Positions 1-63,927 of a stretch of DNA of 63,927 nucleotides are shown one piece after another. The stretch is from NCBI GenBank assembly GCA_035764725.1, contig DASTYT010000059.1, positions 1 to 63,927 on the forward strand, in the 5' to 3' direction. The notes under the pieces were generated by a model. That model saw only the letters and a list, made by a program, of their open reading frames with translations. It was not told where the DNA came from and did not search any database. The position numbers were made by a program, and so were the translations under genes. Within the stretch, counting starts at the first letter, position 1; every line of letters begins with the position of its first letter. The DNA is from Candidatus Methylomirabilota bacterium. Its GTDB lineage: Bacteria; Methylomirabilota; Methylomirabilia; Rokubacteriales; CSP1-6.

Positions 1-2
1 TC

Positions 3-1367
3 GGCTACATGAAGGCGGTGAAGCCGGCCGTGGACGGTCTCAACGGGACCGAATCCATCCCGGCGGACCCGACCGTGCCGGGTTCGCCGCCGGTGCCGGT
101 GACCTCGCTGGCCGGCGACGCCGAACCCGATCCCGACGCCGGGCACGAGCTCGAGGACGTCAGCGAGCAGATGTACGGCTATGAGGACCTGAGTTTCCCC
201 GCCGGCGGCCCCATGAACGGGTTCGTCGTCAACTACGGCCACAAGACGGCCGCGCCCGCCGGCATCATGAACTGCGTGAACCCCACGCGGATCCCAGCCC
301 TTGGAACCCTGGTCCAGCAATTCTGCGTTTGCAACCGCTGGTATTCGTCGGTGCCCGGCCCGACGTGGCCGAACCGGCTGTTCGTCCATGCCGGTACCTC
401 GGGAGGGCATGTCACGAACGATCTGACCCTCTACTTCCTACCTACGATCTTCGACCGGCTCGAGAAGGCCGGGCTCTCGTGGCGGATTTATTACCACGAT
501 ATTCCCCAGTCACTCCTCTTCTTCTCTCTCTGGGACGACTTTCTCAACCAGCTCTTCACCAAGCGCTTCCGGACCTTCGATCGATGGGGATCGGATCTCT
601 CGGGGCCGACGTGCCGGCTGCCGACCTATACCTTCATCGAGCCACGGTACTTCTCGCTCTTGAACATCGTCGAGGCAAACGATCAGCACCCGTCCCACCA
701 CATCGCCATGGCCGATCGCCTTGTCAACGATGTGTACACCAAGCTCCGCAACTCTCCCTGCTGGGCGCATTCGCTTCTCGTCATCGTCCACGACGAGCAC
801 GGGGGCACATACGATCATCGGTTTCCGAGCCAGCCCGCCGTCAACCCCGACGGGCTGGTGTCCGCGAGTCCCGCGTTCAATTTCACGCGTTACGGGGTGC
901 GGGTGCCGGCGGTGGTGGTCTCGCCATGGGCGACGAACGGCGTGTGCAAGAACGTCTACGACCACACGTCGATTCTGGCCACGCTCGAGCAGCGCTTCGG
1001 CCTGATGCCGCTCACCGCCCGCGATGCCGCCGCCAACTCGCTCGGCAGCTGCCTCACGGCCTCGGTCCCGCGGTTGACCACAGCGCAGGCGCCGCGAGTG
1101 CTGCCTCGAGCGGCGATGGCGCGCATGATCGGTCCACGTCGCCGGCCGCTTTCAGAGTTTCAGCGCGGGCTCGTCGAGCTGGCCCTGCAGGTGCGTATCC
1201 CCGGTGAGCGGCGTCGTCGAGCGCTCGACGTTGAGAAGATCCGAACGGAGGACCGGGGCGCGCGCATCGTGCACGAGCGCATGGACGCGCTGCGGCGCGC
1301 GGTGGGCGCGCCGACTCCCCGCGTCAGGTGGTCGGCCGGTCGCCGAGGTCGGCGGCGAGCGCGCTGA
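3..1367 (+). CDS. Phospholipase C-type phosphoesterase, 5'-truncated by the window edge
   Basis: Metal-dependent hydrolase of the phosphoesterase family that includes bacterial phospholipase C and acid phosphatases; such enzymes cleave phosphate esters, usually outside the cytoplasm. The sequence shows the family block VIVHDEHGGTYDH (about residues 258-270 counted from the ATG at 9), followed by VRVPAVVVSPW and YDHTSILATLEQRFG, both typical of the C-terminal half. The frame is open to the left edge and reads GYM just before the first in-frame ATG. The family's N-terminal ENRSFDHxLGY metal-site motif normally sits exactly there, so the true start and any signal peptide lie outside the window. 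The last 44 bp overlap the convergent cyclase gene. The basic tail (about residues 380-452) is not part of the family core. Substrate cannot be told. Confidence 0.8.
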   Translation, partial: GYMKAVKPAVDGLNGTESIPADPTVPGSPPVPVTSLAGDAEPDPDAGHELEDVSEQMYGYEDLSFPAGGPMNGFVVNYGHKTAAPAGIMNCVNPTRIPALGTLVQQFCVCNRWYSSVPGPTWPNRLFVHAGTSGGHVTNDLTLYFLPTIFDRLEKAGLSWRIYYHDIPQSLLFFSLWDDFLNQLFTKRFRTFDRWGSDLSGPTCRLPTYTFIEPRYFSLLNIVEANDQHPSHHIAMADRLVNDVYTKLRNSPCWAHSLLVIVHDEHGGTYDHRFPSQPAVNPDGLVSASPAFNFTRYGVRVPAVVVSPWATNGVCKNVYDHTSILATLEQRFGLMPLTARDAAANSLGSCLTASVPRLTTAQAPRVLPRAAMARMIGPRRRPLSEFQRGLVELALQVRIPGERRRRALDVEKIRTEDRGARIVHERMDALRRAVGAPTPRVRWSAGRRGRRRAR

Positions 1368-4300
1368 GCACGCGGTCGTAGCGGCGCACGCCCAGCTCGC
1401 GCAGGAGCAGCGTGGCGCGCTCCATCTCGCGCGCCGCCATCCCGCGGTCACCGCGGGCGTGGTAGAGGGCGGCGAGGTCGAGGCGGGTGCGCGCTTCCTC
1501 GTAGCGGGCGCCGATGGTGGCGAACGTGCTCGCGGCATCCTCCAGCCGCCGCGCCGCCTCCGCCGCGTCGCCCTCGGCCTGCGCGATGTGGCCGAGCGTG
1601 CGCTGCGCCCAGCCGGCGCCCTGGGCGGCGTTCACGTGCAGCGTCATCTCGAGGCCCTGCCGGGCGAGGCCGCGGGCTCGGTCCAGGTGCCCGGCGAGAA
1701 AGCACGCCTGCGCCAGCAGCGCGGTGAACCAGCTGTGTGTCTGCCGGATGCGGAAGCGTCCGAGCTGCTCCACCGAGCGCTCGAGGAACGGAATGGCGGC
1801 ATCCGCGTCCCCCTTCTCCAGGAGGCTCGCGCCGAGGAATCCTCGGGCCACCGCGGTGCCCACGGGGTCGCGCGCGAGCTCCACCGCGCGGCGGCAGCGC
1901 TCGATGGCGCGCTCGGAATCCCCTCGCAGGGCATGGATGCCGCCCGCGGTGAAGGCCACCGTGCTTTGCAGGCGCGGGTCCATCAGGCTCTCGCCAATGG
2001 CCTGCGCGCGCGCGAGGGCGGCGAGCGCGGCGTCGAACTCGCCGGTCATCGCGTGGTTGATCCCGACGACCCAGTGGGCCTCACCCAGCCACCACCGCTC
2101 CCGGCTCCCTTCAAGCGCGGCCACCGCTTGGCGGCCCTGGGCGAGGCCGTCGGCGTAGCGCCCCGTCCAGTAGCCGACATAGGCGAGGACGAAGCGCGCC
2201 TTGCCCTCCACCGTGCGGTCGCCGCCGCGCTGGGCCTCCTCGATCGCGCGCCCCGCGCACTCGACCGCGCGCTCGTGATCGGCGAGGACGTCGTAGGTGC
2301 GGCCGAGGCGGAAGTAGTACTCGCCGGCCAGCGCCGGGTCGCCGAGCTGCTTCACCTCCGGCTCCTGTCGGAGGAGGAGGTCGAGGATTTCGTCGAAGCG
2401 CCCCAGGAAGTGCAGCGAGTGAGCCTGGCGCAGGCTCAGCTCGAGGATCTGCCGGTCGCGCGTGCGACCGGCCGGCAGCCGCCGAGCGTGGGCGAGCGCC
2501 TCGCCGTACGCGGCCACCGCCTCGGCATTCGCGTACCAGCGCGCGGCCCGCCCGGCCAGGCGCCCCAGGTACTCGACGGCCTTGTCCGAGATCGTGGTGC
2601 GCGCATAGTGGTAGGCGAGCCGATCGTCCACGTCCTCGAGGCGTCCCGCATGCAGGCGCTCCAGCGCGGCGGCCACGCGGAGATGGAGCGCCTGGCGGCG
2701 CGCCGTCAGGAGGCTCCCGTAGGCGACCTCCTGGATCAGCGCCTGCTTGAACACGTAGATGGGCTCGCCGCCCGACGTCTCCACGTGCACGAGGTCCATG
2801 CGCTCGAGGTCGGCGAGCGGCAGCTCGAGCGTGGCCGCGTCGCCCCACAGCACGGCGAGGAGGCGGTGCGGGACGAGGCGACCGATCACCGAAGCCTCCT
2901 GCACGAGGCGCTTGGCGTCGGGACGCAGCCGGTCGATGCGGGCCATGAGCACTTCCTGGATGGTGCCGGGCAGCTCGCCGTCGGACCGGCCCTGGCGATG
3001 CTCGACCACGTGGCGCGTCAGCTCCTCGATGAAGAACGGGTTGCCCTCGGATTTGCCGAGGATCTCCGCGTCGGTGGCCTCGGAGAGGGCGCCGCCGCCC
3101 GGCATCGCGCGCACGAGGGCGAGGCTCTCCTCGGGCGTGAGCGCGGTGAGCGCGATCTGGTGGACGTGGGAGCGCTCCATCCACCGCGGCCGGTACGGCG
3201 GGCGATAGGTCGCGACCACGAGGAGGCGGGCGCGGGCCGCCCAGTCGACGAGCGCGTCGAGAAAGTCCTGGGAGGACCGGTCCATCCACTGGAGGTTCTC
3301 GATCACGAGCACGGTGGGCTCGCGCTCGGAGGTGCGCAGCACGATCTGTCGGAGCGCCTCCACCGTGCCGGAGTGAATGGCCTCGGGGCTGAGCGGCCCC
3401 GCCGGATCGCGCTCCTCCTCGATGCCGAGCAGGCGTAGCACGTGCCCGAGATGCTCGTTCCCCATGATGCCGAGCGCGTCGAGACCCCGCCGCGACTTCT
3501 CGCCCACGACGTCGGGTGGGTCGCCGTCGTCGATCTCGAACCGCCCCCGCACCACGTCGATCCACGGCAGGTACGGCACGCCGACGCCGTAGGACACGCA
3601 GTGCCCCTCCAGCCACGCGATGGGCCGCGCCTCGGTCTCGCGCCGGAGCTCCGAGACCAGGCGCGACTTGCCCATGCCGGGATCGCCGATGAGCCCGATC
3701 GCGCGGCCCGCGACGCGCCCGCGCTCCACGTCGAGCAGGGCGCGGCGGAGCGCGGCCATCTCGTGCTCCCGGCCCACCAGCGCGTGGAGGCGCGGAGGCT
3801 CGGGTCGCATGCCCCGGGAGAGCAGCTCGACGATCCGATAGGCGACCACGGGCTCGTCGCGGCCCTTGATCGGCATCGGCCCCACCGGATGCACCTTGAG
3901 ATAAGCCTGAATGGGCCGGACCACGGCCTCGCTGGCGAGGATGGTATTGGGCTCGGCCTCCTGCTGCAGCCGCGCGGCGAAGTTGGTGGTATCGCCCACG
4001 GCGATGAAATCGCTCCGCTTGTTGCCGATACGGCCCACGACCACCGGCCCGCTGTTCATCCCGATGCGAATACGGAGGTCGCGGCCAGCCCAGTCGCGCT
4101 CCTGCGCCTGGCGGAGGCGCAGCGCCTGCAGGATGCCGAGCGCGGAGAGGATGGCCCGACGCTCGTGATCCTCGTGGGCGACGGGCGCGCCGAACAGCGC
4201 CATGAAGCCATCGCCCAGGAACTGATTGATGGTGCCCTCGTAGCGATGCACCGCGCCGAGGGCGAGATCGAAGAATTCGTTGAGCAGACGGTGCATGCCC

Positions 4301-4587
4301 TCCGCGCCGAGCCGCTCGGCCAGGGGCATCGAGCGCACGATGTCGCAGAACATGACCGTGACCTGCTTGCGCTCGCCCTCGAGCTCGCCGGGGAGGCGGT
4401 CCTGGGGGGCCTCGTCCTCCTGGGCGGCCGCCGCCATCGGGAGGGCCATCCCGCAGGCGTCGCAGTAGCGATTGCCGGGAAGGAACGGAGTCCGGCAGCG
4501 GGGGCAGAGCTGGTCGAGCCGCGTGCCGCAGGACTGGCAGAACAGCGCGCCGTCCCGGTTCATGGCCTGGCACGCGGCGCACCTCAT
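1324..4587 (-). CDS. Zinc-ribbon / class III nucleotide cyclase / AAA ATPase / TPR regulator
   Basis: Protein of 1,087 residues. Two zinc ribbons come first (Cys 3, 6, 17, 20 and 28, 31, 42, 45), then a class III cyclase homology domain (about 72-255), an AAA-type NTPase with Walker A GDPGMGKS near residue 305, and TPR-like helical repeats to the C-terminus. The cyclase metal Asp residues are present (D82 in MFCDIVRS, D126 in FLGDGF). The residue that is usually a purine-binding Lys is Gln (INQFLGDG), and the later specificity position in SDFIAVGDTTN is Ile, so nucleotide preference is uncertain. This architecture is common in large predicted signalling ATPases whose input is unknown. The gene starts 10 nt after the upstream dehydrogenase stop, but a TAGGCT box 7 nt before the ATG could also give it its own promoter. 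Confidence 0.85.
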   Translation of the reverse strand: MRCAACQAMNRDGALFCQSCGTRLDQLCPRCRTPFLPGNRYCDACGMALPMAAAAQEDEAPQDRLPGELEGERKQVTVMFCDIVRSMPLAERLGAEGMHRLLNEFFDLALGAVHRYEGTINQFLGDGFMALFGAPVAHEDHERRAILSALGILQALRLRQAQERDWAGRDLRIRIGMNSGPVVVGRIGNKRSDFIAVGDTTNFAARLQQEAEPNTILASEAVVRPIQAYLKVHPVGPMPIKGRDEPVVAYRIVELLSRGMRPEPPRLHALVGREHEMAALRRALLDVERGRVAGRAIGLIGDPGMGKSRLVSELRRETEARPIAWLEGHCVSYGVGVPYLPWIDVVRGRFEIDDGDPPDVVGEKSRRGLDALGIMGNEHLGHVLRLLGIEEERDPAGPLSPEAIHSGTVEALRQIVLRTSEREPTVLVIENLQWMDRSSQDFLDALVDWAARARLLVVATYRPPYRPRWMERSHVHQIALTALTPEESLALVRAMPGGGALSEATDAEILGKSEGNPFFIEELTRHVVEHRQGRSDGELPGTIQEVLMARIDRLRPDAKRLVQEASVIGRLVPHRLLAVLWGDAATLELPLADLERMDLVHVETSGGEPIYVFKQALIQEVAYGSLLTARRQALHLRVAAALERLHAGRLEDVDDRLAYHYARTTISDKAVEYLGRLAGRAARWYANAEAVAAYGEALAHARRLPAGRTRDRQILELSLRQAHSLHFLGRFDEILDLLLRQEPEVKQLGDPALAGEYYFRLGRTYDVLADHERAVECAGRAIEEAQRGGDRTVEGKARFVLAYVGYWTGRYADGLAQGRQAVAALEGSRERWWLGEAHWVVGINHAMTGEFDAALAALARAQAIGESLMDPRLQSTVAFTAGGIHALRGDSERAIERCRRAVELARDPVGTAVARGFLGASLLEKGDADAAIPFLERSVEQLGRFRIRQTHSWFTALLAQACFLAGHLDRARGLARQGLEMTLHVNAAQGAGWAQRTLGHIAQAEGDAAEAARRLEDAASTFATIGARYEEARTRLDLAALYHARGDRGMAAREMERATLLLRELGVRRYDRVLSALAADLGDRPTT

Positions 4588-4594
4588 GGTGACC

Positions 4595-4600
4595 AGCCTA
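4595..4600 (-). promoter_or_regulatory. -10-like TAGGCT box 7 nt before the cyclase ATG
   Basis: On the minus strand TAGGCT is followed by 7 nt and then ATG. Its first three bases are the stop codon of the upstream gene. No Shine-Dalgarno sequence lies in the 7-nt gap, so a transcript from here would be leaderless. It matches the arrangement seen before several other genes in the window. There is no convincing -35. Confidence 0.35.
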
Positions 4601-5506
4601 GCGCGGAGAGGAAGCTCCGGGCGTGGCTGCCGGCGTCGCGCCGTCCCGGAGGGCCCGGATGACGACCGATAGGTCTTCGTGGTGGTGACCGGCAGCCATG
4701 GCCGCCGCGTACAAGCGCTCCGCGACGTCGGTGAGCGGCACCGGGGCGCCCACGGCGCCCGCCGCGTCCTGGATCAGGTGGAGGTCCTTCATGAAGAGGT
4801 CGAGCTTCATCTGGGCCGGGAAGGCGTCGCGCACCATCATGGGCCCGCGCACCTCGAGCATGCGCGAGCTCGCCGCGCTCTTCGCCAGCACGTCGAGGGC
4901 GAGTTCCAGGTCGAGACCGGCGCGGCGGGCCATGTTGAGGGCCTCGGCCGCCGCGGCGCTGTTGAGCGCCACCAGCAGATTGGCGATCAGCTTGAGCACC
5001 ATGGCCTGGCCGGCCCGGCCGATGTAGACCGCGCGCGGGAGGATGGCCTCCAGCACCGGCCGCCAGCGGTCGTAGAGCGCGCGCTCGCCGCCCACGAAGA
5101 GGATGCCGTCGCCGCGCTCGACCATGCTACTCGTCCCGCTGACCGGGCAATCGAGGAAGGCCAGGCCGCGGGCGGCCAGCGCGCCGGCGAGGCGCTCGGT
5201 GAGAGCCGGCGAGATCGTGCTCATCTGGACGATCGGCTGATCGGGACGCGCGGCGGTGACCAGGCCCGCCGAGCCGAGCACGACCTCCTCCACGCTGGCC
5301 AGCGAGGGCAGGAGGGCGAGGACGGCGTCCGCCGCGCGCGTCACCGCGACGGCGGACCCGGCGCCCTTGCCGCCGCGCGCCTCCAGCGCGGCGACGCGCT
5401 CGCGCGCCACGTCGAAGCCCACCACGGCATGGCCGGCGGCGAGCAGCCGCGAGGCGACGGCCCCGCCGAGGAGACCCAGGCCGACCACGCCGACCGTCGC
5501 CATCAC
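4598..5506 (-). CDS. NAD(P)-dependent beta-hydroxyacid dehydrogenase (3-hydroxyisobutyrate dehydrogenase family)
   Basis: Soluble oxidoreductase of about 302 residues that should oxidise a beta-hydroxyacid, or reduce the matching semialdehyde, with NAD(P). The N-terminus has the Rossmann motif VGVVGLGLLG (GxGxxG at residues 9-14). DCPVSGT near residue 118 is the substrate-binding signature, and the segment GQAMVLKLIANLL near residue 165-177 carries the family's catalytic Lys. Length fits the family. Translation may begin at GTG 5506 or at the adjacent ATG 5503. The gene lies 16 nt downstream of a Liv-type binding protein and 10 nt upstream of the cyclase, so the three may be co-transcribed. 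Exact substrate (hydroxyisobutyrate, tartronate semialdehyde or another) cannot be assigned. Confidence 0.85.
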   Translation of the reverse strand: MMATVGVVGLGLLGGAVASRLLAAGHAVVGFDVARERVAALEARGGKGAGSAVAVTRAADAVLALLPSLASVEEVVLGSAGLVTAARPDQPIVQMSTISPALTERLAGALAARGLAFLDCPVSGTSSMVERGDGILFVGGERALYDRWRPVLEAILPRAVYIGRAGQAMVLKLIANLLVALNSAAAAEALNMARRAGLDLELALDVLAKSAASSRMLEVRGPMMVRDAFPAQMKLDLFMKDLHLIQDAAGAVGAPVPLTDVAERLYAAAMAAGHHHEDLSVVIRALRDGATPAATPGASSPR

Positions 5507-5522
5507 GTTCTTGCCCCGACAT

Positions 5523-6773
5523 TCAGCACTTGGTGCACGGCGGGTAGTCGCGGGAGTAGACAGGGTTCTTCAAGAAGTCCTCCGGCTTGTAGGTCCAGAA
5601 CTGGCTCACGTTCGGGAACGTGTGGATCACCGTGTTCTGGAGCCGGCCGTTCACCCGCTCCACCTTCCGCACGTAGACATTCTGAATCGGGTTGCCGAAG
5701 TCGTCGAAGCGGATCGGCCCGCGGGGCGCGTCGGAGAGATCCACGCGACGCAGCGCGGTCAGGAACTTGTCCGCATTCTCGACGTCGCCGCCGATGCTCT
5801 CGAGCGCGGCCTTCATGGCGAAGCCGGCCACGTAGGTGCCCTCGGAATAGTAGGAGGGAATCTGCTTGAACTTGGCTTCGTAGGCCTGGGCGAACTTGCG
5901 GTTGGCCGGCGTCGCCAGGGCCGCCGAGTACTGCAGCGCCGTCACCACCCCGAGCACCTCGTCGCCCATCGTGCGTAGCACGTGCTCATCCGTGAAGGTG
6001 CCGCCACACACCAGCGGGAGCTTTGCCTTGAGGCCGGCCTCCGCGTATTGCTTCGAGAAGCGCAGCGCATCTGCGCCCGAGAAGATGCAGTACACGGCGT
6101 CGACGTCCCGGCGCAGCTGGGCGAGATAAGGGCCGAAGTCCGGCGTGTTGAGCGGCGGCCAGAGCTTTTGCACGACCTGGCCGCCCGCCTCTTCGAACGT
6201 GCGCTGGAAGCCCGCGGCGACTTCCCAGCCGAAGGCGAAGTCGTACCCGATCATGGCGATCCGCTTGTAGCCGAGATTGTCGAAGACCCACTTCCCGAAG
6301 GGGTGCGAGGGCTGCGCGCTGGACCACCCGGTGCGCACGATGTACGGACTCTTCTTCCGCTGAGTGATGTCCTCGGAGGACACGATGGGGAAGATGGTCG
6401 GCATTTTCTTGCTGTCCACGTAGGGCGCGATCGCGTAGCCGACGGCGGCGGAGAGAGGACCCACCAGCATGTGCACGCCCTGGCTCTCGACCAGGCTCCG
6501 CGCCTTCGCGAGCCCGGTGGGCGGCTTGCCCTCGTCGTCCTCGGTGATGAGCTTCACCTCGCGGCCGGCGACCTTCCAGCCCTGCTCTTCGAAGAAGAGC
6601 TGAAAGCCATTCGCCATGTCCTTGCCGTTGGCGGCGAGCGGACCGGTCTCGGGGATGAGAAAGCCGATCTTGATCGGCCCCTTCTGGGCCGGCGCTCGGC
6701 CCGGCCCTGCGAGCGCGAGGGCGAAGGCGGCGGCGACGACCACGGCGAGCAGGGCGAGCTTGCGCATGGGCAT
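5523..6773 (-). CDS. Branched-chain amino acid-type ABC transporter substrate-binding protein
   Basis: Periplasmic binding protein of 416 residues in the LivK/type I periplasmic fold. A basic n-region (MPMRKL) and a hydrophobic stretch ending in an Ala-rich cleavage zone (GRAPAQ) form a signal peptide. The mature start KIGFLIPETGPLAANG is the classic opening of this family. No permease or ATPase genes adjoin it; instead a beta-hydroxyacid dehydrogenase and a cyclase follow on the same strand, so it is an orphan binding protein here. Such proteins in soil bacteria bind diverse carboxylates, amides or aromatic acids, so the ligand is unknown. A GAGG sequence lies just ahead of the first ATG; a second in-frame ATG is two codons later. 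Confidence 0.88.
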   Translation of the reverse strand: MPMRKLALLAVVVAAAFALALAGPGRAPAQKGPIKIGFLIPETGPLAANGKDMANGFQLFFEEQGWKVAGREVKLITEDDEGKPPTGLAKARSLVESQGVHMLVGPLSAAVGYAIAPYVDSKKMPTIFPIVSSEDITQRKKSPYIVRTGWSSAQPSHPFGKWVFDNLGYKRIAMIGYDFAFGWEVAAGFQRTFEEAGGQVVQKLWPPLNTPDFGPYLAQLRRDVDAVYCIFSGADALRFSKQYAEAGLKAKLPLVCGGTFTDEHVLRTMGDEVLGVVTALQYSAALATPANRKFAQAYEAKFKQIPSYYSEGTYVAGFAMKAALESIGGDVENADKFLTALRRVDLSDAPRGPIRFDDFGNPIQNVYVRKVERVNGRLQNTVIHTFPNVSQFWTYKPEDFLKNPVYSRDYPPCTKC

Positions 6774-6845
6774 GTTCCTCGGCGGCGAGAGCGGCCGCGG
6801 GTCGGAGTCTCAGCCGCCGAGAGCATGGCACAGCGCGCGGCCGGA

Positions 6846-6854
6846 TGCTAGGCT
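6846..6854 (+). promoter_or_regulatory. Extended -10 (TGCTAGGCT) upstream of the LVIVD lipoprotein gene
   Basis: TGC-TAGGCT matches the TGn extended -10 form. Here the start codon is 28 nt further on and has a GAGGAGA Shine-Dalgarno, so this would be an ordinary leadered transcript. No clear -35. Confidence 0.4.
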
Positions 6855-6882
6855 ACGGCCCCGGATCCGAGGAGACACGCGG

Positions 6883-8358
6883 ATGATCAGATCGCGGCAC
6901 CGTGCCCACTGGGCCACCGTCCTGACGCTCCTGCTCGCGACCGGCTGTGCAAGCAGCCCTCCGCCGCCGGGCGCCTCCGCCGCGCTGAGGGCCGCCGACT
7001 CCGAGACGCGCGACATGCGCCTCGTGGGCCATGACGGCCTGCAGACCCGGTCCGCGTATCAGCCGGTGATCCAGAAGCAGGGCAATCGCTGGATCGCCTA
7101 CATCGGCCATCACGGCGGCCGCAAGCTGAACCCGCTCACCGGCCAGATGGAAGAGAGCGGCACATCCATCGTGGACGTCACCGATCCGCGCGCGCCGCGC
7201 TACCTCGTCCACATCCCCGGTGCGCCCGGCGAGGCGGAGGCGGGCGGCGCGGCCATGGTGCGCGTGTGCGACGGCGCGACCCTGCCCAAGGGCAACCCGG
7301 CCAAGGTCTACCTGCTCCGCACCCTGGGCAACCTCGCGCATGAGATGTGGGACGTGACCGATCCCGCCAAGCCCGCGCGGATCAACACCATCGTCTCGGG
7401 GCTCGAGCAGACGCACAAGAACTGGTGGGAGTGCGACTCCGGCATGGCCTACCTCGTCTCCGACGGCAAGCCGGGCGGGTGGCGGACGAACCGGATGACG
7501 AAGATCTACGATCTGTCCGATCCGGCGAATCCGCGCTTCATCCGCGACTTCGGATTGCCCGATCAGGCGCCGGGCTCCACGGGCACCGCCACGCCCGGCG
7601 TGCACGGGCCCATCTCGATGGGCAATCGCGTGTACTTTCCCTACGGCACCGGCGCGGACGGGGCGCTGCAAATCGTGGACCGCGAGCGTCTGCTCGCCGG
7701 CGATCCCCGCGTGCCGGCGGCCGGCCGCTTCGCGCCGACACGGGAGAATCTGCTCTATCCCCAGGTGGGCTGGATGCCGATGTCGCCGTCGTGGGGCGGG
7801 CACACGAGCTTCCCCGTGCTGGGCGTCTCCATCGGCGACTGGACCCGCAACGCCTACGGCGGCACGCGCGACTTCGTCGTGCTCGTCTCCGAGTCGCTGA
7901 AGAACGAGTGCCAGGAGGCGCGCCAGCTCACCTTCATGGTGGACGTGACCACCGAGGACAAGCCCTTCTCGGTGGCGACCTTCGAGGTGCCGGACCAGCC
8001 CGGCGACTTCTGCGGGCGAGGCGGACGCTTCGGGCCTCACTCGAGCAACGAGTCCTTCACCAGCGCCTTCTACGGCCGCCTGGTGTTCCTCGCCTACTTC
8101 AACGCCGGCGTGCGCGCGGTGGACATTCGCGACCCGTTTCATCCCAAGGAGGTCGCGTACTTCATTCCCGCTGTGACCTCCGCCACCGCGCAGCGCTGCG
8201 TGAAGGTGCACGGGACCGATCGCTGCAAGGTCGCCATCCAGACCAACAATGTCGAGGTGGACGAGCGCGGCTACATCTACCTGGTGGACCGTGCCGACAC
8301 CGGGCTTCACATCGTGGAGCTGACCGGCGCGGCGCGGGCGATCGCGCGGCTGCCCTGA
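6883..8358 (+). CDS. LVIVD-repeat (beta-propeller) lipoprotein
   Basis: Predicted exported lipoprotein of 491 residues. The start is set at ATG 6883 because it has a GAGGAGA ribosome site and begins a basic/hydrophobic leader ending in the lipobox-like LLLATGC; an in-frame ATG at 6616 would run antisense through the neighbouring signal peptide. The body contains repeated blade-like motifs such as SIVDVTDPRAPRYLVHI, MWDVTDPAKPARI, IYDLSDPANPRFI and VRAVDIRDPFHPKEVAYF, the hallmark of LVIVD-repeat propellers. Several Cys residues could form disulfides after export. These proteins are usually of unknown function at the cell surface. It is divergent from the Liv-type binding protein. Confidence 0.75.
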   Translation: MIRSRHRAHWATVLTLLLATGCASSPPPPGASAALRAADSETRDMRLVGHDGLQTRSAYQPVIQKQGNRWIAYIGHHGGRKLNPLTGQMEESGTSIVDVTDPRAPRYLVHIPGAPGEAEAGGAAMVRVCDGATLPKGNPAKVYLLRTLGNLAHEMWDVTDPAKPARINTIVSGLEQTHKNWWECDSGMAYLVSDGKPGGWRTNRMTKIYDLSDPANPRFIRDFGLPDQAPGSTGTATPGVHGPISMGNRVYFPYGTGADGALQIVDRERLLAGDPRVPAAGRFAPTRENLLYPQVGWMPMSPSWGGHTSFPVLGVSIGDWTRNAYGGTRDFVVLVSESLKNECQEARQLTFMVDVTTEDKPFSVATFEVPDQPGDFCGRGGRFGPHSSNESFTSAFYGRLVFLAYFNAGVRAVDIRDPFHPKEVAYFIPAVTSATAQRCVKVHGTDRCKVAIQTNNVEVDERGYIYLVDRADTGLHIVELTGAARAIARLP

Positions 8359-8415
8359 CGAGGCCCGCGCGCGGGGCGGCCCGAACGGCGTAGAATCGCC
8401 TCAGGAGGAGAGGCC

Positions 8416-9720
8416 ATGGAGAAGTACGACTACTTCCGAGGGCTCCCCGAGGTCGGCATCGTCCCCCGCGCGCCCCACGCGGGGCCGCTGCTGCGTCACG
8501 TCTACGAGCAGGAGCACGGACGGGGCGGGTTCGCGGGCAAGGTGAGCCACACCTATCACCTCTATCCGCCCACGAACTGGATCGCCGAGGAGGCGCGGGT
8601 GCTGGACGGGGCCCGGTGGGCGCCGCTCTGGGAGTCGCCGATGCGCGCGGTGGGCGGCACCCATCACGCGCTGGAGGTCTACTCGCCTCCCATTCCAGGC
8701 GATGTCTATCGCGGCATGGCGCGGCTGGTCGCCAACGCCACCGTGGCGATGAACGTCACCGCCCCGCAGGCGTCCATGGACTACTTCTTCGAGCACCACT
8801 CCGCGACGTGCGTCTACTTCGTGCATCAGGGCGGAGGGACGCTCGAGACCACGTTCGGGCCGATCGAGTACCGGAAGGGCGACTTCCTCATCGTCCCCAA
8901 GGGCATCACGCACCGGTTCGCCATCGCCCCCGGCCCCCAGTACTACTGGATGTACGAGAGCTTTGCCGGCGATCCGGAGAAGGGCGAGGCCCCCACCACC
9001 GGCCGCTTCCTCACCCACAGCCAGAGCGACTACCGCTACCCGCGCACGCTCGACACGCGGAACGAGGCGGGCCGCTTCGAGATCGTCTCCAAGGTGGAGG
9101 GCGTCTACACGCGGCGCGTGCACGCCACCCACCCCTTCGACGCGGTGGGCTGGCGTGGCGACTATCTCCCGTACAAGCTCGCGGTCGAGGACGTGCGGCC
9201 GCTCACCGCCGACCGCTCCCACGTGCCGCCCTCCGGGCACACTGTGTTCAAGCTTCCGGGTTGCTACGTCTGTGTCTTCACGGTGCGCCGTGCAGAACGT
9301 GACGGCATGTGGGTGCCGTTCTTCCACAAGAACCTCGACTACCTCGAGACGCTCGGCTATCACTACGGCGACTTCTTCAGCGCCGGCGGCGTGGTGCAGC
9401 AGGGCATGGTGACGGTGCATCCGGTGGGGCTGCCGCACGGGCCCAAGCCCGGCTCGCTCAAGCCCTTCCTCGACGGCAAGCGCCCCGAGCAGTTCGACGA
9501 GGTCGGCATCATGGCCGACTTCACCAACCCCGCGAAGATCTCGGAGTTCGCGCTCGGCCTCTCGCGCCCCGGCTACATGGCCTCGTGGGGCGGCTACGTG
9601 AGCGAGCCGCGCTTCGGCTGGAGTCCCACGCGCCTCGACGAGGTGCGCGCGCTGGGCGAGCAGCTGGCGGACGCGCGAGACACGCTGCGGCCTCCGGGCG
9701 AGGAGGGCGCGGGCGGCTGA
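8416..9720 (+). CDS. hmgA: Homogentisate 1,2-dioxygenase-type cupin enzyme
   Basis: Predicted Fe(II) ring-cleavage dioxygenase opening homogentisate to maleylacetoacetate in tyrosine/phenylacetate breakdown; cytosolic. The 434 residues match the family's length. Iron-ligand candidates are H304 and E311 in FHKNLDYLE and H341 in GLPHGPKPG. The spacing (His to Glu of 7) is that of the bacterial/actinobacterial branch rather than the human form. Cupin features IEYRKGDFLIVPKGITHRF support the fold. The start has an AGGAGGAG ribosome site. The stop overlaps the next gene's ATG by one base. No fumarylacetoacetase or maleylacetoacetate isomerase lies nearby, so the symbol is by family and the true substrate could be a related hydroxylated aromatic. 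Confidence 0.75.
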   Translation: MEKYDYFRGLPEVGIVPRAPHAGPLLRHVYEQEHGRGGFAGKVSHTYHLYPPTNWIAEEARVLDGARWAPLWESPMRAVGGTHHALEVYSPPIPGDVYRGMARLVANATVAMNVTAPQASMDYFFEHHSATCVYFVHQGGGTLETTFGPIEYRKGDFLIVPKGITHRFAIAPGPQYYWMYESFAGDPEKGEAPTTGRFLTHSQSDYRYPRTLDTRNEAGRFEIVSKVEGVYTRRVHATHPFDAVGWRGDYLPYKLAVEDVRPLTADRSHVPPSGHTVFKLPGCYVCVFTVRRAERDGMWVPFFHKNLDYLETLGYHYGDFFSAGGVVQQGMVTVHPVGLPHGPKPGSLKPFLDGKRPEQFDEVGIMADFTNPAKISEFALGLSRPGYMASWGGYVSEPRFGWSPTRLDEVRALGEQLADARDTLRPPGEEGAGG

Positions 9721-10709
9721 TGCGCCTCGGCCTCTTCTCGGTCGTCGATCACTATCCCGCCGAGATGGGCCGGAGCACCGGCGAATTCTACGCGGAGCTG
9801 CTCGAGCAGGCGGAGGCCGCGGAGGAGTGGGGCTTCGACTCCTTCTGGGTGGCTGAGCATCACTTCCACGAGTACGGCGCGGTCCCGCGCCCGCCCATTC
9901 TCCTCTCCGCGGTGGCCCAGCGCACGCGCCGGATCCGCCTGGGCTCCGGGGTGGTGGTGCTGCCCTTCGACCATCCCCTCCGCGTGGCGGAGGACTACGC
10001 GATGGTGGACGTGCTGTCGGCCGGCCGCCTCAACTTGGGCGTCGGCTCGGGCTACCTCAAGCACGAGTATGCGGGCTTCGGTGTCGATCCCGAGGACAAG
10101 CGCGCGCGCTTCGACGAGGCCCTCGAGGTGCTGCTGCGCGCGTGGACGGGCGAGCGCGTGTCGTACGCGGGGGCCCACGTCGAGGTGCACGACGTGCGGC
10201 TCAATGTGCTGCCCGTGCAAGAGCCGCGGCCGCCGGTGTGGGTCGCCACGCTGCGCACCGACGGCGGCGCGCGGGTGGGCGCCCGACGCCTCCCCGCCAT
10301 GTTCATCCCCTACGCCTCCGCGGAGACGCTGCCGCAGATGACGGCCGGCCTTCGTGACTATCGCGCGGCGTTCGTGGCCGCGGGCGGGCGCCTCGAGGAC
10401 GCCACCGCGCCGTTCGGCTTCCACACCTACTGCGCGGAGTCCACCGCGGACGCGCGCGCGGAGGCGCGGCCCCACATGGAGCGCTACGTGCGCACACGGC
10501 TCTATGCGGTGCAGCGCTCGTTCGAGACCCTGCTCGAGCAGGACGTGGTCGCCATCGGCGATCCGGACGAGATCCTGCGCGTGGCCCGCCGCTACGAGGC
10601 CGCCGGCTTCACCCACTTCCTCGCCATCGCCAACTTCGGAGGGCTCCCGCACAAGCGGGTGCTGCGCTCGATGGAGCTGATGGCCCGCCACGTCCTGCCA
10701 CGACTCTGA
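9720..10709 (+). CDS. LLM-class (luciferase-like) flavin-dependent oxidoreductase
   Basis: Single-component-type luciferase-like monooxygenase of 329 residues, predicted to use F420H2 or reduced FMN to oxidise an organic substrate. The TIM-barrel opening MRLGLFSVVDHYPAEMG, the WVAEHHF block near residue 44 and the LGVGSGY motif near residue 104-110 are characteristic. The start is chosen at the ATG that overlaps the preceding stop (TGATG), which implies translational coupling to the homogentisate-dioxygenase-like gene. The longer open frame upstream runs through that gene and is spurious. It probably acts on the same aromatic or side-chain substrate pool as its neighbours, but this is an inference from context. 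Confidence 0.85.
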   Translation: MRLGLFSVVDHYPAEMGRSTGEFYAELLEQAEAAEEWGFDSFWVAEHHFHEYGAVPRPPILLSAVAQRTRRIRLGSGVVVLPFDHPLRVAEDYAMVDVLSAGRLNLGVGSGYLKHEYAGFGVDPEDKRARFDEALEVLLRAWTGERVSYAGAHVEVHDVRLNVLPVQEPRPPVWVATLRTDGGARVGARRLPAMFIPYASAETLPQMTAGLRDYRAAFVAAGGRLEDATAPFGFHTYCAESTADARAEARPHMERYVRTRLYAVQRSFETLLEQDVVAIGDPDEILRVARRYEAAGFTHFLAIANFGGLPHKRVLRSMELMARHVLPRL

Positions 10710-10789
10710 GCTGCGGGACCCCGCGGAGCATCGACGCTGGCGGGCTCACGCTGCGCCTGCACGAGTGGGGCCGCGCGGGCGAGCCGCCG

Positions 10790-11530
10790 GTGCTCCTGCT
10801 GCACTCCATTGCCGCGCACGGCCACTGGTGGGATGGCGTGGCGCCGCGCCTCGCCGAGCGCGCCCACGTGGTGGCGCTGGACTTCCGCGGCCACGGCGGC
10901 AGCGCGTGGGCGCCCGACGGTGCCTACCCGTTCGCCGACTACGTCGCCGACGCGCTGGCCGCCCTCGGCGCGCTGAGCTGGCGCGCGCCCCTCGTGATCG
11001 GGCACTCGCTGGGCGGCTACGTCGCGGCCCTCGTCGCCGCGCGTCATCCCATGAAGGTGGGCGCGGTCGTGATCGCCGACATGCTGACGGGGTGGAGCGA
11101 CGAGATGGCGGCGCGCGCCCGCCGGCAGGCCGAGCGGCCGGCCGCGACGTTCCCCAGCGCCGCCGCGGCCGCCGCCGCCTTTCGCCTCGCCCCGCCCGAG
11201 ACGCGCGCGTCCGCGGCGACGCTGGCGCATCTGGCCGAGGCCGGCGTCGTGGAGCGGCGGCCGGGCCAGTGGGAGTGGGCGTTCGACCGTCGCGTGCTCC
11301 TGCATCCCCCCATCGACCCGTGGCCGTTCCTCGGCAGCGTGCTCTGCCCCGCCCTCGTCGTGCGCGGCGAGGGCAGCGCGCTGATGAGCCGCGACCAGAT
11401 GCTGCGCGTGGCCGCGTCGGTGCGGCAGGGCCGCTTCACCGAGGTGAAGGGGGCCTATCACCACCTGGTGCTCGACGATCCCGCCGCCTTCGCCGACGTC
11501 GTCACGGGCTGGGCGCCGATCCGGGGTTGA
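10790..11530 (+). CDS. Alpha/beta hydrolase; coding sequence probably extends upstream of the first standard start
   Basis: Serine hydrolase of the alpha/beta fold. The nucleophile elbow is GHSLGGY, an oxyanion-type HS follows VLLLHSIAAHG, and the catalytic His is likely in AYHHLVLDDP near the end. The first ATG/GTG/TTG is GTG 10790, but it already sits inside beta-strand 3 of the fold. The frame stays open upstream and encodes GGLTLRLHEWGRAGEPP, the usual beginning of these hydrolases. A start near CTG 10706, overlapping the previous stop, would restore a full-length protein of about 274 residues. The gene lies between a flavin monooxygenase and a gentisate dioxygenase, so it may hydrolyse a ring-cleavage product or an ester in that pathway. 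Confidence 0.75.
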   Translation: MLLLHSIAAHGHWWDGVAPRLAERAHVVALDFRGHGGSAWAPDGAYPFADYVADALAALGALSWRAPLVIGHSLGGYVAALVAARHPMKVGAVVIADMLTGWSDEMAARARRQAERPAATFPSAAAAAAAFRLAPPETRASAATLAHLAEAGVVERRPGQWEWAFDRRVLLHPPIDPWPFLGSVLCPALVVRGEGSALMSRDQMLRVAASVRQGRFTEVKGAYHHLVLDDPAAFADVVTGWAPIRG

Positions 11531-11559
11531 TCGACCCCGCTCGGCGCCGGTGCTATCAT
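11531..11559 (+). promoter_or_regulatory. Promoter TCGACC-N17-TGC/TATCAT, 10 nt before the gentisate dioxygenase start
   Basis: A -35-like TCGACC (11531-11536), 17 bp spacer and TATCAT (11554-11559) preceded by TGC form a good extended -10 promoter. Only 10 nt separate the -10 box from the ATG and they contain no Shine-Dalgarno sequence, so transcription would begin at or within a few bases of the start codon. Confidence 0.5.
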
Positions 11560-11569
11560 CGCTCGCACC

Positions 11570-12613
11570 ATGACGCTCAAGGCCCGGGACGAGAATCTCC
11601 CCGCCGCCTACTCGGACAGCCTCGAGCGCCTGGCGGTGGCGCCGCTGTGGACGGCGTTGCACGCGCTCCTGCCCGGCGAGCGCGAGAGCCGCGTGGTGGC
11701 GCATCGTTGGCGCTGGGCGGAGCTGCGCGGGCCGCTGCTGGAGGCGGCGCGCCTGGTCCCGATGGAGCAGGCGGAGCGGCGCGTCCTCGTCCTGCGCAAC
11801 CCCGGGCTCGGCGGCGCCTACGGCGCCACCGCCACGCTGTTCGCCGGGCTACAGATCATCCTGCCGGGCGAGGCGGCCCCCAGCCATCACCACACGCCGG
11901 CGGCATTGCGCCTCATCGTGGAGGGGCGGGGCGCCTTCACCACCGTGGAGGGCGTGCGGTGCGACATGGAGCCCGGCGATCTGATCATCACGCCGCCCAT
12001 GTGCTGGCACGATCACGGTCACGAGGGCTCCGAGCCGGTGATCTGGCTCGACGGGCTGGACATCCCGATGGTGCGGGCCTTCGAGGCCGCGTGGGCGTCG
12101 AAGATGCGGCCGGCGGAGCCGCCCGCAATCGGCCATGACTCCTCGCAGGACGAGCTCACCGCGGCCGGCCTCGTGCCTCGTGACTCGCGCTACCCCGACA
12201 CGGGCTATCCGCAGGTGCGCTGGCCCTGGCGCACAGTGCGCGCGGCGCTCGCCCGGATGGCGGAGTCCGCGCCCCTCGACTCACGGGTGTCCCTTCGTTA
12301 CGTCAATCCGACCACGGGGCGCCCGCCGCTGCCCACCATGGGCTGTGAGGCGCACTGGGTTCGCCCCGGCGAGCGCACCCGCGCCACGCGGCGCACCACG
12401 AGCGCGGTGTACCACGCCATCGAGGGGCGGGGCGAAAGCCGCGTCGGCGATGCCGTCCTCACGTGGGAGGCGGGCGACTGCTTCGTGGCCCCGCCGTGGC
12501 AGTGGATCGAGCACCGGAATGGCACCGGCGCGCCCGCCTGTCTGTTCCATTTCGACGATGAGCCCGCCGTCCGTGCGCTCGGGCTCTGGCGAGAGGAAAT
12601 CAGCGCCCGGTAA
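11570..12613 (+). CDS. Gentisate 1,2-dioxygenase (bicupin)
   Basis: Predicted Fe(II) dioxygenase cleaving gentisate (2,5-dihydroxybenzoate) to maleylpyruvate. The 347 residues hold two cupin domains. The N-terminal one carries the metal site: the HHH run at residues 106-108 in PSHHHTPAALR and the later WHDHGHE. The C-terminal one has WEAGDCFVAPPW and WIEHRNG. LFAGLQIILPGE and GDLIITPPMCWHDHG are typical of the family. It has its own promoter-like sequence and is convergent with the GSP17M-like gene. Together with the homogentisate-dioxygenase-like gene 3 kb upstream it points to catabolism of para-hydroxylated aromatics. A related substrate such as 1-hydroxy-2-naphthoate or salicylate cannot be excluded. 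Confidence 0.85.
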   Translation: MTLKARDENLPAAYSDSLERLAVAPLWTALHALLPGERESRVVAHRWRWAELRGPLLEAARLVPMEQAERRVLVLRNPGLGGAYGATATLFAGLQIILPGEAAPSHHHTPAALRLIVEGRGAFTTVEGVRCDMEPGDLIITPPMCWHDHGHEGSEPVIWLDGLDIPMVRAFEAAWASKMRPAEPPAIGHDSSQDELTAAGLVPRDSRYPDTGYPQVRWPWRTVRAALARMAESAPLDSRVSLRYVNPTTGRPPLPTMGCEAHWVRPGERTRATRRTTSAVYHAIEGRGESRVGDAVLTWEAGDCFVAPPWQWIEHRNGTGAPACLFHFDDEPAVRALGLWREEISAR

Positions 12614-12670
12614 GCCGCGCACCGCCCGTTGACCTGGCTCGCGCGGCATACCGGGCACGTGCTCGGCTAG

Positions 12671-13201
12671 CTAGATGCGGCGCCCGTAGACGTGCTCGCC
12701 GTGGCTGTTCTTCCACTCCTGCTCGAAGTACTCGGCGTCATCGTCGGTGCGGGGATTGACCCCGAGCACGATGCCCCCTTCGGACAGGCCACTCTGGTAG
12801 TGCCGTGCGCGCTCCTCCGGTATCCCTGCGCCGACGAGTGCTCCGATGGCTCCGCCGGCCACGCTTCCCGCGCCCGCGCCGGCAAGGGCGGCGGCGATGG
12901 GCCCTGCCACGACCAGGCCGACACCGGGGATCGCGATGGTAGCCGCCGCCACGACCGCCGCGATCACTCCGCCGGTGACCGCGCCCACGCCCGCACCCAC
13001 GCCCGCCCCTTCGAGCGCCTTCGTCCCGAGCTCGCTCTTCGGAGCGTTGCCGTCGGCGAAGTACTTCTTCCGCGTCTCGTCCGTCATCAGCACGTTGAGG
13101 TCATCCCTCTGATAGCCCCGCCCCTCGAGCGCCTGATAGGCACGCTCGGCGCTGTCACGGTCCCGGAACAATCCCGTCACGAGTCGATCCTGTTCGGCCA
13201 T
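12671..13201 (-). CDS. General stress protein 17M-like protein with glycine-zipper segment
   Basis: Protein of 176 residues. The N-terminus (VTGLFRDRDSAERAYQALEGRGY) matches the small alpha/beta domain found in general stress protein 17M/YflT-like proteins. Residues about 63-130 are a long Gly/Ala-rich hydrophobic region with repeated GxxxG spacing, as in glycine-zipper proteins that insert in or coat membranes. The C-terminal part returns to a soluble SGLSEGGIVLGVNPRTDDD segment. It is divergent from the large catalase gene, with 133 bp between their starts, fitting a shared stress response. A GGAGG ribosome site precedes the ATG. Biochemical role is unknown. Confidence 0.7.
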   Translation of the reverse strand: MAEQDRLVTGLFRDRDSAERAYQALEGRGYQRDDLNVLMTDETRKKYFADGNAPKSELGTKALEGAGVGAGVGAVTGGVIAAVVAAATIAIPGVGLVVAGPIAAALAGAGAGSVAGGAIGALVGAGIPEERARHYQSGLSEGGIVLGVNPRTDDDAEYFEQEWKNSHGEHVYGRRI

Positions 13202-13334
13202 TTTGCTGAGTCCTCCGCATCAGATTTGAACTGGTGACGAATTAGAAGAGCAATAAGCGTACCGGCATGGCATAGCCCTTGCCGCATGAGAGGACGCCCG
13301 CCCCACGGGCGAATCTTTCAAGGGGAGCGGAACC

Positions 13335-15533
13335 GTGGCCAATGACAAGCGGCGCAACAAAAGGGTGACGGACAAGGCCAGCAACGGCCAGGCTCGGCGG
13401 AGCAACGGCAAGCCATCCTCGAGCGAGAAGATCGACGCACTCGACGCATTCCGCGAGGACGGGACGGAGGCGCGTCTCACCACCGATCAGGCCGTCCCCA
13501 TCAACGACGACCAGAACAGCCTGAAAGCGGGTGCCCGGGGCCCGTCCCTGCTCGAAGACTTCATACTTCGCGAGAAGATCACCCACTTCGACCACGAGCG
13601 GATCCCCGAGCGCGTAGTACACGCTCGGGGCGCTGCCGCGCATGGCGTGTTCAAGGTCTACAAGCCGCTCGGCCGCCTCACCCGGGCTGCCTTCCTCCAG
13701 GACCCCGCCAAGGAGACGCCGGTGTTCGTGCGCTTCTCCACGGTGGCCGGCTCGCGCGGCTCGACCGACCTCGCCCGCGACGTCCGAGGCTTCGCGGTGA
13801 AGTTCTACACCGAGGAGGGGAATTTCGATCTCGTGGGAAACAATATCCCGGTCTTCTTCATCCAGGACGCGGTGAAGTTCCCCGATCTCGTCCACGCGGT
13901 GAAGCCGGAGCCGCACAACGAGATCCCCCAGGCCGCCTCCGCCCACGACACCTTCTGGGACTTCATCTCGCTGATGCCCGAGTCCATGCACATGATCATG
14001 TGGGTCATGTCGGACCGCGCCATCCCGCGGAGCCTGCGGATGATGGAGGGGTTCGGCGTCCACACCTTCCGACTCGTGAACGAGCGGGGCGAGGCGCGCT
14101 TCGTGAAGTTTCACTGGAAGCCGCTCCTGGGCGTGCATTCGGTCCTGTGGGACGAGGCGCTCAAGATCTCGGGCAAAGACCCCGACTTCCACCGGCGCGA
14201 CCTCTGGGAGGCCATCGAGTCCGGCACCTTCCCCGAATGGGAGCTGGGCCTCCAGATGATCGAGGAGAAGGACGAGGACGCGTTCGACTTCGACCTTCTC
14301 GATCCCACCAAGATCGTGCCCGAGGAGCTGGTGCCGGTGCAACGCGTTGGACGGCTCACCCTCAACCGCAACCCTGACAACTTCTTCGCCGAGACCGAGC
14401 AGGTGGCCTTCCATCCCGGTCACGTTGTACCCGGCATCGACTTCACCGACGACCCCCTGCTCCAGGGCCGGCTCTTCTCCTATACCGATACCCAGCTCCT
14501 CCGCCTCGGCGGCCCCAACTTCCACGAGATCCCCATCAACCGGCCTGTCTCCCCCGTGCACAACAACCAGCGCGACGGGCTCATGCGCCAGACCATCAGC
14601 GTGTCGCGTGCGGCCTACCATCCCAATTCGATCGGGGGCGGCTGCCCCGTGCAAGTCGGGGGGCGCGACGGCGGCTTCGTCAGCCACTCCATCCCGATCA
14701 GCGCGCCCAAGCTCCGGCAGCGGGGCGAGAAGTTTTTCGATCACTTCAGCCAGGCCACACTGTTCTGGGTGAGCCAGTCGGACCCCGAGAAGGACCATAT
14801 CGTGAGCGCGCTGCAGTTCGAGCTGGGAAAGCTCGAGCGGCCCGCAATCCGGGAGCGCATGGTGGGCATGCTGACGCTCGTGGACGAGGGGCTGGCCAAC
14901 CGCGTGGGCGAGGGGCTCGGGGTGAAGCCCCAGCGGCCGGACGGCCCGCTCAACCTGAGCGTGCCCGCCGACGGCGACCCCGAGGCCTATCAGCCGCGGC
15001 GCGCCAAGGCGCCGGCGCGGCCCTCCCCCGCCCTCAGCATGGCCAATACCGTGAAAGACACCGCCAAGTCACGAAAGGTGGCCATACTCGCCGCCGACGG
15101 TGTGGACGATGCCGCGGTGGCGACGATGAGTCGGCTCCTCACCGCCGCAGGCGCGGTGCCCAAGGTGATCGGCCCCCGGCTCGGCGCGCTCAAAGGCGCG
15201 CGCGGCGGCACGGTGCCGGTGGACATGAGCCTCGCCACCGTGGGCTCCGTGCTCTTCGATGCGGTGTACGTGCCAGGCGGCCCGCAGAGCGTGGCCGCGC
15301 TTCGGGAGGACGCCATGGCCGTGCTCTTCGTCCGCGAGGCCTACAAGCATTGCAAGGCTCTGGCGGCCACCGGGGTGGGTGCGGAGCTCCTGCCCCCGGC
15401 GCGCTCGGCCGACGAGGCGATCGTCGTGGGCGAGGACGCGCAGGTGGCCAAGCTCGCGCCCGACTTCATCCGCGCCATCGGCCGCCACCGGAACTGGGCC
15501 CGGGAGGCGGCGGGCCGGCGCGTCCCCGCCTGA
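13335..15533 (+). CDS. katE: Large-subunit monofunctional catalase (HPII type) with C-terminal DJ-1/PfpI-like domain
   Basis: Heme catalase of 732 residues that disproportionates H2O2. Key residues line up with E. coli HPII at a constant offset of 32: catalytic H96 (RVVHARG), N169 (VGNN), proximal heme ligand Y383 (FSYTDTQ) and H360, the His that cross-links to that Tyr in HPII. These imply the large heme-d-type clade. After about residue 575 a flavodoxin-like C-terminal domain begins ([23 protein letters not shown]), as in HPII. The start is GTG 13335 with AGGGGAG upstream. The N-terminus is a polar, Lys/Arg-rich tail. Cytosolic. Confidence 0.93.
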
Positions 15534-15583
15534 CGCGCCGGGGGCGCCGCCCACCGTCCGCGCTTTGCCCACTTTTTCAGGGC

Positions 15584-15991
15584 TTAGTCGCGGGTCAGCG
15601 CGGCGGCGCCGCCGCCCGATAGCACCGAGGCGATGGTCACCCCTGCCAGTGTCAGCACGTACTCGTAGCCCGCCGCCTGCGCCTTGCCGTCCACGAGCAC
15701 GCCGTGGATGAAGAAGCCCTCGTGGAGATGCACGAAGACCAGCGCGCCCAGCACCACGACGAGATTCACAAGCGCGGCGAGGCGCGTCCAGAGTCCCAGG
15801 ATCATCATGAGCCCGCCCACTCCGTGCGCGATGATGGTGAACCACGCCGCCACCGCGGGCAGCGGCACTCCCAGCTTGCCGCTGAAGGCCGCGAACCCGG
15901 TCGGGGTGTACTCGAACAGCGCCAGATAGGCGTGCATGACGAAGATCGCGCCAAGCACGATCCTCAGGACGGTCGGGCCATAGGCTTTCAT
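15584..15991 (-). CDS. DoxX-family membrane protein
   Basis: Small integral membrane protein of 135 residues with about four transmembrane helices. Family-like features are RIVLGAIFVMHAYLALFEYTPTGFA at the start and the HGVGGLMMILGLWTRLAAL helix pair. The start is placed at ATG 15991 because GGGGAGGA precedes it by 6 nt; a longer frame to 16054 has no such support. DoxX-like proteins are linked to quinone or thiosulfate oxidation and to oxidative stress modules in some bacteria, but the activity here is unproven. The stop lies 50 bp from the catalase stop (convergent), and the start is divergent from the hybrid histidine kinase with 65 bp between them. Confidence 0.8.
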   Translation of the reverse strand: MKAYGPTVLRIVLGAIFVMHAYLALFEYTPTGFAAFSGKLGVPLPAVAAWFTIIAHGVGGLMMILGLWTRLAALVNLVVVLGALVFVHLHEGFFIHGVLVDGKAQAAGYEYVLTLAGVTIASVLSGGGAAALTRD

Positions 15992-16039
15992 GGGGGCATC
16001 CTCCCCTGAAGGTGCGCTGCTTGCATGGGCTGGACGGCT

Positions 16040-16048
16040 TGGTACCAT
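16040..16048 (+). promoter_or_regulatory. Extended -10 (TGGTACCAT) 8 nt before the kinase start
   Basis: TGG-TACCAT followed by 8 nt and ATG at 16057, with no Shine-Dalgarno in the gap. It supports ATG 16057 as the start and a leaderless transcript. Confidence 0.4.
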
Positions 16049-16056
16049 CTGCACCC

Positions 16057-17634
16057 ATGGGCGCCGAGGAAGCGCTGCGGGAGCACGAGGACCGCTTCCG
16101 GCAGCTGGCCGAGCACATCGACGCGGTGTTCTGGATCACCGATCTGGCCACTCGTCGCGTGCTTTATCTGAGCCCTACCATCGAGCGCTGGGGCTTCGAT
16201 CGCGAGGCCTTCTATCGCGACCCGCTGCTGTGGAGCGCGTCCATTCACCCGGACGACCGAGCGCGAGTCGAGGCGACCTTGGTGGAGCGCGCCCGGCACG
16301 CCGCCTTCGACGAGACCTATCGCATGATCACCCCGGCCCACGGGCTCCGGTGGGTGCGCGACCGCGGCTTCCCCATCACGGATGCCGCCGGCCGGGTGTA
16401 CCGGCTGGGCGGGATCGCCGAGGACATCACCGAGCGGGTGCACGCGGAGGCGGCGCTGCGCGAGGCGCGCGCCGCAGAGCGCCGTGCCCACGCCGAGCTC
16501 CGGGCGAGCTACGACGAGATGGCAGCGGCGAAGCGCGAGCTCGAGCGCGCCAGCCGCGCCAAGGACGAGTTCCTCGCCATGCTGGGACACGAGCTGCGCA
16601 ACCCGCTCGGCGCCATCCGCAGCGCCATCGGGGTGCTTGACGCGCGCGCGGGCGACGCGGGCGCCCGCGACGTGATCCGCCGCCAGGCCGACCACCTCGC
16701 GCGGATCGTCGACGATCTCCTCGACGTGAGCCGCGTGACGCGCGGCCAGGTGACCCTGCGGCGTGAGCCGCTCGATCTCGCCGACGCGGTGACCCGCGCC
16801 GTGACCATGCTGGGCGCCGCGGGCATGACTCGCTTCCACCGCGTGGGCCTCACCGCGGGGAAGCCGGTGTGGGTGGAAGCCGATCCCGCCCGCGTGGACC
16901 AGATCCTGAGCAATCTCGTGAGCAACGCGGTCAAGTACACACCGGACGGCGGCGAGATCCGCATCAGCGTGGACCAGGAGGGCCGGTGGGCACGCCTCAT
17001 CGTCCGGGATACCGGCGCCGGCATCCCCGCCTCCGCGCTGCCACACGTCTTCGATCTCTTCTACCAGGCCAGGAGCGATCCGAGCGATCGGCGCGGCGGC
17101 CTCGGCATCGGGCTCACACTGGTGCGTCACGTCGCCCAGCTCCACGGCGGGACCGTCACCGCGGCGAGCGGGGGCGCCGGGGCGGGGAGCGTCTTCACCG
17201 TCACGCTGCCGACGATCCTGCCACCGGGTGCGGCGCCCCGGCCCGCGGAGAAGCCGGCCGCGCCCACGGCGCGCCGCGTGCTGCTGGTCGAGGACGGCGA
17301 GGACGCCCGCGAGATGCTGCGGATGGTGCTGACGATCACGGGACATCAGGTCTGGGACGCTGCCGACGCCCGCGCCGCGCTCGGCGTGCTCGCACGCGAG
17401 CGCGTCGACGTCGCCATCGTGGACATCGGCCTGCCGGGCCTCGACGGCTACGAGCTGGCCGAAGCCATTCGCGCGCGGCCCGACGGCGGGCAGATCTTCC
17501 TGGTGGCCCTGACCGGGTTCGGCCGGCCCGAAGACCAGCGGCGCGCCCTCGACGCGGGATTCGATGCGCATCTCGTCAAGCCGGTGGATCCCGAGCGCCT
17601 CGCCACGCTGATCGAGCGCGGCCGCCGCGCCTAG
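16057..17634 (+). CDS. Hybrid sensor histidine kinase: PAS - HisKA - HATPase - receiver
   Basis: Soluble hybrid kinase of 525 residues. An N-terminal PAS domain (about 10-125, WITDLATRRVLYLSPTIERW) is followed by a short coiled coil, HisKA with phospho-acceptor H178 in LGHELRNPLGA, HATPase with N box LVSNAVKYTPDGG and G boxes DTGAGIP and GLGIGLTLVRH, and a C-terminal receiver with D456 in VDIGLPG and K in HLVKPVDP. No transmembrane segment, so the signal is probably cytosolic or redox. No cognate regulator adjoins. The start at 16057 is chosen over an in-frame ATG at 16012 because the latter overlaps the promoter zone and adds a non-PAS leader. Its stop shares a CTAG with the convergent peptidase gene. 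Confidence 0.9.
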   Translation: MGAEEALREHEDRFRQLAEHIDAVFWITDLATRRVLYLSPTIERWGFDREAFYRDPLLWSASIHPDDRARVEATLVERARHAAFDETYRMITPAHGLRWVRDRGFPITDAAGRVYRLGGIAEDITERVHAEAALREARAAERRAHAELRASYDEMAAAKRELERASRAKDEFLAMLGHELRNPLGAIRSAIGVLDARAGDAGARDVIRRQADHLARIVDDLLDVSRVTRGQVTLRREPLDLADAVTRAVTMLGAAGMTRFHRVGLTAGKPVWVEADPARVDQILSNLVSNAVKYTPDGGEIRISVDQEGRWARLIVRDTGAGIPASALPHVFDLFYQARSDPSDRRGGLGIGLTLVRHVAQLHGGTVTAASGGAGAGSVFTVTLPTILPPGAAPRPAEKPAAPTARRVLLVEDGEDAREMLRMVLTITGHQVWDAADARAALGVLARERVDVAIVDIGLPGLDGYELAEAIRARPDGGQIFLVALTGFGRPEDQRRALDAGFDAHLVKPVDPERLATLIERGRRA

Positions 17635-18584
17635 CCGCCGCCTCCGCCGAGATCGCGCGCCGCGGGGAGACCCGGCAGTCCGGTGGCGGCGCGCACGCCG
17701 CGGACGATGGCCCGCGCCACCACGTGCGCGGCGGCCTTGCCCACCTGAGCCGGATCGACCTCGCGCTCGCCGACCGACAGGCAGAACAGCGTGTCCCCGT
17801 CCGACGGCAGATGGGGCGGTGACAGGGCGAGGGCGTAACCGTCCATCGCCAGCGCCGCGACCCACGCCGCCTCCGCCTTGGTGAGCCGCGCATTGGTGAC
17901 GATGCAGCCGATCGTGGTGTTGCTGGGGCGGAAGCCGGGCGGCGTCGCGCCCGCGGCCAGCGCCGAGGCGGTGTCGATCAGGCCCCGGCCGTCGGGCGCG
18001 TCGCGCGCGCCCGCGACGAGGCGGCCCGTCTCGGGATCGAGAACGTCGCCGACCGCGTTCACCGCCATGATGGCGCCGGCGGTGAACGCGGAGTCCTCGA
18101 CGACGGCATGGCCGATCCCGCCCCGCATGGCGCGGTCTATCCGATAGAGCTTGCCGATGGTCGCCCCGGTGCCCGCGCCGACATTGCCCTCCGCGGGCGG
18201 ACCCGGCCGCGCCGCGCGTGCCGCTTGATACCCCATGGCCCGCCCCGGACGAACGCGATGATCGCCCACCCCCAGGTCGAAGAGGATGGCGCCCGCCACA
18301 TGTGGCACCACGGTGTGCGAGACGGGAAACCCTACGCCCTGCTCCTCAAGGTACTCCATGACGCCCCAGATGGCCTCGAGACCGTAGGCGCTGCCGCCGG
18401 CCAGCACCACGCCGTCGAGGGTGGGGACCAGGTGCCGCGGGTCGAGAAACTCGAGGCCGTGCACGCCCGCCGCCCAGCCGCGAATCTCCACGCCCCCTAC
18501 GGCTGGCCGGTCGGTGAGGATGACCGTGCAGCCGGTGAGGGCCTGGGCATCCGTGGCGTGACCGACGCGGACACCCGGGATCAT
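17631..18584 (-). CDS. P1/S58-family peptidase (DmpA-like aminopeptidase/amidase)
   Basis: Ntn-like self-cleaving hydrolase of 317 residues, related to DmpA/BapA aminopeptidases that act on D-amino acid amides or beta-peptides. VRVGHATD at the start, VVLAGGSAYGLEA and EGNVGAGTGATIGK near residue 132-145 are family motifs. The SNTTIGCIVTNARL block puts a Thr-Thr pair (T223/T224) where the family autocleaves and creates its N-terminal nucleophile; many members use Ser, so this is a Thr variant. It is the last gene of a three-gene leftward set with 7-nt spacings. The Gly-rich tail is at the convergent border. Confidence 0.85.
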   Translation of the reverse strand: MIPGVRVGHATDAQALTGCTVILTDRPAVGGVEIRGWAAGVHGLEFLDPRHLVPTLDGVVLAGGSAYGLEAIWGVMEYLEEQGVGFPVSHTVVPHVAGAILFDLGVGDHRVRPGRAMGYQAARAARPGPPAEGNVGAGTGATIGKLYRIDRAMRGGIGHAVVEDSAFTAGAIMAVNAVGDVLDPETGRLVAGARDAPDGRGLIDTASALAAGATPPGFRPSNTTIGCIVTNARLTKAEAAWVAALAMDGYALALSPPHLPSDGDTLFCLSVGEREVDPAQVGKAAAHVVARAIVRGVRAATGLPGLPAARDLGGGGG

Positions 18585-18591
18585 CGCGTGC

Positions 18592-19707
18592 TCACGCGTG
18601 CCGCCGTGCCGGCGCGCGGCTGACGTCGTCCAGGCGCGCGCGGCCCAGCGTCACCTCGCCCGCGACCTCGAGCCCGCGGAGCGCAAGCGCGCGGGCGAAC
18701 GCCACCGATTCCACGGGGTGCTCCATGTCCGCGAAGGCGGCCGCGGCCGCGCGGGCCAGCGCGGCAGGCTCAGGGCGCGCCGTGGCGTCGAAGATCAGCG
18801 CCATCTCGCCGAGCCGCCGCGCCCAGCGCTGGCGGACGGGCGGCGGGAAGCAGCGCGCGACCGCGCGGTCCACGATGGCGGCCTCCCGCTCGGCCTTGAT
18901 CTGGTCGGAGACCACGAGGCGGCTATCGCGCGCCTCGAGCAGCGCCACCGCCTCCTCGCGCACCGCCGCGGGATCGACGAACCAGCCGCCCAGCTCGGGC
19001 AGCTCCAGCAGCGACACCGCGCGGTTCGCGGCATCGCGATCGACCACGGCGGGCGGGGCGGCGTCGGCGAGCTGGGGATCGGGCGCGGGGCGTGGCGGGA
19101 AGAGCCCGCGCCAGCGCCCGAACTCCGGCGGCGGCGCGGTACCGAGGACGCCGTGGAGCGCGAGCGCCTCGGCGACGAGGGCGGCCGCGCGCGCGGGGGG
19201 CGCCGCCACCCAGGGTAGCTTCTGCGTCTCGCGCAGCGCGCGCTGCTCGGCGTCGAGACGCCTGCGCGTGACCGGGCCCCCGGCCGACTCGAGAATGCCC
19301 ACCTCGTCGTTCAGGATCAGGGAGCAGAGACGCATCCCGCCGCCCCGGCCCCCCTCGAAGACGATCCAGGCCGCGCGGGAGCCCGCGCCGTCGATGCCCG
19401 ACATCCACGCGGCGGTGGCGCGCTCGGGCTCGCGCCGGATCAGCGGGCCGGCGAGCGGCCGCGTGCCGCCGGCGGCCTCGGGCAGCGTCACGCCCGCCTG
19501 GGCCAGGCGGTAGAGCTCGCGCCGGGCGCCCTTGCGCGTGGGCTTTTCCGGCGCTTCCTCGGCGAGGCGGCGCAGGAGCGGCGCCGCGGCCGCCCCGTGC
19601 CGCCGTCCCAGCTCCCGCAGGGTCTCGTCCAGCGCCTCCTCCGAGAGCCCAGCCAAGTCGGGCAGGGGCCCGCCGCCCAGCGCGGCGTCGAGCGCGGACG
19701 CGCTCAC
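18592..19707 (-). CDS. Hypothetical protein, Ala/Arg-rich, 371 residues
   Basis: I do not recognise a family. The protein begins with a helical Leu/Ala-rich stretch (LSEEALDETLRELGRRHG) and has a central beta-rich part (AAWIVFEGGRGGGMRLCSLILNDEVG). It continues with a long helical region and a C-terminal segment (MALIFDATARPEPAALARAAAAAFADMEHP). No signal peptide, transmembrane helix or nucleotide-binding motif is visible. It is the middle gene of a tight three-gene set: its start is 7 nt downstream of the upstream hypothetical gene's stop, and its stop is 7 nt upstream of the S58 peptidase start. Conserved spacing and third-position GC bias support it being real. Confidence 0.65.
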   Translation of the reverse strand: MSASALDAALGGGPLPDLAGLSEEALDETLRELGRRHGAAAAPLLRRLAEEAPEKPTRKGARRELYRLAQAGVTLPEAAGGTRPLAGPLIRREPERATAAWMSGIDGAGSRAAWIVFEGGRGGGMRLCSLILNDEVGILESAGGPVTRRRLDAEQRALRETQKLPWVAAPPARAAALVAEALALHGVLGTAPPPEFGRWRGLFPPRPAPDPQLADAAPPAVVDRDAANRAVSLLELPELGGWFVDPAAVREEAVALLEARDSRLVVSDQIKAEREAAIVDRAVARCFPPPVRQRWARRLGEMALIFDATARPEPAALARAAAAAFADMEHPVESVAFARALALRGLEVAGEVTLGRARLDDVSRAPARRHA

Positions 19708-19714
19708 CGGGCGC

Positions 19715-20239
19715 TCATGACGCGGCGAGCCCGCGCCACGGGAGCGCGGTGTCGCGGAAGTACACCTTCTTCATGTACGCGAGCGCGCCGGCGTAGCGCT
19801 CGAAGCCCTCGGCCAGGCGCGCGTAGAGCGGCGCGTCGAGCTCGTGACCGGCGCGGCCCAGTTCGGCGAGGAAGCGGTACGCGCGGCGCCCCTCCGTCTC
19901 GTAGTAGCTGGTGACGGCCAGGCGCTCGACGTGCTCGCGGAAGAGCCCCAGCATGAACAGCGTGTAGTCCCCGATGTGCCGTTGCACCACCCGCTCCTGC
20001 TCTGGCGCGAAGCGCGGGTCCGTCCAGTCCCACACCCGCTGGATCTCGAGGAGCGCGTCCGCCACTGTCGGCAGCGGCCGCCCCGGCAGAGCATCGATGG
20101 CGCCGAGCGCCTCGGTGCGGGCGTAGCGGGTGAGGAGATCGGTGAGGTAGCCGGCGGCGCGGGAGTCGTCCAGCGCGAGGTCACCGAACGCGCTGCGCGT
20201 CACTCGCTCGAAGAAACGGGGGAGCAGTCCGGGCGCCAC
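19715..20239 (-). CDS. Hypothetical protein, 174 residues, first gene of a leftward operon
   Basis: Helix-rich soluble protein with no family I can name. Recognisable patches are LLPRFFERVTRSAFGDL at the start, EQERVVQRHIGDYTLFMLGLF in the middle, and YAGALAYMKKVYFRDTALPW at the end. The frame stays open upstream to 20485, but I set the start at GTG 20239. It lies exactly 7 nt after a TAGACT box, mirroring the divergent gene, whose ATG is 7 nt after its own TAGACT. The longer frame would run antisense through that neighbour. Two further genes follow with 7-nt gaps. Confidence 0.6.
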   Translation of the reverse strand: MAPGLLPRFFERVTRSAFGDLALDDSRAAGYLTDLLTRYARTEALGAIDALPGRPLPTVADALLEIQRVWDWTDPRFAPEQERVVQRHIGDYTLFMLGLFREHVERLAVTSYYETEGRRAYRFLAELGRAGHELDAPLYARLAEGFERYAGALAYMKKVYFRDTALPWRGLAAS

Positions 20240-20246
20240 CGGACTC

Positions 20247-20290
20247 AGTCTAGCAGACCACTGGCCGCCGCTCGGGGGGTCTGCTAGACT
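20247..20290. promoter_or_regulatory. Symmetric divergent promoter: 13-bp inverted repeat carrying two outward extended -10 boxes
   Basis: AGTCTAGCAGACC (20247-20259) and GGTCTGCTAGACT (20278-20290) are perfect reverse complements separated by 18 bp. Each arm, read outward, contains TGC-TAGACT, an extended -10 hexamer. On both sides exactly 7 nt separate the hexamer from a start codon: GTG 20239 leftward and ATG 20298 rightward. Neither side has room for a Shine-Dalgarno sequence. The repeat could also bind a dimeric regulator controlling both genes. Confidence 0.65.
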
Positions 20291-20297
20291 CGCGCGC

Positions 20298-20675
20298 ATG
20301 GCCCTCCGGGGCAGCGATCGCATCGACGGCATGGAGATGGAGTCGCGCGACGTCGAGGTCGCGCGGCCGCGCCGTCCCTGGGCCCTCATCGTCGCCGCCC
20401 TGCTCCTGGTCGTGCTGTCCGTGGTGCTGTGGGCCAAGTGGAGCGAGAGCCGCTCGGAGGTCGAGCGACTGCGCGCCGAGCTCAAGGTCGTCTACACGGA
20501 AGCGGAGGCCATCCGCACGCAGGCCGCGCTGGCGCAGCAGCGCGTGTCGATCCTCGAGAAGCAGCTCGGCGTGCTCCGCGAGAAGCCCGCCCCCGCGGAC
20601 GCCACCAAGCCGATCGAGAAGCCGCGGGCGAAGTCGTCCACCAAGTCGAAGAGCACGCGGCAGATCACCCGCTAG
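20298..20675 (+). CDS. Hypothetical single-pass membrane protein with coiled coil
   Basis: Protein of 125 residues. A cytosolic N-terminal tail with an Arg-rich patch precedes one transmembrane helix (about residues 28-46, ALIVAALLLVVLSVVLW). After that comes a heptad-like coiled coil (about 47-95, SESRSEVERLRAELKVVYTE onward) and a Lys/Ser/Pro-rich tail. The layout resembles small bitopic proteins that tether or scaffold at the inner membrane. It lies 14 nt upstream of the acyltransferase start and shares a symmetric promoter with the divergent hypothetical gene. No known family recognised. Confidence 0.65.
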   Translation: MALRGSDRIDGMEMESRDVEVARPRRPWALIVAALLLVVLSVVLWAKWSESRSEVERLRAELKVVYTEAEAIRTQAALAQQRVSILEKQLGVLREKPAPADATKPIEKPRAKSSTKSKSTRQITR

Positions 20676-20689
20676 CGCGCGGGGAGTGC

Positions 20690-22081
20690 GTGGGATACCG
20701 GCTCGTCCGGGGCATCGTCCGGCTTCTCCTCTGGCTGTTCTATCGGCGCATCGACGTGGTGGGACGCGATCACATCCCGCCGGCCGGCCCCGTCGTGGTG
20801 ACGCCCAATCACCACAACGCCCTCGTCGACGCCATGCTGATCATGGTCACCTGCCCCCGCCCCATCCGCGTGCTCGCCAAGTCCACGCTCTTCCGTCACC
20901 CGCTCATCGCGCCGTTCCTGTGGCTGATGGGCGGTGTGCCCGTGTACCGGCGGATCGAGGCCGGCAACGACCCGCGACGGAACGAGGAGATGTTCGACGC
21001 GGTGGTGGCGGCGTTGCATGGGGGCGGCGCGGTCTTGATCTTCCCCGAGGGGCGCAGCCAGCCCCTGCCCATCGTGCTGCCGCTGCGCACCGGCGTGGCC
21101 CGCATCGTGCTCGAGACCGCGGGCGCGGCGGCGCGGACCGGCGAGCGGGGTGACGTGACGATCCTGCCGGTTGGCCTCGCCTACTACGAGCCTGGGATCT
21201 TCCGCTCCGCCTCGGTCGTGGTGAAGTTCGGCGCGCCGCTGCCCACCGCCGAGGCCCTCGCCCTCGCCCGCCGCGAGCCCGCGCAGGCGGTGCGCCTCCT
21301 GACCGACCGTCTCCACGAGGCCATCCGTGCGCAGATGGTGGAGGCGGAAGACCAGCACACGCTCGACCTGCTGGTCGCGCTCGAGCACGCGTGGTGGGAA
21401 GAGGCGGCGCGCCGCGGCGAGCCCGCGGACCCATCCGGTCCCGCGCGCTCGCTGGCCTGGCGGCAGGAGGTGGCCCGCGGCGCCGGCGCCCTCGCCGTCA
21501 CCGAGCCCGACCGCGTGAAGGACGTGCGCCGGCGGCTGGAACACTACCGCGCGCGGCTCGACGAGGTCGGCATCACCGGTGAGCAGCTCGGCCGGCCCTA
21601 CACGGTGAAGCTGGTCACGCGGTACATCGGCGAGAACCTGCTCTGGCTGGCGCTGGGCCTGCCGCTCGCGCTCTGGGGCATCGTGTGCCACGCGGCGCCC
21701 TACTGGCTCACCGGCGTGGCGGCAGACATGCTCAGCTCCACCGCCGAGGAGGAGGGGACCGACAAGATGGCGGCCGGGACGGTGCTCCATCCGCTGCTGT
21801 GGATCGCGGAAGGCTGGATCGTGTGGCGACTGGCGGGCGTTCGCGCCCTCGTGGCCTTCGCCGTACTTCTCGTGCCTTCCGGGCTGCTGGCGCTGGCCTG
21901 GCGCGAGCGACTGGGCGAGGTCGCGCGCCAGGCCCGCGCGTTCTTCCGCTTCCTCGGCGACCGGGACCTGCACCGCTCGCTGATGCGCGAGCGCCAGGCG
22001 CTGGTCGAGGAGGTGCGCGCGCTTGCCGCGCGGGTGCCGACCACGGCCCCGCCCGCCCCGGGAGGCGCCGATGCCCGGTAG
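20690..22081 (+). CDS. PlsC-type 1-acylglycerol-3-phosphate acyltransferase with C-terminal membrane domain
   Basis: Membrane acyltransferase of 463 residues, predicted to transfer acyl groups to lysophosphatidate or a related lipid. The catalytic HX4D is H42-D47 in NHHNALVDAML, and the acceptor-binding FPEG is at 118-121 (IFPEGRS), with GGVPVYRR between. After the roughly 230-residue PlsC core come a helical segment and about three hydrophobic helices (about 305-425). This makes it longer than typical PlsC and like the large glycerol-acyltransferase-domain proteins. The start is GTG 20690 with GGGGAG upstream; the open frame extending back to 20429 overlaps the previous gene and is spurious. 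It overlaps the MFS gene by 11 nt. Confidence 0.85.
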   Translation: MGYRLVRGIVRLLLWLFYRRIDVVGRDHIPPAGPVVVTPNHHNALVDAMLIMVTCPRPIRVLAKSTLFRHPLIAPFLWLMGGVPVYRRIEAGNDPRRNEEMFDAVVAALHGGGAVLIFPEGRSQPLPIVLPLRTGVARIVLETAGAAARTGERGDVTILPVGLAYYEPGIFRSASVVVKFGAPLPTAEALALARREPAQAVRLLTDRLHEAIRAQMVEAEDQHTLDLLVALEHAWWEEAARRGEPADPSGPARSLAWRQEVARGAGALAVTEPDRVKDVRRRLEHYRARLDEVGITGEQLGRPYTVKLVTRYIGENLLWLALGLPLALWGIVCHAAPYWLTGVAADMLSSTAEEEGTDKMAAGTVLHPLLWIAEGWIVWRLAGVRALVAFAVLLVPSGLLALAWRERLGEVARQARAFFRFLGDRDLHRSLMRERQALVEEVRALAARVPTTAPPAPGGADAR

Positions 22082-23354
22082 CGACTGGCGGCGCCGGCCC
22101 GGCCTCATCCTGGGCGCCCTCACCGCTCTCAACGCTCTCAACTACCTCGACCGGTACGTCGCTGCCGCCACCCTCACGCTCATCCTGACCGACCTCCATA
22201 TCTCGGATGCGCAGGGCGGGCTGCTCCAGTCGATCTTCATCGTGACGTACGCGCTCGCGTGTCCGGTGGCGGGCACGCTCGGCGACCGCGTCAACCGGAT
22301 GCATCTCGCCGCCATCGGCATCTTCGTCTGGAGTCTCGCCACGGTGGGCTCGGGCCTCGCCACGACCTATGCGCTGCTCGTGCTCGCGCGCGCGCTCACC
22401 GGCGTGGGGGAGGCGGGCTACGGCGTGGTGACGCCGCCGCTGCTCTCCGACGTCTACCCGCCCGATCAGCGGGCCCGCGTGATGGGCATCTTCTACGCGG
22501 CAATTCCCGTGGGCTCGGCGCTGGGCTACATCGTGGGCGGCGTGATCGGCGAGCACTACGGCTGGCGGCACGCCTTCTTCGTGGCCGGCGCGCCGGGGGT
22601 AGCGCTGGCGTTCTTCCTGCTGCTGCTCGTGGAGCCTCGGCGCGGCGCGCTGGACACCGGCGGTCCCGTGGCCCCGATTCCGTTCGGCGGCGCCGGGATA
22701 CGCGCGCTGCTCGCGCGTCGAAGCTACACGGTGAACACCGTCTCCCAGATCATCTACACGTTCGCGATGGGCGGGCTCGCCACGTGGGCGCCCGCCTACT
22801 TCGTCCGGGAGCGCGGCATCCCGCTCGCAGTCGCGACCTCGACCTTCGGCATGCTCCTCGTCATCGCCGGCTTCGTCGGGACACTGGTCGGCGGACGGCT
22901 CGCCCAGGCGCTGGCCCGGCGCCACCCCGGCGCGGACTTCGTCCTGTCCGGCTGGACGCTGACCGTGTCGATCGTGTTCACCCTCTTCGCGATCCTTTCG
23001 CCCTCGCCGCTGGTGTTCTGGCCCGCCATGTTCGTGATGCTGCTCTTGCTCTTCGTCAACATCGGGCCCCTCAACGCCGCCATGGCCAATGTCCTGCCCG
23101 CCGAGGTGCGCGCGCGCGGCTTCGCGCTGACCACCATGATGATCCACCTCCTGGGCGACGCCGTCTCCCCCTGGCTGATCGGGGCGGCCTCGGATCGTAT
23201 CGGGCTCAAGATCCCCGTGCTGGTCACGGGCTGCCTGCTCGCGGTGTCGGGCCTGGTCCTGCTCCTCGGGCGCAAGACTCTGGAGCACGACCTGGCCGCG
23301 ATGCGGGCCTCGGGCGCGGCGCCGGCGGCGCCGACCCTCGGCGCCCACGGCTGA
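22071..23354 (+). CDS. MFS transporter, spinster-like
   Basis: Major facilitator of 427 residues with about 12 transmembrane helices. The first helix NALNYLDRYVAAATL, the loop motif GTLGDRVNRMHL (motif A, GxxxDRxxR) and RALTGVGEAGYGVVTPPLLSDVY (motif C-like) resemble the spinster/sphingolipid-transporter-like and hexuronate-type MFS groups. Start ATG 22071 has a GGAGG site 6 nt upstream and overlaps the acyltransferase gene by 11 nt, so the two are probably translated together. The neighbouring lipid acyltransferase makes a lipid-related substrate tempting, but nothing in the sequence proves it. Confidence 0.85.
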   Translation: MPGSDWRRRPGLILGALTALNALNYLDRYVAAATLTLILTDLHISDAQGGLLQSIFIVTYALACPVAGTLGDRVNRMHLAAIGIFVWSLATVGSGLATTYALLVLARALTGVGEAGYGVVTPPLLSDVYPPDQRARVMGIFYAAIPVGSALGYIVGGVIGEHYGWRHAFFVAGAPGVALAFFLLLLVEPRRGALDTGGPVAPIPFGGAGIRALLARRSYTVNTVSQIIYTFAMGGLATWAPAYFVRERGIPLAVATSTFGMLLVIAGFVGTLVGGRLAQALARRHPGADFVLSGWTLTVSIVFTLFAILSPSPLVFWPAMFVMLLLLFVNIGPLNAAMANVLPAEVRARGFALTTMMIHLLGDAVSPWLIGAASDRIGLKIPVLVTGCLLAVSGLVLLLGRKTLEHDLAAMRASGAAPAAPTLGAHG

Positions 23355-23360
23355 GGCGGG

Positions 23361-24461
23361 CTAGGCGGCGACGCCGACGACGCGGTCCCAGACGTCCAGG
23401 ACGCGGGTATTGCCCGCGGCGTCGCCGATGCTGATGCGAAGATGGCCGGGAAAGCCCACCAGCGCGCCGTCGCGCACGAGGATTCCCGACTTCATGAGCG
23501 CCTGCCGGCAGGTCTCGGCCTTCTCGCCCACCCGGACGAGGAGGAAGTTCGACTGGGACTCGGGCACGGTGGCGCCGCGGCGCCGGAGGGCCTCGGCGAG
23601 CTTCGGCCGCTCCGCGAGGACGAGCGCCCGCGTGCGCTCGAGATGTGCGCGGTCCTCCAGCGCCGCCACGCCCGCGACCTGGGCGAGGCGATTCACGTTG
23701 AAGGGGGCGCGCACGCGATCGAGCATCTCGATGACCTCGGGCCGCGCGATCGCGTAGCCCACGCGCAGCCCCGCGAGCCCCGCGATCTTGGAGAACGTGC
23801 GCAGCGAGAGCACGAACGGGAAGTCGCGCGCCAGGGCCGCGCCATCGGCGGTCTCCGGGTGATCGCAGAAGTCCCGATAGGCCTCGTCGAGGATCACGAG
23901 CGGCGCGTCGGCGCCGAGCGACTCGATGAAGTGCCGCAGGGGCCCCTTCGGCACCAGGGTGGAGGCCGGGTTGTGCGGCGTGCAGATGAACACCAGCTTC
24001 GTCCGGGCGGTGATCCGGCGGCGCATGTCGTCCAGGTCGGTGTCGTAGCCGCGCAGCGGGCTCATCACCGGCGTGGCCCCGGCCAGGAGCGCCTCGGTGC
24101 TGTAGGGCTCGAAGGCCGGGTGCGGCAGCACCACCTCGTCGCCGGGATCCAGGGTGGCCCGAGCGATGAACGACAGGAGCTCGTCCGCGCCGTTGCCGCA
24201 GACGAGCCAGGACGGCTCCATGCCGATCCACTCGCCCAGCGCCTTCCGGAGCGCGTGGGAGCCGCCGTCGGGATAGAGGTGGACGCGCGCGGCCTCGGCC
24301 CGCAGCGCTTCGATCACCTTCGGCGATGGCCCGAGCGGATTCTCATTGGCGGACAGCCGGATCACGGAAGCCAGACCCAGCTCCCGGGCCACCTCTTCGA
24401 TCGGGGGCCCGGCCACGTATGGGGTGACCTGATGGAGGGCGTCGCGCCAGATCCTTCGCAT
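23361..24461 (-). CDS. hisC: Histidinol-phosphate aminotransferase
   Basis: PLP-dependent class I/II aminotransferase of 366 residues, converting imidazole-acetol phosphate to histidinol phosphate in histidine biosynthesis; many also act on aromatic amino acids. Motifs: LSANENPLGPSP near the N-terminus, YPDGGSHALRKAL, NGADELL, CTPHNPAST, DEAYRDF and the PLP-Lys in SLRTFSKIAGLAGLRVGY. Start ATG 24461 gives the normal family N-terminus; an in-frame upstream codon at 24500 is less likely. A TATACAAT sequence lies 9 nt before the start. No other his genes are nearby, so HisC is unlinked here. It is divergent from glnD. Confidence 0.9.
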   Translation of the reverse strand: MRRIWRDALHQVTPYVAGPPIEEVARELGLASVIRLSANENPLGPSPKVIEALRAEAARVHLYPDGGSHALRKALGEWIGMEPSWLVCGNGADELLSFIARATLDPGDEVVLPHPAFEPYSTEALLAGATPVMSPLRGYDTDLDDMRRRITARTKLVFICTPHNPASTLVPKGPLRHFIESLGADAPLVILDEAYRDFCDHPETADGAALARDFPFVLSLRTFSKIAGLAGLRVGYAIARPEVIEMLDRVRAPFNVNRLAQVAGVAALEDRAHLERTRALVLAERPKLAEALRRRGATVPESQSNFLLVRVGEKAETCRQALMKSGILVRDGALVGFPGHLRISIGDAAGNTRVLDVWDRVVGVAA

Positions 24462-24470
24462 GGCCGGGAC

Positions 24471-24476
24471 ATTGTA
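24471..24476 (-). promoter_or_regulatory. -10-like TACAAT box 9 nt before hisC
   Basis: Within TATACAAT on the minus strand; five of six bases match TATAAT. Only 9 nt lie before the ATG and they hold no ribosome site, so a near-leaderless transcript is suggested. The -35 is weak. Confidence 0.4.
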
Positions 24477-24502
24477 TACGCGCGGGGAAGTCCGCGCCAC
24501 GT

Positions 24503-24532
24503 TTGACAGGATCGGCTCTGGCCATGTAACGT
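24503..24532 (+). promoter_or_regulatory. Sigma70-type promoter TTGACA-N18-TAACGT directly ahead of glnD
   Basis: Perfect -35 TTGACA (24503-24508), 18 bp spacer, TAACGT (24527-24532). The ATG of glnD is 6 nt further on, so the start site should coincide with the start codon. No Shine-Dalgarno sequence is present. Confidence 0.55.
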
Positions 24533-24538
24533 CTCGAC

Positions 24539-27238
24539 ATGTCAGCCGAGCTGTTCCGCCAGCTCCGCCGGGTGGAAGCCCAGGCCGAAAAGGGGTTCAA
24601 CGGGGAGCCGGCCGAGCGAGCGGAGCGGAAGCGGCGGCTCAGACTCGAGCTTCTCCGCCAGCACCTTTCCTCCAATGTGAACTTCCTCCGGGCCGCCCAT
24701 CTCGGCGGGGCCTCCGGCCAGCAGTCGGTGCAGGCCTATGCGTCCTTCATGGACGGCTTTCTGGTCACGCTGTTCCGCCTGGCCGTCGACGATGCCCGGC
24801 ACGAGGGCGCGGCCCCCATGCCCATCGTGCTGGTGGCACTGGGCGGCTACGGGCGCGGCGAGCTGCATCCGCTCTCGGACCTCGACCTGCTGCTGCTCTA
24901 CGACGGCGAGATGGGTCCCTACGTCCAGCGGGTGACCCAAGGCCTCCTCTACACCCTCTGGGATCTCGGGCTCCAGGTGGGCCACGCGGTGCGAAGCCTA
25001 CCGGACTGCGTGGCGATGGCGCGCACGGACTTCACGAGCCGCACGTCCATGCAGCAGGCGCGCTACCTCGCGGGCGACCGCCGCTTCTTCAACCGCTTCC
25101 GGAAGGTGCTCGCCGAGAACGTCTATCGGAAGGACTTCGCCCAGTTCCTGGAGACGGCGCTGGCCGAGCGCGATCAGCGCTATCGCAAGTTCGGCGGCTC
25201 GCCCTACATGGGCGAGCCGAACGTCAAGGAGTCGGCGGGGGGCCTGCGCGACATTCACACGGCGATGTGGCTCGCCTCCACCAAGTTCGGCACCCGGACC
25301 CTCCTCGAGCTCCGCGACAAGCGCCTCATCACCGAGCGCGAGCAGAAGATGGCGGACGCCGCGCTCACATTCTTGTGGCGCGTGCGCAACGAGCTCCACT
25401 TCATTTCCGGCCACAAGAACGACGTGCTCGGCCGCGAGCTCCAGCCCCAGATCGCGAAGAACTTCGGCTATCAGGGCGACGACATGTCGCTCGCGGTGGA
25501 GAAGTTCATGCGCGACTACTACCTCCATGCCCGGGTGATCCACCGCGTGTCGAAGCGCCTGATCGCGCGCTGCCGCGAGACACTGTCGCGTCCGCGCCCG
25601 GTGCAGCGGCGCCTGCGTCAGGAGGCGCTCGCGGACGGTCTCTACGTGCTCGACGGCCAGCTCCACCTCGTGGAGCCGGATGGCCGCGCGTTCCGCGAGG
25701 ACTCCACGCGGCTCATGAAGGTGTTCTGGCACTCGCATCGCCTGGGGCTCGAGCTGGGCGTGGACGTGGAGCGGGCGATGGAGGACACGCTGGACCTCGT
25801 GGACGAGAAGTTCCAGCGCTCGCCCGAGGTGCGCGATCTCTTCCTCGCCATCTGCCGCAACTGGGGACGCACCGCCCAGACTCTCCGGGAGATGCACGAG
25901 CTGGGGCTGCTTGGCCGCTATCTTCCCGAGTGGGGCGCGCTCACCTGCCTCGTGCAGTACGACGTCTACCATCGGTTCACCGCCGATCAGCACTCGCTGC
26001 TCGCGGTGGAGAACCTGGAGGCGCTGGCCCCCGGCCAGTCCACGGAGTCCGAGGGCATCGCCGAGGTGCTGAACGAGCTGGCGCGCCCCGACCTCCTGAT
26101 GCTCGGCATGCTGCTCCACGACATCGGCAAGGGAAAGGGGCACGGCCACGTCGCCAAGGGCATTCCGCTCATCAAGGACCTGACGGCGCGCATCGGGCTG
26201 CCGCCGGCGGACGCCGACGCGGTGACCCTGCTCGTCGCGCATCACCTCACGCTGTCGCACATGGCGCAGCGCCGGGACATCGACGATCCCAAGACGGTGG
26301 CGTCGCTGGCCGAGGTGGTGGTCACGCCCGAGCGGCTGCGGATGCTCTACCTCCTGACGTTCGCCGACATGCGCGCGGTGGGCCCCGGCGTGATGACGGG
26401 CTGGATGGCCCGTATCCTCTGGGAGCTGTTCTCGCGGACGATGGCTCAGCTCACCGGCGGGCGGCTCGAGCGGCCCAGCCGCGAAAAGGTGGCCGAGCGG
26501 GTCGCCGAGGAGATGGGGGGTGCGCGCGGCGGCGTGGTGGCCCACCTTGCCATGATGTCGGACCGCTACCTCCTCACCACTTCCGCCCAGCGCATCGCCG
26601 CGCACCTGCGCCTGGTGGAGCGGCTGGAGGAGGACGTGGTCGCCACCGAGCTCTTCCACCACCCGGACCTGGACTCGTCCGAGCTGGTCGTGGCGACGAA
26701 GGACGTGCCCGGTCTCTTCGCGCTGATCGCGGGCACGCTGGCCGCCGAGGGCATCAACATCCTCTCCGCCCAGATCCATACCCGTGCGGACGGGATCGCG
26801 CTCGACACCTTCCAGGTCAACGACCCCTTCGGCGAGGCGGTGACGGAAGACGCCCGGTGGCGCCGCACCCTGGGCGCGCTCCGCCGCGTGCTGGTGAGCG
26901 AGCAGACCGTGGAGGACCTGCTGGCGGCGCGCCGCAGCGGCCGTCCGGCCGCGGCCGCGGTGGCCGGTCCCCCCAAGATCACCGTGGACAATCAGCTCTC
27001 GGACACCCACACCGTGGTCGAGGTGAAGTGTCCCGACCGCGTCGGCCTCCTCTACCTCATCACGCGCACCTTCCAAGCGCTGGGCCTGGACATCGGCAGC
27101 GCGCGCATCGCCACCGAGATCGAGCAGGCCTACGACACGTTCTACATCACCGATCACCAGGGCCGCCGCCTCGAGGATCCCGCTCAGATGGACCGCCTCC
27201 GCGACGCCCTCGAAGATGCTCTCCTCAAGCCGCTTTAA
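24539..27238 (+). CDS. glnD: [Protein-PII] uridylyltransferase / uridylyl-removing enzyme
   Basis: Bifunctional nitrogen sensor of 899 residues that uridylylates PII when glutamine is low and removes UMP when it is high. The nucleotidyltransferase motif GGYGRGELHPLSDLDLLLLY begins at residue 102. The HD hydrolase motif is H527-D528 in LLHDIGKGKGHGH, and two C-terminal ACT domains follow (about 718-800, starting VVATKDVPGLFALIAG, and about 828-899, starting VEVKCPDRVGLLYLITRT). Domain order and length fit GlnD. It has a strong promoter-like sequence and no obvious leader. The CDP-alcohol phosphatidyltransferase gene overlaps its end by 23 bp. No glnB or glnA adjoins. Confidence 0.95.
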   Translation: MSAELFRQLRRVEAQAEKGFNGEPAERAERKRRLRLELLRQHLSSNVNFLRAAHLGGASGQQSVQAYASFMDGFLVTLFRLAVDDARHEGAAPMPIVLVALGGYGRGELHPLSDLDLLLLYDGEMGPYVQRVTQGLLYTLWDLGLQVGHAVRSLPDCVAMARTDFTSRTSMQQARYLAGDRRFFNRFRKVLAENVYRKDFAQFLETALAERDQRYRKFGGSPYMGEPNVKESAGGLRDIHTAMWLASTKFGTRTLLELRDKRLITEREQKMADAALTFLWRVRNELHFISGHKNDVLGRELQPQIAKNFGYQGDDMSLAVEKFMRDYYLHARVIHRVSKRLIARCRETLSRPRPVQRRLRQEALADGLYVLDGQLHLVEPDGRAFREDSTRLMKVFWHSHRLGLELGVDVERAMEDTLDLVDEKFQRSPEVRDLFLAICRNWGRTAQTLREMHELGLLGRYLPEWGALTCLVQYDVYHRFTADQHSLLAVENLEALAPGQSTESEGIAEVLNELARPDLLMLGMLLHDIGKGKGHGHVAKGIPLIKDLTARIGLPPADADAVTLLVAHHLTLSHMAQRRDIDDPKTVASLAEVVVTPERLRMLYLLTFADMRAVGPGVMTGWMARILWELFSRTMAQLTGGRLERPSREKVAERVAEEMGGARGGVVAHLAMMSDRYLLTTSAQRIAAHLRLVERLEEDVVATELFHHPDLDSSELVVATKDVPGLFALIAGTLAAEGINILSAQIHTRADGIALDTFQVNDPFGEAVTEDARWRRTLGALRRVLVSEQTVEDLLAARRSGRPAAAAVAGPPKITVDNQLSDTHTVVEVKCPDRVGLLYLITRTFQALGLDIGSARIATEIEQAYDTFYITDHQGRRLEDPAQMDRLRDALEDALLKPL

Positions 27239-27821
27239 GGCTCCGGTTCAGCGCGCGGCCGATCCCATCGCGCGGCTTCTCCTCCGCGCGCGGGTGCGGC
27301 CGAACCACCTCACGATCGCCGGCCTCGGCGTGTCGTGTGTCGCCGCGTGGGCCTTCGCCGGCGGCTATCTCCGCACGGGCGCGGCGCTGCTCACCGTCGC
27401 GGGACTCTTCGATCTCTTCGACGGCTCGCTCGCCCGTCTCGCCGGCCAGGACACGGACTTCGGCGCGTTCCTGGATTCCGTCGTGGACCGCTACTCCGAC
27501 CTGGTGGTACTGCTGGGCCTCGTCGTCTATTGCCAACGTATCGGTGAGTGGACACTCTGCCTCTTCACGATGGCCACGGTGATCGGGACCGTGATGGTCT
27601 CCTACACCAAGGCGCGGGCGCAGTCGATCGGGCTCGCCTGCGAGATCGGGCTCATGGAGCGGCCGGAGCGGCTCATCGTGCTGATCGCGGGGGCAACGTT
27701 CAACCTCATGACGCCCGCCATGGCCATCCTCGCCGTGCTCACCCACACCACGGCGCTCCAGCGCATCTTCTACACGCGGCGGGTCGCGCGAAGCATGGAG
27801 CGGACGGACACCCTCCGGTAA
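27216..27821 (+). CDS. CDP-alcohol phosphatidyltransferase
   Basis: Integral membrane enzyme of 201 residues that joins a CDP-diacylglycerol-type donor to an alcohol such as inositol phosphate or glycerol phosphate. The full signature D66xxD69G70xxA73R74x8G83x3D87x3D91 is present (DLFDGSLARLAG...FLDSVVDRYSD). About five to six hydrophobic helices follow. The pattern resembles the archaetidylinositol/phosphatidylinositol-phosphate synthase branch more than PgsA, but the alcohol is not certain. The ATG lies inside the end of glnD (23-bp overlap), suggesting coupled translation. Its stop codon forms part of a -10-like box for the next gene. Confidence 0.88.
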   Translation: MLSSSRFKAPVQRAADPIARLLLRARVRPNHLTIAGLGVSCVAAWAFAGGYLRTGAALLTVAGLFDLFDGSLARLAGQDTDFGAFLDSVVDRYSDLVVLLGLVVYCQRIGEWTLCLFTMATVIGTVMVSYTKARAQSIGLACEIGLMERPERLIVLIAGATFNLMTPAMAILAVLTHTTALQRIFYTRRVARSMERTDTLR

Positions 27822-27824
27822 ACT
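27819..27824 (+). promoter_or_regulatory. -10-like TAAACT box 6 nt before the lytic transglycosylase
   Basis: TAAACT includes the stop codon of the preceding gene and lies 6 nt before ATG 27831, with no ribosome site between. Same near-leaderless geometry as elsewhere in the window. Confidence 0.35.
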
Positions 27825-27830
27825 CGTAAC

Positions 27831-29894
27831 ATGTGGCGGTGGCTGCGCTCGCTCGCCCTGATCGTCGCGCTCGCCGCTCCGGCGGCGGCGTCGCAGGGGG
27901 CTGCTCCGCCTCTGGCGGCGGCCCTCGCTGCCCAGCGAGCGAGCGACTATCCGACTGCCGCGCGGCTCTTCGGCGAGGCGGCCTCGGTCCCGAACCCCAT
28001 CCCCGAGTACGCCCTCTACCTCCAGGCCGACTCCCTGTCCCGCATGGGCGATCGCAGGGCCGCGGGCGTGGCCGCACAGGCGGTGGAGTTGACGGGCGAG
28101 GGGCCGTTGCTGCCCTCGGCGCTGCTGCTCGTCGCGCGCGAGGCCGCGCGCGCCGGCGACACCGGGAGCGCGATGGTGTTCTACCGCCGCTTCCTCGACC
28201 GCTACCCCGAGCACTGGGAGAGCCCCGGGGCACGGTTCGGCCTGGCCGAGCTGCTGGAGGCCACCGGGCAGGGTGAGGAGGCGCAGCGCCTCTTCCGCAC
28301 CATTTGGCTCACCGCGCCCCTCTCGTTCGCCGCCAATGCGGCCCGCGATCGGGAGCTCGCGTTGATCAATCGAGGAATCCCGGCGCCGCCGGTGAGCGCG
28401 AACGAGCGCGTGGACCGCGCGGAGCGGCTGCTCGCGGGCGGCCAGGCCACGCAGGGACGGCAGGAGATGGAGGCGCTGCTCGCCGAGGGAGTCACCGGCA
28501 ACCCGCAGCTCCGCGCGCTGCGCGTGGTCGCCGAGGCGTATCGGCGCACCGGCAAGCCGGACGACGCCCTCCGTACCGTGGATCGCGCCATCGCGGTCGC
28601 GCCGTTCGAGCGCCGGCCCGCCTGGCTGTTCGAGCGCGCACGCCTGCAGCAGCCGAAGAGCCCGCCCGCGGCCATCGCCACCCTCGACCGGATCGTGCGC
28701 GACCATTCCAAGAGCAGCGAGGCCAGCGACGCGCTGTTCCTGAAGGCCCAGATCCAGGAGTCGCTCAACCAGACCGCGGAGGCGGAGGTCACCTACACGC
28801 GGCTCGCCGCCGACTATCCCGACGACGACGACGCGGGCCGCGCGCAGTGGCGCCTGGGGTGGCTCGCGTGGTTCCGGCGGGACTACGACGGCGCGGCGGC
28901 CAGGTGGACGCGCCTCGCCACGCTGCCGGGCGGTGTGGCCTATCGGGAGAATGCGACCTACTGGATCGGCCGGGCGCACGAGGAGCGGGGCGATCTCGAC
29001 GCGGCCACGCGCCAGTGGTCCGAGGCGGTGGTGTATCAGCCTCGCGGCTACTTCGGCATCCTCGCGACGACACGGCTCACCAAGCGCGGCCTGGCCGTGC
29101 CTGCCGCGCGCGACCCTCGCACGCCCCTGGTCCTCCCCGAGGATGGACTGGTGTCGCTGCGCGACGACCCGCGCTTCGCCAAGGCGGAGGCTCTGCGCTC
29201 GCTGGGGCTCGCGGCGTGGGCCGACGCCGAGCTGAACGACCTCGCGCACCGCTCGGCCGGCGAGGCGCGGCGGCTCTATGCCATCTCCGCCGCGTTCGCG
29301 CAGGACGCCCGGCACCATCAGGCGCTGCGCATCCTCCGCCGCGACTTCTTGCCGGTCGCGCGGGGCGGCTATGCCTGGCTGCCGCGCGCGTTCTGGGAGA
29401 TGTTCTACCCGCTGGGCTGGCGCATGGAGGTCGCGGGCTCGGCGCAGCGCGCCGGCATCGACCCCTTCCTCGTCTCGGCGGTAGTGCGCGAGGAATCGTC
29501 CTACAACCCGCAGGCGCGCTCGCGGGTGGGCGCGCGGGGGCTCATGCAGCTCATGCCGGAGACGGCGCGGCCGATGGCACGGGTGCGCGGCCTCGCCTTC
29601 CAGGAGGGCGAGCTGCTGGACGACCCGGCCGCCAACATCGAGCTGGGCACGGCGTACCTGGGCGGGCTCGTCCGCGACTTCGGGGACGCGCGGCTGGCCG
29701 TGGCCGCCTACAACGCCGGCCCCGCGCGGGTGCGCGAGTGGTGGGGCGCGCGGAAGTCCGACGACCTCGAGGTGTGGGTGGAGCAGATCCCCTACAACGA
29801 GACGCGGAACTTCGTCCGCCGCGTCATGGTGGGCTGGGAGGAGTACCGCCGCCTCTACGCCGATGCGGGCAGCTCGGCGTCCGTGACGCGCTGA
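27831..29894 (+). CDS. Soluble-type lytic murein transglycosylase (Slt70-like) with TPR-like superhelix
   Basis: Periplasmic peptidoglycan-cleaving enzyme of 687 residues that forms 1,6-anhydromuramic ends. A signal peptide (RSLALIVALAAPAAASQ) opens the protein. Residues about 30-480 are TPR-like helical repeats resembling the Slt70 U-shaped domain. The C-terminal SLT domain carries catalytic E555 in VREESSYNPQARS, followed by GARGLMQLMPETA and AVAAYNAGPARV, the three SLT sequence motifs. The ATG follows a -10-like box by 6 nt. Its stop overlaps the next ATG (TGATG), coupling it to the RDD protein. Confidence 0.92.
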   Translation: MWRWLRSLALIVALAAPAAASQGAAPPLAAALAAQRASDYPTAARLFGEAASVPNPIPEYALYLQADSLSRMGDRRAAGVAAQAVELTGEGPLLPSALLLVAREAARAGDTGSAMVFYRRFLDRYPEHWESPGARFGLAELLEATGQGEEAQRLFRTIWLTAPLSFAANAARDRELALINRGIPAPPVSANERVDRAERLLAGGQATQGRQEMEALLAEGVTGNPQLRALRVVAEAYRRTGKPDDALRTVDRAIAVAPFERRPAWLFERARLQQPKSPPAAIATLDRIVRDHSKSSEASDALFLKAQIQESLNQTAEAEVTYTRLAADYPDDDDAGRAQWRLGWLAWFRRDYDGAAARWTRLATLPGGVAYRENATYWIGRAHEERGDLDAATRQWSEAVVYQPRGYFGILATTRLTKRGLAVPAARDPRTPLVLPEDGLVSLRDDPRFAKAEALRSLGLAAWADAELNDLAHRSAGEARRLYAISAAFAQDARHHQALRILRRDFLPVARGGYAWLPRAFWEMFYPLGWRMEVAGSAQRAGIDPFLVSAVVREESSYNPQARSRVGARGLMQLMPETARPMARVRGLAFQEGELLDDPAANIELGTAYLGGLVRDFGDARLAVAAYNAGPARVREWWGARKSDDLEVWVEQIPYNETRNFVRRVMVGWEEYRRLYADAGSSASVTR

Positions 29895-30325
29895 TGGTCA
29901 CGGCGGGCTACGTCCGCCGGATGCTGGCGGGGCTGCTGGATACCGTCATGGGTCTCACGCTGTGGGCCCTATGCTCGATGTGGCTCATCCTCGGCGTGTG
30001 GGCGATTCGCGGCCTGCCCCGTGACGCGCGAGGCGTGCTCCTCATCTACGCTGGCGTCCTCGGCCTCGCCGTGGGTCTGCACTTCATCTACCACGTGGTG
30101 CTGCTGGGCGGGTGCGGCCAGACCGTGGGCCGGATGGCCCTCGGCATCGCGGTGGTGCGCCGCGGCGGCGGGGCACCGGGCTACGGGCGTGCGGCGCTCC
30201 GCTCGGTGGGGAACGCCCTGGTCGTGGTGACGCTGGGGCTGGCGGCGCTCGTCGCGCTCTTCAATCGCGAGCGGCGGGACATGGCGGATCTGATGTCAGG
30301 GACGCGTGTGGTACGCCTCGGCTGA
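29894..30325 (+). CDS. RDD-family membrane protein
   Basis: Membrane protein of 143 residues with about three hydrophobic helices. It opens with the Arg-(x)n-Asp pattern of the RDD family (VRRMLAGLLDTVMGLTLW), and later shows GQTVGRMALGIAVVRRGGG and the terminal DMADLMSGTRVV typical of these proteins. Function of RDD proteins is mostly unknown; some transport small solutes or ions. Start ATG 29894 overlaps the transglycosylase stop by one base. The last 145 bp overlap the open frame of the convergent M48 peptidase. Confidence 0.8.
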   Translation: MVTAGYVRRMLAGLLDTVMGLTLWALCSMWLILGVWAIRGLPRDARGVLLIYAGVLGLAVGLHFIYHVVLLGGCGQTVGRMALGIAVVRRGGGAPGYGRAALRSVGNALVVVTLGLAALVALFNRERRDMADLMSGTRVVRLG

Positions 30326-31059
30326 CCAGAAGCGCGAGCCCGGCATCGCATCGCTCCCGTTCGGCGAGAGGGCAGGAGAGACGACGGGGCGCGGGGACTC
30401 GGCGGGAGCGGGCGGCCCCTCCCCCAGGGGGTCAGGCGCTCCTCCAGTGTCGGATGCGTGCTGAGCAATCCCGTGAGACCCTCCGTCGGCCGCGGGCTCG
30501 TCCGGTCGAGCGCGCGCAGCGCGCGGGCCATGCTGGCCTCCGGCTCGCGGTGGCCCATCGCGCTCAGGATCTCGACGGCGCGACGATCCGCCTGCAGCTC
30601 CTGATGCCGCGAGAAGGCGCGCACGGCGAGGGGATTCACGATGAGGTCGAGCAGGCCCACCCCCGGCGCGACTACGCCCAGCAGAGTGAAGCCGGCGAAG
30701 ATGCTCAGCGAGAGCCGGCGGCGATCGCCGATGTGCCCGAGCACTTCGTGGGCTACCTCGTGGGCCACCACGGCCTCGATCACCTCCGTCGGCTGCTTCA
30801 TGAGCCCGTCGGTGAAGTAGAACACCGCCTCCTCGTCGCTGTAGGCGGCGGCGGCGCGGCTCTGTACGAACGCGAAGCTGTAGCGCTCAGGATCGTCGCC
30901 CGCCGCCACCGCGGCGCGGTAAAGAATATCGGACACGCGTACGGTCGCGGAGCTGGTGGGAGACGGGAAGTACGCGCCCTTGGGCGAGCTGGCGCAGCCC
31001 GTCAGGAGCGCGGCCGCCATCAGCGCGGCAAGGGCGCGAACCCGCGCCGGTCTTGGCAT
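30181..31059 (-). CDS. M48-family metallopeptidase lipoprotein with antisense C-terminal extension
   Basis: Exported zinc protease of 292 residues, likely a periplasmic quality-control enzyme like BepA/LoiP. The lipobox LLTGC puts the lipidated Cys at residue 22. The zinc site is H100-E101-x-x-H104 (VVAHEVAHEVLGH) with the third ligand E154 in RHQELQAD. The family core ends near LLSTHPTLEERL at residue about 209. The remaining 80 or so residues are Arg/Ser/Pro-rich and unlike any domain. They are encoded antisense to the 3' part of the RDD gene (145-bp overlap), so the natural stop may have been lost. The protease core itself looks intact. Confidence 0.82.
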   Translation of the reverse strand: MPRPARVRALAALMAAALLTGCASSPKGAYFPSPTSSATVRVSDILYRAAVAAGDDPERYSFAFVQSRAAAAYSDEEAVFYFTDGLMKQPTEVIEAVVAHEVAHEVLGHIGDRRRLSLSIFAGFTLLGVVAPGVGLLDLIVNPLAVRAFSRHQELQADRRAVEILSAMGHREPEASMARALRALDRTSPRPTEGLTGLLSTHPTLEERLTPWGRGRPLPPSPRAPSSLLPSRRTGAMRCRARASGQPRRTTRVPDIRSAMSRRSRLKSATSAASPSVTTTRAFPTERSAARP

Positions 31060-31217
31060 GTTCAGATGGTAGGGGGCACCTCCCTGGCCTGCGGAGGAAA
31101 TTCGGGAGCCTTTGGTGCGCCCAAGGGGTTGATATCTCGGGGCTCCCTCGACCCCCGCGGTGGTGGACGAGGCGCGGCTTCATTTGACATTCCGGTGACA
31201 TCGGCCCGGTGACGGGC

Positions 31218-31226
31218 TGGTAGACT
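31218..31226 (+). promoter_or_regulatory. Extended -10 (TGGTAGACT) 8 nt before msrP
   Basis: TGG-TAGACT is followed by 8 nt and ATG 31235, with no ribosome site. A TTGACA lies at 31184-31189 but at a 31-bp spacing, too far to be its -35. Confidence 0.5.
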
Positions 31227-31234
31227 GAGGCCAT

Positions 31235-32206
31235 ATGCTGATCAAGCACGGCGATCGCTTCAAGAGCTCGGAGATCACCCCGCGGGCGCTCTATCTCGAC
31301 CGGCGGAGCTTCATCACGGGCAGCCTCATCACGGGGGCGGCGGCGCTGGCCCTGATGCCGCGCGATGCGCGGGCGGCCGCGCCCCCGGCCAAGGGGCAGC
31401 CGCTGGCCGCCCAGAAGAACGCGCCGATGAGCCTCACCGAGGCCCAGACCCCGTTCAAGGACGCCACCACCTACAACAATTTCTACGAGTTCGGCACCGA
31501 CAAGGAGGACCCGTCGCAGAACGCCCACACCCTGCGCACGCGCCCCTGGTCGGTGAAGGTGGAAGGCCTCTGCGCCAAGCCGCGCAGCTTCGACATCGAC
31601 GAGCTCCTGAAGCTGGCTCCGCTCGAGGAGCGGGTCTACGGCCTCCGCTGCGTGGAGGCCTGGTCCATGGTGATCCCATGGATCGGCTACTCGCTCTCCG
31701 CGCTGCTGAAGAAGGTCGAGCCCACCAGCCAGGCCAAGTTCGTCGAGTTCATCACGCTGCTCGATCCCGAGCAGATGCCCGGGCAGAAGAAGGGCCTCTT
31801 CGGCTGGAGCGGGCTGGACTGGCCCTATGTCGAGGGTCTGCGGCTCGATGAGGCCATGCATCCCCTCACCATGCTCACCGTCGGCATGTACGGTCAGGTG
31901 CTGCCGAACCAGAACGGGGCTCCCGTGCGCGTGGTGATTCCCTGGAAATACGGGTTCAAGAGCGGCAAGAGCATCGTGCGGATCCGGCTCGCGAGCGAGC
32001 AGCCGAAGACGACGTGGGAGAAAGCGGCGCCGTCCGAGTACGGCTTCTACTCGAACGTGAATCCCGCGGTCGATCACCCGCGCTGGAGCCAGGCGACCGA
32101 GCGACGCATCGGCGAGTTCCGCCGCCGGAAGACGCTGCCGTTCAACGGCTACGGCGATCAGGTCGCGTCGCTCTACGCGGGCATGGACCTGAAGAAGTTC
32201 TACTAG
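31235..32206 (+). CDS. msrP: Protein-methionine-sulfoxide reductase catalytic subunit MsrP
   Basis: Periplasmic molybdenum enzyme of 323 residues that repairs oxidised methionine in exported proteins using electrons from the quinone pool via MsrQ. A twin-arginine signal is visible ([20 protein letters not shown]), cleaved after DARAAA. The molybdopterin-coordinating Cys is C139 in [32 protein letters not shown] and the C-terminal [17 protein letters not shown] are family blocks. Length matches the family. msrQ follows after 13 nt, making a complete two-gene system. Confidence 0.95.
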
Positions 32207-32219
32207 GCCGCGGCCTCCG

Positions 32220-32849
32220 ATGACGCGCCGGGGCCGGACGGCGCTCAAGGTCTTCGTGTGGGCGGCGTGCCTCGCCCCGCTGGCCTGGCTCGGCCAGCGG
32301 GCCTGGGTCGGCGATCTCGGCGCCAACCCCATCAGCTTCATGACCAACACGCTCGGCGACTGGACCTTCCGCATCCTGCTCGCGAGCCTGGCGGTGACGC
32401 CGCTGCGCATCGTGAGCGGCTGGTCGTGGCCCATTACGCTGCGCCGCCTGCTGGGCCTTTTCGCGTTCTTCTACGCCTCGCTCCACTTCGGCGTGTGGCT
32501 CGTGCTCGATCACTACTTCGACTGGCACGAGATGGGCGCGGACATCGTGAAGCGACCCTTCATCACGGTGGGGATGGCGGCGCTGACGCTGCTGATCCCG
32601 CTCGCCCTTACCTCGACGAGCGGAATGATCAAGAGGATGGGCGGTGTGGCGTGGCGGCGGGTCCACAGCCTGGTCTACCTGGTCGGCGTCCTCGCCGCCC
32701 TCCACTACCTCTGGCTGGCGAAGAAGTCGGTGACCGGCCCCTACTACTACATCACCGTACTGGTGATCCTGCTCGGGATCCGGCTGGCGGACTGGGCCCG
32801 CCGGCGCCTGACCGCCCGCGCGCGGGTGCGGGCGGCCTCGGGCGCCTAG
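32220..32849 (+). CDS. msrQ: MsrQ, heme-binding membrane subunit of the MsrPQ system
   Basis: Integral membrane cytochrome b-type protein of 209 residues that passes electrons from quinol to periplasmic MsrP. About six hydrophobic helices are seen. Likely heme-ligand His residues are in FYASLHFGVWLVLDHYFDWHE, WRRVHSLVYL and VLAALHYLWLAKKS. NTLGDWTFRILLASLAVTPLR is typical of the family's ferric-reductase-like domain. It follows msrP by 13 nt. The stop codon shares a CTAG with the convergent MlaC-like gene. Confidence 0.93.
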   Translation: MTRRGRTALKVFVWAACLAPLAWLGQRAWVGDLGANPISFMTNTLGDWTFRILLASLAVTPLRIVSGWSWPITLRRLLGLFAFFYASLHFGVWLVLDHYFDWHEMGADIVKRPFITVGMAALTLLIPLALTSTSGMIKRMGGVAWRRVHSLVYLVGVLAALHYLWLAKKSVTGPYYYITVLVILLGIRLADWARRRLTARARVRAASGA

Positions 32850-33478
32850 GCGGACGCGGGAGCGGGGGCCGACTCCACTTCCTTCACGCGGAGCTTCCAC
32901 ATGAAGTCCTGGTAGCTCGTGTCGGCCAGCGTCTTGTCGAAGAACTCGCGGTAGCTTCCGACCAGGCTCCGGCGGTCGACGAGCACGTCGTGGACCTGCC
33001 ACTTGCTGTGGCCGGCGGGGGCGAGCTGATACTCGAGCAGCACCTGGCCCTGGCGCTCGAGCAACACGGTCGAGCGAACGGTGGCGCGGGTGCCGTCAAC
33101 CGTCACGCCCGTATAGTTGATGCGCTTGCCCGTGCGGATCGTGCGCAGCCAGGCACGCCCCAGCATGCTGGTGAAGATCCGGGTGAACTCGTCACGCTCC
33201 TGCGGGGTGCGGGCCACCCAGTGCCGGCCCAGGCTCTTCTTGGCCATCTCCCGGACGTCGAACAGGAAGAAGGCGACACGGGCGATCTCCGCGGCGCTGG
33301 GCGCGCGGTCGCCCCGGGCCTTGACGGCCTTATCGCCCAGCAGCTCCTCCACGGCCTTTTGGATCACCTCGGCGGGCTCCGCCCGACGGATCTCCAGGAC
33401 CACCTTGGCTGGCCGGCTCACGGTGAAGAGCGGCGCAAAGAGGACGGCTCGGGTCAACGCGGCGATGTTCCGGCCCAT
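32846..33478 (-). CDS. MlaC/Ttg2D-family phospholipid-binding ABC accessory protein
   Basis: Protein of 210 residues like MlaC, which carries phospholipids across the periplasm to or from the MlaFEDB complex. Core features: VIQKAVEELLGD, a Phe-rich helix followed by FTRIFTSMLGRAWLRTI, and the beta-sheet half with YQLAPAGHSKWQVHDVLVDRRSLVGSYREFF. The WxVxDVxxxxxSLVxxYR block is the best family signature. Start ATG 33478 has GGGAGG upstream; the N-terminus is only weakly signal-peptide-like. No mla ATPase or permease is adjacent, so it is an isolated copy. Stop overlaps msrQ's in a CTAG. Confidence 0.8.
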   Translation of the reverse strand: MGRNIAALTRAVLFAPLFTVSRPAKVVLEIRRAEPAEVIQKAVEELLGDKAVKARGDRAPSAAEIARVAFFLFDVREMAKKSLGRHWVARTPQERDEFTRIFTSMLGRAWLRTIRTGKRINYTGVTVDGTRATVRSTVLLERQGQVLLEYQLAPAGHSKWQVHDVLVDRRSLVGSYREFFDKTLADTSYQDFMWKLRVKEVESAPAPASA

Positions 33479-33965
33479 TCGCAAAACCTCCCGGGTCGAG
33501 TTCGCTGCCTGTTGCGTCGGGCGACCCATTGGCGGCCCGTGTCAACAAAGCCGGCGCGGTGGGTTGCCCCGCCTGGCCGGCCATTGAATCCCTGTCGGGA
33601 GGCCCTGCGTGTCAGGTGCTGCGTACGCCGGCCATCAGGGGAGCAACCGGGGTGCCACGGGCCCTGCCCCTGGCCAGGACGACCTAAGTCATGTAGATCA
33701 GGGGGTTATGGGACCCAATGGGAGGGGGTCTTCCGACCGCGCCGAAACGGCTCGTCAAGGATCGGACGTCACCCGAGGCGATCTCAACGTGTGCTGGGGG
33801 TGACGGCGTGTCCGATAGCGTGACAGGGGTTTGGTAGGCCTTCCAGGGGCTTCCGGCCGGCGGGACGTTCGCATATACTCTCCCAACCCTCGCGCCCGAA
33901 GCACGCCTGAGGCGCATAGGGCACAGTGAGCCACGACCAACCGTGATCTGTGACGTGAGGCATCG
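33479..33965. other. Intergenic region ahead of the liv operon, no gene recognised
   Basis: This 487-bp gap separates the MlaC-like start from livG. It has lower coding bias than its surroundings. A 64-codon GTG-start frame at 33609-33803 is Gly/Ser-rich and unlike a protein. I found no tRNA-like fold and no riboswitch I can name. The only clear signal is a promoter-like pair near 33851-33879. The sequence GCCGGCCAT occurs twice, near 33578 and 33631. Confidence 0.5.
33851..33879 (+). promoter_or_regulatory. Probable liv operon promoter (TTCCGG-N17-TATACT)
   Basis: TATACT at 33874-33879 matches TATAAT in five of six bases; the TTCCGG 17 bp upstream is a modest -35. A start near 33886 would give an untranslated leader of about 80 nt before livG. 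Confidence 0.45.
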
Positions 33966-34724
33966 TTGCCAATCCTGAAGGTCCGCCAGCTGGGCGTGCG
34001 CTTCGGCGGCATCATCGCGCTGGACGATGTTTCCTTCGACATCGAGTCCCGCCAGATCGTGGGCCTGATCGGCCCGAATGGGGCCGGCAAGACCACCCTC
34101 TTCAATTGTCTGAGCCGGCTCTACGAGCCCTCGACGGGGACCATCGCCTTCGAGGATCGCAACCTGCTCGCGGTGGAGCCGCACGACATCGCCGGGCTGG
34201 GTATCGGCCGTACCTTCCAGAACCTGGCGCTGTTCGGGACGATGTCGGTACTGGACAACGTGATGGTGGGCGCCCACTCCCGCACGAGCAGCGGCTTCCT
34301 CGCCTGCGCGCTTCGCGTCCCCAGCGTGGGCCGCGAGGAGACGGCCCAGCGCGAGGCCGCCCTCGAGGCCATCCGCTTCATGAGCCTCGAGCCGGTGGCG
34401 CATCTGCCGGCGGCGGGGCTGCCCTTCGCCACGCTCAAGCGCGTCGAGGCGGCGCGCGCGCTGGCCGCGAAGCCCAAGCTGCTGCTCATGGACGAGCCGG
34501 CGGGTGGGCTCAATCACGAGGAGGTCTCGACCCTGGTCGGGCTGATCCGGACGATCCGCGATCGGCTCGGGATCACCATCCTCCTTGTCGAGCACCACAT
34601 GAGCCTGGTCATGGAGGTCTCCGACAAGGTCGTGGTGCTGGACTTTGGCAAGCGCATCGCCGAGGGCACGCCGGCCGAGGTGCAGCGCAACCCCGACGTC
34701 ATCAAGGCCTATCTTGGAGAGTAG
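33966..34724 (+). CDS. livG: Liv-type ABC transporter ATP-binding protein (LivG-like)
   Basis: Cytosolic ATPase of 252 residues in a branched-chain amino acid/amide-type importer. Walker A is GPNGAGKTT (about 37-45), the Q loop is in GRTFQNLALFG, and Walker B is LLLMDEPAGGLN, where the D loop continues. The switch His is in LVEHHMSLVM. The ABC signature is unusual: where LivG proteins normally have a Gly-Gln core, this reads LPFATLKRVEAARAL. It starts with TTG 33966, preceded by GTGAGG. First gene of a five-gene operon (livG-livF-livH-livM-livK). Substrate may be an amino acid, amide or small carboxylate. Confidence 0.92.
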   Translation: MPILKVRQLGVRFGGIIALDDVSFDIESRQIVGLIGPNGAGKTTLFNCLSRLYEPSTGTIAFEDRNLLAVEPHDIAGLGIGRTFQNLALFGTMSVLDNVMVGAHSRTSSGFLACALRVPSVGREETAQREAALEAIRFMSLEPVAHLPAAGLPFATLKRVEAARALAAKPKLLLMDEPAGGLNHEEVSTLVGLIRTIRDRLGITILLVEHHMSLVMEVSDKVVVLDFGKRIAEGTPAEVQRNPDVIKAYLGE

Positions 34725-34725
34725 G

Positions 34726-35439
34726 GTGGGCGCCATCCTCGAGGTCGAGAAGCTCGAAGCCTTCTACGGGCGTACGCAGGCGCTGCACGGCGTGAGCTTC
34801 GCGATGCAGGAGGGAGGCATCACCACCGTGCTGGGCGCCAACGGGGCGGGGAAGACCACGACCCTCCGCGCCATCTCCGCCATGGTGAAGACCCGCGGGT
34901 CCGTCCGCTTCGGCGGGACCCCGATCGAAGCCAAGGCCACCGAGCAGATCGTGGCCATGGGCATCGCGCACGTGCCGGAGGGCCGCGGGACTTTCATCGA
35001 CCTCACGGTGGAGGAGAACCTCCGCGTGGGCATGTACGCGCGCCGGGACAAGCGGAACGCCGCGCGCGACATGGAGCGGGTGTTCGAGTTCTTCCCGATC
35101 CTGCGCCAACGCCGGAAGCAGCACGCGGGCACGCTGTCCGGCGGCGAGCAGCAGATGCTGGCGGTGGCGCGCGCCCTCATGCTGGAGCCGCGGCTCCTCC
35201 TCCTGGACGAGCCCTCGCTGGGCCTGGCCCCGCTGGTGGTGCGCGAGATCTTCCGCATCCTGCGCCTCATCAACCAGGAGTCGCGCGTGAGCATCCTGCT
35301 CGTGGAGCAGAACGCCTCGCTCGCCCTCGATCTCGCCGACCACGTGTTCCTCCTCGAGACCGGCCGCGTCGTGCTCTCGGGCACCTCCGACGTCCTCAAG
35401 AAGGACGACGCGATCCGCCGCTCCTATTTGGGGTACTGA
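34726..35439 (+). CDS. livF: Liv-type ABC transporter ATP-binding protein (LivF-like)
   Basis: Second ATPase of the importer, 237 residues. Walker A GANGAGKTT, a canonical signature LSGGEQQM, Walker B LLLLDEPSLGLAP and switch His-loop LLVEQNASLAL are all present (LivF proteins have Gln-Asn at the switch position, as seen here). Start is GTG 34726, one base after the livG stop, with TTGGAGAG as ribosome site; the longer frame beginning at 34645 overlaps livG and is not used. It pairs with LivG to energise the LivHM permease. Confidence 0.93.
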   Translation: MGAILEVEKLEAFYGRTQALHGVSFAMQEGGITTVLGANGAGKTTTLRAISAMVKTRGSVRFGGTPIEAKATEQIVAMGIAHVPEGRGTFIDLTVEENLRVGMYARRDKRNAARDMERVFEFFPILRQRRKQHAGTLSGGEQQMLAVARALMLEPRLLLLDEPSLGLAPLVVREIFRILRLINQESRVSILLVEQNASLALDLADHVFLLETGRVVLSGTSDVLKKDDAIRRSYLGY

Positions 35440-35444
35440 CCAGC

Positions 35445-36326
35445 ATGGACATCTTCGTTCAGCAGGTGATGTCGGGGCTCGCCACGGGCGGGATCTACGC
35501 GAGCCTGGCCCTGGCGCTCGTGATGATCTATCAGGCCACCGACGTGGTGAACTTCGCCCAGGGCGAGATGGCCATGTTCGCTACCTACCTCGCGTGGACG
35601 TTCATGAACGCCGGCGTGTCGTACTGGACCGCCTTTATCCTGACCCTCGCCATCGCCTTCGTGGGCGGCGTGGTCATCCAGCGTGTGGTCATCCGGCCAG
35701 TCGAGAGCAAGCCCATCCTCACCATCGTGATCGTGACGCTGGGCCTGCTCGTCATCCTCAACAGCATGGCCGGCTGGATCTGGACCTACCTGCAGAAACC
35801 ATTCCCGTCGCCCTTCCCCCGCGAGCCCATCCGGATGGGGACGGTGGTGCTCGGCACCCACGACATGGGCGAGATCGTCGTCACCCTCGTCATGCTGGCG
35901 CTCCTCTTCGCGTTCTTCCGCTTCACGCCGCTGGGGCTGGCCATGCGGGCGGCTGCGCAGAACCCGCTGTCGAGCCGGCTCGCGGGGATCCGCGTGAGCT
36001 GGATGCTCGCGCTGGGCTGGGGGCTGGCCGCGACGTTCGGCGCGGTGGCAGGTATCATGGTCGCACCGATCCTCACCCTGGATCCGAACATGATGGGCGG
36101 CATTCAGATCTACGCGTTCGCCGCGGCGACCCTGGGCGGCTTCGGCAGCCCGGTGGGCGCGGTGGTGGGCGGCTTTCTCGTGGGTGTGGTGGAGAACCTC
36201 GTCGGCACCTATGTGTCCTTCATCGGCACCGAGCTCAAGCTCACGGTGGCGCTGGCCATGATCATCGTGGTGCTGCTGGTCAAGCCGAGCGGCCTCTTCG
36301 GCCGCACGCACGTGCGACGAGTCTAG
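35445..36326 (+). CDS. livH: Liv-type ABC transporter permease (LivH-like)
   Basis: Inner-membrane permease of 293 residues with about eight hydrophobic helices. Family motifs include LATGGIYASLALALVMIYQ near the N-terminus, VVNFAQGEMAMF, and the coupling-helix region FTPLGLAMRAAAQNP that contacts the ATPases. GGFGSPVGAVVGGFLVGVVENL near residue 230 is also typical. It begins 5 nt after livF stops and is followed 4 nt later by livM. Confidence 0.93.
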   Translation: MDIFVQQVMSGLATGGIYASLALALVMIYQATDVVNFAQGEMAMFATYLAWTFMNAGVSYWTAFILTLAIAFVGGVVIQRVVIRPVESKPILTIVIVTLGLLVILNSMAGWIWTYLQKPFPSPFPREPIRMGTVVLGTHDMGEIVVTLVMLALLFAFFRFTPLGLAMRAAAQNPLSSRLAGIRVSWMLALGWGLAATFGAVAGIMVAPILTLDPNMMGGIQIYAFAAATLGGFGSPVGAVVGGFLVGVVENLVGTYVSFIGTELKLTVALAMIIVVLLVKPSGLFGRTHVRRV

Positions 36327-36330
36327 GCGC

Positions 36331-37341
36331 ATGAATCGGCGCGCGAGCGTGATCCTGGCGGTGGTGGTGATCGTGTTCGCCTACTCGCTGCCCATCTACA
36401 TGAGCGGCTTCCGCCTTTTCCAGTTCACCCAGGTGTGCATCTACGCCATCGCGCTGATGGGGCTGAACCTCCTCACCGGCTACAACGGGCAATTCTCGCT
36501 GGGGCACGGCGCGTTCTATGCCATCGGCGCCTACATCTCGGCGATCATGATGGACCAGTGGGCCATCGCATACGGGTGGACCATCCCGGTGGCGGGCGTG
36601 CTCTGCTTGATCGTCGGCTTCCTCTTCGGCCGGCCCGCGCTGCGCCTCGAGGGGCTCTACCTCGCGCTCGCCACGTTCTCGCTGGCCCTCGCGGTGCCGC
36701 AGATCCTCAAGTACTTCGAGCACTGGACGGGCGGCTCGCAGGGCATCGTGCTCACCAAGCCCAAGGCGCCCTGGGGGCTCAAGATCAGCGAGGATCAGTG
36801 GCTCTACCTCGTGACCCTGACCGTGACCGTGCTCATGTTCGTCCTCGCCGCCAATCTCGTGCGGAGCCGCGTGGGCCGGGCGATGATCGCGATCCGCGAC
36901 AACCACATCGCCGCCGAGACCATGGGCGTGGACAGCGCGCTCTACAAGTCGCTCACCTTCGGGGTGAGCGCGGCCTACACGGGGGTGGCGGGGGCCCTGT
37001 CCGCCATCGCCGTTGCGTACGTGGCCCCGGATTCCTTCAACGTCTTCCTCTCCGTGACCTTCCTGATCGGTATCGTCATTGGCGGGCTGGCCTCGGTGTG
37101 GGGCAACGTGCTGGGCGCCATGTTCATACAGTTCGTGCCCAACTGGGCGCAGGACATCTCCAAGGCCGCCCCCTGGGCCATCTTCGGTGTCTTCCTCATC
37201 GGGTTCATGTACGCGATGCCGTACGGAATCGCCGGCGCCATCAAGCGAATCTGGATCTCCCGGGTCGTCTCGCGAGTTTCTCAGGAGCAAGGAGGTGAAG
37301 CCGTCACCTCGCAGCGGCAGGCGCAGTCCCCATCTCGCTGA
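36331..37341 (+). CDS. livM: Liv-type ABC transporter permease (LivM-like)
   Basis: Second permease of the importer, 336 residues. MGLNLLTGYNGQFSLGHGAFYAIGAY is the family's N-terminal signature (split here around the hydrophobic core). SRVGRAMIAIRDNHIAAETMGV is the cytoplasmic coupling region. About eight to ten helices are predicted. The C-terminal tail after about residue 310 is hydrophilic and variable. A strong AAGGAGGA follows its stop and serves livK. Confidence 0.93.
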   Translation: MNRRASVILAVVVIVFAYSLPIYMSGFRLFQFTQVCIYAIALMGLNLLTGYNGQFSLGHGAFYAIGAYISAIMMDQWAIAYGWTIPVAGVLCLIVGFLFGRPALRLEGLYLALATFSLALAVPQILKYFEHWTGGSQGIVLTKPKAPWGLKISEDQWLYLVTLTVTVLMFVLAANLVRSRVGRAMIAIRDNHIAAETMGVDSALYKSLTFGVSAAYTGVAGALSAIAVAYVAPDSFNVFLSVTFLIGIVIGGLASVWGNVLGAMFIQFVPNWAQDISKAAPWAIFGVFLIGFMYAMPYGIAGAIKRIWISRVVSRVSQEQGGEAVTSQRQAQSPSR

Positions 37342-37361
37342 ACAACACCAAGGAGGATGAC

Positions 37362-38579
37362 ATGATCGGACGGAAGCTGACCGCCGCCGTGCTGGCCGGG
37401 GTCATGGTGGCCCTCGGGCTGGCCTCGGGCGCGCCCGCTCAGACCGTGGTGGGCGTGACCGCCACCGAGATCAAGATCGGGAACACGAACCCGTACAGCG
37501 GCCCCGCATCCGCGTACGGCACCATCGGCAAGACCATCGCCGCCTATTTCAAGAAGGTCAACGACGAGGGCGGCGTGAACGGACGCAAGATCAACTTCAT
37601 CAGCTATGACGACAGCTACAGCCCGCCGAAGGCGGTGGAGATGGTCCGCAAGCTCGTGGAGCAGGACCAGGTTGCCGCGGTGTTCCAGACCCTCGGGACC
37701 CCGACCAACACCGCCATCCACAAGTACATCAACCAGCAGAAGGTGCCGCACCTCTTCGTGGCTACCGGCGCCACCAAGTGGGACGATCCGAAGAACTTTC
37801 CCTGGACGATGGGCTGGCAGCCCAACTACCAGACGGAGGGCCGGACCTACGCGACGTACATCCTGAAGAATCTCCCCGATGCGAAGATCGGGATCCTGTA
37901 CCAGAACGACGATTACGGCAAGGACTACCTCAAGGGCATGGAGGACGGGCTCGGCGCCAACGCGTCGAAGATGATCGTGATGAAGCAGAGCTACGAGGTG
38001 ACGGATCCCACCATCGACTCGCAGATCATCAACCTGAAGAACTCCGGGGCCAACGTCTTCTTCAATGTGACGATCCCCAAGTTCGCCGTCCAGGCCATCA
38101 AGAAGGCGCATGACATCGGCTGGAAGCCCACGCACTTCCTGAACAACGTGTCGAGCTCGCTGGCCACCGTCCTCAAGCCCGCGGGCCTCGACGCCTCACG
38201 CGGCCTGATCACCGCGCTCTACATGAAGGAGATCACGGACCCGCAGTGGCAGAAGACGCCGGCCTACACCGACTGGGTCGCCTTCATGAAGAAGTATTAT
38301 CCGGACGGCGCGCTCGACGATCAGTCGAACGCCTTCGGCTATACGGTGGCCCAGGTCATGACCCTCGTGCTCAAGCAGTGTGGCAACGATCTGTCCCGCG
38401 AGAACATCATTCGGCAGGCCGAGAACTTGAAGAACGTGGAGCTGCCGTTGCTGCTCCCCGGCATCAAGGTGAACACCAGCCCGACGGACCACGCCCCCAT
38501 CCAGCAGGAGCAGCTCGCGAAGTTCGACGGCGAGCGGTGGGCGCTGTTCGGTGAGCTGTTCGAGGCCTATCACAAGTAG
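37362..38579 (+). CDS. livK: Liv-type ABC transporter substrate-binding protein
   Basis: Periplasmic binding protein of 405 residues completing the liv operon. A signal peptide (KLTAAVLAGVMVALGLASGAPAQ) precedes a mature domain starting VTATEIKIGNTNPYSG. IGILYQNDDYGKDYLKG and the helix pair typical of type I periplasmic binding proteins are present. Position directly after both permeases and a consensus ribosome site (AAGGAGGA, 5 nt ahead) imply high expression. The ligand pocket cannot be read by eye. It is only distantly like the orphan binding protein at 5.5-6.8 kb. A hairpin follows its stop. Confidence 0.93.
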   Translation: MIGRKLTAAVLAGVMVALGLASGAPAQTVVGVTATEIKIGNTNPYSGPASAYGTIGKTIAAYFKKVNDEGGVNGRKINFISYDDSYSPPKAVEMVRKLVEQDQVAAVFQTLGTPTNTAIHKYINQQKVPHLFVATGATKWDDPKNFPWTMGWQPNYQTEGRTYATYILKNLPDAKIGILYQNDDYGKDYLKGMEDGLGANASKMIVMKQSYEVTDPTIDSQIINLKNSGANVFFNVTIPKFAVQAIKKAHDIGWKPTHFLNNVSSSLATVLKPAGLDASRGLITALYMKEITDPQWQKTPAYTDWVAFMKKYYPDGALDDQSNAFGYTVAQVMTLVLKQCGNDLSRENIIRQAENLKNVELPLLLPGIKVNTSPTDHAPIQQEQLAKFDGERWALFGELFEAYHK

Positions 38580-38593
38580 GCAGTCGCCAGAGA

Positions 38594-38638
38594 AAGAACG
38601 GGCGGGGTCGGCTCAGCGCCAGCCCCGCCCGTGTTCTT
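38594..38638. terminator. Bidirectional terminator-like hairpin between livK and the NifU-like gene
   Basis: AAGAACGGGCGGGG (38594-38607) pairs with CCCCGCCC-GTGTTCTT (38623-38638) around a 15-nt loop, with a 2-nt bulge. The GC-rich core is flanked by A/T-rich ends (AAGAA/TTCTT), so it can act in both directions. The genes converge here, which suits a shared terminator. Confidence 0.65.
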
Positions 38639-38639
38639 G

Positions 38640-38930
38640 CTACTTGCTGGGCGCGTAGTAGGGATTGGCCCCGGACGCGTGATCGGTGGTGTCCAGCACT
38701 TCCTCTACCTCGGGCAGCTCTTCCTTGATCAGCCGCTCGATCCCGGACTTGAGCGTGACATCGGCGGCCCCGCAGCCCTGGCAGCCTCCGCCCATCTGCA
38801 GGTACACCTTGTTGTCCTTGACGTCGATGAGGTCCACGAACCCGCCGTGTCCGGCCACCGCGGGATTGATCATGTTGTCGATGAGCGCCTGCACCTTGTC
38901 CTTGAGATCGGTCGCCGACTCGTCGCTCAT
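38640..38930 (-). CDS. NifU-like C-terminal domain protein (Fe-S scaffold/carrier)
   Basis: Small protein of 96 residues equal to the NifU C-terminal domain, which assembles or carries Fe-S clusters. The CxxC cluster motif is in GGGCQGCGAADVTLKSGIE; GHGGFVDLIDVKDNKVYLQM is the preceding strand pair. Start ATG 38930 has AAGGAGGA 7 nt upstream; the longer frame to 39236 runs antisense and is not coding. It directly follows the predicted selenoprotein radical SAM gene (26 nt if that gene's TGA is read through), so it could help load its Fe-S cluster. General housekeeping use is equally possible. Confidence 0.88.
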   Translation of the reverse strand: MSDESATDLKDKVQALIDNMINPAVAGHGGFVDLIDVKDNKVYLQMGGGCQGCGAADVTLKSGIERLIKEELPEVEEVLDTTDHASGANPYYAPSK

Positions 38931-38956
38931 GCCTGGCTCCTCCTTGGGCTGCGCCG

Positions 38957-40408
38957 CTAGATCACTACTGTACTTGAATATCCGGTAAGGGCCAACTGGC
39001 CCTTGGTGGGCTCCGCTCAGCAGAACCAGGGCTCGGTCAGCCGCGGCGGACGTCGCCGGTCGGGGGCGAGGCGGGGCGCGAGGGCGGCGGGCGCGGGCGC
39101 GCCGGCGGTCTCGGCGGCGAGCGCGCGCACGCGGTCGAAGGTCACGGCGGCGTCCTCGGCCTTCTGCGTCGCCTCCGCGATCACCGCGGCCGCGCGGGCC
39201 TGCAGCGCGTCCATCCGCGGGTCCGGGTGCGTCCATTGATAGGAGAAGTCGGTCTCCACGAGCCGCCCCAGGTACGGCCGCATCCCGGGATGCGCGGCCA
39301 GGAGCGAGCCCGGAGGCACCAGCAGCCGCAGCGAGTACTGCACCGGGTCCACGTGATCTACCAGGGCGTTCGCCTCCACCCAGTCGAGCATCGCGAGGTA
39401 GTCGGCGAGCGTGGTCCAGGGCGTGAACGCGACCCAGGTCGGGCGCATGTCGAGGCCGGCCGCCCGCAGGGCGGCGAGCGCGGCGTCGATGTCGGCCCGC
39501 GTGTGCCCCTTGTCGAGATGGCTCAGCACGGTGTCGGAGAGGGATTCCACCGCGGACACCACGAAGAGACAGCCGAGCCCGGCCATCTCGCGCAGGAGCT
39601 CACGGCGCTCGAGAAGATGCTCCACCTTGGCGGTGAAGTCCCACGTGAGCGAGGGAAACTCCCGGTGGAGCCGCCGCGCCACCTCGATGGCGTGCCCGGG
39701 CCCATTGAGGAAGTCCGGATCGCCAAAGGTGATGTGCTCGGCGCCCGCCTCGACCTGCTGACGCACGTCGGCCAGCACGACGTCGGCGGGGACCACGAAG
39801 AAACGGCCGCCGTAGACGGGCGGGATCGGGCAATGGCGGCAGAGATGCTTGCACCCGCGGCTTGCCTCCACGTAGCCCACGAGCGAGTGCCGGCCATCGC
39901 GCTCGAGCCGCGCGTAGGTCTTGAGCGAGGGCAGGGCGGAGCGGCTCGGACGCGGCAGCGCGGGTCGCGCGATGTTCGGGCCCACGCTCTCCCCGGCGCG
40001 GCACACACCGGGTATCGGCCCCGAGCGGCCGGCGTCGAGGGCCTCGGCGAGATCGGCGAGCGGCGCCTCGACCTCGCCCCCGATCACGCTGTCCGCGACG
40101 TGGGCCAGCAGGTGCTCGGCGTTGAGCGTCGCGTAGAGCCCGTAGAACGCGAGGTGGCAGGAGGGATTCAATGCCAGGACGCGCTCCGCCACCCCGAGCC
40201 CCACCCGCAGCGCGGTGTGCATGGGCACGGAGATGGCCACGAGGCGGGCGCGCCTGACCTTCTCGGGATCCAGCGGCTCGACGGAGACGTCCAGCACCGC
40301 GGGCTTGAAGCCGCGAGCTTCCAGCACCGCCGCCGGCCAGGCCACCGCCAGCGGCTGATGCCCCAGCTCGTAGCAGGCGATCAGGAGCACCGCGCCTTGC
40401 CCTCTCAC
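38957..40408 (-). CDS. B12-binding-type radical SAM protein with Cys-Sec-Ala-Glu-Pro tail (predicted selenoprotein)
   Basis: Radical SAM enzyme of 483 residues if TGA 39017-39019 is read as selenocysteine, 463 if it stops. The N-terminal part (about 1-145) resembles a cobalamin-binding domain (ACYELGHQPLAVAWPAAVL). The radical SAM core has C186, C190 and C193 in SRGCKHLCRHCPIPP, and a TIM-barrel half follows. The frame reads Trp-Phe-Cys-TGA-Ala-Glu-Pro, then 16 more sense codons and TAG. A perfect hairpin lies 12 nt after the TGA. I recall a named family of radical SAM (seleno)proteins ending in CUAEP or CCAEP, which this matches exactly; I cannot verify the name here. Start is GTG 40408, overlapping the DUF2332 stop by 4 nt. 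No Sec machinery is in the window. Product unknown. Confidence 0.85.
38987..39004 (-). promoter_or_regulatory. Bacterial SECIS-like hairpin after the in-frame TGA
   Basis: Read on the minus strand, AAGGGCC-AGTT-GGCCCTT forms a perfect 7-bp stem with a 4-nt loop. The stem begins 12 nt and the loop 19 nt after the TGA, and the loop has G at its second position. Both fit what is known of bacterial SECIS elements, which must sit just downstream of the Sec codon inside the reading frame. Confidence 0.7.
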
Positions 40409-41433
40409 GTACGTGAGTCTACACCGCGAGCGTCAGGCGCTGCCTCCCACTGAAGATTCGCGCCGTGAGGGTGGGTGAGCGCGAGCGCGTGATCAGTTCG
40501 CCCGCCCCTGGTCAGCCGCGTGCGGCCGAGCACGAACCGCATGCCGCCCTTCCGCGCGCCGAGGGCGGGGATGCCGGGCACGATCCCCGGCCCTTCATTC
40601 GAGATCCAGACGATGTCCCGCACCCGGGACTCCGCGGTGAGCAGGTCCGCGAATGCCTGCCGGCGCTCGGGCGCCACGTAGGCGAGCACCGCGGAGTGGA
40701 AAACCACGAGCTGCGCGTCCGCCGGCGCCTCCCCGAGAAGCGCGGGCAGATCGTCGACCAGGTCGCCCTTGCGGATCTCCGGCGCTTCGGCACGTCCCAG
40801 CTCGAGGGCGTGCTCGAGGCGCCGGCGGCGCTCGGGCTGATCGGACCACACGCACGCCAGGAGCCAGCGGGTCGCGGTCTCGTCGTGCACGTCCACGGGC
40901 GCCAGATCGAGGCCGCGTCGCCACACGATCGCGGGCATCACCGAGGGCAGGGGCGCGGGGCCGGTGACCGGACAGCGGAGGCGCACCGGCGATCTGGGTG
41001 GGCCGAGCCGCGCGGTGCCCCAGTCGTAGAAGAACCGGTCGAGCAAGAGGCAGAGCCCGGCGCTCGCGCCCACCTCGACGAGGGCGAGCGGCCCCGCGGG
41101 CAGCGCGGGGAGCAGGGCCGCACAGCGCGCGACCTCGTTGGTCTGCGTGCGGTGCACCCGCATCAAACCGGCGACCTCGGGGCCCCGCCGCGCGAGCAAG
41201 GCGCGCAGATCGTGGCCGGCCGTCGGCATGTCGTGAGGTCCGGTGAGGAACTGGAGGGCCGCGAAGAAGAGATTCGGCTGCCAGACGGGCAGGGGCGCGA
41301 GGAAGCTCAGGACTTGGGTGTCGTTGGCGACCGCGAGGGCCAGGCGGTAGTACGCCTCCGAGTAGCCCTTGCACTCCAGATCCGCGAAGCGCCGATAGCG
41401 CTCGGCGATCTCGTGCGGCGCGGGCGTGCGCAC
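40405..41433 (-). CDS. DUF2332 domain-containing protein
   Basis: Protein of 342 residues matching the DUF2332 family, whose function is unknown. Typical features are ERYRRFADLECKGYSEAYYRLA at the start, RTQTNEVARCAALLPAL, VEVGASAGLCLLLDRF (a glycine motif like SAM-dependent methyltransferases) and VVFHSAVLAYVAPERR. The methyltransferase-like motif suggests a Rossmann fold but I see no proof of activity. Start is GTG 41433. Its stop overlaps the start of the radical SAM gene by 4 nt, so the two are probably co-translated, and it follows the small coiled-coil gene by 22 nt. Confidence 0.82.
   Translation of the reverse strand: MRTPAPHEIAERYRRFADLECKGYSEAYYRLALAVANDTQVLSFLAPLPVWQPNLFFAALQFLTGPHDMPTAGHDLRALLARRGPEVAGLMRVHRTQTNEVARCAALLPALPAGPLALVEVGASAGLCLLLDRFFYDWGTARLGPPRSPVRLRCPVTGPAPLPSVMPAIVWRRGLDLAPVDVHDETATRWLLACVWSDQPERRRRLEHALELGRAEAPEIRKGDLVDDLPALLGEAPADAQLVVFHSAVLAYVAPERRQAFADLLTAESRVRDIVWISNEGPGIVPGIPALGARKGGMRFVLGRTRLTRGGRTDHALALTHPHGANLQWEAAPDARGVDSRT
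40416..40421 (-). promoter_or_regulatory. -10-like TAGACT box 7 nt before the radical SAM start
   Basis: On the minus strand TAGACT is followed by 7 nt and GTG 40408. It lies within the end of the DUF2332 gene and could give the radical SAM gene its own leaderless transcript as well as the operon read-through. Confidence 0.35.
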
Positions 41434-41455
41434 GCCTTCTACGTGCGGGCGCCTT

Positions 41456-41800
41456 CTAGGTGAAGCTCGGCTCGCGCGCGGGATCGGCAGGGGCGGCGGA
41501 TCCGCGCAGGCGCCGGACGGTATCTTCCAGGATGCGGTGCAGGCCGTCGGTCAGGAGCGCGGCGGATTCCACGCGGTCACGGCGCAGGCGCTCGTTCTCG
41601 CACTGGAGGCTCTCGATCTCGCGCCGGAGATCGTTAACTTCCTGGAGGAGCCGGGACGCCGCGCGCTCCGTGGCTTCGAGCCGGTCGCGAAGGCTCTCGT
41701 GCTCGTGGAGGATGATGGGCAGATAGGCGAAGACTCCCGCGGTGTCCTCGATCCAGCGTCCAATCCGCAGCCGCGCCTCCCGGAACTGGAGATCATCCAT
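41456..41800 (-). CDS. Hypothetical coiled-coil protein, 114 residues
   Basis: Small acidic/basic helical protein. An N-terminal segment (FREARLRIGRWIEDTAGVFAYLP) precedes a long coiled coil (about residues 36-90: RDRLEATERAASRLLQEVND and following). The protein ends in a short Pro/Ala tail. No family recognised; it could be a scaffold or a small regulator. It is the first gene of the leftward set ending in the radical SAM and NifU-like genes. An extended -10 box sits 6 nt before its ATG, so it is probably leaderless. It is divergent from an MFS exporter. Confidence 0.65.
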   Translation of the reverse strand: MDDLQFREARLRIGRWIEDTAGVFAYLPIILHEHESLRDRLEATERAASRLLQEVNDLRREIESLQCENERLRRDRVESAALLTDGLHRILEDTVRRLRGSAAPADPAREPSFT

Positions 41801-41806
41801 GGCACG

Positions 41807-41815
41807 AGTCTACCA
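41807..41815 (-). promoter_or_regulatory. Extended -10 (TGGTAGACT) 6 nt before the coiled-coil gene
   Basis: On the minus strand TGG-TAGACT is followed by 6 nt and ATG 41800, leaving no room for a ribosome site. This is the likely promoter for the coiled-coil / DUF2332 / radical SAM / NifU set. Confidence 0.5.
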
Positions 41816-41843
41816 CGAGGTCTCGAAGCAATGCGACCCTGAA

Positions 41844-41878
41844 CCACAATATGTGGTGGCCATACGGTGTGTTAGCCT
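41844..41878 (+). promoter_or_regulatory. Promoter with palindromic operator-like site for the MFS exporter
   Basis: An extended -10 TGT-TAGCCT (TAGCCT 41873-41878) lies 8 nt before ATG 41887. About where its -35 should be is the inverted repeat CCACA-ATA-TGTGG (41844-41856). A repressor bound there would block the promoter, as is common for drug exporters. Confidence 0.4.
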
Positions 41879-41886
41879 CGATGGCC

Positions 41887-43107
41887 ATGACCATGCCCGC
41901 CGCTCAGGCGACCGCGCGTCCGGCCGCGCTCGTCTTCATCTTCATCACAGTGATGCTCGACATGCTGGCCCTCGGCATGATCGTGCCCGTGCTCGCGCCC
42001 TTGGTCGCCACATTCCTCGGGGGTGACACCGCCCGGGCCGCGAGCGTCTACGGCCTCTTCGGCACGGTGTGGGCGCTCATGCAGTTCCTCGCCTCGCCGG
42101 TGCTGGGCGCCCTGTCGGACCGGTACGGGCGGCGCCCGGTGATCCTGCTCTCCAATCTCGGCCTCGGGCTCGACTACGTCGTGATGGCGCTGGCGCCGAG
42201 CCTCCCGTGGCTCTTCGTCGGACGCGTCCTGTCCGGTGTCACCGCGGCAAGCGTGCCCACCGCAGGCGCCTACATCGCTGACGTGACGCCGTCGGAACGG
42301 CGCGCGGCCGGCTTCGGCCTCATCGGGGCCGCCTTCGGCATCGGTTTCGTACTGGGGCCCGCGGTGGGGGGCGTCGTCGGCGCGGTGGACCCGCGGCTCC
42401 CGTTCTGGCTGGCGGCGGGGCTGAGCCTGTTGAACTTCCTCTACGGGCTGCTGGTGCTCCCGGAGTCGCTGCCCCCCGAGCGGCGCGCGCCATTCGCCTG
42501 GCGCGCCGCCCACCCCCTGGGCGCGCTGACCTTCTTGCGGACCCAGCCGATACTCTTCGGACTCACCGCCGTGGTGTTCCTCGGCCGCATCGCGCACGAC
42601 GTGCTCCCCAGCACCTTCGTGCTCTTCGCGGGGTATCGCTACGGCTGGGACCAGCGGACGATGGGCTTCTTCCTCGCCGGTGTGGGCGTGAGCACCATGA
42701 TCGTGTCGGGCGGCCTCGTCCAGCCGATCGTGCGCCGGCTGGGGGAGCGCCGCGCGCTGCTCCTCGGGCTCGCCTGCGGCGCGGCGGGCTTTTCCATCTA
42801 CGCCTTCGGCTCCTCCAGCGCCGCCGCGCTGGCGGCCCTGCCCATCATGGCGCTGTGGGGCCTGGCGAGTCCGGCCGCGCAGGCGTTGATGACGCGGCAA
42901 GTGGCGGCCTCCGAGCAGGGGCGGCTCCAGGGCGCGATCGCGAGCATCACCGGCGTCGGGGGCCTCATGGGGCCCGCGCTCTTCACGCTGACCTTCGCCT
43001 ACTTCATCAGCGGGAGCGCCCCCGCGGTCCTGCCGGGGGCGCCGTTCTTCCTCGCCGCCCTCCTGCTGGCGGCGTCGATGGTCCTCACTTGGCGGGTGAC
43101 GCGCTAG
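41887..43107 (+). CDS. MFS drug-exporter-like transporter (TetA/DHA1 type)
   Basis: Major facilitator of about 406 residues with 12 predicted helices. FIFITVMLDMLALGMIVPVL is the TetA/DHA1 first helix. GALSDRYGRRPVIL is motif A, and the segment GFVLGPAVGGVVG near the end of helix 5 is the antiporter motif C. TetA-type proteins exchange drug (often as a metal chelate) for protons. Start is uncertain: ATG 41887 sits 8 nt after an extended -10 box. ATG 41881 and ATG 41851 are in frame but would lie on top of promoter elements. No TetR-type regulator adjoins. The stop shares a CTAG with the convergent dipeptide ATPase gene. Confidence 0.85.
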   Translation: MTMPAAQATARPAALVFIFITVMLDMLALGMIVPVLAPLVATFLGGDTARAASVYGLFGTVWALMQFLASPVLGALSDRYGRRPVILLSNLGLGLDYVVMALAPSLPWLFVGRVLSGVTAASVPTAGAYIADVTPSERRAAGFGLIGAAFGIGFVLGPAVGGVVGAVDPRLPFWLAAGLSLLNFLYGLLVLPESLPPERRAPFAWRAAHPLGALTFLRTQPILFGLTAVVFLGRIAHDVLPSTFVLFAGYRYGWDQRTMGFFLAGVGVSTMIVSGGLVQPIVRRLGERRALLLGLACGAAGFSIYAFGSSSAAALAALPIMALWGLASPAAQALMTRQVAASEQGRLQGAIASITGVGGLMGPALFTLTFAYFISGSAPAVLPGAPFFLAALLLAASMVLTWRVTR

Positions 43108-44069
43108 TCGTAGAGGTGGCAGGCCACCAGCCGCCCCTCGTGCGATTTGAGGGCGGGCACCTCGGTGGAGCAGCGCGGCATCACGTGCGGACAGCGCGGA
43201 TGGAAGCGGCAGCCTGCGGGCGGGCGCAGCGGGCTCGGGACCTCGCCGGGCAGGATGATCTCGTCGCGCCGCTCGTCCGGGTGCGAGGGCAGTGCGGCCG
43301 AGAATAGCGCCTGCGTGTAAGGGTGCTTCGGCGCCCGGCTGAGCGCGCTCGCCTCGCCAGACTCCGCGATCTTCCCCAGGTACATCACCGCGATCGTATG
43401 GCTCATGTGCGCCACCGCGGCGAGGTCGTGGGCGATGAAGAGATAGGAGAGCCCGAGCTGCGCCTGGAGATCGCGCAGCAGGTTCAGGATCTGGGCGCGA
43501 ATCGACACGTCGAGAGCGGACACCGGCTCGTCGAGCACGACCAGCCGAGGCGCGAGGGCCAGGGAGCGGGCGATGGCGATGCGCTGACGCTGGCCGCCCG
43601 AGAACTCGTGGGGGAACAGCTCGGCGGCCCTCTCCGGCAGGCCCACGATCTCGAGCAGATGGGCGATGCGCTTCTTCACCTCGGGTCCGGGCAGCGTGTC
43701 GTTGGTGACGAGCGGCTCGGCGATGATCGCACCCACCCGCATGCGGGGGTTGAGCGACGCGAACGGGTCCTGGAAGACGGCCTGCACCGACTTCCGGTAG
43801 TGGCGCCGCCCCGCCGCATCCAGGGTCTGGAGGTCCTTGCCCTCGAAGCGGATGCTGCCCCCGGTCGGCTCTTCAAGGCCGAGCACGAGCTTGGCGGTGG
43901 TCGTCTTGCCGCACCCGGACTCACCCACGAGGCCTAGGGTCTGGCCGGAGCCGATCGCGAACGAGACGTCGTCCACCGCGCGGACCACCCCCGCGCCGCG
44001 CCCCAGGAAGCCGCCCTTCACCGGGAAGAGCTTGCTGAGATTCTTCGCCTCCATCACCGGCGGGGCCAT
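43104..44069 (-). CDS. dppF: Dipeptide/oligopeptide ABC transporter ATP-binding protein (DppF/OppF-like)
   Basis: Cytosolic ATPase of 321 residues. Walker [10 protein letters not shown], signature [15 protein letters not shown], Walker [13 protein letters not shown] and switch His [13 protein letters not shown] are intact. The oligopeptide-transporter C-terminus contains the Cys-rich segment [15 protein letters not shown], which in related ATPases can bind a 4Fe-4S cluster. It is the last gene of a leftward operon (permease, permease, small ORF, ATPase, ATPase). A 11-nt gap separates it from the upstream ATPase gene. Substrate class is peptides or similar; nickel or glutathione cannot be excluded. 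Confidence 0.9.
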
Positions 44070-44080
44070 CGGCGATTGGC

Positions 44081-45100
44081 CTAGCGGCCGACGGCGTCGG
44101 CGCGCGCGGCCGCTGCGGGGACGGCGGGCCCCGGCGACGCGAGCCAGCAGCGCGCGGCGTGGGCGGGTGCCACGACGATGTCGGGCGGCGCCTCGGTACG
44201 GCAGCGGTCCACCGCGACCGGGCAGCGCGGCTGGAAGGCGCAGCCCGCCGGCAAGCGAGCGAGGTCCGGCGGCTGGCCCTCGATGGCGGTGAGCCGCTGC
44301 CGGGCGTCACTCATGCGCGGGATGGATTCCAGAAGCGCGCGCGTGTAGGGGTGCGCGGGGTGGTCGAACATCGCCTTCACCGGTCCGGCCTCGACCATGC
44401 GGCCCGCGTACATCACCGCGACGCGGTCGCACATCTTCGCCACGATGCCGAGGTTGTGCGTGATGAAGATCAGCGCGAGCCCGTGCGTGCGCTGCAGCTC
44501 GCGGAGGAGATTGAGGTACTGGGCCTGGATGGTGAGGTCCAGGCTCGTGGTGGGCTCGTCGGCGATGAGGAGCCGCGGCTCGCACGAGATCCCGATGGCG
44601 CCCACGATGCGCTGGCGCATGCCCCCGGACATCTGGTGCGGGTACTCCTTCACGCGCGCCTCCGGTGCAGGAATGCGCACGGAGCGCAGCAGCTCCTTGG
44701 CACGCGCCCACGCGCTCTTGCGCGTGGCGCGCTCGTGAACGCGCAGCGGCTCCGCCACCTGATCGCCCACCGTGAAGAGGGGGTTCAGCGAGGCCATCGG
44801 GTCCTGCAGGATCATCGCGATGCGCTTGCCGCGGATGTGCCGCATGTCACGCTCGGGCTTGGCGACCAGGTCCTCGTCCTCGAAGCGGACCTCCCCACCC
44901 ACGATCCGCGCCGCGGTGGGAAGCAGTCGCAGCAGCGAGAGCGCGAGGGTGGTCTTGCCCGAGCCCGACTCGCCCACGATGCCGAGCGTCTCGCCGGCCT
45001 CGAGGGTGAACGAGACCTCGTCCACCGCCTTGGTCACGCGCGTGCCACGGGCAGTGACGTAGTGCACGCCGAGCTTCCGGACATCGAGGAGCGGGCTCAA
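44081..45100 (-). CDS. dppD: Dipeptide/oligopeptide ABC transporter ATP-binding protein (DppD/OppD-like)
   Basis: Partner ATPase of 339 residues. Walker [10 protein letters not shown], signature [15 protein letters not shown], Walker [13 protein letters not shown] and switch His [12 protein letters not shown] are intact. The C-terminal [15 protein letters not shown] is again the cluster-binding-like segment. Translation starts at TTG 45100, which overlaps the stop of the upstream 34-codon ORF (TTGA); no stronger start codon is available at the family N-terminus. The last 30 residues are an Ala/Pro-rich tail. Confidence 0.9.
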
Positions 45101-45201
45101 TGCGTGATCAGAAACGCGAGGAGGAGGAGGGCGGACCCGATGAGGAGGTCCAGGATCCCCTTCAGTCGGTGATGGGGATACGGCAATGCGGCCACGCTCA
45201 T
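45097..45201 (-). CDS. 34-residue single-helix membrane protein inside the dipeptide transporter operon
   Basis: A short ORF whose ATG (45201) overlaps the stop of the dppC-like gene (ATGA) and whose TGA overlaps the TTG start of the dppD-like gene. It encodes a short basic N-terminus (about residues 1-13, ending HHRLKG) and one hydrophobic helix (ILDLLIGSALLLLAFLIT). Overlap at both ends is the arrangement of translationally coupled genes and is unlikely by chance. It may be a small subunit or assembly helper of the transporter. I know no family for it. Confidence 0.6.
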   Translation of the reverse strand: MSVAALPYPHHRLKGILDLLIGSALLLLAFLITH

Positions 45202-46103
45202 AGCTGGCGCAGCTGCGGATCGAGCTTCACGCGCAGCCAGTCCCCGAGGAGGTTGGCGGAGAGGACCATCAACATGATGCAGCACCCGGGGAGAACGGTG
45301 AGCCACCAGTAGCCGGCCATGAGGCCCTTCTTCCCGTCGGCGAGCATGAGCCCCCACGCGGGCTTGGGCGGCGGCACGCCGACGCCCAGGAAGGAGAGCG
45401 AGGCCTCGGTGACGATGACCACCCCGAGCATGAGGGTGCCCAGCACGATGGCGGAGTTCAGCACGTTGGGCAGGATGTGCTTGCGCATGATCTTGCGCTT
45501 CGAGCAGCCCGCCACGATGGCCAGGCGTACGAAGTCGCGCTCCTTGAGCGACAGCACCTCGCCGCGGATCACGCGCGCGTAGCGCGTCCAGTAGATCGCG
45601 CCGAGGATGATCACGATGTTCATCTCGCTCGGCCCCGCGATGGCGGCGAGGAAGATCGCGAACGTCAGCGCGGGCAGGGCCAGCCAGGTGTCGGTGAGAC
45701 GCATGATCACCTGATCGACCCAACCCCCGAGATAGCCGGAGAGGATGCCGAACAGGGTCCCGATGGCGCCCGCCACGATGACCGCGGTGAAGCCGACCAC
45801 CATCGAGACGCGCGCGCCGAAGATGAGCCGGGCGAGCACGTCGCGCCCGAGATGGTCCGTGCCCAGGATGTGCGCGACGGTCCCGCCCGCCTGCCAGAAG
45901 GGAGGCTTGAAGCGATCGCCCAAGTTGCCCACCTCGGGATCGTAGGGCGTGATGAAGTTGGCGAAGATCGCCACGAATGCGAGCGTGGCCAGGATGGTGC
46001 AGGCCACGTAGGGGAAGCCGCTCGACCGGAACGCGGCCAGGCGCCACGCGACGGTGAGGGCGGCGGCACGACTGCCTGGCATGGCGGGAGCGGGGACGCT
46101 CAT
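45198..46103 (-). CDS. dppC: Dipeptide/oligopeptide ABC transporter permease (DppC/OppC-like)
   Basis: Inner-membrane permease of 301 residues with about six helices. GTDHLGRDVLARLIFGARVSM is the DppC family signature, and the EAA-like cytoplasmic loop RDFVRLAIVAGCSKRKIMRKHILPN contacts the ATPases. SLSFLGVGVPPPKPAWG near the end is also characteristic. Start ATG 46103 overlaps the stop of the dppB-like gene by 4 nt. The stop overlaps the small membrane ORF. Confidence 0.93.
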   Translation of the reverse strand: MSVPAPAMPGSRAAALTVAWRLAAFRSSGFPYVACTILATLAFVAIFANFITPYDPEVGNLGDRFKPPFWQAGGTVAHILGTDHLGRDVLARLIFGARVSMVVGFTAVIVAGAIGTLFGILSGYLGGWVDQVIMRLTDTWLALPALTFAIFLAAIAGPSEMNIVIILGAIYWTRYARVIRGEVLSLKERDFVRLAIVAGCSKRKIMRKHILPNVLNSAIVLGTLMLGVVIVTEASLSFLGVGVPPPKPAWGLMLADGKKGLMAGYWWLTVLPGCCIMLMVLSANLLGDWLRVKLDPQLRQL

Positions 46104-47020
46104 CGGTCGTACCTTATCCGCGGGTCGATGACCGCGTAGAGGATGTCCACGACGAGATTCACCACCACGATCATGGCGCCGGCGAGGATCACGGTCGCCT
46201 GCACCACCGGGAAGTCACGGAAGGAGATGCCTTCGTAGAGCAGCCGGCCGATGCCGGGCCAGGCGAAGACGGTCTCCACCACCACCGCCACGTTGACCAT
46301 GATGACGAGGTTGATGCCCGCAAGCGTGAGCACGGGGATCAGCGCGTTCTTGAACGCGTGCTTGCTGATGACCAGCGCCTCGGGCAGGCCCTTGATGCGG
46401 GCCAGCTTCACGTACTCCGAGCCCAGAACTTCCAGCATGGATGACCTGGTCAAGCGCATGTGGGCGGCCGCGAAGTACCAGCCGAGGGCGAAGGCCGGCA
46501 TGATCAGGTGCGCGAGGCTGCCCGAACCCGAGGAGGGGAGCCAGCCCAGGTACACCGAGAAGAACAGGATCATCACGAGGCCGACCCAGAACGAGGGGAG
46601 CGATAGGCCGAGCAGGGCAAAAATCTTCCCAGCGCTGTCCCACCATTGATTGACGCGCACCGCCGCGATGATGCCGGTGGGGATGCCGATGATGAGCGAG
46701 ATGGCCATGGCCGCGGCCGCGAGCAGGAGGGAGTTGGGTAGCCGCGACATGTACAGCTCGAGCACGGGGGTGCGGTAGTAGAAGGACTGGCCGAAATTGC
46801 CGCGTAACAGGTCGGACATGAAGCTCACGTACTGGACCCAGAGGGACCGGTCCAGGCCGAGCTGTTTCCGCACCGCGTCAAGATCACCCTTGCTCGCCCC
46901 GGGCTCGACCAGGAGGACGGCGGGGTCGCCGGTGAGACGGACGAAGAGGAAGATCGTGACGCTCAGCAGCGCCAGCGAGACGAGCGCATAGCCCACACGC
47001 CGGAGGATGAAGCGCTTCAC
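46100..47020 (-). CDS. dppB: Dipeptide/oligopeptide ABC transporter permease (DppB/OppB-like)
   Basis: Permease of 306 residues, first gene of the transporter operon. Family blocks are FILRRVGYALVSLALLSVTIF, the LGLDRSLWVQYVSF periplasmic segment, and the coupling loop YVKLARIKGLPEALVISKHAF. ETVFAWPGIGRLLYEGISFRD completes the set. Start is GTG 47020, 9 nt after an extended -10 box (TGGTAGGAT), so it may lack a leader. No substrate-binding protein gene is in the operon. The next gene upstream on the same strand, beyond a 151-bp gap, is a D-aminoacylase-type amidohydrolase. Confidence 0.93.
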   Translation of the reverse strand: MKRFILRRVGYALVSLALLSVTIFLFVRLTGDPAVLLVEPGASKGDLDAVRKQLGLDRSLWVQYVSFMSDLLRGNFGQSFYYRTPVLELYMSRLPNSLLLAAAAMAISLIIGIPTGIIAAVRVNQWWDSAGKIFALLGLSLPSFWVGLVMILFFSVYLGWLPSSGSGSLAHLIMPAFALGWYFAAAHMRLTRSSMLEVLGSEYVKLARIKGLPEALVISKHAFKNALIPVLTLAGINLVIMVNVAVVVETVFAWPGIGRLLYEGISFRDFPVVQATVILAGAMIVVVNLVVDILYAVIDPRIRYDR

Positions 47021-47029
47021 CGGGCGCTC

Positions 47030-47038
47030 ATCCTACCA
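47030..47038 (-). promoter_or_regulatory. Extended -10 (TGGTAGGAT) ahead of the dipeptide transporter operon
   Basis: On the minus strand TGG-TAGGAT is followed by 9 nt and GTG 47020. No Shine-Dalgarno in the gap. Confidence 0.45.
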
Positions 47039-47171
47039 CGGGGTGCTACGGCGTCGGAGCGATCGCATCGGCGAAGATCCTCCTGACGGTGTGGGACGCC
47101 AGCCCTGGACCGCGGTCGGTGGGCTGGAAAGTGCCCGCGATTATCCCCGAATCTCCGCCTCTGTCAATCCC

Positions 47172-48854
47172 TCAGGTGCCGCTCCGGAGCACCGTCCCGG
47201 GCCAGACCCCGGTGTGGACATCGTGCTGATAGAGCACGCGGCCATTCACGATGGTGGCGTGCACTCCGCGGGCGCGGGCGACCAGGCGCTTGCCGCCGCC
47301 GGGGAGGTCGCGCACGTACTCGGGCGGCACGTCGTCCACCGTGTCGGGATCGAAGAGGGTGAGGTCCGCCGCCTTGCCGGGCGCGACCACGCCGCGGTCG
47401 CGAATGCCGAAGAAGGCCGCCACCTCGGAGGTGAGGCGCCGCACGCCCTCCTCGAGCGTCAGCGCCTGCCGCTCACGCACCCACTTGCCGAGGAGATACG
47501 TGGCGTAGCCCGCATCGCAGAGCTGATCCACGTGGGCGCCACCGTCGGAGAGCCCGATGAGGAAGCGGGGGTCGGTGACGAGCGGCTTCACGCCCTCGGG
47601 GTCCTGGTTCATCACGGGGAAGTCGAAGAGGGTCTCGAGCCCATCGGCGAGCGCGATGTCGAGGATGGTGTCGGCCGGATCCTTGCCCCGCCCCTCCGCG
47701 ATCTCGGCGATGGACTGCCCCGCGAGGGCGAGCGTCGCCGCGCCCGCCGCATCGCGCACGGTGATGCGGCGCCACTGGCCGCGGAAGATGCGCCGGCGCT
47801 CCATTTCTTCCTTCCACCGGCTGCGGAAGGTCTCGCTCGCGTAGAGCGCGCGCTGCTCGGTCTCGGGGCGGTTGAAGGCCTGGCCCCACGTCGCCATGGT
47901 GGCGAAGATGAAGGGGTTCTTCAGCGTGAACTGGATGCGCAGCGGCCGGCACGACACCTGCGGCACTGCGCGCTCGCGCCCGAGGAGGGGAGCCATGCGC
48001 TGGACGACCTCCTCGTGCGCGCCCGGCGGCCGGCCCGGCCGCGCGAACACCGCGAGATAGGTCACCGGTCGGCGGCTCTCGTTCACGAGCAGCTCCAGCG
48101 TCGCGTACTCCTCGTCGGTGACGCGGTCGGGCAGGGAGGTGATGGCCGCCTCGATGACGCCCTTGCCGCGCCGGCGCATCTCGCCGCAGAGCCCGCGCAG
48201 CTCGTCCGGGCTGGCGAGCCGGCAGGCGAGCGGCCGCCCCTGGTCGCCCACGTGATTGGCGAGGATCGTGGTGGAGAGGCCGAACGCCCCCGCGTCCAGC
48301 GCCTCGCCGTAGAGCCGGCCCAGCGTCGCCGTCTCCTCCGGCGTCGCCGCGCGGTCGAAGGACGCCTCGCCCAGCACGTAGTGGCGCAGCGGCGTGAGGG
48401 GCATGAGCGGCGCCACGTTGATGCCGAGCGGCCGGCGCGCGAGCGCGTCCATGTACTCGCCGAAGGACTCCCACTCCCAGCCGATGCCCCGCCGCATGAC
48501 CTCGAGCGGGATCGCCTCGACGTTGACCAGGTCGCCCATGAGGGTTTCGCGCGCGGCGGGCCGGCAGGGCGCCACGCCCACGCCGCAGTTGCCCATCACC
48601 ACGGTGGTGATGCCGTGCCAGGACGAGCACGTGAGGAGAGGATCCCACGCGACCTGCGCGTCGTAATGGGTGTGGGGATCGATGAAGCCGGGCGCCAGCA
48701 CGAGGCCGCGCGCGTCCAGGCGCTCGCGGGCCGCCTCGCCCGCGCCGATGCCCACGGCGGTGATGCGTCCATCGGATAGCGCGACGCCGCCCATCCGGGC
48801 GGGTGCGCCGGTGCCGTCCACGATGCGCGCGTTGTCGATCACGAGATCATGCAT
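47172..48854 (-). CDS. D-aminoacylase / N-acyl-D-amino-acid deacylase-type amidohydrolase
   Basis: Metal-dependent amidohydrolase of 560 residues. The first metal motif HxH is in PGFIDPHTHYDAQ near residue 60. VVMGNCGVGVAPCRP near residue 90 places a Cys that bridges metals in D-aminoacylases. GLSDGGAHVDQLCDAGY near residue 430 has the catalytic Asp region, and the chain closes with VAPGKAADLTLFDPDTVDD, the composite beta-sandwich end. Members remove acyl groups from N-acyl-D-amino acids; distant ones act on hydantoins or other amides. Location upstream of a peptide-type importer suggests scavenging of modified peptides. Start ATG 48854 is likely though no ribosome site is clear. Confidence 0.82.
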   Translation of the reverse strand: MHDLVIDNARIVDGTGAPARMGGVALSDGRITAVGIGAGEAARERLDARGLVLAPGFIDPHTHYDAQVAWDPLLTCSSWHGITTVVMGNCGVGVAPCRPAARETLMGDLVNVEAIPLEVMRRGIGWEWESFGEYMDALARRPLGINVAPLMPLTPLRHYVLGEASFDRAATPEETATLGRLYGEALDAGAFGLSTTILANHVGDQGRPLACRLASPDELRGLCGEMRRRGKGVIEAAITSLPDRVTDEEYATLELLVNESRRPVTYLAVFARPGRPPGAHEEVVQRMAPLLGRERAVPQVSCRPLRIQFTLKNPFIFATMATWGQAFNRPETEQRALYASETFRSRWKEEMERRRIFRGQWRRITVRDAAGAATLALAGQSIAEIAEGRGKDPADTILDIALADGLETLFDFPVMNQDPEGVKPLVTDPRFLIGLSDGGAHVDQLCDAGYATYLLGKWVRERQALTLEEGVRRLTSEVAAFFGIRDRGVVAPGKAADLTLFDPDTVDDVPPEYVRDLPGGGKRLVARARGVHATIVNGRVLYQHDVHTGVWPGTVLRSGT

Positions 48855-48878
48855 GGGGCCTACGGTCCCCCCTGAGGG

Positions 48879-50432
48879 CTAGCGAGTCAAGCCGCGCACG
48901 TTCCAGATCCGCACGGGCCGCGAGAGACCCTTGAGCGTGATCGCGCCGACGTCCTCGGCGTCGATCAGCCCCTCCACCGCCGCGGCCACCTTGGCCGAGA
49001 TGAAGAGCTGCCCCGTCTTGGCCTCCGCGCAGAGCCGCGCGGCGAGATTGGTGACGGTGCCGATGGCGCCGTAGTCCCAGCGCCCCTCGAAGCCAATGGC
49101 GCCGATGGTCGCGTAGCCCTGTGCGATGCCCATGCTCGCGCCAAGGTCCCAGCCGCGCTTGCGCCACCGTGCGCTCAGTCCCTCGAGAACGTCGCGCATC
49201 GCTACCGCCATGCGGACGGCGCGCGCCGCCGGGTCCGGCACCTCGACGGGGTCGTTGAAGAAGATCATCAGACCGTCGCCGGTGAAGCGCTCGAGCGTGC
49301 CCTCGTGGGCCAGGATGAGCCGGCCCATCTCGGCGTGGTACTCGCGCAGCATCTCCATCAGCTCCTCGGGCTCCGCGGTCTCCGCGAACGAGGTGAAGCC
49401 ACGGAGGTCCAGGAAGACCACGGTGATGTCCCGCCGGTGGGTCTTGAGCGGGTCTGCGGCGCCGCCGGCGACGATGGCCTCCGCGAGCTGAGGCGAGAAG
49501 AAGCGCTTGAGGCGGCCGAGGCGCTCGAGCTGGGCGACCTGCTCGGCCACGCGCCGCTCGAGGGTTCGGTTCATCTCCGCGAGGGCGCGCCGGTGGCGGG
49601 CCTCCTCGTCGTGGAGCCGCTTCTTCTCGAGGCACGCGCCCACCCGCGCCTGCAGGAGCACGGGATCGAACGGCTTGCCGAGATAGTCGTCGGCGCCGAG
49701 CTGGATGCAGCGCACCACGCTGTCCATCTGGTCCAGCGCCGAGATCATGAGCACGGGAATGTCGCGTAGCGCGGGGTCCCCCTTGATGCGCTGGAGCACC
49801 GCGTAGCCGTCCAGGTCGGGCATCATGACGTCGAGCAGCACGAGATCGACCGCCGTGCGCGCGAGCACGTCGAGCCCGGGCAGGCCACCCGACGCCGCCA
49901 ACACCTCGTAGCCCTGGCGCCGCAGCCGGCGCATCAGCAAGTCGCGGTTCTCCTCGTTGTCGTCCACCACGAGGATGACGCTCCGAGCCTTGCCGGGCTC
50001 GGCGCCCGCGCCGGCCGTCTCCGCAGTCGCCCTCGGCGATGAGGCGCCAGGCATGCCGCCTTCGCCGAGCAGCCCGCCAAGACGCTCGGTGGCAGCGCGA
50101 ATCCGCTCGAGGTCGGGCGCGAGCGATCCGGCGCCGGCTTCCGCGGCCTGCCGGCGTACGGTGTCCGTCGCGGTGCGGAGACGCTCGAGCACGGGGGCGA
50201 GGCTGCTCCGGGCGGCCGCGAGATCGGGCGGCCCCCCCTCGCCCTCCGCCAGCGCGGTGTTGAGCCGGGCCAGGAGCTCGCGGGCATCCGTGCGCACCGC
50301 GCCGAGGCCGGCGGCGAGGACGGACCGGTCATCGCCTTCCAGCTCCTCGAGCAGCATCTCGGCGTAGCCGATGATGTGGTTCAGCGGCGTGCGCAGCTCG
50401 TGGCGGAGCTGGGCGGCGAGGTCGATGGTCAC
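48879..50432 (-). CDS. Regulator fusing a lone HisKA helix pair, a receiver and a class III cyclase domain
   Basis: Protein of 517 residues. Residues 5-30 are a HisKA phospho-acceptor motif with H11 ([20 protein letters not shown]), yet no HATPase domain follows. A long helical linker leads to a receiver (about 150-275: VILVVDDNEENRDLL, LLDVMMPDLDGY, GKPFDP), then a short coiled coil and a class III cyclase domain (about 325-510). Metal Asp residues are in VVFLDLRGFTSF and FTGDGLMIFF, while the purine-binding Lys position is Arg (LERFTGDG). It probably receives phosphate from a partner kinase and makes or senses a cyclic nucleotide. GTG 50432 overlaps the upstream receiver gene's stop (GTGA), placing it third in the signalling operon. 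Confidence 0.85.
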   Translation of the reverse strand: MTIDLAAQLRHELRTPLNHIIGYAEMLLEELEGDDRSVLAAGLGAVRTDARELLARLNTALAEGEGGPPDLAAARSSLAPVLERLRTATDTVRRQAAEAGAGSLAPDLERIRAATERLGGLLGEGGMPGASSPRATAETAGAGAEPGKARSVILVVDDNEENRDLLMRRLRRQGYEVLAASGGLPGLDVLARTAVDLVLLDVMMPDLDGYAVLQRIKGDPALRDIPVLMISALDQMDSVVRCIQLGADDYLGKPFDPVLLQARVGACLEKKRLHDEEARHRRALAEMNRTLERRVAEQVAQLERLGRLKRFFSPQLAEAIVAGGAADPLKTHRRDITVVFLDLRGFTSFAETAEPEELMEMLREYHAEMGRLILAHEGTLERFTGDGLMIFFNDPVEVPDPAARAVRMAVAMRDVLEGLSARWRKRGWDLGASMGIAQGYATIGAIGFEGRWDYGAIGTVTNLAARLCAEAKTGQLFISAKVAAAVEGLIDAEDVGAITLKGLSRPVRIWNVRGLTR

Positions 50433-50806
50433 GCTCCCGCCGCCGGTCCGATGAGGGCCTCGATCTTTTGCAGGAGGCGCGGAAGATCGACGGGCTTGGT
50501 GTCGAAGTCGTCACAGCCGGCGGCGAGCGCCTTCTCGCGGTCGCCGGCCATGGCGTGCGCGGTGAGCGCGATGACGGGAATGCCGCGCGTCTCCGGCGCC
50601 GCCTTCACCCGGCGCGTGGCCTCCCATCCATCGATGCCGGGCAGGCTCATGTCCATCAGGATGAGGGCAGGCGCCTCCGACCGCACCATGGCGAGGCCCT
50701 GCTCGCCGTCCACCGCGATGGCGACGTCGTAGCCGCGCTTCACGAGGCGGCGCGAGAGCATGTCGCGGTTCATCTCGTTGTCCTCGACGAGCAGGATCTT
50801 GGGCAT
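50429..50806 (-). CDS. Stand-alone response-regulator receiver protein
   Basis: Single-domain receiver of 125 residues. Acidic pocket E8/D9 (LVEDNEMNRD), phospho-acceptor D52 in LMDMSLPGIDGWE, Thr in IALTAHAM and Lys in FDTKPVD are all conserved. It has no output domain, so it may shuttle phosphate between the giant kinase and the HisKA-receiver-cyclase protein in CheY/Spo0F style. Its ATG overlaps the kinase stop by one base (TGATG) and its stop overlaps the next gene's GTG. The longer frame to 50986 is inside the kinase gene and is not used. Confidence 0.92.
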   Translation of the reverse strand: MPKILLVEDNEMNRDMLSRRLVKRGYDVAIAVDGEQGLAMVRSEAPALILMDMSLPGIDGWEATRRVKAAPETRGIPVIALTAHAMAGDREKALAAGCDDFDTKPVDLPRLLQKIEALIGPAAGA

Positions 50807-53800
50807 CAGGTCGTGGGCCTCCGCGCGGCCACGCTGACCGCCACGAGCTCGCGCACGTCCGCCAGCAGCTCGTCGCGGCCGTGCGCGCCCTTCAGCAGGA
50901 TCTTCTGGACGTAGCCGTTGAGGCGCTCCCGGTCCTCGCGCGTCAAGTCCTTGGCGGTGACGACGACGATGGGGATGCCGCGCCACGCCTCGTGGCGGCG
51001 GAACTCGGACACGAACGCGAAGCCGTCCATCTCCGGCATCATGAGGTCGAGCAGGATGACGGTGGGCTTCACCTCGCGCAGGCGCTCCAGCGCCGCGCGG
51101 CCGTTCTCCGCCTCAACGACCGCGAAACCTGCGGGCTCGAGCATGCGTCGCAGGAGGCTCCGGACCTCGGGGTCATCATCCACCACCAGCACGGGCTGAT
51201 CGCGGCGGTACTTGCCGAGGACGGCGGTGAGCCGCTCACGATCGATGGGCTTGGTGAGGTAGTCGGCCGCACCCAGCGCGTAGCCCAGGTTCTTGTCGTC
51301 GACGATGGTCAGCATCACCACCGGGATGTCGGCGGTGGCGGGATCGCTCTTGAGCGCGGATAGCACGGCCCAGCCGTCCATGCCCGGCATCATGACATCG
51401 AGGGTAATGGCCTCGGGCTTGAGCTCGCGCGCGCGGCGCAGCCCCTCCTCGCCGCTCGCCGCGGTGACGACACGGAAGCCTTCGCGGCCGAGGAAGCGCT
51501 GCATGAGATCGCGCACCGCCGCCTCGTCGTCGATCACCAGCACTGTGCCGACCCCGGACGCGGCGCGCTCGGCCGGCGCGGCCGCCGTCGCCGCCGCCTC
51601 CTCGGTCGCGTCGCGCACGATCGCGGGCAGGCGGATCGTGAAGGTGCTACCGCGCCCGGACTCGCTGGCCGCCACCACGTCGCCGCCCATCATGCGGCAG
51701 AGCCGGCGGCTCAGCGCGAGGCCGAGCCCGGTGCCGCCATACTTCCGCGTGGTCGCCGCGTCGGCCTGGGTGAATGCCTCGAAGAGCTTGGCGAGCTGCT
51801 CCGGCGACATGCCGATGCCCGTGTCGCTGACGCGGAACACCAGCCAGTCCGCGCCGTCCAAAATCTCGCGCGCCACGTCCAGGGTGATGGCGCCCTGCTC
51901 GGTGAACTTGCAGGCGTTGCTGAGGAGGTTGAACAGCGCCTGCCGTACCTTGGTCAGGTCGGCGCGCATCGTGCCCACCGAGTCGGTGCCATGAACCTCG
52001 AGGCGATTGGCGTTCTTCGCGGCGAGCGGCTGGATGACGGCCACGATGTCGTGGACCAGCGTCGCCACGTCGAACGTCTCGAGATAGAGGTCCATCTTGC
52101 CGGCCTCGATCTTGGAAAGGTCGAGAACCGCATTGATCAGCTCGAGCAGATGCTTGCCCGCGGCGTTGATCTTCTTGAGATCGTCGGTGAACTGCTCTGC
52201 GCCGAGGTCGGCGGCGTCCTCCTGCAGCATCTCGCTGTAGCCGATGATGGCGTTCAGCGGCGTGCGGAGCTCGTGGGACATGTTGGCGAGGAACTCGGAC
52301 TTGTGGCGGTCGGCTGCCTCCAGCTGCCGCCCCTTGTCCTCGATCTCGCGGAAGAGCCGCGCGTTCTGGATGGCCAGGGCCGACTGGCCCGCGAACGTCC
52401 GCAGGAGGTCGACGACCTGGCCGGGGAACTCGCCCGGCGCCTGCCGCGTCACGGTGAGTCCGCCGATGAGGTGCCCCTCGCGCAGCAGCGGGATCCCGAG
52501 CACGGCGCGATGGCCCGTGCTCAGGAGGACGTCGCGCAGGGGGCCGGTGTAGGCGCCCGCCTCGGCGATGTCGGGGACCTGGACGGGCTCGAGGGTGATG
52601 GCCATGCGCCCGCCGACGCCTTGGCCCCGGCGGATCGGCGTGCGCTGCATCACCGCCACGACCTCCTCGGCCAGGTTGTGGGTGGCGCGGAAGACGAGCG
52701 CCTCCGCCTGCTCGTCGTACTCGTAGACGGTGCAGGTGTCGGTGCCGGCGATCTGGCTCGCGCGCGAGGCGATCGTGCTGAGCACAGTCTCGAGGTCGAG
52801 GGTGGAGCTGAGTGCCTGGCTGACCTCTCCGAGGGCCTTGAGCTCATCGACCGAGCGTGTGAGCTGATCGGTGCGGGCCTGGAGCTCGGTGAGCAGGCGA
52901 GCGTTCTCGATGGCGATCGCCGCCTGGTCGGCGAAGGTCTCGAGAAGGGCGATGTGGCCGTCGCTGAAGGGGCGGACCTCATTCCGGTAGGTCAAGAGCA
53001 CGCCGAGGAGCTCGCCGGCCCGGAGCATGGGAACGGTCAGGACCGTGCGAATCGGGTCGACCTGCTTGGCTCCGTACGTGTACTCCGGGTCCACCGTGAC
53101 GTCGTGGATGTGGATGGTGCGGCGCTCCAGCGCCGTACGCGCCGCCGAGCTTTGGCGCCCCGGGGAGATGGGATTGCGCTCGACCCACTCGCGGAACTCG
53201 GGCTGGACATTGTGGGTCGCCACGACCCGGAGGAAGGTCCCGTCGAACCGGAAGATGAACGCCCGCTCTGCCTCGCACAGCCGGACGGTGTTCTCCGCCA
53301 GGGTCTCGAACACCGGCTGGAGGTCGAAGGTCGAGCGGCCGATCACCTTGAGGAGCTCGCTCGTGGCGGTCTGCTGTTCGAGGGACACCCGAAGCTCGCT
53401 GTTGCGCGTCTCCAGTTCCTTGAACAGCCGGACATTCTCGATAGCGATGACCGCCTGCTCGGCGAAGGTCTCGAGGAGCGCGATCTGCTTGTCGGTGAAG
53501 GGCCTCGCTTCGCCGCGCCAGACGCTGATGACGCCCACGGCCAGGTCGTCGCGGAAGATCGGAACGGAGAGGATCGATCGCAGCGCGATTGCGTCGCGTA
53601 GCGGATGAGTATAGGCAGCGTCGAGCCAGGAGTCCTCGACGTGGATGACGCGCCGGTCCATAATCGCTCGCCCCGACGTGGTGCCGCGGTCGATGGGAAG
53701 GGGATAGGTCTCGCGCAAGGCGGCAACTCCGTCCGGATTCACGCCCTCGACGGCGGAAAGCAGGAGCTGCCCGGATTCGGCGAGGAAGACAACGCTGAAG

Positions 53801-56800
53801 CTCGCATCGCAGAGGCGGCGGGCATTCCGCACGATGGCGTCGAACACCGGCTGACCGTCGGTGGGCGAGCTGGAGATCACCCGCAGGATGTCGCTGGTGG
53901 CCGTCTGCTGCTCGAGCGCGTCCGTGAGGTCGGAGTTCTTGGCCTGGAGCTCGGTGAGCAGGCGCGCGTTCTCGATGGCGATGGCGGCCTGGTCGGCAAA
54001 GGTCTCCATCAACGCGACCTGGCTGTCGGTAAACGGGCGGACCTCGAGCCGGTGAATGAGGATGACGCCGAGAAACTCCTCCCCCCGCAGCAGCGGAACG
54101 CCCAGCGAGGTACGGTACGGATCCATGTGTAACAGGCTGTAGGTGTATTCGGGGTCCGCGCGCACATCGTGAACGTGGACAGTGCGCCGCTCGACGGCCA
54201 CGCGAGCGGAAACGCTATGGCGTCCAGGCGGGATCGGGTTCTGCTGGACCCAGGTGATCAACTCCTCCGTGGCATTGCTGTGCGCGACCACGCGTAGCAA
54301 CTGGCCGTCGAAGCGGAAGATGAACGCCCGTTCCGCCTCACATAGCCGGACCGCATTCTCGGCCAGTGTGTCGAAGACGGGCTGGAGGTCGAAGGTGGAC
54401 CGCCCGATCACCTTGAGCAGCTCGGCTGTCGCGGTCTGCTGCTCGAGCGACACCCGCAGCTCGCTGTTGCGCGCCTCCAGCTCGGTGAAGAGCTGAACGT
54501 TCTGGATCGCAATCACCGCCTGGTCGGCGAACGTCTTCAGCAGCTCGACCTGGTTGTCCGGGAACTTCTCGGCGGCCATCCGGGAGACGCCGATGACGCC
54601 GACGGCCGCGCCGTCGCGGATCATCGGCACGAACAGGGCGCTGCGGTATCCCTGTTCCTTCTGGCCCGCGGCAAAGCGGTATTCGGCGGTGACGTCCGCC
54701 ACGTTCATCACACGCCGCTCCAGGACGACGGGGCCGACGAGACGGTCGGCGACGGCGCGCCGTGGGAACCAACCGCGGAGAGCCGCTTCCGCCTGCAGAT
54801 CGAAGTTGTGTTGCGCGACGAATTGCAGCGTCTCGCCGTCGAAACGCAGGACAACGCTGAACACTCCGTCGCACAGACGGACGGCGCTTCGGACGATGGC
54901 ATCGAAGATCGGCTGGACGTCGGTCGGCGACTGGCTGATGACGCGCAGGATCTCGCCGGTCGCGGTCTGCTGCTCGAGGGACTCGGTGAGACTCGCGTTC
55001 TTGGCCTGGAGCTCGGTCAGCAGCCGCGCATTCTCGATGGCGATGGCGGCCTGGTCGGCGAAGGTCTCCATAAGGGCGACCTGGCTGTCGGTGAACAAAC
55101 GTACTTCGTGCCGGTTCACCGCGATCACCCCGAGCAGCTCGTTGCCACGGAGCATGGGAATCGCGAGAACGGTCCGGACGGGGGAGACGTCACGTATCGC
55201 CGAGGTAAAGCCCGGCTCGACCTGGACATCCGCGATGTGGATGGTGCGTCGCTCGAGGGCGGCGCGTCCCGCGCCGCTTCCCCGCGCGGGCGCGATGGGA
55301 TTTTGCTCGTAGAACGCGAGCTGCTCCGCCGTCGCGTTGCCGAGCGCCACGATACGAAGATGCTCGCCGTCGAAGCGGAAGATGGCGGCTTGCTTGGCTT
55401 CGCAGAGCCGGAAGGCGTTCTCGGCCAGCGTGTCGAAGACGGGCTGAAGGTCGAACGTCGAGCGCCCGATGACCTTCAGCAGCTCCGCCGTCGCCGTCTG
55501 CTGCTCCAACGCCACCCGCAGCTCGTTGTTGCGCGCGTCCAGCTCCTTGAAGAGCCGCACGTTCTCAATGGCGATGACCGCCTGATCGGCGAACGCGCGG
55601 AGGAGCTCGACCTGGCGATCGGGGAACGGGCCGCGCTCGCGGCGGGCCACGGTAATGGTGCCCAGGGGCGTGCCGTCCCTCAGCATGGGGACCGATACCT
55701 GGGCCCGATAGCCCATCACGTCTGCGAGCTGGCGCGAGATGCCAGCCTCGGTGTCGACACGAATGTCCTCGGACTGGACGACCGTTGCGGCGAGGATGGC
55801 CCGTCCCGACATGCTGGAGCGCGTCGCCGGTGCCGGGAAGGCGCGCTGAAGCATCTGGAGAGCGTCGGGCCCGAAGCCGTGCTGGGCCATGAGGTGCATC
55901 TCGGCCCCGTCGAACCGCACCGCGTTCGCGAAAACTCCATCGCAGAGCCGGCAGGCGTGCTCGACGATCACCTCGAAGACCGGCGCGACATCGGTCGGCG
56001 AGCTCGAGATGACCCGAAGGATTTCGCTGGTCGCGGTCTGCTGCTCGAGCGCCTCACTGAGGGACGCATTCTTGGCCTGGAGCTCGGTGAGGAGCCGCGC
56101 ATTCTCGATGGCGATGGCCGCCTGGTCGGCGAAGGTCTGCACGAGCGCGATCTCTGCCGTCGTGAAACCTCCCGCCTCGCGCCGGCTCACCCCAATGACG
56201 CCGAGCACGTCGGAGCCGCGCAGCATCGGCACCACCAGCACGGAGCGGGATCCCCGCGCGCGAGTGCCCTCGCGGATGAAGGGTGAGAGCGAGGGGTCGG
56301 TTTCCGCATCGGCGATGTGTTGCACGGTGCGGGTCAAAGCGGCCCGGCCATGCGGGGTGTCGTCGGTCTGCGGCCGCTTGTGCTCCAGCTCCCCCATCCA
56401 GGTCTCGCTGCTGCCCGGCAGGCCGCCCCGCGCCGCTACCATCCAGATCCTCTCGTCGCCGCACCGGAACACCGAGGCGGACCAGGCGTCCAGCAGGCGG
56501 ACGACGCTGTCGGCGATGGACTCGAACACCGGCTGGACATCGGCCTGGGCCTGGCTGATCGTGCGGAGGATGTCGGCGGTGGCCGTCTGCTGGTCGAGTG
56601 CCACCCGCAGCTCGCCGTTGCGCGCCTCCAGCTCGGTGAAGAGGCGCACGTTCTCGACCGCGATGACCGCCTGATCGGCGAAGGTCTGGAGCAGGGCGGT
56701 CTGCTTGTCGGAGAAGGGCGCCACGTGGTCGCGGGCGACGAGGATGAGGCCGATGGCCGCCCCGTCGCGGAGCATGGGGACGCCCAGCGCGGTCCGATAA

Positions 56801-59800
56801 CCAACCGTGGTGGCGAGGGGCAGCGTGTATTCCGGGTCCGCGTCGACGTCCGGAACATGGACCACGGAGCGGGAGATGATCACGCGACCGCTCACGCCTT
56901 CCCGCGAAGGCGGCCGCGGATAAGTGCGACTCAGTGACGCCAGCCGTTCGGGAGAGACATTGTGATGGGCGGCGATGTGGATCAACTGCCCATCGAAGCG
57001 CATCACCAGGGCATTGACCGCGTCGCAGAGTCGGACTGCGCTCGCTGCGATCGCGTCAAAGACCGGCTGGACATCGGTGGGCGAGCGACTGATGACGCGC
57101 AGGATCTCGGCGGTGGCCGTCTGCTGCTCCAGCGCCTCGGTGAGGGACGCGTTTTTCGCCTGGAGCTCCGTGAGCAAGCGCGCGTTCTCGATGGCGATGG
57201 CCGCCTGGTCGGCGAAGGTCTCCATCAGTGCGATCTGGCCGTCGGCGAAAGGACGAACCTCTGGGCGGAAGATGATGATCACGCCCAGCAGCTCGTCCGC
57301 CCTGAGCATGGGGATGCCTAGAACCGTGCGCGTGGGCATGGTATCGGCGTCCGCGATTCGGTACGTGTACTCGGGGTCGGCTGCGATGTCGTGAATGTGG
57401 ATGGTCCGCCGCTCGAGCGCGGCACGGGCCGCCGCGGAGTGTCGGCCCGGAGAGATCGGGTGGCGTTCCGCGTAGGCATGGCGCTTGGGCGAGGTGTTGT
57501 GGCTGGCGGCGACGCGCAGCACCTCACCGTCGAAACGGAAGATGAACGCACGCTCCGCTTCGCAGAGGCGTACCGCGTTCTCCGCGAGGGTCTCGAACAC
57601 GGGCTGGAGATCGAAAGTGGATCGGCCGATGACCTTGAGCAGCTCGCTCGTTGCGGTCTGCTGCTCCAGCGCCACCCGCAGATCCGAGTTGCGAGCCTCC
57701 AGCTCTGTGAACAGGCGGGTGTTCTCGATGGCGATGACGGCCTGGTCTGCGAACGTTTGGAGAAGCTCGATCTGCTTCTCGGGAAAGAGCCCGGCCTCCA
57801 CCTTCGCGACGGAGATCGCCCCGATGGGTCGGCCGTCCCGCATCATCGGGACCGCGAGCGTGGCCTGGAACCCGGCCGCCCGAGCAAAGTCCTTTCCGGC
57901 GTATTCGGGGTCGGCGAGAACGTCCGGAACGTTGACGACGCCCCGCTCCACAATCGCCCGGACCCCAAGGAGGCGTCGGTCGGGATGCATCGGGAAGAAT
58001 CGCGCGTGCAGATCGTGAGCCTCCGCGCTCAGGCCGTGCCCGGCCACGAAGTCCACCACGTCGTCGTCCAGCCGATAGATGCCGCCGAACAGCCCGCCGG
58101 CAAGCCGGACCGCGCTTGCGAGGATGGCCTCGAACACCGGCCGCACGTCAGTGGGGGAGTTGGAGATCACCTTCAGGATCTCGCTGGTGGCCGTCTGCCG
58201 CTCGAGCGACTCGGTGAGGCTCGCGTTCTTGGCCTGGAGCTCCGTGAGCAAGCGCGCGTTCTCGATGGCGATGGCCGCCTGGTCGGCGAAGGTCTCGAGC
58301 AGCGAGACGTGGCCGTCGCTGAAGGGCCGAACCTCGTGGCGATAGATCATGATGACGCCCAGGAGCTCGTCGGCGCGCATCATGGGGATGCCGAGGACGG
58401 TTCGATACGGGTCGACGAGGACGCCCCCGTAGCGATATTGCGGATCGGCGAGGACGTCGTGATTGTGGACGGTCTTCCGCGTCAGCGCCGCGCGGCCGGC
58501 ATTGCTCTCCATGCCGGGCGCGATGGGGTGCTGGTCGAAGTACTCACGCAGCTCCGGAGAGACATTGTGACCGACGGCGAAGCGGAGGTACTCCCCGTCG
58601 TAACGGAGCACGACACCCTTCTCGGCCGCGCACAGGCGGACGGCGTTCTCGATCAGAGTCTCGAACACCGGCTGCAGATCGAAGGTCGAGCGGCCGATCA
58701 CCTTGAGCAGCTCCGCGGTCGCGGTTTGCTGCTCGAGGGCGACCCGTAGCTCGGAATTGCGCGCCTCCAGCTCGGTGAACAGGCGCACGTTCTCGATTGC
58801 GATGACCGCCTGATCCGCGAAGGTCCTGAGGAGCGCGATGTGGCGCTCGGAGAAGGGGCGGACCTCGGTGCGCCGGATGAGAAGCCCCCCAAGGGCAACG
58901 CCCTCGCGCAAGAGGGGTGTGGCGAGCATCGTCCGGAGCCCGTGCTTCCGGGCGGGGCCGGCCGGGAGCTCGGACTCCGGCACCGCAGACAGGTCATCGA
59001 CGTGCACCGTCTCGCGATCCACGATGGCCCGGCCGATGACGGTCCCGCGCGAGACGGGTAGGGCCTCGCTGATCCGCCCGAGAGGCCCAACGGTGGCGAC
59101 GGAGCGGATGGCGTCATCATCCAGGCGGAAGATGGCCGCGTCGGCCGCCTCGCAGAGCCGCGCGGCGCTATCCGCCACGGCGTTCAGAACCGGCTGGAGG
59201 TCGGTCGGCGAGCTCGAGATCACGCGGAGGATCTCGGCGGTGGCCGTCTGCTGCTCCAGCGCCTCGGTGAGGCTCGCGTTCTTCGCCTGGAGCTCGCTCA
59301 GGAGCCGCGCGTTGGCCACGGCGATGACGGCCTGATCGGCGAAGGTCTGGAGCACCGCGATCTCGGCCGGCGTGAAGCCTCCGACCTCCTGCCGCGTGAC
59401 GCCGATGACCCCGACCACGTCCTTGCCCCGGAGCATCGGGAGCCAAACTGCCGACCGGAACCCTCTTGCCCGGGCAACCTGACGCATCGTCGCGCTCACC
59501 GCCAGGTCGGTCTCCACGTCGACGACGTGCTGCACGCCGCGAGTCAACACGGCGCGATCGGGCGCAAGATCCTCCGTGGGAGGGCGCGGAGTCCGAAGCT
59601 CGTCCAGCGACGGCTGACTGCCCGGAAGGCCGCCCCGCGCCGCGACCAGCCGGATCAGCCCGTCGTCGAAGCGATACACGGCGGCGGCCCAGGCGCGGAA
59701 TAGCCGCAGGGTGCTGTCGGTGATGCTCTCGAACACGGGCTGGATCTCCGCCTGCGCCTGATTGATCACCCTGAGGACGTCTGCGGTGGCGGTCTGGCGG

Positions 59801-60957
59801 TCGAGAGTGTCGCTCAGGTCGCGGTTACTCGCGCTGAGCTCCGTGAACAGGCGCACGTTCTCGATGGCGATGACGGCCTGGTCGGCGAAGGTCTTGACCA
59901 GCTCGATCTGCTGCTCGGTGAAGGGCTGGACGGCCAGGCGGAAGGCGTTGATCACGCCGATGGGAATTCCGTCGCGGAGCAGGGGGACGGCGAGCTGGGT
60001 CCGGTGGCCGAAGCGCCGCTGAAGCTCGCGGCCGATGGGAAGCTCGGCCTCGGACTCCGCGGCGAGGTCGGGAATGTGGAGGACGGCCCGATCCACCACG
60101 ACGCGCCCGGCCACCGAGCCGCGCGTCACGGGGATTCGCAGATCCGCGGGGATGGAACCGGCCATCGGCCCGACGCCGGCCCCGAGGCGTAGCTCGCCAT
60201 CCCGGAGCAGGAGCAAGGCCACGTCGACCGCGCCGCATAGCCCGGCGGTACTCCGGACGACGGCGTCAAAGACCGGCTGAGCGTCGGTCGGTGACGCCGA
60301 GATGACCCGAAGGATGTCGGCGGTCGCCGTCTGCTGCTCCAGCGCCTCGCTGAGACCCCGGAACAGCCGCACGTTCTCGATGGCGATCACCGCCTGGTCC
60401 GCGAACGTCCGGAGCAGGGCGATCTGGCTGTCGGTGAACGGTTGCACCACACGCCGCGCGACGGTGATCGCGCCGATGGTTCGACCATCCTGGGTCATCG
60501 GCAACGAGAGCGCGGTTCGGAACAGGCGGAGAGGCGCCGCCATGTCGGGGTCCCGGCTCGCGTCGGCGACCTGAACGACGTTGCCCGACAGGATGGCTCG
60601 CCCGGTCACGGTGTGGTTATTGGCGGGCTGCGGGAAGGCGCTCCGCGCCGCGTCGATCTCCTCCTGGGTGCGCCCATGCTGGGCGACGAAGTGGATCAGC
60701 GCGCCATCGAACTGATAGAGCCCGGCGAGGTCGGCCTCGCAGACCCGGGTGGCCGCGGCGGCAATGACCTCGAAGGTGCGCTCGATGCCGGTAGGAGACC
60801 TACGGATGACGCTCAGGATCTCCGCCGTCGCCCCCTGCTGCTCGCCGGCCTCCGCTAACTGGGTCTCGAGCGTTGCTGTCCGCGCACGCTCCCTCTCCAG
60901 TGCCTTTTGGAGGCGTTCGACCTCGCGGGCGAGCTCGGCGTTACTTTCGGGCGCCAC
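50806..60957 (-). CDS. Giant hybrid sensor histidine kinase with 16 tandem GAF domains
   Basis: Soluble protein of about 3,383 residues (3,407 if begun at TTG 61029; residue numbers here use that longer form). A short coiled coil (about 28-62) precedes 16 GAF domains of about 177 residues each (about 65-2895). They are joined by near-identical helical linkers such as [20 protein letters not shown]. Then come HisKA with H2919 ([20 protein letters not shown]), HATPase ([35 protein letters not shown]), and two receivers with D3211 (TLDVMMPG) and D3328 (LLDLMMPE). No transmembrane helix or DNA-binding domain. GTG 60957 is preferred as start because AGGAGG lies just before it. Most GAF kinases have one to five GAF domains, so this is extreme. 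Ligands are unknown; no conserved phytochrome-type chromophore Cys is evident to me. Confidence 0.92.
52347..60837 (-). repeat. Tandem array of 16 GAF-coding units, each about 530 bp
   Basis: The array fills most of the giant kinase gene. Units fall into types by their linker: A (SPTD-QPVF), B ([12 protein letters not shown]), C (AQA-QPVFESI) and a divergent last one, D. Order from the N-terminus is A A C A B A B A C A B A B A B D. Linker DNA is close to identical between units, which favours recombination and may confuse short-read assembly. Confidence 0.85.
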
Positions 60958-60999
60958 CACGCCTCCTGTGACGGAATTCCGAGGATTTAAAGCGCACCG

Positions 61000-61029
61000 A
61001 GAGTAGCGTGTGGGGTCCCGGGCGGTCAA
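61000..61029 (-). promoter_or_regulatory. Promoter-like TTGACC-N18-TACTCT upstream of the giant kinase
   Basis: On the minus strand TTGACC (61029-61024), 18 bp, TACTCT (61005-61000). This leaves about 42 nt to GTG 60957, which has its own AGGAGG. The in-frame TTG at 61029 lies inside this -35, another reason to prefer the GTG start. Confidence 0.45.
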
Positions 61030-61101
61030 GGCGCCATCGTTGACAACGCCCCCCCGCTTGACCGAACGTTAGAGGCATCCACGAGGCGAGGAGGAAACGT
61101 C

Positions 61102-62193
61102 ATGAAGTTCGGTCTCTTCTACGAGATCTCGGTGCCCCGCCCCTGGACGCGCGAGACGGAGCGCACCGTCTACAACAATGCCCTCGAGCAGGTGAAGTGG
61201 GCCGACGAGCTCGGCTTCGACCAGGTGTGGGCGGTCGAGCACCACTTCCTCGAGGAATATTCCCACTGCCCGGCGCCGGAGCTCTTCCTCACCGCGTGCG
61301 CCATGGTCACGAAGAAGATCCGCGTGGGGCACGGGATCATCGTGTGCGTCCCCGAGTTCAACCACCCCATCAAGATTGCCGAGCGGACCGCCACCCTCGA
61401 CATCCTCTCGGGCGGCCGGCTGGAAGTGGGCACCGGCCGCTCCGCCACCTGGACCGAGCTGGGCGGCTTCCGTTCCGACCCCGACATCACCAAGAAGTCG
61501 TGGGATGAGTTCGTGCGCTGCCTGCCCAAGATGTGGACGCAGGAGACCTACGCGTACCAGGGCGAGTTCTGGTCCATGCCCGAGCGCTGCATCATTCCCA
61601 AGGTCTATCAGAAGCCGCACCCGCCGATGTGGGTGGCGGTGACCAGCCCCGGCACCGAGCTGGACGCGGCCGACCGGGGTCTGGGCTCGCTGGGCCTCAC
61701 CTTCGGCCAGTTCGCGGAGCAGGAGAAGCGTATCGCGGAGTACCGCCGGCGCATCCAGCTCTGCGACCCGGTGGGCGACTTCGTCAACGATCAGGTCAGC
61801 ACGGTGAACTTCCTCTACTGCGGCGAGGACGACGAGAAGGCCCGCGCCACGGGCCGGCGCATGGCCGACACGTTCAACTACCTCGCGTCCCAGCTCATCT
61901 CGGCGCGCGAGGCGTATCCCTCGCGCTCGTATCCATCGCTGGGCCTGCTTCCGCAGCTCCGGCGCCAGGCCACCGGGCCCGATTCGAGCGAGCAGGCGGG
62001 CGAAGGCCTCGGCCTCGGCAGCCCCGAGCGCATCATCCGCGCGATGAAGAAGTGGGAGGCGGTCGGCGTCGACCGGGTCAATTTCCTGCTGAACGCGCTG
62101 GAGATCATCCCGCAGGAGGACGTGCTCGCGAGCCTCCGGCTCTTCGCCAAGGAAGTGATGCCCGCGTTCCGCGATACGAAGAGCGGCAACTGA
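61102..62193 (+). CDS. LLM-class flavin-dependent oxidoreductase
   Basis: Luciferase-like monooxygenase of 363 residues, probably FMNH2- or F420-dependent. MKFGLFYEISVPRPW, WAVEHHFLEEYSHCPAPE and DILSGGRLEVGTGRSATWTE are the family's conserved blocks; the EHHF His-His pair lines the flavin pocket. The insertion after residue 170 and KPHPPMWVAVTSPGT fit the bacterial-luciferase alpha-like branch. AGGAGGA precedes the ATG by 6 nt. It heads a rightward set with an acetoacetate-decarboxylase-like gene (1-nt gap), an esterase and a probable nitronate monooxygenase, suggesting one oxidative catabolic unit. Only remotely like the LLM gene at 9.7 kb. Confidence 0.88.
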   Translation: MKFGLFYEISVPRPWTRETERTVYNNALEQVKWADELGFDQVWAVEHHFLEEYSHCPAPELFLTACAMVTKKIRVGHGIIVCVPEFNHPIKIAERTATLDILSGGRLEVGTGRSATWTELGGFRSDPDITKKSWDEFVRCLPKMWTQETYAYQGEFWSMPERCIIPKVYQKPHPPMWVAVTSPGTELDAADRGLGSLGLTFGQFAEQEKRIAEYRRRIQLCDPVGDFVNDQVSTVNFLYCGEDDEKARATGRRMADTFNYLASQLISAREAYPSRSYPSLGLLPQLRRQATGPDSSEQAGEGLGLGSPERIIRAMKKWEAVGVDRVNFLLNALEIIPQEDVLASLRLFAKEVMPAFRDTKSGN

Positions 62194-62194
62194 T

Positions 62195-62962
62195 ATGCCA
62201 CTGTTCGGGACGCTCGAGCTGCCGACCGCGACCGCGCACCTGCCCACCCTGCGCGACCTCGATACCGAGCCCTGGAGCCTGCCGAAGGCCGAGATCCTCC
62301 AGCTGGCGCTCGAGGTGCCGCGCTCGACGCATGCGCTCTTGCCGAGGGCGCTGCATCCTGCCATCCCGTCCTACGTGACCATCTGGGTGACGCGGTATCC
62401 CGAGAGTCCCGTGGGGCCGTTCCTCCTTGCTCAGCTCCGGCTGATGGCGCGGGCGGGCGCGCATCCGCGCGGGTTCGTGCTCCGCGCGTACGCGAGCACG
62501 CCCGAGGCTGCCTCGGCGCTCACGCAGCGCTGGGGCCTTCCTGCGGCGGCGGCAACGGTGACGCTCAAGCGGCGCCATGACCGCGTGATGGCTCAGGTGC
62601 TGCGGGCGGGCGTACCCCTACTGGATGCGGCGCTGGTCGACCCGCAGCCGATCTCGGGCGGCGACGTGCAGTACATCCACTCGGTGACGCTGGCCCAGGC
62701 GCCGCTCGACGGGAAGACCGCGCCCTGGCTCGTGCAGGTGGACCCCCGCTACACCTTCCACAGGGCGGAGCGGGGGCGGCCGGAAGTGAGTCGGCTCGAC
62801 GGCGACGCGTGGGGCGCGCCCGGGCTCGTGCTCGAGAATCCCATCGCGTGTACCGTCTGCACCTGCGACACCGATCTGCCCCGCATCCGCTTCGTGATGG
62901 ATCCCGAGGTGCCGGTCATCCGAGGCACGCGAAAGATCCGCGACTCCAGGGAGGCCGAGTGA
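62195..62962 (+). CDS. Acetoacetate decarboxylase-like domain protein
   Basis: Protein of 255 residues with the look of the acetoacetate decarboxylase superfamily. YPESPVGPFLLAQLRLMARAG resembles the family's conserved strand-turn where the substrate pocket begins, and a basic LKRRHDRV segment follows near residue 124-131. I cannot confirm the catalytic Lys/Glu pair, so it could be a non-decarboxylating relative binding or altering another keto acid. A CTVCTCDTDLPRIRF segment near residue 218 adds Cys residues not typical of the enzyme. It starts 1 nt after the LLM gene and its stop overlaps the esterase ATG, so all three are co-translated. Confidence 0.5.
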   Translation: MPLFGTLELPTATAHLPTLRDLDTEPWSLPKAEILQLALEVPRSTHALLPRALHPAIPSYVTIWVTRYPESPVGPFLLAQLRLMARAGAHPRGFVLRAYASTPEAASALTQRWGLPAAAATVTLKRRHDRVMAQVLRAGVPLLDAALVDPQPISGGDVQYIHSVTLAQAPLDGKTAPWLVQVDPRYTFHRAERGRPEVSRLDGDAWGAPGLVLENPIACTVCTCDTDLPRIRFVMDPEVPVIRGTRKIRDSREAE

Positions 62963-63855
62963 TGAGCGGCATCGCGAAGGTCCGTGAGCACCTCGCCAAG
63001 GTGCCGCCCGCCACCACGGTGGCCGAGCGGCGCGCCCAGTACGACCGCGCCGAGCGCGTGTTTCCCGTGCCGCCCGACGTCGGCGTGAAGGTGGTGACGA
63101 TCAAGCCCTCACAGGGCCCCGAGCTCGCCGGCGAGTGGCTGGAGCCGCCGGCCGCGCGCGAGCATGCCGCGCTGCTCTACCTCCACGGCGGCGGCTACGT
63201 CATCGGCTCGCCCCGCTCGCATCGTCACCTCGCCGCCGCCCTCGCCCGCGCGGCCGGGGCGGCGACGCTCTTGCCCGACTACCGGCTCGCGCCCGAGCAT
63301 CCGTTCCCGGCCGCGATCGAGGACGCGGTGGCCGCCTATCGCTGGCTGCTCGACCGCGGCGCCCGTCCCGAGCGCACCGTGATCGCGGGTGACTCCGCGG
63401 GCGGCGGGCTCACCGTGGCGACGCTTCTCGCCCTCCGTGACCGCGGGCTGCCGAGCCCGGCCGCTGGGATCTGCATCTCACCCTGGGTGGACCTCACGTG
63501 CACCGCGCCCTCGTACGCCTCGAAGGCGGCCAGCGATCCCATCGTGACCGGCGAGGGCGTCGGGCTCATGGCGCGGGCCTATCTCGGCGCGACGGACCCG
63601 AAGAACGCGCTCGCCTCTCCGCTCTTCGCCGACCTCGCCGGTCTGCCGCCGTTGCTCGTGCAGGTGGGGAGCGAGGAGGTGCTGCTGGACGACGCCGTCG
63701 GCCTCGCCGAGCGCGCGAAGGCGGCCGGCGTGGCCGCGACCCTGGAGGTGTGGCCGGACATGATTCACGTGTGGCACTGGTTCTTCCCCATGCTCGACGA
63801 GGGCCAGCGCGCCATCGACGGCGCGGGGACCTTCGTGCGGTCGAGCGCGGTCTAG
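62962..63855 (+). CDS. HSL-family alpha/beta hydrolase (acetyl-esterase-like)
   Basis: Cytosolic esterase/lipase of 297 residues. The oxyanion motif HGGGY is at about residue 71-75, DYRLAPEHPFPA follows, and the nucleophile lies in GDSAGGGL near residue 140. The Asp is likely in GSEEVLLDDAVGLAERAK and the His in DMIHVWHWFFPM. Together these define the hormone-sensitive-lipase/acetyl esterase group. Start ATG 62962 overlaps the upstream stop (TGATG); the open frame from 62809 is internal to the previous gene. It may hydrolyse esters produced by the neighbouring flavin enzyme. Confidence 0.9.
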   Translation: MSGIAKVREHLAKVPPATTVAERRAQYDRAERVFPVPPDVGVKVVTIKPSQGPELAGEWLEPPAAREHAALLYLHGGGYVIGSPRSHRHLAAALARAAGAATLLPDYRLAPEHPFPAAIEDAVAAYRWLLDRGARPERTVIAGDSAGGGLTVATLLALRDRGLPSPAAGICISPWVDLTCTAPSYASKAASDPIVTGEGVGLMARAYLGATDPKNALASPLFADLAGLPPLLVQVGSEEVLLDDAVGLAERAKAAGVAATLEVWPDMIHVWHWFFPMLDEGQRAIDGAGTFVRSSAV

Positions 63856-63867
63856 GGAGGCGACCCG

Positions 63868-63927
63868 ATGCCGACCGCCACCCGGGGCGCGCTCCACACA
63901 CCGATCTGCGATCTCCTTGGCATTCAG
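63868..63927 (+). CDS. Probable nitronate monooxygenase, N-terminal fragment cut by the window edge
   Basis: Only 20 codons are present. ATG 63868 follows GGGAGG by 7 nt. The peptide contains LHTPICDLLGIQ, very like the N-terminus of nitronate monooxygenases (2-nitropropane dioxygenase family), which usually continue with PIVQAGM. It would be the fourth gene of the rightward catabolic set. The call rests on this short motif. Confidence 0.55.
   Translation, partial: MPTATRGALHTPICDLLGIQ

Follow-up and report, generated by a model that had tools for sequence, protein, structure and literature searches.

The closest described relatives of the protein examined here are the ArsL enzymes, radical SAM proteins from the biosynthesis of the arsenic antibiotic arsinothricin. 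They use SAM as the donor of a 3-amino-3-carboxypropyl group, which arsenite receives, and so form a C-As bond, according to the passages on ArsL in PMC8552651; the aminocarboxypropyl transfer is ascribed to 2024 work of Yao et al. where it is cited in PMC12159101. ArsL-like proteins have a characteristic ending with three cysteines, the motif RCCLKC, which terminates 120 of the 120 such proteins listed out of the 263 found. Among the four ArsL-type gene clusters that we examined, arsM is present in those of Alicyclobacillus, Pantoea and Pseudomonas, and ArsN1 in those of Priestia, Alicyclobacillus and Pseudomonas. A second radical SAM family has been catalogued by NCBIfam as NF040546, the CUAEP/CCAEP-tail radical SAM (seleno)proteins, a title that gives no function. 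Our literature search returned no paper with the word CUAEP and none on the CUAEP family, which may be described in selenoprotein literature outside that search; the passages of PMC13188914 that deal with radical SAM selenoproteins name other families. Here, we analyze a member of this already catalogued family encoded in a 63,927-nucleotide contig of a Candidatus Methylomirabilota bacterium (GenBank assembly GCA_035764725.1, contig DASTYT010000059.1; the whole contig is called the window below). As far as the literature search tells, what is new is the hairpin that follows its UGA codon, the association of the selenocysteine (Sec) forms with selA, the co-occurrence with a ligase and the comparison with ArsL.

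The gene occupies positions 38957..40408 on the minus strand of the window, starts with GTG at 40408 and is closed by a TAG at 38959-38957; it has 483 codons for amino acids if the in-frame TGA at 39017..39019 (minus strand), which adjoins the codon for Cys463, is counted as a predicted Sec464, as the reading of the frame, the codon comparison and the selA association described below all suggest. Direct reading of the sequence gives a tail frame of TGG TTC TGC TGA GCG GAG CCC, followed by 16 sense codons and the TAG at 38957-38959, which amounts to Trp-Phe-Cys-UGA-Ala-Glu-Pro and its extension; the original prediction, which had described this frame, was right base for base. It had also said, correctly, that standard annotation stops at the TGA and drops 20 residues (U-A-E-P plus the 16 others). 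The product of the ORF tool has 463 amino acids and ends at the TGA at 39019-39017, and WFC is the C-terminus of all 120 database relatives listed (the best 120 of 7997 scored), which end at the TGA codon as a result of the rule that gene callers apply. The records of Sec members thus break off immediately ahead of a position that is always Cys or Sec, and this residue is lost from database searches and expression constructs based on them. One such record comes from a named strain: RefSeq WP_012643191.1 of Thermomicrobium roseum ends at WFC, and on the plasmid of strain DSM 5159 (NC_011961.1; L096:10351-10450 in our numbering of loci) the reading continues after WFC with TGA GCG GAG CCG and a hairpin in the family register. 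Judged from its sequence, this record is probably a truncated selenoprotein. A predicted Sec-form gene is also found in Anaeromyxobacter oryzae Red232 (L075), where selA is present.

Membership in the catalogued family is clear. The window protein scores 701.4 bits against NF040546 (cut-off 500), the match extends over positions 1-467 of the 468 of the profile, the CUAEP motif falls at residues 463-467, and there are no sequence differences that set the protein apart from the family; the CUAEP/CCAEP family given in the original prediction therefore exists and was correctly named. Pfam (at E 0.01) recognizes a radical SAM domain and a B12-binding domain and no others. The radical SAM core (PF04055, 50 bits) comprises residues 181-320 (39449..39868, minus strand) and includes the CxxxCxxC motif C186, C190, C193 (39830..39853, minus strand), which is invariant in 49 aligned members and which we take, from what is known of radical SAM proteins, to carry a [4Fe-4S] cluster. 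The N-terminal B12-binding-like domain (PF02310; residues 8-120, 40049..40387, minus strand) has the fold of AprD4, OxsB and TsrM and passes the Pfam threshold narrowly (33.8 bits vs 32.1), which makes it a putative cobalamin-binding domain. The AlphaFold2 model of the window protein is of high mean confidence (pLDDT 93.6), and the solved structures nearest to it in fold are AprD4, OxsB, MgmA, TsrM and CysS, cobalamin-fold radical SAM enzymes with which it nonetheless shares only 15-20% identity. Confidence in the model is 92 for residues 441-460, 69 for 461-470 and low beyond, and AlphaFold models do not place the Cys463-Sec464 pair, around which the pLDDT is about 69 (58-69 in an ArsL-type protein).

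The family is widespread. Within the phylum Methylomirabilota, 64 of 96 genomes have an NF040546 match above the cut-off, and among the best matches listed, 67 (from 66 genomes) extend to position 467 of the model, each of them with exactly one internal stop, a TGA. For comparison we used a set of 81 genes, composed of the window gene and the best 80 loci kept from 569 relatives; these 80 loci cover eleven NCBI phyla, some of them represented by a single assembly. The Sec forms were seen in Rokubacteria, Chloroflexota, Gemmatimonadota, Thermomicrobiota and Pseudomonadota, the Cys forms in Nitrospirota, Ignavibacteriota, Bacteroidota, Acidobacteriota and Elusimicrobiota, and both forms in Myxococcota. 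One of the Cys forms is that of Candidatus Manganitrophus (L058). A quick tree of 78 CUAEP and four ArsL-type sequences (L055, L076 and L079 were left out as short) implies at least three changes between Sec and Cys.

All 81 genes encode either Cys-Sec or Cys-Cys at this position of the tail. The codon at the Sec position is TGA in 54 of them (50 CUAEP, three CUSEP and one CUTEP) and TGC or TGT in the other 27 (26 CCAEP and one CCAAP), a ratio for which any bias would be toward Cys forms, one of the six search patterns having held the Cys form of the tail. The residues invariant among the 49 aligned members are E459, W461, F462, C463, Sec/Cys464, P467 and Q471, and the Cys forms retain the AEP...Q tail in an uninterrupted frame. 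An alignment had been proposed as the way to look for cysteine at the TGA codon, and it was found there in a third of the genes (27/81). The genome of the window organism, in which the original prediction had called for a search for selA, selB, selC and selD, has all four: tRNA-Sec (selC; 69 bits, gathering threshold 47) and selA are on contig C99, where selB immediately follows selA, and selD is on contig C7. The association also holds between genomes. In the 49 genomes tested, which correspond to 50 of the 80 loci, selA was detected above its cut-off in 21 of the 24 with a TGA gene versus 2 of the 25 with a Cys gene (Fisher p 1.1e-8). The three TGA genomes with no selA above the cut-off (L007, L052 and L061) are all metagenome assemblies, and the two Cys genomes that have one are those of L044 and L079; the L052 (TGA) and L031 (Cys) genomes each have, at the end of a contig, a short match to the final portion of selA. 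In the genome of the window organism a single in-frame TGA also interrupts each of two formate-dehydrogenase-alpha-like matches (G000:C90:3303-4055 and G000:C115:103537-104331, both on the minus strand), both of which are probably further selenoproteins. The stop codon that comes next in frame is itself a TGA in 29 of the 54 Sec-form genes, each of which would then use UGA for Sec and for termination alike.

Downstream of the TGA is a SECIS-like hairpin, AAGGGCC-AGTT-GGCCCTT (38987..39004, minus strand), which spans nucleotides 16 to 33 when counting starts at the T of the TGA; its apical loop is AGTT (38994..38997, minus strand), and of 52 Sec-form genes 41 have AGTT and 11 have AGGT at these positions. 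A stem of at least six pairs is present in 49 of the 52 testable TGA genes vs 7.4 expected from synonymous recoding, and one of at least five pairs in all 52, in a test near a fixed distance that was framed after the aligned hairpins had been inspected; only two of the 27 Cys genes (L079 and L081) have a stem of at least six pairs. The pairing is also maintained by covariation: all 18 diverse sequences of one register retain the six pairs from 17-33 to 22-28, with up to five types of pair at one position, each sequence having been assigned to the better suited of two registers one nucleotide apart. The T. roseum gene stands outside both of these hairpin tests; the peptide that follows its AEP differs, yet it retains six pairs (18-32 to 23-27) together with the loop bases G24-U25, in support of the stem. 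These features make the hairpin a putative recognition site for SelB. An Rfam scan of positions 38500-39500 gave no SECIS family and only chance-level matches to animal, fungal and trypanosome RNA families. As for the two Cys forms with strong hairpins, that of L079, whose genome has selA, is a seven-pair hairpin at the SECIS position. Both hairpins may be relics of a Sec form or be due to chance, and L079 perhaps looks like a recent change from Sec to Cys.

Could the UGA simply be an ordinary stop and the similarity downstream of it a relic? The 120 listed database proteins that all end at this point appear to favor such a view, although they do so by the rule of the gene callers, and when the 51 nt that begin at the codon are compared with synonymous recodings, their fold energy does not separate the TGA from the Cys genes (Mann-Whitney p 0.12). 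But an ordinary stop would leave unexplained the Cys codons in 27 of 81 genes, the association with selA and the covarying hairpin, as well as the maintenance of the AEP...Q tail in Cys forms that are read straight through, and we consider it very improbable. On this sequence evidence the window gene almost certainly encodes a selenoprotein with a predicted Sec at the in-frame UGA. The selenocysteine assignment of the original prediction is thus well supported by the presence of selABCD, by the Cys versions at the same codon and by the conserved hairpin downstream; neither of the two findings that it had named as counting against it, a lack of selABCD and a lack of Cys versions, was made.

What, then, does the protein do? 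After NF040546, the family nearest to it is ArsL (NF040542), with 332.1 bits over residues 7-412, and the third-best family reaches 45 bits. The ArsL score is nevertheless below the cut-off of 450, and the window protein is 32.5-40.8% identical to 16 RCCLKC/ArsL proteins encoded on plasmids. When 124 ArsL-like proteins were aligned with 78 of the 81 CUAEP proteins (three short ones were left out), 66 positions of the window protein were common to both groups at >90%. Past residue 424 the only positions among these 66 are C463 and C464, which lie opposite the CC of the ArsL RCCLKC, a pairing across a long gap that is the placement chosen by MAFFT. The two tails otherwise differ: ArsL has its motif with three cysteines at the very end of the chain, whereas the window protein has a Cys-Sec pair within CUAEP that follows a linker of about 50 residues. 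Moreover, the two families are fixed differently at 23 positions, from which it follows that the window protein is not ArsL itself and that its substrate or reaction may differ.

A second resemblance to the ArsL systems lies in the gene neighborhood. The commonest same-strand neighbor of the CUAEP gene is an ATP-grasp gene, which is downstream of it in 44 of the 81 loci. The remaining loci consist of 14 whose contigs leave little space and 23, the window included, with more than 2.5 kb downstream and no ATP-grasp gene on the same strand; the Chloroflexota account for none of the positive loci (0/15, of which six are on short contigs and three have such a gene on the other strand). In the genome of the window organism an ATP-grasp gene is located on a different contig, C1, and its product is 64% identical to the query; its best solved relative is the L-amino acid ligase BL00235 (3vot; E 8e-40, residues 51-397), and the homologue from L047 has the L-amino acid ligase C-terminal domain LAL_C2. 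Across the 96 genomes of the phylum, the ligase is present in 62 of the 68 with the radical SAM gene (counted at E <1e-40) vs 5 of the 28 without it (p 3.6e-12, by a test that ignores relatedness). When the Methylomirabilota family that is mostly missing both genes is set aside, the corresponding figures for ligase present and absent are 62/5 vs 4/10 (p 1.2e-6), and in the 54 better genomes the ligase occurs in 40 of 42 vs 2 of 12. An ATP-grasp gene is likewise present in three of the four ArsL-type clusters (Priestia, Alicyclobacillus and Pantoea, but not Pseudomonas). The ATP-grasp proteins of those clusters and of the CUAEP loci are only about 25% identical, and the association of a radical SAM protein with an ATP-grasp protein may for this reason have arisen twice which, if so, would speak for an amino acid as the product of the radical SAM protein.

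The surroundings differ in their arsenic genes. Where ArsL clusters hold ars genes, the CUAEP genes rarely adjoin them: when the proteins of the four ArsL-type plasmid clusters were searched against the ORFs of at least 80 aa in the 81 loci, ArsM-like proteins were found in three loci, ArsR-like in two and ArsC-like in one, and ArsN1, ArsQ and ArsB had no match in any of the 81. The best arsenic-linked CUAEP locus is L052 of the Chloroflexota, in which an amino-acid-type transporter (below its cut-off), an arsenite methyltransferase (ArsM, 308 bits vs a cut-off of 263) and ArsR stand in a row (L052:4348-6507, minus strand) near the CUAEP gene and an ATP-grasp gene, an arrangement much like that of an ArsL cluster.

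Genes for iron proteins are common neighbors. Directly downstream of the window gene is a gene for a NifU-like protein (similar to the C-terminal part of NfuA; 38640..38930, minus strand; PF01106, 83 bits), which has its own Shine-Dalgarno-like sequence, AAGGAGGAG. By clustering, a NifU-like gene occupies this directly downstream place in 33 of the 81 loci, in Rokubacteria, Ignavibacteriota and Bacteroidota, and BLAST adds a NifU-like neighbor in L022 and L030. A gene for an Fe(2+)-trafficking (YggX-like) protein is directly upstream in 14 loci (10 Chloroflexota, three Myxococcota and one Pseudomonadota), and DUF169 adjoins the gene in 13 Nitrospirota loci, upstream in seven and downstream in six. 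Taken together, same-strand genes of these three kinds (NifU-like, YggX and DUF169) directly adjoin the CUAEP gene in 60 of the 81 loci. In 18 Rokubacteria loci (e.g., L005, L006 and L013) a CDGSH iron-sulfur gene is upstream on the opposite strand, directly so in 17; a DUF2332 gene takes its place in the window. We infer that these iron-protein neighbors provide cluster upkeep for an oxygen-sensitive enzyme.

The sequence kinship with ArsL and the shared ATP-grasp partners lead us to propose ArsL-type chemistry for the window protein, to which we give a probability of roughly 0.4: a soft element gripped by Cys463-Sec464, perhaps arsenic, would receive the 3-amino-3-carboxypropyl group from SAM. 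Sec would be inserted by SelB with tRNA-Sec after recognition of the hairpin that lies 16-33 nt from the UGA, and the cluster presumably carried by CxxxCxxC would bind SAM. The C-terminal arm, with its invariant W-F-C-U/C after a variable linker, may then grip a thiophilic element and offer it to the SAM-derived carbon radical, a step suggested by the vicinal pair being the only feature of the tail that is kept in ArsL too. The transfer would yield a non-protein amino acid. To judge from its relatives and its co-occurrence, the ATP-grasp ligase may join this product to another amino acid, while the adjacent NifU-like, YggX-like, CDGSH or DUF169 genes would tend the iron-sulfur cluster. Arsenic would be the obvious choice of acceptor but is barely reflected in the loci; antimony, selenide, sulfide and phosphite are other candidates. 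The ArsL kinship and the ATP-grasp partner at least give a protein of unknown function a testable reaction. In its fullest version, with Cys-Sec as a metalloid-gripping catalytic arm and the ATP-grasp enzyme capping an organometalloid amino acid as a dipeptide, in an uncharted pathway of at least eleven phyla, the proposal is speculative and we regard it as doubtful. Were it true, a protein would be using selenium to offer a metalloid to radical chemistry, uncultivated bacteria of soil and groundwater would hold relatives of arsinothricin-like compounds, and an organometalloid pathway would be known mostly from metagenome assemblies.

The neighboring iron proteins are no less compatible with other radical SAM reactions, a point against the ArsL-type reading, and two other roles for the Cys-Sec pair must be weighed; the original prediction, which named no reaction, had suggested a redox or metal-binding arm. 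In thioredoxin reductase and ribonucleotide reductase a C-terminal arm re-reduces the active site. By analogy, if the enzyme is a methyltransferase or dehydratase of the B12-type radical SAM class, a selenenylsulfide formed by Cys463 and Sec464 might re-reduce its active site or its bound cobalamin, and such a redox arm would agree with the location of the vicinal pair near the C-terminus after a variable linker, with the B12-binding-like domain and with the best-matching folds (AprD4, OxsB, TsrM, MgmA and CysS). The likeness to thioredoxin reductase is, however, confined to the Cys-Sec pair near the end, the FAD and NAD(P)H domains being absent from the window protein according to Pfam; no partner reductase was present among the conserved neighbor clusters looked at, and it is ArsL, not a methylase family, that is closest by far and that keeps the vicinal pair for the formation of a C-As bond. 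This role is possible, if somewhat unlikely. The pair could also serve as a ligand to metal, in that Cys463 and Sec464 would complete or protect an iron-sulfur cluster, or would receive one from the neighboring iron proteins, for which the 60 loci with adjacent same-strand NifU-like, YggX or DUF169 genes and the 18 Rokubacteria loci with CDGSH speak. Yet two ligands alone make no cluster, the four ArsL-type clusters have the vicinal pair without such iron neighbors (by annotated name), and general cluster upkeep accounts for these neighbors too; we hold a ligand function to be distinctly unlikely. Of these three roles, then, ArsL-type transfer is the one we prefer, ahead of the redox arm and of the cluster ligand.

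Some other neighbors of the gene are of more local interest. The DUF2332 gene (PF10094; 40405..41433, minus strand) overlaps the start of the radical SAM gene in the sequence GTGA, and was rejected as a conserved partner, there being no BLAST match to it (E 1e-4) among the ORFs of the 80 other loci. The window also has a gene for an MFS transporter similar to the Tet(A) type (41851-43107, plus strand; 301 bits vs a cut-off of 475), and transporters like it are not conserved beside the relatives. At L052:6557-7501 (minus strand) is a formyltransferase-like gene, the one of its kind that was scanned, whose cluster is found upstream and on the opposite strand in 10 of the 81 loci, nine of them in Chloroflexota.
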